NCBI GenBank assembly: GCA_024274855.1
Contig: JAJSAJ010000948.1
Location: 1-32,954 of the forward strand
Reading direction: 5' to 3'
Origin: Planctomycetota bacterium
GTDB lineage: Bacteria > Planctomycetota > Planctomycetia > Pirellulales > Pirellulaceae
Length of the DNA: 32,954 nt
This document shows positions 1-32,954 of the stretch, piece by piece. Both the position numbers and the translations under genes were made by a program. How positions within the stretch are numbered: position 1 is the stretch's first letter; every line of letters begins with the position of its first letter. A model generated the notes under the pieces. The model did not search any database and was not told where the DNA came from. It saw only the letters and a program-made list of their open reading frames with translations.

Positions 1-1
1 G

Positions 2-865
2 AATGACAAACAGTTTCCACTTCCCGGAAACGTGTTGAGCGATGCGCCGAAGGCGCGAGGACGCGTGGCAACACAACGTGTGACGTGGTCGCACGCGGTC
101 ATGACTGATCAGGCATTGCAGTTCATCCGCAACAACGCGAATGGCCCGTTTCTATTACACGTGCACTGGACCGTGCCGCACGCAAACAACGAAGGCGGGC
201 GCGTAACCGGAGACGGCATGGAAGTGCCTGATTACGGAATCTATAAGGACCGCGATTGGCCAGATCCGGAAAAGGGCTTCGCCGCGATGGTGACGTGGAT
301 GGACCGCGACGTCGGACGGTTGATCTCGCTGTTGCGCGAACTGAAAATCGACCGTCGGACACTGGTTATCTTCACATCGGACAACGGCCCTCACCACGAA
401 GGCAATCACAAAGTCGAGTTCTTTGATTCCAACGGCCCCTTGCGCGGCTGCAAACGAGATCTTTACGAGGGGGGCCTACGCGAACCGACGATCGCCTGGT
501 GGCCCGGCACGATCAAGGCCGGCACCGTCAGCGATCAGCCATTGGCCTTTTGGGACTACCTGCCAACGGCCTGTGAACTGGCAGGTGTGACCCCGCCCGA
601 AGGAATCGATGGAATCTCGTTCCTGCCGACCTTGTTGGGCAAGCCGCAAAAGGCGCACGACTATCTGTTTTGGAAATACGGCAGCAAAGAGGCACTTCGC
701 CACGGCTACTGGAAGGCCGTTCGTCTGAAACCGAACCAGCCGATCGCACTGTATGATCTGAGAACCGATCTGGGCGAACAGCACGACGTGGCGGCAGTAC
801 ACCCCGATGTGGTCCGGCAAATGAACCAGCTAATGAAGCAGGCGGTCCGAGTGACACAAGAGTAA
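2..865 (+). CDS. Sulfatase (arylsulfatase family), C-terminal part; 5' end truncated by the window edge
   Basis: Frame is open from base 2 (NDKQFPLPGNV...) through the listed ORF. Sulfatase C-terminal motifs: VIFTSDNGPHHEG, GPLRGCKRDLYEGGLREPTIAWWPG, LYDLRTDLGEQHDVA. Confidence 0.93.
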   Translation, partial: NDKQFPLPGNVLSDAPKARGRVATQRVTWSHAVMTDQALQFIRNNANGPFLLHVHWTVPHANNEGGRVTGDGMEVPDYGIYKDRDWPDPEKGFAAMVTWMDRDVGRLISLLRELKIDRRTLVIFTSDNGPHHEGNHKVEFFDSNGPLRGCKRDLYEGGLREPTIAWWPGTIKAGTVSDQPLAFWDYLPTACELAGVTPPEGIDGISFLPTLLGKPQKAHDYLFWKYGSKEALRHGYWKAVRLKPNQPIALYDLRTDLGEQHDVAAVHPDVVRQMNQLMKQAVRVTQE

Positions 866-993
866 GGATTCGCCAATCAATAACTGTCGCACTCTTCCGC
901 GTACAGACCCCCATGGGTGAATCAGTCTCGCAGCTAAGGAGGATCGCCGCCCAAACGCCCCCAGTAAACACGACAATAATTGATTCGCCGGCC
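866..993. repeat. MITE-like/palindromic intergenic repeat, copy 1 (short form)
   Basis: Left end GGATTCGCCAATCAATAACTGTCG and right end CGACAATAATTGATTCGCCGGCC are imperfect inverted repeats. The same ends and core (CTTCCGCGTACAGACCCCC...CAGCTAAGGAGGATCGCCGC..CCCCCAGTAAACACGACAATAATTGATTCGCCGG) recur at 10850-11056. Confidence 0.85.
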
Positions 994-1191
994 CTAAGCA
1001 GCAAGCATCACGACTGGCGACTCGGCACACTCGCCGGTCTTGCCCGCGGACATTTCATGATACAATGCGGCATTGGGTCCGTCTGGCGGGATGCATTGCA
1101 CGGGCGGAATTCACCGCGCCGCGGTAAGCCGTGTTTTTTTCGTGGCGAACGGGACTGGCCAGGCTTGACGACTTGAGGGCGGCTACGCAGG

Positions 1192-3255
1192 ATGGTTCGT
1201 ATGCCAGCACACCCGGCCAAAGCCAGATCGAAGCGAAACGCGGCCTCGTCCGCTGTCAGCAATCGCTATGTGATGTTGGCAGTTGCCGCCACAAGTGGGT
1301 GGACATGGGCGTTCTGCCTGTTGGCCGTACGGAACCACCTGCCCGAGAACTACGACGTCATCGTATCAACGTCGCCAGCTTGGGGTTTTCTAGCGCTACC
1401 GACCTGGACAATGGCACTTGCGGCAACTTGCGGCACATTACTCTGTTTCGCGATTCTGCGATCGGCAAGCCATGCAAGATACTCATCGGTCGTCATCTAT
1501 TGGACATTGAGTACATTACTGATTCCATTTGCTGATCTATTGCGACTTGGTGGTGTCGCGCTACCATGCACATTTTTCGAGCCACTGTTTTTCGTACTCG
1601 TGACGGGAAACGCGATTTGGAATCTGACACCGACGTGGCCATTCGATAATCGACTGGTACGAATGGACGATCGCAAATGCCTTTCCATTATATTGCTAGT
1701 GGTGGCCACAACGGCCGCATGGTGGTATTGGCAAGGCTCCTGCGCATATCGCGACTTTTTGCTCGGCTATCATGATTTCGGCCACTTCGCCCGTCGCGTC
1801 GCCAACACGTGGGAAGGACGCGGCTGGCTAATGGAAACCCCCAGTTTGCCCGCCTACTGGGATCACTTCAACCCCGCGTTGGCAACACTTGCACCACTCT
1901 GGTCAGTCTGGCCAAACGCTCATCTTTTCATTTTCCTGCAAGCCGTCTCTTTAGCGTCACCCGCATTGTTTGTGTATGGCATCGCTCGCTGTTGGCACAT
2001 GAACCCGGCATCAGCAATGTTGTTTGCACTGGCGTATCTGTCATTTCCCGCGGTCGGCCTGATGAATCTGAATTATTCGTATGGTTGGCATCCGGTCAGT
2101 CTGGCGCTGCCGTTGATCTTTGCAGCAATTTGGCTGATCCTGCGCAGGCAATACACATTGGCCATCTGTAGCGTGTTGCTGGCTTGTGGATTCAAGGAAA
2201 CGGTTTTGGTGACTTTGGCCTGTATCTGTGTTGCGATGGCATTTCAGGCGCGCTTTCTTGGCACATCGCGAGCTAACGCCTTGCTTGCCTCGCGATTGCC
2301 TTGGCCGGTATGGCTCGTGGCGGGCATCGCCCTGGCGCTCGCCTTTGCAGCGATATTTCACTTTGCGTCCTATTCGCAGTTTCAAACGTCGCGGTTCGCC
2401 AATCTGGGCGGTTCACTTTGGGAAATCGCTGCCTCACCAGTGTTGAAGCCCGCCCAGTTTTGGGGACAAGTGCTGCGAACTGAATCTATTTATTTCTTAT
2501 TGGCGATCACACTGCCGCTTGGCTGGCGTTGGATTGCGCGCGGATGGCCGGTGTTGTTGGCTGCATCGTTGACGGTTGGAGTCTTGTTGGCATGGAGGCA
2601 CGGTCCCGCCACCAGCATCGCTTTTCAATACATCACCAGTTTGATTCCGGTGATTCTTGTCGCCGTCATTGCCGGATCGGCTGAACCGTCACTGGATAAT
2701 TCCGACCAACGAAAGGTCATTGCTTCGGGTGTTACCGCAGTGATCGTGGGATTGACTGCCACAATGTTTTTCGGAGCGATGCCTTTTAGCAGCGACACGT
2801 CAACCATCATGCAAAACCAAACTTATCACACCAATTCGGCTTTGTTCGAATCCAATCCACGAGCAGCGGGGACCTCCGCAAGTCGCCATCTTCGTGAGAT
2901 CATCGACATGGTCGACGGCAAGGAATCCGCAGTATTGGCAACCGGCCGGATCGCGTCGCATCTGCTTCGCGTTCGCCGCTTGGAATCGGCCGACGAAGCC
3001 CGCAAACGATGGGATGCATTGACGATCGAAGCCGGCGACGGGCGTTCCGGCATCGAAGTGTTCGACTGGGTCGTACTGGATGCCTTGGAACGATTTCAAC
3101 AATCACCCGATGACGTCGGCTTTCTTCTGCATGAAGCTCAAAACGCGGGTTATAAGACCGTATCTATTTACCGTGGCATCTGGGTCTTACGACGACCGGA
3201 GCACCAGGAGCATTACACGAAGACTGGCCGATCTCAATTGCAGATCCAAAGGTAG
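1192..3255 (+). CDS. DUF2079-like polytopic membrane protein
   Basis: 687 aa with many hydrophobic segments. DUF2079-like blocks: YHDFGHFARRVANTWEGRGWLMET..., YWDHFNPALATLAPLWSVWP, AYLSFPAVGLMNLNYSYGWHPVSLALPLIFAAI. Confidence 0.7.
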   Translation: MVRMPAHPAKARSKRNAASSAVSNRYVMLAVAATSGWTWAFCLLAVRNHLPENYDVIVSTSPAWGFLALPTWTMALAATCGTLLCFAILRSASHARYSSVVIYWTLSTLLIPFADLLRLGGVALPCTFFEPLFFVLVTGNAIWNLTPTWPFDNRLVRMDDRKCLSIILLVVATTAAWWYWQGSCAYRDFLLGYHDFGHFARRVANTWEGRGWLMETPSLPAYWDHFNPALATLAPLWSVWPNAHLFIFLQAVSLASPALFVYGIARCWHMNPASAMLFALAYLSFPAVGLMNLNYSYGWHPVSLALPLIFAAIWLILRRQYTLAICSVLLACGFKETVLVTLACICVAMAFQARFLGTSRANALLASRLPWPVWLVAGIALALAFAAIFHFASYSQFQTSRFANLGGSLWEIAASPVLKPAQFWGQVLRTESIYFLLAITLPLGWRWIARGWPVLLAASLTVGVLLAWRHGPATSIAFQYITSLIPVILVAVIAGSAEPSLDNSDQRKVIASGVTAVIVGLTATMFFGAMPFSSDTSTIMQNQTYHTNSALFESNPRAAGTSASRHLREIIDMVDGKESAVLATGRIASHLLRVRRLESADEARKRWDALTIEAGDGRSGIEVFDWVVLDALERFQQSPDDVGFLLHEAQNAGYKTVSIYRGIWVLRRPEHQEHYTKTGRSQLQIQR

Positions 3256-3517
3256 TCGGGATCGCGGAACGTCGAAAGCCTCACTCGTTTTCGAAATACG
3301 TCGCTGGCCAAGTGGACAGTTTGGAAACGAGGCCCAGCAAAGCGAAGAGTCAACTGGCGTCCGGATCGCCCGTGAATTGGCACGCCTTCACCGGCCGACT
3401 AGCTACTCGCTTGCAGCGACATTTACAAACTCTGTTTGTCGGCATCACGCACGTCACGGTTCACATGGCCACTCGCCGAGATGCTCTGACGGCCCTTCGT
3501 CTCCTGATCGATGTCTA

Positions 3518-5029
3518 CTATTCGATTTCCGGCCGCACGTTGCCATAAGACCAAGGTGTATGGACTGGCGGGATTTCTTTTGGCGTCGGACTTTTGCCGG
3601 GCGTCATTTGGCCCAGCAAGTTCAAGCCGGCTTCAAGCATTTGACGACCGGCGGTGAGCTCCAAGTTACTGTAGCTGGTTAAACGGGTTTCGTAACCACC
3701 ACCGTGGGGCCCCATCGCCTCTTCAGTGGGAACATAGCCCACACATCCATTGGCCAATTCGACGGGAAACGTGAATTCGAACGGGCTCTTCTTTTTCAGA
3801 TCCAATCCATACTCGACGAACATCTCGGCTTCGTTGGTTACCAACACAGCCGGCCCGACTTGGATCGCCTGCACTTCAACCTCGACCTCCGGCTGAGCGG
3901 CGATCAGAGCATCCAGCATAAGAGTCTCCTTGGTCCACGTGGCAACATGCGCCGGATCCTTCTCGGCTTCCGCCAGACAACGCTTCACCTTCTCGGGACT
4001 CGGAACGCGACGTTTGATACTCCACACTTTGACCTTGGTATCTAGCGGGACCAGCGAGCCACGATGCATGCTCAACAAGACTTTAACCGCCTCGGCACCA
4101 ATCCGCCCTCCGACGATCGGTCCATCAATGTTGGGGTATGGGCTGAGGTTATCCACTTGAGTGATATCGCCACAGTCACCGTTCAGGAAAACGACGACCA
4201 CATCGTCACCCAGTGAACCGCGGATGACCTGTTCCATGTAGTAGATCCAGTTGGCCGACCACCCACTGGCCCCCGTCGTGCCATGATTCGCATAATTGAC
4301 GACGCATCCAACCAGCTTGCCGGCGGCGTTCCAGGCTCCGATCACGCCAACATCAGGATCGATCGGGCCCGCCGACTCAACAATATCGGGATTCCGTTTT
4401 CCGGGATGGGTAAAAGTCAATCCATTTTTCATTCGGAAGCGACGATTGAAAGCTACTTTGTCTTCGCGACCTCGACCAACGCCGCATTTCGCCTCGGCGC
4501 GGTTCTCATTGGCCAGGCAGACAGCGTTGACAATCTGATTGTGCACATGCTTCAGGTAGGCAGGATCAGCACAGGACGACTGGTCATACGCCAACCTCTT
4601 AACCAGATCCGACGCATGATCGAACTGGCCGGGCTGGACCATGCCCGTCGGGCCGGATGAGTGCGAATGCGAGGCACCGATCAGCACCGCATCGGGGGCG
4701 ATACCACATTTCGTTTCGATTTCTTGCCGCACAGCCTTGACCAGATTCCGGGGCACGATCAACGCATCGATACCAACCAACGCCACGCGCGTCTTGCCAT
4801 CGTCGAATACCGCCGCGCGGACCTTGCACGGATCCTGCGTCCGTTTCAGAAACACTTTATGATATCCGCCCGGCCTCTCCATCCCCGACTTAGGCGAAAT
4901 GTCCATCTCGGCAAACCCGGCTTTGAACGGCTGGGCGGCCTCGGCCGCCAGAGTCCCTCGCACGAAAAACGACACGGTCGCCGCCAGCAACCCAGCCAGC
5001 CTAACATATCGGCGAAGAAGCACGCTCAT
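3518..5029 (-). CDS. Secreted neutral/alkaline ceramidase-like protein
   Basis: Signal peptide, then FKAGFAEMDISPKSGMERPGGYHKVF, VALVGIDALIVPRNLVKAVR, VLIGASHSHSSGPTGM, YANHGTTG, FLNGDCGDITQVD, typical of the ceramidase N-terminal family. Confidence 0.8.
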   Translation of the reverse strand: MSVLLRRYVRLAGLLAATVSFFVRGTLAAEAAQPFKAGFAEMDISPKSGMERPGGYHKVFLKRTQDPCKVRAAVFDDGKTRVALVGIDALIVPRNLVKAVRQEIETKCGIAPDAVLIGASHSHSSGPTGMVQPGQFDHASDLVKRLAYDQSSCADPAYLKHVHNQIVNAVCLANENRAEAKCGVGRGREDKVAFNRRFRMKNGLTFTHPGKRNPDIVESAGPIDPDVGVIGAWNAAGKLVGCVVNYANHGTTGASGWSANWIYYMEQVIRGSLGDDVVVVFLNGDCGDITQVDNLSPYPNIDGPIVGGRIGAEAVKVLLSMHRGSLVPLDTKVKVWSIKRRVPSPEKVKRCLAEAEKDPAHVATWTKETLMLDALIAAQPEVEVEVQAIQVGPAVLVTNEAEMFVEYGLDLKKKSPFEFTFPVELANGCVGYVPTEEAMGPHGGGYETRLTSYSNLELTAGRQMLEAGLNLLGQMTPGKSPTPKEIPPVHTPWSYGNVRPEIE

Positions 5030-5100
5030 CAGTTCAACTCCTGTTCAGGGATATCGATAACCATCGCCGCCAACAGACAATTCTTTGCCACAACCGTCTC

Positions 5101-5565
5101 TTACATTCCTTCTGAAATCGCGTTCAAATTAATCTCGTCCACCTGTTCATTCAAGGTCCAAAAATCATAAATGATTCCGATTCCAATCAGGCCGCCCGTG
5201 AAGAAGTAGACCACACCGGTGAGCACTTTTCCCAAATAGAAACGATGAACACCAAAAACACCCAGAAACGTCAACAGAATCCAAGCAATATTGTAGTCCA
5301 TGGGACCGGCCTCGTAACTAAAGCCAGCCTCGCGATCCATTCGCGGGATCAGAAACAGATCGACCAGCCAACCGATCCCCAAGAGCCCGAATGTGAACAG
5401 CCAAATAGTTCCCGTGATCGGCTTGCCGTAAAAAAACCGGTGCGAGCCCGTAAACCCAAAGATCCACAGGATGTAACCGACGACCATTGAGTGCGTATCG
5501 TTGGGACGGGGCATGACAAAGTTCCTCTTACCAATAAAGTTCCACACGGCGTCTATTTCACGCAA
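5101..5565 (-). CDS. Protein with two TM2 domains; start likely internal (MPRPNDTHS..., near 5511)
   Basis: Two TM2-like repeats: GYILWIFGFTGSHRFFYGKPITGTIWLFTFGLLGIGWLVDLFLIP and AWILLTFLGVFGVHRFYLGKVLTGVVYFFTGGLIGIGIIYDFW. Confidence 0.88.
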   Translation of the reverse strand: MREIDAVWNFIGKRNFVMPRPNDTHSMVVGYILWIFGFTGSHRFFYGKPITGTIWLFTFGLLGIGWLVDLFLIPRMDREAGFSYEAGPMDYNIAWILLTFLGVFGVHRFYLGKVLTGVVYFFTGGLIGIGIIYDFWTLNEQVDEINLNAISEGM

Positions 5566-5884
5566 TCGGCTGACGTGTTACAGAACCCCATGCTGTCGGT
5601 CACAAACGGCCGCCAAGCGTATCCGACCCGAACACGTTTTCACGTACCGAATTGGCTTTGTGACAAGCCTCGACTGCATAGGGGCACTTCCAATGGTTAT
5701 ACTACGGAAAATCGGGCCGTCAATTACAGGCAAGGCTTTCAGCCCCGTCCAAGCGACTGCAACAGAAGAGCGATCACCGTGATCCAATTGCTTAATAATG
5801 AATCCAAAGGAAACGCGAGTTGCCATTTCGATAAACTCGAGCGGTTCTTGCAAAACAACATCCAATCCACGCAACTCATGAACA

Positions 5885-6679
5885 ATGAATAACAAACTGC
5901 GATACATCCTTGCTCTGTGCGTTGCCTTCAGCCTGTATTTCATCGCCAAGAAGACACTGTTGCCGAGCATCTTCTACGGAATTGATGGAATCGTTCGCCT
6001 TTATCCACTCAGCTACTTCACGGCGTACTTGATCGTTGGCCTGCCTGTTCTGGCATTCACGTTTTTTACCAATGGACACAAGATTTTCGGCCCCCTGGGA
6101 CTAACAAGTGGGATTGCCAAGGGTTTCCTTTTCTCCTTCGCTTTTTCAATTCCGATGTTCCTCGGGTACGGATTGCTGAGTGGCTTTCAGGTCGATTTGG
6201 AAGCGAAGACTTTTTGGTTGCTCTGTGTCAGTGCCGCGTTCTTCGAGGAGTTCTACTACCGGGGGTTTTTCTTCGGCCAACTTTACCGAAACACGCGACT
6301 GGGCTTCTTGCCATCATTGGTTCTAGGTGCACTGGTATTTGCATCACTGCACCTGTATCAAAGCAGTAACCCGTCCACTCTGGTTGGCATCTTCATGACA
6401 ACATTTCTGGGAGCAGCGATTTTTGCCTGGTTATTCGTCGAGTGGAACTTCAATCTGTGGATATCCATTGGCTTGCATTTTTTCATGAATCTTTCCTGGG
6501 ACCTGTTCTCCATATCGGACAATGCGCTCGGCGATTTCAACGCCAATATCATTCGGGGCGTAACCATACTGTTTGCTATTGTGGGAACGATAGTTTACAA
6601 GAGGAAGAAACAAATACCGTTGGCCATCACTCGAGATACGCTTGTGATGAATCGGCTTGCCGACAATAGGCCGGTGTGA
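5885..6679 (+). CDS. CPBP family (CAAX/Abi) intramembrane metalloprotease
   Basis: Polytopic protein with EEFYYRGFFFGQLYR (EExxxR), FASLHLYQ (FxxxH) and ISIGLHFFMNLSWD (HxxxN) motifs. Confidence 0.88.
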   Translation: MNNKLRYILALCVAFSLYFIAKKTLLPSIFYGIDGIVRLYPLSYFTAYLIVGLPVLAFTFFTNGHKIFGPLGLTSGIAKGFLFSFAFSIPMFLGYGLLSGFQVDLEAKTFWLLCVSAAFFEEFYYRGFFFGQLYRNTRLGFLPSLVLGALVFASLHLYQSSNPSTLVGIFMTTFLGAAIFAWLFVEWNFNLWISIGLHFFMNLSWDLFSISDNALGDFNANIIRGVTILFAIVGTIVYKRKKQIPLAITRDTLVMNRLADNRPV

Positions 6680-6894
6680 GACTTCTGGACGCGATGTCAC
6701 AATCGGACAGGACATGCAAGCTGGCTCGCTGATCTCAGGAATACATTTCAAGAATTGAGCTGCAGTGAAACCGAACGAATCCATCGAACGGTTGTTTGTT
6801 TACAATTAGAGGGCCTTCAGCCTGCCCATGCGAAACAACTGCCTATTGCCAGTCAAGAACACGTGCGATCCAGATACTTGAACGTGAGAGAACC

Positions 6895-7314
6895 ATGCCA
6901 AAACACAAACGGGGATTTGCCGTTCGAGCTGTAATCAGCGATCAACGGGGCCGCTGTCTGCTGGTGCGGCGTTCGAATTCATCCAAGTGGTTTGCCGGAA
7001 CCTGGGAATGGCCGGGAGGCAAAGTCGATTCTGGAGAGACCTACGACGTAGCCTTGCATCGCGAAGTCGCTGAAGAGACCGGATTGGAGATCGAGCTGAG
7101 CGGTGTTGCCGGTGCGTATTCGATGGAAGTGGCAGGCAGACAGATCGCCGTATTGTGCCTTGAGGCAGCTTGCATTCGCGGAGACGTCTGTCTCAGTGAA
7201 GAACATGACGACAGCGTCTGGGCACCGATGGCAGATCTATTGCAGTGGGAATTGGCTCCCGATCTTCGCAAGTTCGCGGACGAGTATATCCAACGCACAT
7301 CGGATGGAGGCTGA
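6895..7314 (+). CDS. NUDIX hydrolase
   Basis: Nudix box GGKVDSGETYDVALHREVAEETGLEI. Start set at MPKHKRGFAVRAVISD inside the longer ORF 6796-7314. Confidence 0.93.
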   Translation: MPKHKRGFAVRAVISDQRGRCLLVRRSNSSKWFAGTWEWPGGKVDSGETYDVALHREVAEETGLEIELSGVAGAYSMEVAGRQIAVLCLEAACIRGDVCLSEEHDDSVWAPMADLLQWELAPDLRKFADEYIQRTSDGG

Positions 7315-7317
7315 ACA

Positions 7318-9879
7318 ATGGCAGACAAAACCCAGTTGACCGCAAAGAAGCATCAGGAACAAATCCAGGCTTACGCGAAAGTGCGTGACGTGTACAAATT
7401 GTATGCAGAAGTACTGAAACGGGTCTTCGAGAACGCCTGCAGCATCTCTTTTCCCGAAGCCCTGGTCCAAACCCGAGCGAAAACGCTTTCGAGCTTTGCG
7501 GAAAAGGTAGCTCGTAAGTTCTCGAAATATACGAACGCCGTACAGGACATGACCGATCTGTGCGGAGGACGTGTCATTGTCCAGACGACCGAGCAGGTGC
7601 TGGCCGTCCGAAGGTTCATTGAGGCCAATTTCACCATCATCGAAGCCGACAACAAGACGGCGTTACTCAGTAAAGACACGTTCGGGTACCGCGATATGCA
7701 CTATATCGTTCAGCTGCGAGAAGATAGCGACGAGCTGTTGAGTATTTCGCCGGCGGAACGCGCAAGTATCGGCGATCGCAAGGCGGAGATTCAAGTTCGC
7801 ACCTGGGTGCAACACGCGTGGGCCGACACGCTGCACGATCGAATCTACAAGAACCCGTTGAAGTCGGTCTCGTCGGACATCGCAAGAACGGGTGCTTTGC
7901 TGTCCGCGCTGCTGGAAGAAAGCGATCGTGCATTCAAACGCCTTGCCGACGAACTGGACGGCTTGATCACCAACTACACGGCAATTGCCACCGAAGATGA
8001 GGTCGAGAAGGAACTCAAGATCCAGCAGCTGGTCCTGGACAACGAACCGGACGAAAAGAATAAACCGGCATTGGCAATGAAACTCGCCAAACTGGCACTT
8101 GCATGTGGTAAGGATGCGATCGTCGTGAACACTCTGGAGCCTCACGTTGGGATCCGTGGTGCCAGTCGTTGCGAGTTACTTTCGGATCTTGGATTTGCCT
8201 ACTGCCGCATAAAACGAAGTGAGCCGACGAAGCCGTTGTATTCACGCGGCATAGAGTTTCTTGACGAGTCACTCTGTATTTGCCGGTGTGTGGACGTGCC
8301 CTTTGTTCCACATCTTCGAAAAAACGAGAGTCTTCACGCACGCGCGTTGGCTCGGTTGGCCTGGGCCATGGAAGTGATCCCCGGCGAGGAACATACTGCA
8401 CGCGAGTTTTTCCACCAGGCCCACGAGCATGAACCGGCCAATCCCTACTACCTGGCAAACATGCTCGGATTCGAAATGTACTGCTCGCATCAAGGCGACC
8501 TGCCGACCAGTATGCGGACCACGATACGCGAAGCGATCAGAACTTGTCATGAACACGCAATCAGGCGAATCGAACTTCCGTGGGCTTTTTTCACAGCCGG
8601 TCGTCTCAGTGTTCTGCTCGGTAAATCGAACGACGCACTCAGCTATTACGCTCGCGGCATCGGGCACTGCCTCGAGGGAATCCACTGTATTCCGGAGACC
8701 GCGTTCGACGGTGAGATTCAGTGGCTTACCCGTCTCCATTTCGGGATGCCGACACCTGGCAAGACTCAGCGTGTAATCGATCTGCTTAAGCTCGGCAAGC
8801 AGACCAAGGGTGGCAAGAGATCACCCGACACCGCTTCACCGATCAAAGCCCCCGTGCTGATTATCGCGGGCGGGGCTGCAAGTATCGACGCGGAAATGCT
8901 CGATCGAATCCACCCTTTCCTGAAAACCAGCTTGGAGTATTTCCAAGGAACGGTTATCGCCGGCGGAACGAATGTCGGCGTGCCAGGCCGCGTCGGCGAT
9001 GTGGCGGGCCAACTGGCAGCAGAGAACCGAAAACAGTTTCAGCTTGTCGGCTACGGTCCCGCGATGCTTCCGCAGGGCGTATCGGACCACCCGCATTACG
9101 ACCACTCGATTCATATTGGCGACGACTTTTCTCCCGACCAGATCCTTCGCAACTGGGCCGACATCCTCGCCGCCGGGATCGAACCGCGTCAGGTCATGTT
9201 GCTTGGCATGGGCGGTGGACCACTCAGTGCCGTGGAGTATCGCATCGCGCTCGGCCTCGGCGCCTCAGTCGGGATCGTGATGAACACGGGCGGCGCGGCA
9301 GACGAGTTGCGACAGGACGGACTCTGGAGCGACCGGCCGAACCTCTACCCGCTCCCATTCGACTCTGCAACGGTTCGGTCGTTTATTATTCCACCGCGGC
9401 GAAAGCTCAAACCATCTGTCAAAGAGGCGATGGCCAAGTGCTTTCACGAAATATATGTTGCCGGCAGCACGAGCCGACTACCCGCGAACATGCGGCCGTG
9501 GTCTGAACTCGATAAGACATTCAAGACGGCCAGCATGGAGCAGGCGAAGTACTCGGTTGCGATTCTCGAAGCCGCCGGGTTCGCCGTGACCGAGGTCGCG
9601 GAGGGCGAACCAGACATATTCGAGGACTTCACCGATGAAGAAGTGAATTTCATGGCCGAGATGGAGCATGGTCGCTGGAACGTCGAGCGGCTTCGAAACG
9701 GCTGGCGCTACGGCAAACCACGTGACGACAACATGAAAATCCATGACTGTATCGTTCGGTGGGAAGCCCTGAGCGACGACATCAAGAGTTATGACATCGC
9801 CGCGGTATGCGCTTTCCCCAGTATCCTTGCCGAAGCCGGGTTGGAGATTACTCGGAAGGAGGCAACGGACGACACCTGA
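7318..9879 (+). CDS. RelA/SpoT nucleotidyltransferase - TPR-like - SLOG (LSDAT-like) - RyR domain fusion protein
   Basis: RelA/SpoT: DLCGGRVIV, GYRDMHYIVQL, AEIQVRTWVQHAWADTLHDRIYK. Helical TPR-like middle. SLOG-like: VLIIAGGAAS...GTVIAGGTNVGVPGRVGDVAG...VMLLGMGGGPLSAVEYRIAL. RyR-like C-terminus: NFMAEMEHGRWNVERLRNGWRYGKPRDDNMKIHDCIVRWEALSDDIKSYDIAAVCAFPSILAEAGLEI. ATG lies 3 bp after the NUDIX stop. Confidence 0.85.
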   Translation: MADKTQLTAKKHQEQIQAYAKVRDVYKLYAEVLKRVFENACSISFPEALVQTRAKTLSSFAEKVARKFSKYTNAVQDMTDLCGGRVIVQTTEQVLAVRRFIEANFTIIEADNKTALLSKDTFGYRDMHYIVQLREDSDELLSISPAERASIGDRKAEIQVRTWVQHAWADTLHDRIYKNPLKSVSSDIARTGALLSALLEESDRAFKRLADELDGLITNYTAIATEDEVEKELKIQQLVLDNEPDEKNKPALAMKLAKLALACGKDAIVVNTLEPHVGIRGASRCELLSDLGFAYCRIKRSEPTKPLYSRGIEFLDESLCICRCVDVPFVPHLRKNESLHARALARLAWAMEVIPGEEHTAREFFHQAHEHEPANPYYLANMLGFEMYCSHQGDLPTSMRTTIREAIRTCHEHAIRRIELPWAFFTAGRLSVLLGKSNDALSYYARGIGHCLEGIHCIPETAFDGEIQWLTRLHFGMPTPGKTQRVIDLLKLGKQTKGGKRSPDTASPIKAPVLIIAGGAASIDAEMLDRIHPFLKTSLEYFQGTVIAGGTNVGVPGRVGDVAGQLAAENRKQFQLVGYGPAMLPQGVSDHPHYDHSIHIGDDFSPDQILRNWADILAAGIEPRQVMLLGMGGGPLSAVEYRIALGLGASVGIVMNTGGAADELRQDGLWSDRPNLYPLPFDSATVRSFIIPPRRKLKPSVKEAMAKCFHEIYVAGSTSRLPANMRPWSELDKTFKTASMEQAKYSVAILEAAGFAVTEVAEGEPDIFEDFTDEEVNFMAEMEHGRWNVERLRNGWRYGKPRDDNMKIHDCIVRWEALSDDIKSYDIAAVCAFPSILAEAGLEITRKEATDDT

Positions 9880-10147
9880 ACGGAACTCTGGATGCCATGG
9901 TTGTCGGTGAAACGCAAGATCTGGAGGAGCAGCATTTGTCTTCAACGCTCGCAGGCTGCCACGACAAGTGGCATCGCACCGGAGCGTTAAGGCTGACCGA
10001 AGAGAGTGGAGCAGGGTTTTGGCATGACAGTTATATCTTGTTGTCCAAAACATTGCCAAGGTCTACGACGCGGGTCACCATATCGCGGGAACGATAGTTT
10101 ATTTGTTGTGCTACATGATTTTCTTCACTATGAATGGAAAACGAAAG

Positions 10148-10849
10148 ATGAAAGCATTGACACCGATCATTGTTATCTCACTACTCAGCATCCTATCCCA
10201 AGCTGCGGCCGCCAAGGACTTCAAGCCGATATCCGAGAACGATTATACAAAGCAAGTGTTCGCCGATGACTTTTCAGCTTCCCGTCTGTCAAACAAGTGG
10301 AAACTATACAAGAGTGCGTCCGTCATTCGCGACGGCGTTCTCGTCGGTATTGAGCAAAAGAATGGGGGCCATGCGGCCGTTCACAGCATTAAGCTCGATC
10401 CTTTCAGTGACGTTGAGCTGAATGTGGACATCCGATTCGAGGGGTCGCGGGCAACCAATCTGACCTTCAACCAGCACAAGTTCAAAGAGTCGCATGCCGG
10501 CCACATTTGCCGGGTTATTATTTCGCCGAAGAAGATCATCCTGCGCGACGGGAAGACGGGCATCTTCAAGAACGAGATTTTTGAAATGAAAAAGGCGGGA
10601 CCGTTGGATGCCGCCACCAAGGCTTTGCTGAAGACCAAGGAAGCCGGCTTTCCGGTAAAACTGAAGCCCGACCAATGGTATTCGATAACGGTTCGTATTA
10701 AGGACGACGTCATGCAGGCGTTAATCGACGGAAAGCTGGTCGGCTCACTTCGTTCCGAAGGCATCGCCCATGCGACCAAGGACAAGATCGGCCTGGTGGC
10801 GCCGAAACAGGAAATGCACTTCGACAACATCGTGGTCAAGGTGCCGTAA
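10148..10849 (+). CDS. Secreted DUF1080/LamG-like (concanavalin-like fold) protein
   Basis: Signal peptide MKALTPIIVISLLSILSQAAAA, then FADDFSASRLSNKWKLYKSASVIRDGVLVG...KPDQWYSITVRIKDDVMQALIDGKLVGSLRSEGIAHATKDKIGLVAPKQEMHFDNIVV. The stop codon abuts repeat copy 2. Confidence 0.72.
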   Translation: MKALTPIIVISLLSILSQAAAAKDFKPISENDYTKQVFADDFSASRLSNKWKLYKSASVIRDGVLVGIEQKNGGHAAVHSIKLDPFSDVELNVDIRFEGSRATNLTFNQHKFKESHAGHICRVIISPKKIILRDGKTGIFKNEIFEMKKAGPLDAATKALLKTKEAGFPVKLKPDQWYSITVRIKDDVMQALIDGKLVGSLRSEGIAHATKDKIGLVAPKQEMHFDNIVVKVP

Positions 10850-11056
10850 GGATTCGCCAATCAATAACTGTCGCACTCTTCCGCGTACAGACCCCCGTGG
10901 GCTCGTCCCATGGGTGAATCAGGATCGCAGCTAAGCTGTTCTTCCGCGTACAGACCCCCATGGGCTCGTCCCATGGGTGAATCAGGCTCGCAGCTAAGGA
11001 GGATCGCCGCACGAACGCCCCCCCAGTAAACACGACAATAATTGATTCGCCGGCCC
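10850..11056. repeat. MITE-like/palindromic intergenic repeat, copy 2 (long form with internal 63-bp tandem duplication)
   Basis: Same terminal inverted repeats as copy 1. The internal unit CTTCCGCGTACAGACCCCC(A/G)TGGGCTCGTCCCATGGGTGAATCAGG.TCGCAGCTAAG occurs twice, starting at 10878 and 10941. Flanked by CCGTAAGG on both sides. Confidence 0.87.
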
Positions 11057-11319
11057 GTAAGGCCCGATCCGTCACGGTTTGCGGTCTGGCTCATTTTCCG
11101 GCGAATAACCGTTACCTACAGAAACACGGACCAGTCTGCGAATATGGAGGGGTGAAATACCGCACTAGAACCCTATTTATGAGCAAACCATGAACCAAGT
11201 GACGTAGACTTGTCCATGGGTTAAGAGGGCAGAATGGCCCTGGCACTTAACCAAGCCAGCCACTTGGTGGCAAAACGCAATCACACCACCTACGAACGAC
11301 GCTTGCAAGGTGAGATATA

Positions 11320-12447
11320 ATGAAAAGGAAATTCCGGTTCCTGGTCCTCGTGGTCCTATCACTGCTAGTTCCGGCAAAGGGCCTCATGGCCAAGCCGTCC
11401 TTGGAGGTAAAGAACCTGAGCGTCGAGTTTCTTCCCGACAACAAGATACATGTTAAAGGGGAGTTTTGTTGCCGTGATATTAAGGGGATAGGCGGATTAA
11501 GTATTTCCACGGGCGTTGTTGTCGATGTGGATTTTCCTCACGGAGCAAAGGGTTTCAGCCTGTTGCCCGATTCCTTCTCCGGCTTGGGGGTTTCAAGTGA
11601 CGACCGGAATGACCCGGGAGTGCAACCCTACATGGTTTGTAATGGCATGCAATACCGCGAAGGACAAGAAACGGCCATCATCTACAACAGCACCTTTACC
11701 ATTCGCCCAATGGTGCTCGACAAGGATTTGGACAACGAGACGGACGATGGTAGATGGATTGCCTTTGACAAGACTCTGAACTTCAACTCCGGGCCTTCGA
11801 AAAATCGCGAACTTTACCGCATTCTGATCGGTTGGAAAGCACATTGGAGGTACGACTTCTTCAATCACAAGTATTTCTGGGTCACCTATGGCCCATTTCC
11901 CTGGGGAGTCGCACCGCTTTGCAATAAGTCGATGACGGCAACGCACTATCGCCACGCCTCATTCACCGAGAAGGGTGTCGTCATCAAGGAATCGGCTGCC
12001 CCACCCGAGGAGCCACGTGACAAACCGCCAGTCGACGAGGGGAACGGCGAAAAGCCGAAGCTCGTTCGACCTTCGAAACAGCCCACCCACCTCGAGGCCA
12101 TCGATGCGGCCGAACTCCTGAAAACGAAGCTGGCTGAATTGCCGGGCATTGAAGGATCGGGCGTTGGACTGCCTCCCAAGTTCGCCTTGGTGCGAATCAG
12201 CTACTCTGCCGGAATGAAGCCCGATGCTCTCACGCGATTGGTCGCTCGCGTCGCCCTGGAAACTGCTTATTGCGCCCCATGGGTTGAAACGATGAAAATC
12301 GCCGCCAGTGGAGATCAGGGCAGTTCCATGGTCACCGTCACTTGGACCCCGACCGCAAAATACTCTGCCAAGGAAATCACCCTTGAGGATTTCTGCAAGA
12401 CCTGGCAGGTCTCCGGCAAGGCGTTGGTCATCCCCAAAGCCCGCTGA
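11320..12447 (+). CDS. Secreted protein of unknown function
   Basis: 375 aa ORF with signal peptide MKRKFRFLVLVVLSLLVPAKGLMA, a Pro/Glu/Lys-rich linker (PPEEPRDKPPVDEGNGEKPKLVRPSKQP) and a small alpha/beta-like C-terminal domain. Confidence 0.7.
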   Translation: MKRKFRFLVLVVLSLLVPAKGLMAKPSLEVKNLSVEFLPDNKIHVKGEFCCRDIKGIGGLSISTGVVVDVDFPHGAKGFSLLPDSFSGLGVSSDDRNDPGVQPYMVCNGMQYREGQETAIIYNSTFTIRPMVLDKDLDNETDDGRWIAFDKTLNFNSGPSKNRELYRILIGWKAHWRYDFFNHKYFWVTYGPFPWGVAPLCNKSMTATHYRHASFTEKGVVIKESAAPPEEPRDKPPVDEGNGEKPKLVRPSKQPTHLEAIDAAELLKTKLAELPGIEGSGVGLPPKFALVRISYSAGMKPDALTRLVARVALETAYCAPWVETMKIAASGDQGSSMVTVTWTPTAKYSAKEITLEDFCKTWQVSGKALVIPKAR

Positions 12448-12923
12448 AGCTATTGGCTGAGGAAAATAGATAAAGAAGAAACAGACACTTGGAAAAAGTA
12501 GCCGCTGACGCGGATGAGAACCATGAAACCGTGAAATATCCAGTGATGAATGATTCGGCACTGGCCGCGGACGCCCCCCCACGGCGTTTTGCTAGACGGT
12601 TGCCTCATTTCGCCGAGAGCACCGTCATTCCTTCGACATTCTTCATTCCTTGTTGGGCTGTTGGTTGTTCCGTCTTCTTGTGAACGGTTTTGGGCCCACG
12701 GATGGCAAAGCGTCCCACGGATAAGAAGACTGAGTGTGAAATCGTTGTGTGTTGGGCGTTCCTTGTTGACTGGTGGGTGAAACAACCCAGAGAGTAAGCC
12801 AACGCAAGCTGTGACCTCCCGTGCTCGGGCACCAGCCAACTGCGACTTCGATTCTACCCAGCGGGACCGAGCAATGGTAGAATCAATGGCGGTCCGTCCC
12901 TCGCCTTACCGGAGCTTGCGTTT

Positions 12924-13832
12924 ATGAAACCCATCCTGCCACTCCTGCTGCTTGGTCTTTGTGAACTTCTCGTTAACAACGCGGACGCGGCATTGACGCC
13001 CACAAGCCTGACCTGTGAATATCTTCACAATCCACCCGTTGTGGATGTACTGCAGCCTCGCTTGGCGTGGGTCAACGTCGCGGAACCGGGGGAACGCGGC
13101 CAACAGCAAACGGCTTGGCAGGTGCGCGTGGCCAGCTCGGTCTTCAGGCTGGCCAGTCCCGACTTGTGGGACAGTGGCAAACAAGTCTCAAAGCAATCAA
13201 CTCGCGTTACGTATGGCGGCAAGCCGCTCGCGTCGCGCCGGTAGTGCTGGTGGCAGGTCCGAGTCTGGGATCGGGATGGCGAGGTTTCCGCGTGGAGCAA
13301 ACCGGCGACCTGGAGCATGGGATTGCTCCAGCCTTCGGACTGGAAAGCGGAATGGATTGGTGCGCCCTGGCAAGGCGAAGAGGCACTCCCCAGGCCAAAA
13401 GGAGGTCCGAACGCCAAGCCGTCAGTCTTACCTCCCCCTGCTCCGCTCTTGCGAAAAGAGTTCGTTATTAACAAGAACATCGTGCGTGCTGTGGCCTATG
13501 TTACCGGCCTGGGATACTTCGAACTCTACGTCAACGGCAAGAAGGTCGGCGATGACCAGCTCGACATGGTCACGTACTCGAATGATACGCCGTTTGGAAC
13601 AGCGGGCATTTCCTGGCATCAAAGAAACGGCACGTTTCGCATGGACGTTCGTGTTCCGGTCGGGAGCACTGCTACCGTCTACGTTCCCACTAACAATGCA
13701 AGCGAGGTCACGGAAAGTGGCCAACGTCCCGACACATCACACGGTGTCACTTTCCAGCGAATGGAAGCCGGTTACGCCATCTACCGCGTCGGCAGTGGTC
13801 AGTACTCGTTTCAAGTCCGAACGGCCAATTGA
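12924..13832 (+). pseudogene. Alpha-L-rhamnosidase (GH78-like) pseudogene: in-frame TAG plus loss of the catalytic barrel
   Basis: ORFs 12924-13244 and 13317-13832 are in the same frame. The frame reads ...GKPLASRR[TAG 13242-13244]CWWQVRVWDRDGEVSAWSKPATWSMGLL...LRKEFVINKNIVRAVAYVTGLGYFELYVNGKKVGDDQLD, then jumps to the C-terminal-domain signature RMDVRVPVGSTATVYVPTNNASEVTESG...GVTFQRMEAGYAIYRVGSGQYSFQV. Confidence 0.85.
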
Positions 13833-13972
13833 TCGGCGAGGTGAACGGCGGCAACGACAAGCGAATACACGCCGCACTTGAAACATGCACACCGTCAAGA
13901 GTTTTCGTGTTCGCACGGTTCCGATTCGCCGTTTGAACAGACGTGGACACGAATAGAGATTGGGGATCCCGA

Positions 13973-16675
13973 ATGCTTTCTTACCATCGAGTGACAATAA
14001 CTGCCATGGCATGCGCAGTGGTGATGGCCGCCACGGCATGGGGGGGCGATGGGATCCGTACGACGAAAAGGCCGAACCTCATATTCGTCTTCAGTGATCA
14101 ACACTCATGGGACATGCTTGGGTGCAATGGTAACTCGGATATCATGACACCTTGCTTTGACAAGTTCGCTAAACAAGGCGTTCGATTCACACAGTGCATT
14201 TCCAATTCACCAGTCTGCACACCCTATCGTGGAATCTTAATGACCGGCCAGCATCCACTTTATTGTGGTGCCATGCAAAACGATCTGCAAGTCCTGCCCG
14301 GACACAGCAATTACCTGGCCGAAGTCCTACGGGACGCGGGGTATCGCACGGGCTACTTTGGCAAATGGCATTTGTATGGCGGTGACCGAGTTCGTCCAGT
14401 ACCTGCTGGACCACTGCGGTACGGTTTCGACAACGACTTCTTGACCAACAACTGCACTTTGTTGTTTGATGCCAAGCGAGCCTACTACTGGGACGCTCAG
14501 GGCAACAAGCAGCTATACGGCAAATGGGAGCCGTACGCGCAGACAGACCAGGCGCTTGCGTTTATCGAAAGGCAAGGGACCGGCCCTTTTGCTCTTTTCC
14601 TCTCTTGGCATCCGCCCCACAATTGGGGACGTGCTCATGAAGGCTATTCGGCACCGGAGGACTGTCTTGCACTTTATGATCCGGCAAAGCTGCATTTGCG
14701 GCCGAATGTCGAAGACTCGCCCGCCGTACGCCTGAAATATCAAGGGCACATGGCTATGATCACGAGTCTCGATCGTTCGTTTGGCCGATTAATGAAGAGA
14801 CTGGCTGAACGCAACCTGGCCGACAATACGCTCGTTGTCTTCACGGCCGATCATGGGGACATGTTGATGTCTTACGGTTGGCCCAACAACAAGGGACGCG
14901 CCGAGGATGGATCGTGCCGCGTGCCGCTGCTGATGCGATTCCCTGGACGACTCGTGCCACGGGCCAGTCGGCTGCTGATCGGTACACTTGACCTGATGCC
15001 GACTCTGTTGGGGCTGCTCGAACTGCCGGTTCCAGAAACGTGCCAGGGCCACAATTTGACCGAGGCGATTTCTGGACAGGACGATGACGCGGTCGAATCC
15101 CAACCGTTGTTTTTCTTGCCGGCCGACTGGCGCGGCATTTACACACGACGCTATACCTACGCTTTCACCGTCAACCCAGATTCAGCACGCAGCCAGACCT
15201 TTTCCGATAACTTGCTGTATGACCATCAAAAGGACCCCTGGCAGTTACACAACTTGTTCAACTCGCCGAAACATGCAACGACTCGCAAACAATTGCACGA
15301 TGCCACGTTGCGATGGATGGAACGGTTCGGAGATACCGGGTTCCAATTTCAAGCATTACTGGAACAAGTCGTACGCGATGAAGACTGGCCGCTCGCCAGT
15401 TTGCCGCCACAATTCCGTGGACGTGGCTGGGAAGGTCGATTGAAGGGGCGCCCGGTCGATTTTCTGCCACTAAAGCCACCAAGGAAACCGGGAGCCGAGT
15501 TGCTCAAAGGCCTGACCATCAGACCGGCTGACGTGGTAACGGTCAGGAGCGAACGGTTGAAACTTTCCGCAAAACCGCCACGTGTTTGGGCCGAGGGCAC
15601 CAAGCTGCAGCGTCTGCGGCCGCTCGGGCCAAATACCGGAGTCCCCGCGCCGAACGCGGTCGATCCCGATAGCATCGTAGTGCGATACAATGGACGTGTC
15701 TTGACAAAGGGAGCTGACTACCTGGCAGATAAGACGTATGGAACGTTGGGCCTGGCACCCAATTCGAAAATATCTGCTCAAGATGATGTCGAGGTTGACT
15801 ATCGCTTCTCCTTGCGGCGTATTGACTCGATTGTCACAACTGTCGATAACCGCCGAGTGGTCCGCGTAGGTAAATCACACCTTACCGTCCCCATGCCGCC
15901 GACTTTGCTGGAAACAGACCGCCGCTTGGCCAATGTATTTGTCGATTATTTCAGCGATGGTCGTCATGTGGACGTGTTTCCGATCGAGCAACCGGCAATC
16001 GATGCGATGACCTTCACCACGCCAAATCGAATCCCCAAGACGTTGGCCAAATTGCGGCAAGAAAAGCCCGTCACCATTGTGGCTTGGGGCGACAGCGTCA
16101 CGGCAGGAGGCGACGCAAGCTCGCCGGAAACGCGCTACCCGGTGGCCTTCGAGCAACGACTCAAGAAAAAGTTTCCGAAAGCAAAAGTGACCGTGCGGAC
16201 GGTCGCAGTCGGTGGATCGAACTCCCGACAGTGGCTCTACCCCGACCGATTCCCTGGCCGGAATCCGCAGGGCACGCGTTGGCAACGCATTGTCGACGCG
16301 GACCCGGATCTCGTCACTATCGAATTTGTGAACGATTCCGGGATGTCTCCTCAACAGGTTAATCTCGTGTATGCCGACATTCTGAAACGATTACGGAAGA
16401 TCGGCGCCGAGGTGATTCTCATTACTCCCCATTTTACAATGCCGGCCATGATGCGGATGCCGACCCTGCACGAACTTGATCGACGACCTTATGTGCTTGC
16501 CTTGCGAATGTTTGCTGCTCGACATCATGTGGCATTGGCCGACGCATCTTCGCGCTGGGCACACTTGGGCAAGGAGGGTATTCCCTACGTAACACTCTTG
16601 CGCAATGGCATCAACCATCCCGATGATCGAGGCCACGCTATATTCGCGGATGAACTGATGAAATGCTTCGAGTGA
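13973..16675 (+). CDS. Sulfatase - SGNH/GDSL hydrolase fusion
   Basis: N-terminus: RPNLIFVFSDQHSWDMLGCNG, CTPYRGILMTG, GYFGKWHLYG, VVFTADHGDML. C-terminus: KPVTIVAWGDSVTAGGDASSPETRYPVAFEQRLKKKFP...TVAVGGSNSRQW...LLRNGINHPDDRGHAIFADEL. One uninterrupted frame; start at MLSYHR. Confidence 0.9.
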   Translation: MLSYHRVTITAMACAVVMAATAWGGDGIRTTKRPNLIFVFSDQHSWDMLGCNGNSDIMTPCFDKFAKQGVRFTQCISNSPVCTPYRGILMTGQHPLYCGAMQNDLQVLPGHSNYLAEVLRDAGYRTGYFGKWHLYGGDRVRPVPAGPLRYGFDNDFLTNNCTLLFDAKRAYYWDAQGNKQLYGKWEPYAQTDQALAFIERQGTGPFALFLSWHPPHNWGRAHEGYSAPEDCLALYDPAKLHLRPNVEDSPAVRLKYQGHMAMITSLDRSFGRLMKRLAERNLADNTLVVFTADHGDMLMSYGWPNNKGRAEDGSCRVPLLMRFPGRLVPRASRLLIGTLDLMPTLLGLLELPVPETCQGHNLTEAISGQDDDAVESQPLFFLPADWRGIYTRRYTYAFTVNPDSARSQTFSDNLLYDHQKDPWQLHNLFNSPKHATTRKQLHDATLRWMERFGDTGFQFQALLEQVVRDEDWPLASLPPQFRGRGWEGRLKGRPVDFLPLKPPRKPGAELLKGLTIRPADVVTVRSERLKLSAKPPRVWAEGTKLQRLRPLGPNTGVPAPNAVDPDSIVVRYNGRVLTKGADYLADKTYGTLGLAPNSKISAQDDVEVDYRFSLRRIDSIVTTVDNRRVVRVGKSHLTVPMPPTLLETDRRLANVFVDYFSDGRHVDVFPIEQPAIDAMTFTTPNRIPKTLAKLRQEKPVTIVAWGDSVTAGGDASSPETRYPVAFEQRLKKKFPKAKVTVRTVAVGGSNSRQWLYPDRFPGRNPQGTRWQRIVDADPDLVTIEFVNDSGMSPQQVNLVYADILKRLRKIGAEVILITPHFTMPAMMRMPTLHELDRRPYVLALRMFAARHHVALADASSRWAHLGKEGIPYVTLLRNGINHPDDRGHAIFADELMKCFE

Positions 16676-16922
16676 GATGTGGCCCGCCAAGGAGTTCCGC
16701 TCCCTGAGATCGATGCGGTGAACGCGGCAAACTGCGGCTATTACCCGTGTTACTCCGTATTCTGTTGACCGCACCCTGCCGCGGCCAAACAACTTGTCGG
16801 TCTCCTCTACCTCCAACTAGAAACGGTACGTGACCCCATATCCCTTGCGAATGCTCTATAATACGGCGGCGTTCGTGAGTTTACCGACCTGCACATCACC
16901 CTCTGCCAACAGAAAGCGCCCC

Positions 16923-17567
16923 ATGTTCAAACAAACGCTTCTCATTGGATTGATCGCAGCCATGGCGACGTTCTCCGGTGCAACACTCCAACCGGCACGT
17001 GGAGACGACAGTGGATTCGTGCCGATGTTCGATGGTAAAACGCTCCAAGGCTGGAAGACAACAGGAAACTGGACGGTTCAACCGGGGGGCGTTATCGCCC
17101 TGACCCCTCGTCCTGGCGAGTCAGGCTGGCAACGTTTTGATGCCTACCTCATGACAACTCGAAAGTACAAAGATTTCGTCATCGATTTGGAGTTTAAGAT
17201 CGCAAAGGAAGGCAACTCGGGCGTGTTCCTGCGAGTTGGTAACCGTCGGGAACCGGTTAAGACGGGATTCGAGGTCCAAATCCTGGATACGCACGGCCTG
17301 GCCAACCCGGGAAACCACGATTGTGGCGGCGTGATCAGCGCGACAGCACCGAACAAGAATATGGCCAAGCCGGCGGGCCAGTGGAACCACTATACAATCA
17401 CTTGCCGTGGCCGCCATGTACAGGTCGTCATGAACGGAACGCAGATCATCGACCTCGACCTGGATCAATCACCGTTGAAAGACCGCCCGAACGAAGGCTA
17501 TATCGGTTTTCAGGATGAAGCCAAACTTGTCTGGTACCGCAATGTGAGAATCAAAGAGTTGAAGTAG
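16923..17567 (+). CDS. Secreted DUF1080 (3-keto-disaccharide hydrolase-like) protein
   Basis: Signal peptide, then FVPMFDGKTLQGWKTTGNWTVQPGGVI...YKDFVIDLEFKIAKEGNSGVFLRV...FEVQILDTHG...GYIGFQDEAKLVWYRNVRIKEL. Confidence 0.93.
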   Translation: MFKQTLLIGLIAAMATFSGATLQPARGDDSGFVPMFDGKTLQGWKTTGNWTVQPGGVIALTPRPGESGWQRFDAYLMTTRKYKDFVIDLEFKIAKEGNSGVFLRVGNRREPVKTGFEVQILDTHGLANPGNHDCGGVISATAPNKNMAKPAGQWNHYTITCRGRHVQVVMNGTQIIDLDLDQSPLKDRPNEGYIGFQDEAKLVWYRNVRIKELK

Positions 17568-17780
17568 TCGTGCCAAGTCAAACTTGAATGCGGAGCATTG
17601 GGTTTCGGTACGACGTTGACCGCATGACGTCACGTTAACGCCAAACATGAATCCCGGCCTATTTTCCTTGCAACTGCCCGTGCGTACGGCTACTCGCTAC
17701 GCACACGCATGAAACATCCGGCTAGAGTTCGGCTCAGTGGAGTGCGCATACTGCGCGCGTGTTTGAAAATCGATACCGGG

Positions 17781-17858
17781 TTCTGGTGTGCCGGCGCTCG
17801 CGTTAGGTGCGCACTCATTGGATACGTTGATCGAGCGAGCTTGTCACATCCTACTTGG
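17781..17858 (+). repeat. Dispersed repeat copy A, inverted relative to 32838-32913
   Basis: CTGGTGTGCCGGCGCTCGCGTTAGGTGCGCACTCATTGGATACGTTGATCGAGCGAGCTTGTCACATCCTACTTGG closely matches the reverse complement of 32838-32913. Confidence 0.82.
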
Positions 17859-18257
17859 ATCGTCGCTGGTGGACGCGCTAAAGATCAACAAGCCGTATTC
17901 GGAAGAGGTTTTTGCGAGTCCCGCAGCAAACAGACAGATCCACTACATCACTTCTAGCAAATAGGACGCCAACATTTCTTTCCAATTCTGGCGTTTTTCA
18001 TGTCGCAGTTCTTGCCGTTTCTACCATCACTCCAATAGCAGGCTCCCCAAAAGAGCGTCAACACGGACCGGGGGGCGACGGACTTGCTCACCGCTTTCGA
18101 TCAAGTCGAGATCTGGCGGTGACGACACCGCCGGAAGTGTTTGCCGGTAATGCAACCGTCTGTCACAAGGCCGCCGGTCTGAGTGTTGTCGAATCCCGAC
18201 TCGATTGTGTGGCAGGTTCCAGAAACAATGGCACGGTTTGCATGCAGGAGAACTCAA

Positions 18258-18968
18258 ATGACATCGTTCAAATCGAAAACCTCGCTTATTCTGGTCGTAT
18301 TGGCAGCAATGGCAGTGATGCTATTGGCCGGACCGCGGGCGATGGCCCAGAATCACCGGCAACACGGCGGCAACCCGAACGCGGTCGACATTCTCAATGG
18401 CGTGGGCAACATGGTCGGGGCGATCATTCGGTCGACAGCTCCTCAAAATCAGCCCCAGAGGTTTCCCGGGTATACTCGGCCACAGGGATATTTCCCACAC
18501 CATCCAACGCCTGAGCACTACCCCTACCAGCGATACCCTCGCGTACAGACCGGTTATCACCCACAAACGACCTACTATGTGCCCGAGGCTACTACCGAGG
18601 TGCGAACGGTAACCGTGTCCGATACGCCCTCAGTCTCTGTGAACCCGGCGCCGCAGGTCGCCTCCAATCCGGCGCCGCGAGCCGATATTACTCTAATCAA
18701 CCCAAAGACGAACGGTGCAACGCTTCGCTACACGCTCAGCGGCGTTTCCTACTCACTGAAACCGGGGTACACACAACAGGTCCACCAACAATGCGTGATC
18801 ACGTTTGACCGCGGTGGTTCATCGGGCGTGGTCAGCTATACCTTGAGCGAAGGAACCTACAGATTCCAGCCATCCGAGGGCGCATGGGAGCTGTTTCAGA
18901 CCGATTCGACCGACGAGAGCACTTCGGCTGACAGCGCACTTGCATCGAATCCCGTGCCACTGTCGTGA
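18258..18968 (+). CDS. Secreted protein of unknown function
   Basis: Signal peptide MTSFKSKTSLILVVLAAMAVMLLAGPRAMAQ, Pro/His/Tyr-rich linker, C-terminal beta-like domain ITLINPKTNGATLRYTLSGVSYSLKPGYTQQVHQQCVITFDRGGSSGVVSYTLSEGTYRF. Confidence 0.72.
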   Translation: MTSFKSKTSLILVVLAAMAVMLLAGPRAMAQNHRQHGGNPNAVDILNGVGNMVGAIIRSTAPQNQPQRFPGYTRPQGYFPHHPTPEHYPYQRYPRVQTGYHPQTTYYVPEATTEVRTVTVSDTPSVSVNPAPQVASNPAPRADITLINPKTNGATLRYTLSGVSYSLKPGYTQQVHQQCVITFDRGGSSGVVSYTLSEGTYRFQPSEGAWELFQTDSTDESTSADSALASNPVPLS

Positions 18969-19146
18969 GGTGATAAGTGACAACGCGACAATGTTTATTG
19001 CCGGGGAACCTGCAGCGACCGAGTTGATCCGATGGGTCGACTCGGTCGTCCTTTTTTCCGCGCCCGAAGGACTGCAGATTATCCTGGAGTGCACATCGCG
19101 AGTCGACCAAGCACGCTGGCATCGAAGAGTTTTGCGTGAGTGTCAC

Positions 19147-20361
19147 CTATTTTGGCAGCACGCTGGCAACTGGGTAGCTACGAATGGTTGCCGGTTTTTG
19201 CGTGGCAGGGTGTTGTTTGCCGTCGGTCACCTGCTTGACAATCGATGTGATGTGGAGATCGAGTTCATTGATTTCCAGAAGTCCGTCACGCAAAGTATCG
19301 TACTTGGGATCACTCAGCACCTTGAGGATTGCGTAGGTAAACGCCCCATGCTGAAGGTTGTCCAATTCGACGCTCACTTCCCGCGCCGTAGAGGAAGCAA
19401 AAACAACGCCTCCAATTTCGTCAGAGATCAGGTCTCGCCAGGGGTCTCGGACCAGGGATTTAGCGCCCGTAATCCCAGCGCTGTGGCATGTATCGACGAA
19501 CAAAATCACTTTGCACGGCATGTTCGCGATCAACTGGGTGACCTCACTAAATGCAATTGCGGTGCTTCTTAGCCGTGACAACTGCGTTTCCTGGGTAACC
19601 ATGTGGTAGTTTTGGCGGTGGTCCAATACACCATGCCCGGAAAAGAACAGAATAGCGACGTCATGCTGAGTCACGGAATGGTCGAGCCAATCCATCGCGT
19701 CGCGTACAGCTTGCGACGAGGCGTCTTCTTCAACGAGTACCCGCGAGTGTACGGTCTTGTAGAACCGCCCTTGCTGCCGCTTCCAGATATCTGCAAATGC
19801 GAGTGCGTCTTGATCCGCAAATTTCAGATCTGAAATGTCTGGGTCGGCGTATGCTGATACGCCAACAGCCAACAGGTAAAGATCTGGCTTTATCTCCTGG
19901 CTCGTTTTCCGGTGGACATTCACCGACACCGGATTGCTAATGGACTTGTTCGTCCCGGCGAGAAGCGTAATAACGTTTCGGCCCGGTGCCAGTTGGACGG
20001 CACGTTTAACTTCCACTCGTGTCAGCTGATTGGAAACATGAAGGGGAGCCTGCGGTCTTTCTCGAAGAATGCCCTTGGCACCCGAAGCGCGGCGCCCGTT
20101 CACCAAGACAAAAACGCTTGGCATATCCATTCCGCGACGAAACAACACCTCGCCGCGCAAAGTCACCGTGGATTCGTATGTTGTCAGTTCATCCGTCGGT
20201 GACAGGATGCGGACTTCTGGTGGTTGAAATTCAGAAAACTGCTGCCGGTTGCGTAGATCAATAGCTGGCCGCGACCGCGGAAGTGCCGCGTTCGCCTCGG
20301 TAATCGCCCGCTTGACGTCGCCTGTAGCGACGATCCGGTCGATGATATCCGGTCGGTACAT
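19147..20361 (-). CDS. Caspase-like (peptidase C14) domain protein; 3' half of a split WD40-PDZ-caspase gene
   Basis: LYLLAVGVSAYADPDISDLKFADQDALAFADIW, VAILFFSGHGVLD (catalytic His), VILFVDTCHSAG (catalytic Cys). Upstream frame is open back to a TAG at 20398-20400 (KYFSADRFRGQMYRPDIIDRIV). Confidence 0.9.
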   Translation of the reverse strand: MYRPDIIDRIVATGDVKRAITEANAALPRSRPAIDLRNRQQFSEFQPPEVRILSPTDELTTYESTVTLRGEVLFRRGMDMPSVFVLVNGRRASGAKGILRERPQAPLHVSNQLTRVEVKRAVQLAPGRNVITLLAGTNKSISNPVSVNVHRKTSQEIKPDLYLLAVGVSAYADPDISDLKFADQDALAFADIWKRQQGRFYKTVHSRVLVEEDASSQAVRDAMDWLDHSVTQHDVAILFFSGHGVLDHRQNYHMVTQETQLSRLRSTAIAFSEVTQLIANMPCKVILFVDTCHSAGITGAKSLVRDPWRDLISDEIGGVVFASSTAREVSVELDNLQHGAFTYAILKVLSDPKYDTLRDGLLEINELDLHITSIVKQVTDGKQHPATQKPATIRSYPVASVLPK

Positions 20362-20397
20362 CTGCCCTCGAAAACGATCGGCCGAAAAGTACTTACT

Positions 20398-22380
20398 CTA
20401 CTTCATCGGGCCCTCGTCCACCAACCAGCCAATGAATCGATCACCGCCTGGCGAGCAATCGTAGTACCCTTCTTCGGACCAAAGAACCCAATCGGATGAG
20501 TTAGTCACGAGCAGGATGAGTACGGGAGTGCAAACCGGCAGATCCTTTATCAGAGTCGTCTCGGTTCGAAAGATATTCCCGTCGCGACTCAGTTCGAGGC
20601 TTACCCTTTGGCCTGGCCGAAACTTCATCCGGGTTTCAGGTTCCCCAAAGAGCTTTTCGACCGGGACACCCTCCATGCTCAAGAGTACATCTCCGGGACG
20701 AATTTGATCTCGTCTGGCAACAACGTCGGGAACGGCCGCCACGGTGGGTGCTGAGGCGGACAAGCTGTATTGGAAATCGAAATCCCAAGTCGCCTTAAGT
20801 TGGGTCAGGTTATAAAGCAGGACAACTCCGGCTTCCGTGCCAACAGCTACGAAATCCCGACGGGGCGATTCGCACAAACACCATGGCACGCCAAGCGTCG
20901 GCAGATAACAGAGTTCCTTCATCCGCCCGTTCGAGTCGGGTTTCGGATCCAAAAACAGGATCCCCGGAGGAAGAAGTCCGAATCGTGCTCCTACCGCCAG
21001 TGGATTTCGGACACCGAACCGCGAGTTTCGCAAGAACGAAGCCCAATGACACTCGCCAACCCAATTGGTGAAGTGACTCCAACGTGTACCGTTTCGAAGA
21101 CAGCGGAGCACTTGATACACTCGGGCCTCCGAATCCTGCTCGAAGGCGAGTGCAAGTTGCAAATCGTTTCGTTCGAGCGCCGACCAGTCGTGACATCCCG
21201 ACGCGTCATCCCTGAGTGTGCGCGTCGACAGATCAAACACTCGGTTCAGGCTTGCGTAATGGTTCAAGCCCCAAGCGTCGGGTCCGAACGGTCTTGTCCC
21301 GATGGCCAATCGTTGTCCGGTACTGTCAAACCCGACACTATAGACTGCCTGAGTTACTCCGCGGAAGCAGAACCGCTGCCGACCGGTCGCGATTTCCCAT
21401 ACGTGGATCTCCCCAAGACGATCGAGTGTTGCCGCTAGTTCACAGTTCTTTGACATGGCGGCAGCCAGGACGTCATAACGATTCTCGCGATAGACCTGGG
21501 TCGGGCTCCTTTGTCCAAGTCGATAGATGAACGACCGGTAATCAGGAGCACCATTCCTATCTGAGATCGCGGACACCAAAGCAAGACGTTCACTTTTTCC
21601 CGACTGCCCCAGCCGAATATCCCAGGGCACTACCCTCGTCCATTTCCCCTCGGGAAGTATCGGCCAGGGTGCGGAGGTGATACGATCCACGAAGGCCCGC
21701 AGAGCCCCGGTCGTCTGGCCGGGTGCGATTGGTTTCCATTCGGGAGCTTGCCAGACGCCGAACGATTCGGTCCCCAAAACCAGAAGAGAATGTGAAGTAT
21801 CGGGAAATCCGAAATACTGATACCAACCCATTTTTCGATCCGCCATCGACGCCACAACTCGCCGGGACTTCCAGTTCCAGATCACAATTCGAAAATGGTC
21901 TTCGACAAACATCACCGCAGCCAGGTACGTTCCATCGTATGAGAACGCCAAGTTTTGAATCGGGCCGCTCTTTCCGTCGATCATCTGAAACCGATGTAGA
22001 AACGTGTCGGTAGCATAGACACGAATCGCATACTTTCCGTTTCTCAAATCCGTTCCGACAAGCAACTGTCGCCCGTCCGGCGAAAAAGCAATCGCCTCAT
22101 ACTCGCCGGCGATTTCTCCGAAGTCCCCATAGAGCGTTCTGGCCAGTTCACCAGTTTTCAAACTCCAGACACGAACTTCGGCCATGCTTACGGCGGCGAG
22201 CAACTTGCCGTCGGGGCTGAATGCAATATCGGCCGCCGGTCCAACCCCGACGCCCTTTGTGTCGATGATGATGTCCGGCCCCGATCCCGCGCCGCGATCA
22301 CCTGACTGACCGTGGACGCTGCGACTCTCGATCAAGACAGGTAACAAGGCAATGCAAAAAATCGTGAAAACCGACTTCAA
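20398..22380 (-). CDS. Secreted WD40-repeat protein with C-terminal PDZ-like segment; 5' half of a split WD40-PDZ-caspase gene
   Basis: Signal peptide. WD40-like repeats (IAFSPDGKLLAAVSMAEVRVWSLKTGE, AIAFSPDGRQLLVGTD). PDZ-like QIRPGDVLLSMEGVPVEKLF. Ends DWVLWSEEGYYDCSPGGDRFIGWLVDEGPMK then TAG, same frame as the caspase ORF. Confidence 0.88.
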   Translation of the reverse strand: MKSVFTIFCIALLPVLIESRSVHGQSGDRGAGSGPDIIIDTKGVGVGPAADIAFSPDGKLLAAVSMAEVRVWSLKTGELARTLYGDFGEIAGEYEAIAFSPDGRQLLVGTDLRNGKYAIRVYATDTFLHRFQMIDGKSGPIQNLAFSYDGTYLAAVMFVEDHFRIVIWNWKSRRVVASMADRKMGWYQYFGFPDTSHSLLVLGTESFGVWQAPEWKPIAPGQTTGALRAFVDRITSAPWPILPEGKWTRVVPWDIRLGQSGKSERLALVSAISDRNGAPDYRSFIYRLGQRSPTQVYRENRYDVLAAAMSKNCELAATLDRLGEIHVWEIATGRQRFCFRGVTQAVYSVGFDSTGQRLAIGTRPFGPDAWGLNHYASLNRVFDLSTRTLRDDASGCHDWSALERNDLQLALAFEQDSEARVYQVLRCLRNGTRWSHFTNWVGECHWASFLRNSRFGVRNPLAVGARFGLLPPGILFLDPKPDSNGRMKELCYLPTLGVPWCLCESPRRDFVAVGTEAGVVLLYNLTQLKATWDFDFQYSLSASAPTVAAVPDVVARRDQIRPGDVLLSMEGVPVEKLFGEPETRMKFRPGQRVSLELSRDGNIFRTETTLIKDLPVCTPVLILLVTNSSDWVLWSEEGYYDCSPGGDRFIGWLVDEGPMK

Positions 22381-22781
22381 ATGGCGAGTAATGCAACTTG
22401 GCTAGTGCATGTCAGTGTCTCCATTGAATGGACGGGCCGAGTTCCGGACGGCTGTTGGATTTCCCCAACCCAAGAAAACACAGTCTAGAGAAAACGGAGC
22501 CTCGAAAGAGCCATTGACGCAGCGCAGTATCAGTGTAGCAATTCCCCAACGGTTTGCACGATGTTTTTCCCCTACCAGAGATCCTGATAGACTACCGTTT
22601 TTCCCCTGGCATACGAGCATTTTTTGCGTGAGGCCATGATTTAGAAGATCTCGACAATGCCCAACGGGCATATCGAGAAAAACGCTTACTATGCGTGCTC
22701 TGGAGAAACAGGTATACATTCTTTCAAAGATCACGAAGTATTTCATCTGAGTCGGGAAATCTGGCAAGAGGAGCTAGACCG

Positions 22782-23354
22782 ATGAATGATCGAAACCACG
22801 ACACCGAGCAGCGGGAATTGTCTATCTCGCAAATCGAAAGAATCGACGACCTATGCGGCACTTTCGAGTCGCAATGGCGAGCCGGGGCGAGACCGACGAT
22901 CGAAGATTATCTGGTCATGGTCACGGCACCCTTGCGTTCAACATTGCAGACCGAGTTGATTGCCTTGGAAATCGACCTTCAGCAGGCCAGCAAAGAGCAA
23001 GCCAAGTTGGACGAGTATCACCGACGGTTCCCTTTAGACCGGACGGCCGTCGAGGCCGGTTGGAGGTTGATTGTGGAGCAGAACATAAGAAATGAGGAGG
23101 TTCTGACCACAATCAAGGGATCACAAGATGGCAAACGGGATATGGGGAGCAATACCCCAGTCGTTGGCGACCGCGCCTACGAGGCGACGAAGTCCGATGA
23201 ATTGCCAACGCATATCGGCCGCTATCAGATCCTGAAGGTCTTGGGAGAAGGCGGATTCGGCCGAGTCTATCTGGCATTGGACCTGCAGTTGCAACGACAA
23301 GTCGCCTTGAAAATCGCCGGCAATCGTTGGCTAGCATCTGAAACGAAGATCTAA
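22782..23354 (+). CDS. Ser/Thr protein kinase N-terminal fragment (N-lobe through the VAIK lysine)
   Basis: IGRYQILKVLGEGGFGRVYLALDLQLQRQVALKIAGNRWLASETKI followed by TAA (23352-23354). Start MNDRNHD has AGAGGAG-like sequence upstream. Confidence 0.85.
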   Translation: MNDRNHDTEQRELSISQIERIDDLCGTFESQWRAGARPTIEDYLVMVTAPLRSTLQTELIALEIDLQQASKEQAKLDEYHRRFPLDRTAVEAGWRLIVEQNIRNEEVLTTIKGSQDGKRDMGSNTPVVGDRAYEATKSDELPTHIGRYQILKVLGEGGFGRVYLALDLQLQRQVALKIAGNRWLASETKI

Positions 23355-25244
23355 ATGCTGTTCCATGAGGCCCGCTTGGCCGCGAGTCTGAAGCATCCGG
23401 CGCTGGTAGCCGTTTACGACATCCAACGAGAAGGTGACAACGTTTACATCATCCAGGAGTATGTAGACGGTAAAGATCTCGGCAAATGGGCGGAAGAGAA
23501 TCGGCCGTCCTGCGACCAACTTATCCGAGTCATCCTGGAGCTCGCTCAGGCCATTGGCTTTGCCCATCAAAAGAACCTGGTCCACCGCGACCTGAAGCCA
23601 AGCAATATCCTAATCGATCTCGAGGGACGCGCCCACATAGCCGACTTTGGGCTAGCTTTGCGTGAGAGCGTTCACCGGCTACGTAAGGGCGAGGTATCGG
23701 GCACGCCTGCCTATATGTCGCCCGAGCAGGTGCGTGGCGAAACCCATTTGACAGATGGGCGTTCCGATTTGTGGAGCATCGGTGTCATATTGTACGAGTT
23801 GCTTACGGGGCGCCGTCCGTTTCGAGGTGATACCCTGTCCGAGTTATTTGACGAGATCGAGCATCGCGACCCCAAGCCACTTCGGCAGATCAAGCCGGAG
23901 CTCCCGTCCGAACTGGAACGAATATGCTTGAAATGCCTCGAGAAGCGTCGCACCACGCGGTATAACTCAGCAGCAGAGTTGACCGACGACCTGCAAGCTT
24001 GGCAACAAGAGAAGTCACCGACAAGAGTCGACCGGCAAAATGCAATCAAAGAGATAGCCACGCCACCACGCGTCGTCCCGAAAGGCCTACGGTCATTTGA
24101 TGTGCATGATGCCGATTTCTTTTTGGGGCTCTTGCCAGGCCCACGAGACCGGAATGGGTTGCCCGAGAGCATTCGGTTCTGGAAGAGACGCATCGAACAG
24201 ACAGATCATGATGCTCCGTTTTCCGTGGGGTTAATCTACGGTCCGAGCGGCTGCGGCAAGTCATCGCTGGTCAAGGCCGGCCTGTTGCCCCGACTGGCCC
24301 CGCATGTCACGCCGATTTACGTTGAGGCAACGCCGGAAGACACGGAGTTTCGGCTGAGCATGGCTCTGCGCAGACATATCGAGAGAATTCCTGGCGATGT
24401 CGAACTTCCCGAGTTGCTTGCTGGATTGCGTGCTGGCCAATGGATCGGCAAAGGCAAGAAGACTTTAGTCGTGCTGGACCAATTCGAGCAGTGGTTACAT
24501 GCGAGACGTAACGAGCAAGATACAGATCTCGTACGAGCTCTACGGCATTGTGATGGAGTGCGTCTGCAATGCATCGTGCTGGTACGCGATGACTTCTGGC
24601 TCGCGGCCAGTCGCTTCTTGCAAGATCTTGAGATCCGCTTGCTTGAAGGGAATAATACTGCCTTGGTTGATCTATTCGATCCACTGCACGCCCGCATGGT
24701 ACTCGCCGACTTTGGCCGTGCTTACGACCGCCTTCCGGACGAAACGACGGAGTTATCCGACGAGCAAAACCTTTTTTTGGACCGGGCAGTGGAGGGTCTG
24801 GCCCATGAAGGCAAGATCATCTGTGTCCGCCTGGCTCTCTTTGCCGATATGTTCAAAGGTAAACTATGGAGCACCGACACGCTCACTCGGGTCGGCGGCA
24901 CCGAAGGACTTGGCGTGACGTTCCTGGAAGAGACGTTCGGCCTTCCAACGGCTCCGGCGGCACACCGGTATCACCAAAAAGCGGCTCAGGCAGTGCTGAA
25001 AGCCTTACTCCCTGAAGCGGGACCCGCAATTCGAGGACGCCGTTTATCCTATAGGGGATTATTGGAAGCGTCCGGATACGAGCGCAGAAGGCAGGACTTC
25101 CAGGATCTGATTCGAATCCTGGATAACGAACTCCGCCTGATCACCCCAACGGCTTCACGTGACGAGGATATTGAGGCAGGTAATCCGAACGGGGATCGTG
25201 GCGAAGCGAGCAAGGAGAAAGCGGAGAGGGCACGGAACGAATAA
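23355..25244 (+). CDS. Ser/Thr kinase remainder (alpha-C, HRD, DFG, APE) plus STAND-type NTPase, same frame as the upstream fragment
   Basis: MLFHEARLAASLKHPALVAVYDI, HRDLKPSNILI, ADFGLALRE, GTPAYMSPEQ. NTPase: GLIYGPSGCGKSSLVKAGLLPRL (Walker A), KTLVVLDQFEQWL (Walker B-like). Confidence 0.9.
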   Translation: MLFHEARLAASLKHPALVAVYDIQREGDNVYIIQEYVDGKDLGKWAEENRPSCDQLIRVILELAQAIGFAHQKNLVHRDLKPSNILIDLEGRAHIADFGLALRESVHRLRKGEVSGTPAYMSPEQVRGETHLTDGRSDLWSIGVILYELLTGRRPFRGDTLSELFDEIEHRDPKPLRQIKPELPSELERICLKCLEKRRTTRYNSAAELTDDLQAWQQEKSPTRVDRQNAIKEIATPPRVVPKGLRSFDVHDADFFLGLLPGPRDRNGLPESIRFWKRRIEQTDHDAPFSVGLIYGPSGCGKSSLVKAGLLPRLAPHVTPIYVEATPEDTEFRLSMALRRHIERIPGDVELPELLAGLRAGQWIGKGKKTLVVLDQFEQWLHARRNEQDTDLVRALRHCDGVRLQCIVLVRDDFWLAASRFLQDLEIRLLEGNNTALVDLFDPLHARMVLADFGRAYDRLPDETTELSDEQNLFLDRAVEGLAHEGKIICVRLALFADMFKGKLWSTDTLTRVGGTEGLGVTFLEETFGLPTAPAAHRYHQKAAQAVLKALLPEAGPAIRGRRLSYRGLLEASGYERRRQDFQDLIRILDNELRLITPTASRDEDIEAGNPNGDRGEASKEKAERARNE

Positions 25245-25283
25245 GCCACGGATGATCGCAGGTCACTATCAGAACCTGGAAGT

Positions 25284-28200
25284 ATGAGATGCGGAGATGG
25301 GATGGGCGAAGAAGGACCACCTTGCATCGCCCCGAATACACCACCTGCCACTTGCCGCTACCAACTGACGCATGACTACCTCGTTCCCTCACTCCGCAAA
25401 TGGCTAACGCGCAAACAACGAGAAACACGCCGCGGCCGAGCGGAGTTGAAGCTTGTTGAACGGGCCGCGCAGTGGGCCTCACGATCAGAAAACCGATACC
25501 TGCCGACCGCGTTGGAAGATTTGAGTGTCCGCCTGCTGACTCGACATGAAGAATGGACCGAATCTCAACGTCGGATGATGCACAAGTCGGGCCGCTGGCA
25601 CGGTATGAGGACATTGGCCGTCGTCGGCATGATCCTGGCCGTGCCCGTGACCAGTGTAGTGATTCGCAATGACATACAGGCTGAACGCCGGCGCATTGAG
25701 GCCGAGAATCTGCAGAAACAAAACGCCACACACGCATCAGGCCTAGTCACCGCTGTAATGAAGGCAGACATCCAGCAAGTGCCCGCGATCGTCAAACAGA
25801 TTGGCAACTATCGCCAATGGACCGACCCGATTCTGAAAAGCGAGTACGAAAAATTCGAGGACGATTCGCCCGAGAAACTCAAGATTGCCTTTGCCCTACT
25901 GCCGGTCGATTCACGTCAAGTCGACTATCTCTACAACCGCCTCTTGGAAGCCGAACCGACGGAAGTCGTGGTTGTTCGCGACGCGCTGTTGCCCCACAGA
26001 AAACAGCTCGTTGACCGACTCTGGGGGCTTTTCTGGGGGATAGACAGCGAGGCCCAAGTGGACAAGATGGAGGCGGTGGACGGAGTCAGCAGGCTTGATA
26101 GGGCGGACACGGCAGAGGGAATCGATGGCCTCAAGCAGCTTCGAGCGGCCTGCGCGTTGGCCGTGATGGATGACAACAGCTTAAGGTGGCAGGAAATATC
26201 CAACCGCGTCGTAAGGCAGTTGGTCCACGTACGACCCGCGTTCGTTACCTATTGGCAGCAGGCACTCCGGCCGGTGAAGCGTGTTCTGTCCCCGTCACTG
26301 GCCGAGGCATGTCACGATCCGACTTTGACATCGACTGAACGCGCGTTAGCAACCGATCTGCTGGCCGACTACGCGGCCAACGCGCCTGAAGTGCTGGCAG
26401 ATGCGATCCAATACGCAGACGACGATCAGTTTGGCGTCTTCTTTCCATTGCTTGAAGCCAAACCGACCTCCGCCGTACCGGTCCTGGAGTCGTGTCTCGC
26501 TGAAAACCCAGCTTTCAACTGGCACGATTCGCCATTGGATCCGGCCTGGAAAACGCCCGACGCGTCGGTCGTCCAGAAAATTCAAGACGCTCATGGCAGA
26601 TTGATGGCTCGGTTCGCATTCTGTCAGACCTTGCCTTTAACGGACTTTCTGAATGTAGCCGAATCGTTGCGCGAATGCGGGTACCGACCAACGCGATTCC
26701 GCCCGTACTATTCTGGAGAAAAGGAGATCCACGTATCCGCCATCTGGGCCCGCGACACCAGCTCATGGCGAACCAAAATCGGCACTGTCGACGAAATCCG
26801 GTCTGAAAACAGGCGTCTGCAAGCCGATAAGTGGCAGGCCGTCGACATTGCCGGGTTCATGGCCCCGGACGCGGACGGCAAGTCTTCGCTGCTGTTTGCC
26901 GCATTATGGAATCAGGAGGGTGATGAGGCTCCTGCTCGCAAGTTGCTCGTTGGATTGCCTGCGGAAAATTGGTCGGCAGTTCGTCAATTTCTAGACAAAG
27001 CCGAATTGCGACGAGTGAACTGCTACAACGCGTCAACCACGCCGGAAGGCAAAACGCTGATTTCTGTCATTTGCAGCAAGAATGGCTCACATTCGTTTGC
27101 GTACAACGAAATTGGGTCTGGGTATTCGGGCGAGCTGCGTCCCGGCTTGTTGCAGGTCGACGTGGGGGTCGGCCGCTCGCCAAAACGCGAAAGCACGCAA
27201 CAACGTTACACGCGACAACTGGAAACTGCGGAACAAGCGATTGCCGCCGAACCGGATGATATTTCTGCGCGCCTCAGACATTTCATTGCCTGCTATCGTC
27301 TCGGCAAAAACGAGCAAGCTCTGGACGACATGGATCGGATATTCGCGACCCAGAAGAACGTATCGGCTCGCAGCTACCACCAGCGACGGTCGCTGATCCT
27401 TGCTCGCCTGGGCAAGAAACAGGAAGCGGAGAAGGAACTCGCAGAGTTTCAGAAGCTCTCCACGAGTGACGGTGAAAAGGCCTTCGTCAAGACCGTGGTC
27501 GCAGCACATTTGGGTACGGGGGATACGGCAATGGAGCGATTGGAACAAGAAGTTGCCCAACACAAGAGGGACATGGTTTTCCTGATCTGGGCAGCTCGTG
27601 CGTATAGTGTCGTTTCGGGGATCGTTCACAATCCGGACAAACGGGCCGCCTATGTCGAAAAAGCCATTGACTTGATCCAAAAAGGAATTGCGGAAGGCTT
27701 TGAGAACTACGCGGGCCTGACAAACGATTCGAACCTTGAACCGCTCGAGACAAGTCCGAGATTTGTCAAATTGCTGAAGAAGTATGGACTTGACCGCCGC
27801 TATACGGGCGTGTGGATAGAATCCATGTCATTCGAGTCGACCGAGGTTCATGGACTCTCCCCCCCAGACCAACTTGCTCGATCCATTGAATTGATCGAAC
27901 AAGGCTATCGTCCCGTGTCAATTGCTGCATGCAACCTCAACACGATGTTTGACTCCGCCAGGATTTTGTCGGACTCTCCCAACTCGCTCGCGCCCGCAAA
28001 CACGGGGCTTCCAGAACTCGAAACAGCCACAGTCTGGCATCGTCCCTTGATTCCGGAAGAAACGAAAGAAACCCTTGCCAAACGACAAGCCAATGCAGCA
28101 GTCACTCTTCTGAATCTCAACAAACCGTCGTCCGCCTGGCCCATCTTGCGTCACGCTCCGGACTCGCGAACTCGCAGTTACCTGATCCATCGCATGCGTC

Positions 28201-29327
28201 CATTGCACGTTGATCCCCAAATCCTGGCGGAACGTTTTCTCGACTCGTCTGAGGAAATATCGATCCGTCAGGCCTTGGCGCTGGCCCTTGGCGAGTTTGC
28301 CGCGGATCAACTGGCGGCGTCAAAGCGAGACGGGCTGTTGGAATCGCTTTTGAACATCTACCGCAACCATCCCGATCCAGGCCTCCACGCGGCAGTACGA
28401 TGGTTGCTGTGCCACTGGGGACACAAAAACCAAGTCTCGAAACTCGACGCGAGAATCCAGGAAACAGAAGCCCAATTGGCTGCCCGAAAACCGACCGACC
28501 GACGCCAGTGGTACGTGACGACACAAGGTCACACCATGGTGGTTATTCAAGGCGGCAGTTTCCTGATGGGCTCGCCGTTGACTGACCTGGATCGTTTGCA
28601 TGGCGAAACGCGCTATCGAAGAGACGTAGACCGCCGTTTTGCGTTGGCAGCAACAGAAGTGACACGTGCCCAGTGGCGGAAGTTTCAGCAAGCACATCCG
28701 GAAGAGACCAATGATGTCATGAAGATGCCGGAGTTTCTGGCGGTCGTCCTCACAGAAGATTCTCCGGTCGTGGCCGTCAGCTGGTATGAATCGGCAGCGT
28801 ACTGTAACTGGCTGAGCAAACAGGAAGGAATTCCGGAAGAGCAATGGTGTTATGTGCGTAACGCCGACGGCAAGTTCGCCGCTGGAATGCGGCCCAAGCC
28901 GAATTACCTGCTGCTGAATGGCTACCGCTTGCCAAGTGAAGCAGAATGGGAGTACGCCTGCCGGGCCGGTGCCACGACCTCGCGGTACTTCGGCCACACT
29001 GATGAACTATTGACCGACTATGCCTGGTATATGGCGAACAGCAACCATCACGCGTGGCCGACAGGCACGTTGAAACCAAATGATTTTGGGTTATTCGATA
29101 TGCATGGTAACGCCAATGAATGGTGCCACGGTCGGTGGACAAAACGCGGCAATGCCGGGAAGGACGTGGGAGATGCGGCACCGGTGCAGATTGCCGCGGA
29201 TCGCGCAGCTCGCGGCGGCAGCTTCGTCGAAACAGCGTCTCTCATACGTTCCGCGAGCGCCTTGGGCTTCCGGCCGGATGCGTTTAACTACGCTACCGGT
29301 TTCCGCGTGGCCAGAACTTATCATTGA
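25284..29327 (+). CDS. C-terminal part of the kinase-NTPase protein: YQLTHDYLVPSLR linker, TM helix, helical/TPR-like region, formylglycine-generating-enzyme-like (FGE/SUMF1) domain
   Basis: RYQLTHDYLVPSLRKWLTRKQRETRRGRAELKLVERAAQW, TM TLAVVGMILAVPVTSVVI, FGE-like MVVIQGGSFLMGS...PVVAVSWYESAAYCNWLS...YRLPSEAEWEYACRAGA...NDFGLFDMHGNANEWC...RGGSFVE...GFRVAR. In frame with 23355-25244 across TAA 25242-25244. Confidence 0.9.
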   Translation: MRCGDGMGEEGPPCIAPNTPPATCRYQLTHDYLVPSLRKWLTRKQRETRRGRAELKLVERAAQWASRSENRYLPTALEDLSVRLLTRHEEWTESQRRMMHKSGRWHGMRTLAVVGMILAVPVTSVVIRNDIQAERRRIEAENLQKQNATHASGLVTAVMKADIQQVPAIVKQIGNYRQWTDPILKSEYEKFEDDSPEKLKIAFALLPVDSRQVDYLYNRLLEAEPTEVVVVRDALLPHRKQLVDRLWGLFWGIDSEAQVDKMEAVDGVSRLDRADTAEGIDGLKQLRAACALAVMDDNSLRWQEISNRVVRQLVHVRPAFVTYWQQALRPVKRVLSPSLAEACHDPTLTSTERALATDLLADYAANAPEVLADAIQYADDDQFGVFFPLLEAKPTSAVPVLESCLAENPAFNWHDSPLDPAWKTPDASVVQKIQDAHGRLMARFAFCQTLPLTDFLNVAESLRECGYRPTRFRPYYSGEKEIHVSAIWARDTSSWRTKIGTVDEIRSENRRLQADKWQAVDIAGFMAPDADGKSSLLFAALWNQEGDEAPARKLLVGLPAENWSAVRQFLDKAELRRVNCYNASTTPEGKTLISVICSKNGSHSFAYNEIGSGYSGELRPGLLQVDVGVGRSPKRESTQQRYTRQLETAEQAIAAEPDDISARLRHFIACYRLGKNEQALDDMDRIFATQKNVSARSYHQRRSLILARLGKKQEAEKELAEFQKLSTSDGEKAFVKTVVAAHLGTGDTAMERLEQEVAQHKRDMVFLIWAARAYSVVSGIVHNPDKRAAYVEKAIDLIQKGIAEGFENYAGLTNDSNLEPLETSPRFVKLLKKYGLDRRYTGVWIESMSFESTEVHGLSPPDQLARSIELIEQGYRPVSIAACNLNTMFDSARILSDSPNSLAPANTGLPELETATVWHRPLIPEETKETLAKRQANAAVTLLNLNKPSSAWPILRHAPDSRTRSYLIHRMRPLHVDPQILAERFLDSSEEISIRQALALALGEFAADQLAASKRDGLLESLLNIYRNHPDPGLHAAVRWLLCHWGHKNQVSKLDARIQETEAQLAARKPTDRRQWYVTTQGHTMVVIQGGSFLMGSPLTDLDRLHGETRYRRDVDRRFALAATEVTRAQWRKFQQAHPEETNDVMKMPEFLAVVLTEDSPVVAVSWYESAAYCNWLSKQEGIPEEQWCYVRNADGKFAAGMRPKPNYLLLNGYRLPSEAEWEYACRAGATTSRYFGHTDELLTDYAWYMANSNHHAWPTGTLKPNDFGLFDMHGNANEWCHGRWTKRGNAGKDVGDAAPVQIAADRAARGGSFVETASLIRSASALGFRPDAFNYATGFRVARTYH

Positions 29328-29475
29328 GAAAGCAAGCTGCCAAAACCAGAAACTGAAACCTTCCTCTATCCGTCGGCCGATGTGTTTCCGCTTCTTGGAA
29401 CGGCTCACGTTCGTCAGTATCTAACTCGGGTATTTCACGAGCGATCGGCTGCCGAGTCTGCCAACATGTGAACCG

Positions 29476-30891
29476 TCAGTGGGACGGTTCATCGATCCAA
29501 CTTTGCCTCGGTTCGGCAAGAAAAACTCGGACACTCTTGGCAAGCTCCTCGGCCAACTCAGGGCGTTCAGCCAGCAAATCATTCGTCTCCCGAGCATCCG
29601 TCTCGATGTTGAACAGCTCTCGTGGTTTTCCATCGCGACAAAGGAGTTTCCACGGCCCACGGCGAGCCACTTCGGTAGAGTAGGGTTTTGGTTTGGGATA
29701 GTGACGTTGCAGATGCTTGTAGAGGTCGAGCTGCCAGAAAAGAGTGCCCCGTTGCACTTCGTCAACTGGCCTGTCGTCCAGAATATGTGGCAACAGGTTG
29801 ATTCCATCGATCGCCAGATCGCGTGGAAGTTGAACGCGAGCCGCAGCACAGAACGTAGGCAATATGTCGTTTGTGTGCGCCAACGTATTGGATGATCTTC
29901 CGGCGGAAATCCGCTTTGGCCAGTTGACGATCATGGGGACGCGGATACCCCCTTCGTGCAAGTCGGTTTTTCCACCTTTGAGACGGCCGATCCCGCCCTC
30001 GTAAGCCGCACCGTTGTCCGAGGTAAACAAGATCAGCGTGTTCTCGCGGATTCCCAGTTGTTCCAAGGTGGCGACAATCTGGCCTACCTTGGCATCCATC
30101 TGCTCGACCATCGATCGAAAACGGTGTTGGTCATCGGTGATATGCCGTTGCGCGGTTCGGGACCAATGGGGCTCCGGAGCTGGCTCGTAGGGCATGTGCG
30201 GAACGAGCCACCACACGTTAATGAAAAACGGTCGGTTGGTCTTTTGGAATCGACGAATCAAAGCCATCGTTTCATCGCCATTGATGTCGGTAAAGTGGCG
30301 ATTGTAGTAGGGGTGATCGGGCCCAACCTGGCGCTCATCACGAATCAGGCACGTACCGCCGTCTCGATACAAACGTCGCGCTCGCCCCAACTTCCCACGT
30401 AGCGGCTGTTCTTCGTTCTGGCAGAGATAGTGGTCGAATCCATGTTGCTGAGGGCCGGGGATCGAATGTGCTCGATCCCGAATATGCTTCAAGTGCAGCC
30501 CCCCCAGATGCCATTTGCCGACGTGGGCCGTCTGATAGCAGGCCCGTTTCAGCAGTCCAGGAAGTGTCATCACACCCCGCGGCAAATGAGACTCGTCATC
30601 AGGAAAATGCCTGTGTATGTCGAACCGCAATGGATAACGCCCCGTCAAAACAGATGCACGCGTCGGCGTGCAGACTGCCGAAGCAGCATAGAACTGCGTG
30701 AACTTCATGCCACCCTGGGCCAGCTTGTCGATATGCGGGGTACGGACGGCCTCGCTGCCAAACGCTGAGAGATCCGCATAGCCGAGATCGTCGGCCAACA
30801 GTAAGATCAAGTTCGGCCGTTCCAAAGCGTTCGTCGTATCCGAGAAACCGAATAGGATAGCGCACGAAATAAGGAGCAATTGTTGTTGCAT
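29476..30891 (-). CDS. Secreted sulfatase (arylsulfatase family)
   Basis: Signal peptide, then RPNLILLLADDLGYADLSAFGSE, CTPTRASVLTGRYP (C-x-P-x-R), HVGKWHLGG, LILFTSDNGAAYEGGIGRLKGGKTDLHEGGIRVPMIV. Confidence 0.96.
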   Translation of the reverse strand: MQQQLLLISCAILFGFSDTTNALERPNLILLLADDLGYADLSAFGSEAVRTPHIDKLAQGGMKFTQFYAASAVCTPTRASVLTGRYPLRFDIHRHFPDDESHLPRGVMTLPGLLKRACYQTAHVGKWHLGGLHLKHIRDRAHSIPGPQQHGFDHYLCQNEEQPLRGKLGRARRLYRDGGTCLIRDERQVGPDHPYYNRHFTDINGDETMALIRRFQKTNRPFFINVWWLVPHMPYEPAPEPHWSRTAQRHITDDQHRFRSMVEQMDAKVGQIVATLEQLGIRENTLILFTSDNGAAYEGGIGRLKGGKTDLHEGGIRVPMIVNWPKRISAGRSSNTLAHTNDILPTFCAAARVQLPRDLAIDGINLLPHILDDRPVDEVQRGTLFWQLDLYKHLQRHYPKPKPYSTEVARRGPWKLLCRDGKPRELFNIETDARETNDLLAERPELAEELAKSVRVFLAEPRQSWIDEPSH

Positions 30892-31010
30892 ATCGTGGAC
30901 TCCAAAAACATGTGGTCAGTATTTTCGCGGCAATCACAACTGGTTATGTTACCATAATCCGGTTTTCCTCACGTCTAACAGAGGCGAATTGCCCTGGTGG
31001 AGCACTCAGC

Positions 31011-31346
31011 ATGAAAACACGACTCGTTCTTGCCGCCCTGGCGTCGACTCTCATAGCTGCCACCTCACCGGCGCACAATAAACCAACTCATGCCAACGCT
31101 GCGGCTGCCGATAAGCTTATAGAAAAGCAATTCGCGGCATGGGTAAGCAGACTTCCACCTGCGCAATAAGCGTGGGAGCGTGTCTTGCAAGAGAACCTCG
31201 GTGGCTTTTACTTTCCCATCCACAAACGTCAGAAAGTTTCCGGCCGAACCAATGCATGGGACTTCGTACAGGACGATCTGAAGCTTCCACACATGCTGCT
31301 GACTGAAGATCACATCGTTGAAGAGGACGCGTTGGAATACGCATGA
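31011..31346 (+). pseudogene. Remnant of a secreted SGNH/GDSL-type hydrolase, truncated, with in-frame TAA
   Basis: Frame: MKTRLVLAALASTLIAATSPAHNKPTHANAAAADKLIEKQFAAWVSRLPPAQ[TAA 31167-31169]AWERVLQENLGGFYFPIHKRQKVSGRTNAWDFVQDDLKLPHMLLTEDHIVEEDALEYA. The DDLKLPHMLL region resembles the segment just before the GDS motif in secreted SGNH hydrolases, and the rest of the domain is missing. Confidence 0.6.
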
Positions 31347-32362
31347 ATATCGAACACTGGATTTCGGAGTTGGAGGGCCATGACCCCCGCGGGGCGATCT
31401 CGCAATTGGCCGTGATTTCACCCGGATTGGCCCGGCCCGCCGTGCCCGCATTGCTCGGGCTACTCAAGCGAGGCGATCGCATTCTAGGATACGAAGCCGC
31501 CAGACTGGCAATCCACATCGGGCCCGATCGCGCCGACGAAATCCGCGTGATCCTTCAGTTTCTACTTGCAACCAAGCCTTGTGGTTGGATGTTGCCAGAG
31601 GTGGCCTTCGCCTTTGAGCGGCTTGCATGTCAGGCCGAAGAGACGGTCGAGTTGCTTGGCCAGGCACTTGCCTATCCGCACTTTCGGATCCGCGTCGCCG
31701 CCGCACGTGGATTGGCGAGTATGGGATCACTACTGGAGTTCGTCGAAGTCCCATTGCTGCGTGCAATGGAGGATCGATGCAACTGCGTAACACAAACGGT
31801 CACTGAGACATTACGAATCAATCAACAATCGCTTTCGCCACGACTCGAAGCGGCCCTGGCCAAACAGATTCCAGCCAGCTTGACTTCGGAGGAACGTAAC
31901 GCATCCGAGGAACTGGAACACGCAGTCTGGCGGCCGCGAGCAAATCGCCTCAATGGGCTCGGTGATGACGGCGAAGATGCTGTCTTCTTTCTGCGACGGC
32001 TGACAGCTGATGAACGACATCTGTCGGATGCCGCACTGTTGGAACTACTTCTCGCAAGTCATGGCCTGCCAACTACGGCCTCCTCGATCAGCGAAATCAA
32101 GACGGACATTACTCAACTTGTCCTGGCCAAATTGCTGCACCCAATATTCTCTCCTGATCCGGTTACAGAGCAACCAGTCAATGTCTTGCTAAGGCAGTTT
32201 TTCGAGTTTTTAGACGACAACGTGCGCGTCTACTCGAACGCCACAGTCAGGAACAACACGATCCATTGTTTTCAACCCGTATCGTGCTGCCTGATTGATG
32301 CCGGGCTTATTTGGACGGACGATATTCGAGTCGGCATGTTCTGGATTGCGGACGAGGACTGA
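31343..32362 (+). CDS. HEAT-repeat-like protein of unknown function
   Basis: 339 aa; alpha-helical ARPAVPALLGLLKRGDRILGYEAARLAIHIG..., FRIRVAAARGLASMGSLLEFVEVPLLRAM. ATGA overlap with the upstream remnant's stop. Confidence 0.6.
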   Translation: MNIEHWISELEGHDPRGAISQLAVISPGLARPAVPALLGLLKRGDRILGYEAARLAIHIGPDRADEIRVILQFLLATKPCGWMLPEVAFAFERLACQAEETVELLGQALAYPHFRIRVAAARGLASMGSLLEFVEVPLLRAMEDRCNCVTQTVTETLRINQQSLSPRLEAALAKQIPASLTSEERNASEELEHAVWRPRANRLNGLGDDGEDAVFFLRRLTADERHLSDAALLELLLASHGLPTTASSISEIKTDITQLVLAKLLHPIFSPDPVTEQPVNVLLRQFFEFLDDNVRVYSNATVRNNTIHCFQPVSCCLIDAGLIWTDDIRVGMFWIADED

Positions 32363-32418
32363 AGAACATCCATAACTCTTCTGATACTGCTATTCGGAAG
32401 GCTTTGAAAGACCGCATA

Positions 32419-32844
32419 ATGCATACTTTCCAGGACTACCTGAGATCAGAGGGAAATCCGCTGTTTGTAAGCTGGGGAACGCACGAGGGAATTCGCGGTG
32501 CCACTTGGATCGAAATGCATGCCGATGGAATAGTGACCAAGAGGTGTTACATCCCGAACACGAAGGCGACCACAAGTTCACGAAGGCTCGGGACCGTACC
32601 ACCGGTGCGATTCCGGCAGTTGGTTTCTCGACTTTCCCGGATCCGATTCGAAGAGATCTGTTCGCCCCCCTCCCCTTCCCCCTCAGTCAGCAGCATTTCG
32701 TTGGAGTCCATCTGGGACGGAGCACGCTGGGAGTTCCTCCAACAAGAACCGCTCGTCAAAAGGCAGACCACCGCCGGAGGCAACGGACGACCGACAGAAG
32801 GTTCGCCATCTCCCCAACGTCTCCCACGGCCGCACCCCGAGTAG
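32419..32844 (+). CDS. Hypothetical protein; 3' end runs into repeat copy B
   Basis: ORF from MHTFQDYLRSEGNPLFVSWGTHEGIRGATWIEMHADGIVTKR. C-terminal tail (GGNGRPTEGSPSPQRLPRPHPE) is low complexity and ends at the repeat boundary. Confidence 0.45.
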   Translation: MHTFQDYLRSEGNPLFVSWGTHEGIRGATWIEMHADGIVTKRCYIPNTKATTSSRRLGTVPPVRFRQLVSRLSRIRFEEICSPPSPSPSVSSISLESIWDGARWEFLQQEPLVKRQTTAGGNGRPTEGSPSPQRLPRPHPE

Positions 32845-32913
32845 CGTGTGACAAGCTCGCTCGACCAACGTATCCAATGAGTACGCACCTACCGCAAGAC
32901 CGGCGCACCAGAG
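32838..32913 (-). repeat. Dispersed repeat copy B, inverted relative to 17781-17858; may extend past the window
   Basis: Reverse complement CTCTGGTGCGCCGGTCTTGCGGTAGGTGCGTACTCATTGGATACGTTGGTCGAGCGAGCTTGTCACACGCTACTCGG matches copy A with few substitutions and a 1-bp length difference. Confidence 0.82.
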
Positions 32914-32954
32914 TCTGATCCCATCCCCACGCATGCGTGCATGGTCCGTACAGC

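What the first reader, a model, noticed from the sequence alone, without database searches (positions are those of the whole stretch)
6895..9879. NUDIX + RelA/SpoT-TPR-SLOG-RyR two-gene unit: candidate nucleotide-alarmone signalling or defence system
The 853-aa ORF directly shows a RelA/SpoT-type nucleotidyltransferase core (DLCGGRVIV, EIQVRTWVQHAW), a helical TPR-like middle, a SLOG-like Rossmann segment (GGTNVGVPGRVGD) and a RyR-like C-terminus (MEHGRWNVERLRNGWRYG...SYDIAAVCAFPSILAEAGLEI). The NUDIX stop and the next ATG are 3 bp apart, so co-translation is likely. From established knowledge: RelA/SpoT domains make (p)ppGpp-like alarmones, NUDIX enzymes hydrolyse nucleoside diphosphate derivatives, and SLOG and RyR domains have been proposed by comparative genomics as nucleotide-derivative sensors or processors in bacterial conflict systems. 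Inference: one operon combines synthesis, sensing and removal of a nucleotide signal. The SLOG type resembles the LSDAT domain of TRPM channels, next to a ryanodine-receptor domain, so two domains known from animal ion channels sit on one bacterial alarmone synthetase.
Basis: partly seen in the sequence, partly recalled or inferred. Interest (0 to 1): 0.87.

Follow-up and report, generated by a model that had tools for sequence, protein, structure and literature searches.

The report
Alarmone synthetase with ion-channel sensor domains
A two-gene unit pairs an enzyme that should make a stress-signal nucleotide, fused to two nucleotide-pocket domains known from animal ion channels, with an enzyme that should destroy such nucleotides; the pair recurs across some 18 microbial phyla and looks like a mobile signalling or anti-virus module.

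Summary
Window 6895-7314 encodes a MutT/NudG-type NUDIX hydrolase; 3 bp later, 7318-9879 encodes a RelA/SpoT-TPR-SLOG-RyR protein. A confident AlphaFold2 model matches SAS1 alarmone synthetase and RyR Repeat12; the SLOG part alone matches TRPM channels. Synthetase catalytic residues are invariant in 70 homologues, which come from 24 phyla including archaea. A NUDIX gene lies beside it in 52 of 83 loci, and beside none of 26 other RelA loci. The NUDIX partners fall into three clades, and in four loci an RSH-type HD hydrolase takes their place, so the partner probably erases the synthetase product. The RyR domain keeps, at exact spacing, the catalytic dyad and adenine-stacking tryptophan of phage RyDEP, which binds or cleaves cyclic-ADP-ribose immune signals. 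TIR genes are enriched nearby, and 20 loci carry further RyR proteins. The window's order almost lacks RelA genes, so this is not ordinary stringent response. Best reading: a nucleotide cue, perhaps ADP-ribose-type, sensed by SLOG-RyR gates a RelA-type output that NUDIX or HD removes; probably a conflict module. Biochemistry and defence are untested.

The parts
6895..7314 (+). NUDIX hydrolase, 139 aa, MutT/NudG-like; predicted eraser of the synthetase product
   Evidence: PF00293 5e-20; NudG/MutT models best; PDB 3grn, 2rrk NudG; PADLOC PDC-S07 9.6e-23
7018..7086 (+). canonical Nudix box GX5EX7REUXEEXGU
   Evidence: read directly from the sequence; canonical in 40 of 57 NUDIX hits, most of the rest belonging to one separate clade with a variant box
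7306..7317 (+). ribosome-binding-site-like GGAGG overlapping the NUDIX 3' end, then a 3-bp intergenic gap: likely translational coupling
   Evidence: inference
7318..9879 (+). 853-aa RelA/SpoT-TPR-SLOG-RyR protein
7471..7854 (+). RelA/SpoT synthetase domain (residues 52-179); R53 K55 K63 D80 G83 R85 Y124 E157 Q159 H173 Y177 invariant in 70 of 70
7993..8811 (+). TPR-like helical region (residues 226-498)
   Evidence: AlphaFold2 secondary structure; Foldseek also returns TPR proteins SPY and OGT
8833..9399 (+). SLOG domain, TRPM/LSDAT type (residues 506-694)
   Evidence: LSDAT_prok in 65 of 70 members; Foldseek top 50 is 49 TRPM structures plus TM1055
9514..9855 (+). RyR (Repeat12-type) domain (residues 733-846); H784, W787, H809, D826 at the spacing of RyDEP H75, W78, H100, D117

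Best explanation
A two-gene nucleotide-signalling unit. The RelA-type domain transfers pyrophosphate from ATP to an acceptor (a guanosine or adenosine nucleotide, less likely tRNA). It is held off or switched on by its own C-terminal SLOG-RyR module, which has the pockets of ADP-ribose/adenine-nucleotide binding domains and is read here as the sensor of an NAD-derived or other nucleotide cue. The NUDIX partner, replaced elsewhere by an RSH-type HD hydrolase, keeps the product low until the trigger and clears it afterwards. In a lineage that lacks RSH enzymes the product would be a private signal or a growth-arresting effector, most plausibly used in phage defence or another biological conflict. 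Shown by computation: architecture, folds, conserved catalytic residues, recurrent pairing, partner displacement, neighbour enrichment. Inferred: activity, acceptor, ligand, gating and purpose.
For: Synthetase: invariant ATP/Mg/acceptor motif residues in 70 of 70; the profile matches SAS1/RelQ structures (2be3 5.8e-24, YjbM 2.6e-20) far better than CapRel (4.5e-7) or FaRel2 (5e-4); Foldseek top hits are B. subtilis SAS1 (TMt about 0.8). Eraser: NUDIX within 1.1 kb on the same strand in 52 of 83 loci and at least 18 named phyla; 53 hits in the first kb of flank against 4 in the rest of about 0.8 Mb; 0 of 26 other RelA_SpoT loci have it; three distinct NUDIX clades, with RelA proteins 59% identical paired with NUDIX proteins only 25% identical; an RSH-type HD hydrolase (PDB 7p1y 2.5e-33, also Rel and MESH1; NCBIfam spoT_relA) upstream in 4 loci nested among NUDIX-bearing relatives. 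The nearest characterised enzymes, NudG and MutT, degrade (p)ppGpp to pGp and let spoT be deleted in E. coli (PMC5845004); NahA is another NUDIX alarmone hydrolase (PMC7584652). Sensor: the RyR domain keeps H784 and D826 in 70 of 70 and W787 in 68 of 70, at the spacing of RyDEP's catalytic dyad and adenine-bracing Trp (PMC13232231); W787, R791, R/K802 align with the AMP-PCP contacts of RyR3 (PMC12627627); the SLOG is TRPM type. Context: TIR genes 5.8 per 100 kb within 2 kb against about 1 beyond; flanks not shared with a 72%-identical relative; only 7 of 196 genomes of the order carry any RelA_SpoT domain.
Against: No enzymatic, binding or phage data. About a third of loci show neither NUDIX nor HD next door (some are cut by contig ends), so the partner is not obligatory, at least not in cis. 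PADLOC hits do not separate near from far genes. RyDEP's phosphate-contacting His (H809 here) is Ser or Asn in most homologues, so ligand or activity may differ. NUDIX enzymes are promiscuous; the substrate cannot be read from sequence. The neighbour-enrichment ratios ignore relatedness among loci.
Confidence: 0.55

Rival explanations
1. CBASS-like direction: the RelA domain makes the second messenger and RyR domains are its receptors, both in cis and in neighbouring effectors (TrkA_N-RyR membrane proteins, AAA-RyR proteins).
For: 20 of 83 loci encode further RyR proteins (leaving out L062, whose hit is its own frameshifted piece), 13 loci with TrkA_N-RyR and 11 with AAA-RyR, often adjacent; their RyR domains keep the H..W core. 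In L083 the RelA protein lacks RyR and an AAA-RyR gene sits 4 bp upstream.
Against: Most loci, the window included, have no second RyR gene. The known ligands of RyR domains are adenine nucleotides and cADPR (PMC12627627, PMC13232231), not (p)ppGpp.
Confidence: 0.2
2. The NUDIX acts on the ADP-ribose-type ligand of the SLOG-RyR sensor, as NUDT9H does in TRPM2 channel-enzymes, not on the RelA product.
For: SLOG is TRPM type and Foldseek finds the TRPM2 MHR1/2-NUDT9H structure; TIR genes nearby could make cADPR.
Against: The NUDIX is NudG/MutT-like with no ADP-ribose pyrophosphatase as a leading hit; its replacement is an RSH-type HD hydrolase whose known substrates are alarmones. NUDIX is absent from the RelA loci lacking SLOG-RyR, which both readings allow.
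Confidence: 0.15
3. toxSAS-type toxin-antidote pair in which the RelA domain pyrophosphorylates tRNA 3'-CCA or makes (p)ppApp, and the NUDIX/HD gene is an enzymatic antitoxin.
For: toxSAS FaRel is encoded beside an SAH enzyme that neutralises its products (PMC11782079), the same logic as the HD and NUDIX partners here.
Against: The RelA domain profile is nearest to housekeeping SAS1/RelQ, not to CapRel or FaRel2. No type II antitoxin gene was recognised, and the partner can be missing.
Confidence: 0.2
4. Ordinary small alarmone synthetase feeding the housekeeping stringent response.
For: SAS1-like core.
Against: No other RelA_SpoT gene in this draft genome (73.6% complete), and only 7 of 196 mostly complete genomes of the order have one; PVC bacteria lack long RSHs (PMC3153485); patchy, mobile distribution.
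Confidence: 0.05

Closest known systems
Small alarmone synthetases SAS1/RelQ (B. subtilis YjbM, S. pneumoniae 2be3) and SAS2/RelP
   Same: RelA/SpoT synthetase fold and all signature residues; best structural and profile match
   Different: Those are about 210-aa single-domain enzymes; here the domain is fused to TPR-SLOG-RyR and paired with a NUDIX or HD gene
toxSAS toxin-antitoxin modules (FaRel/ATfaRel SAH, FaRel2, CapRel)
   Same: RelA-type synthetase next to a hydrolase that can erase its products; link to phage defence
   Different: RelA domain distant from CapRel and FaRel2; sensor domains in cis; NUDIX as the main partner, which I found described nowhere for toxSAS
NUDIX alarmone hydrolases NudG, MutT (E. 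coli), NahA (B. subtilis), Ndx8 (Thermus)
   Same: Same superfamily, NudG/MutT being nearest; shown to hydrolyse (p)ppGpp (PMC5845004, PMC7584652)
   Different: Those are stand-alone housekeeping genes; here genetically tied to one synthetase family
RyR Repeat12 domain family PF02026: RyDEP phage proteins and animal RyR R12
   Same: Fold, catalytic dyad positions and adenine-stacking Trp
   Different: RyDEP is a phage counter-defence protein and R12 an ion-channel repeat; here the domain is the C-terminus of a cellular synthetase
TRPM MHR1/2 SLOG (LSDAT), with NUDT9H in TRPM2
   Same: Foldseek top 50 nearly all TRPM; a NUDIX enzyme associated in both
   Different: No channel; NUDIX is a separate gene of a different subfamily
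Thoeris (TIR cADPR signalling to SLOG-bearing ThsA)
   Same: SLOG domains as readers of NAD-derived signals; TIR genes enriched near this family
   Different: No TIR gene beside the window pair; output is a RelA-type synthetase, not an NADase

Membership tests
RelA/SpoT synthetase (PF04607) | Pfam match above the gathering score and synthetase fold | tested here: met
   60.8 bits against 27; Foldseek SAS1 TMt about 0.8
RelA/SpoT synthetase (PF04607) | catalytic R-x-K...S...K, D-x-x-G-x-R, G-Y, E-x-Q-x-R, H...Y residues | tested here: met
   R53 K55 K63 D80 G83 R85 Y124 E157 Q159 H173 Y177 70 of 70; S59 69 of 70; R161 66 of 70
RelA/SpoT synthetase (PF04607) | pyrophosphokinase activity | not testable with these tools
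   needs enzyme assay
toxSAS toxin-antitoxin | sequence nearest to toxSAS (FaRel, FaRel2, PhRel, CapRel) subfamilies | tested here: not met
   SAS1/RelQ 5.8e-24 against CapRel 4.5e-7 and FaRel2 5e-4 among solved structures
toxSAS toxin-antitoxin | toxicity neutralised by the adjacent gene | not testable with these tools
   needs expression test
SLOG superfamily, LSDAT/TRPM type | profile match and fold | tested here: met
   LSDAT_prok 29.7 bits against 25.4 for the isolated domain (24.4, just below, for the whole protein), 65 of 70 members match; Foldseek TRPM
RyR domain PF02026 | profile match and Repeat12 fold | tested here: met
   48.4 bits against 27.4; Foldseek RyR3 R12 and the Bt-hRyR chimera
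RyDEP glycosidase | His/Asp dyad, Trp and phosphate-binding His | tested here: inconclusive
   dyad 70 of 70, Trp 68 of 70, second His only 22 of 70 (H in the window); most RyDEP homologues tested bind but do not cleave
NUDIX alarmone hydrolase | Nudix fold family and box | tested here: met
   PF00293 5e-20 and canonical box in the window gene
NUDIX alarmone hydrolase | hydrolysis of (p)ppGpp or a like product | not testable with these tools
   needs assay
Known anti-phage defence system | match to a named, validated PADLOC system | tested here: not met
   only single-gene candidate models PDC-S33 and PDC-S07 match
Thoeris | TIR signal-maker gene beside the SLOG-bearing gene | tested here: not met
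   no TIR gene adjacent in the window (Pfam on most of its larger ORFs); TIR within 3 kb in 19 of 83 loci of the family

The most novel reading that the evidence does not exclude
A signal relay not described before in what I could read: an NAD-derived (ADP-ribose-type) immune signal is read, and perhaps consumed, by a SLOG-RyR module that switches on a RelA-type synthetase, so one nucleotide alarm is converted into another, with a dedicated NUDIX or HD eraser. This would be alarmone-based immunity in lineages that otherwise have no (p)ppGpp synthetase.
Probability: 0.3. Interest if true: 0.92.

Novelty: new variant of a known kind. Interest (0 to 1): 0.78.

Why it matters
It would join two signalling worlds usually kept apart, (p)ppGpp-type alarmones and ADP-ribose-type immune nucleotides, in one polypeptide. 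It would give the TRPM-type SLOG and RyR domains of animal ion channels a prokaryotic context with a testable ligand. It would also explain what a RelA enzyme does in Planctomycetes and other groups without a stringent-response enzyme, and show a NUDIX enzyme serving as the eraser of a dedicated alarmone synthetase. The family is widespread (24 phyla, archaea included), yet no functional description turned up in the papers I could search.

Tried and rejected
Housekeeping stringent response: rejected, since the order almost lacks RelA_SpoT genes. Phage-borne unit: viral contigs and phage records give only RelA-domain matches, none full-length, and plasmid records none covering 80% of the query. 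Defence-island enrichment by PADLOC: near and far genes do not differ; only TIR and RyR/TrkA genes stand out. My first strict Nudix-box pattern missed 17 of 57 hits, most of them one clade with a variant box, so the pattern was not used as a criterion. Literature: the 2015 comparative-genomics paper that introduced SLOG/SLATT (Burroughs et al., doi 10.1093/nar/gkv1267) is not held, so this domain combination may already be listed there; this caps the novelty claim. RyR-domain search in phages gave 3 weak hits. No complex of the RelA protein and NUDIX could be modelled.

Full report
Observation. The NUDIX gene runs from ATG 6895 to the stop at 7312-7314. The next gene starts at ATG 7318, 3 bp later, with a GGAGG inside the NUDIX 3' end, so translational coupling is likely. 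The 853-aa product has RelA_SpoT, LSDAT_prok (SLOG) and RyR domains by Pfam; the SLOG match is just under its cut-off for the whole protein and above it for the isolated domain. An AlphaFold2 model from 70 homologues has mean pLDDT 91.7 and pTM 0.88. Foldseek of the whole model returns B. subtilis SAS1 first, then RyR Repeat12 structures and the TRPM2 MHR1/2-NUDT9H piece. The SLOG segment alone (pLDDT 95.7) returns TRPM channels in 49 of its 50 best hits.

Family. One scan of genome contigs gave 185 relatives, of which 80 are held; they come from 24 named phyla, with 5 archaeal loci, and every title is marked MAG. With the window and two further loci there are 83 distinct loci. Seventy full-length proteins were aligned; R53, K55, K63, D80, G83, R85, Y124, E157, Q159, H173 and Y177 are invariant. 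The profile is closest to SAS1/RelQ and far from CapRel and FaRel2. No full-length copy was found in phage, viral or plasmid collections.

Partner. A NUDIX gene lies on the same strand within 1.1 kb in 52 of 83 loci, mostly upstream, sometimes downstream. In the first kilobase of flank there are 53 NUDIX hits; in the remaining 0.8 Mb there are four. None of 26 other RelA_SpoT loci that lack SLOG-RyR has one. The NUDIX proteins form three separate clades. RelA proteins 59% identical (window, L038) carry NUDIX proteins only 25% identical. In four loci (L063, L064, L068, L072) an HD protein sits in the upstream place. It resembles RSH hydrolases (7p1y 2.5e-33, Rel, MESH1; NCBIfam spoT_relA). Those four fall in a fully supported clade with a NUDIX-bearing member, nested among NUDIX-bearing relatives. 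Repeated swapping of two unrelated hydrolases beside one synthetase is the strongest sign that the partner removes the synthetase's product. The nearest characterised NUDIX enzymes do this: NudG and MutT turn (p)ppGpp into pGp and permit deletion of spoT in E. coli (PMC5845004), and NahA makes pGpp (PMC7584652).

Sensor. RyR3 Repeat12 binds AMP-PCP and ADP through Trp880, Lys884 and Arg895 (PMC12627627). By the phmmer alignment these are W787 (W in 68 of 70), R791 (R or K in all) and R802 (R or K in 69). A 2026 preprint shows that phage RyR-domain proteins (RyDEP) bind, and in one case cleave, 2'/3'cADPR with H75 and D117 as the dyad, W78 bracing adenine and H100 on the phosphates (PMC13232231). 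The window protein has H784, W787, H809 and D826 at identical spacing. The dyad is invariant in 70 of 70; the second histidine is kept in 22. With a TRPM-type SLOG beside it, the C-terminus is best read as an ADP-ribose/adenine-nucleotide pocket, sensor or enzyme. That link was not in the finding.

Context. TIR genes occur at 5.8 per 100 kb within 2 kb and about 1 beyond, in 19 loci within 3 kb. Twenty loci carry another RyR gene: TrkA_N-RyR membrane proteins in 13, AAA-RyR proteins in 11. DUF4062 motifs occur in 15 loci and SLOG-SLATT proteins in some. PADLOC hits do not separate near from far genes, so a defence-island claim is not made. The 72%-identical relative L022 shares no flanking gene order with the window, and L023 has an integrase next to the pair; the unit looks mobile. 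A homologue contig from a Pirellulales bin counts as 'same order' as the window. In that order only 7 of 196 genomes have any RelA_SpoT domain, and the window's draft genome has no other, in line with the absence of long RSHs from PVC bacteria (PMC3153485).

Judgement. Shown by computation: domains, folds, conserved residues, pairing, displacement, neighbour enrichment. Inferred: that the enzyme is active, what it modifies, what the sensor binds, the direction of control, and a role in defence. A toxSAS-like antidote pair, a CBASS-like arrangement with RyR effectors, and a TRPM2-like use of the NUDIX on ADP-ribose remain open. Earlier description of this domain combination cannot be excluded, because the 2015 SLOG survey was not readable here.

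Noticed in passing
window 19147-29327: Cluster of a caspase-fold peptidase, a WD40 protein (both minus strand), a protein kinase-nSTAND1 protein and a large FGE-sulfatase-domain protein (plus strand): possibly a separate conflict or signalling module.
   Followed up: no
L002 / G000:C784: The same genome encodes an AAA-RyR protein on another contig, with an extra C-terminal part that looked NUDIX-like to the eye but had no Pfam match.
   Followed up: partly
L100:5166-6977, L051, L057, L091 and others: TrkA_N-RyR membrane proteins of about 610 aa encoded beside this family in 13 loci; candidate nucleotide-gated membrane effectors.
   Followed up: partly
L036:360-3059, L038:5899-8685, L080, L083: AAA-RyR proteins whose N-terminus resembles PfkB sugar kinases by eye (no Pfam match); in L083 the RelA protein lacks its own RyR and this gene lies 4 bp upstream, so RyR may act in trans.
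   Followed up: partly
L086:12945-14681, L040, L101, L121: Sigma-54 activators near several loci; L086 is confirmed by Pfam, and one near gene matches PADLOC RtcR-type models.
   Followed up: no
L095 (Sigynarchaeota), L099 (Thermoplasmatota): Archaeal copies that end after SLOG without RyR; L095 has a second, broken copy upstream.
   Followed up: no
window 4909-5001: ARAGORN tRNA-Glu call on the minus strand inside a 503-aa ceramidase-like ORF; probably false.
   Followed up: no
L063 and L068: A locus titled Methanosarcina (L063) carries a copy very close to a Bacteroidales one (L068): either recent transfer or a mis-binned contig.
   Followed up: no
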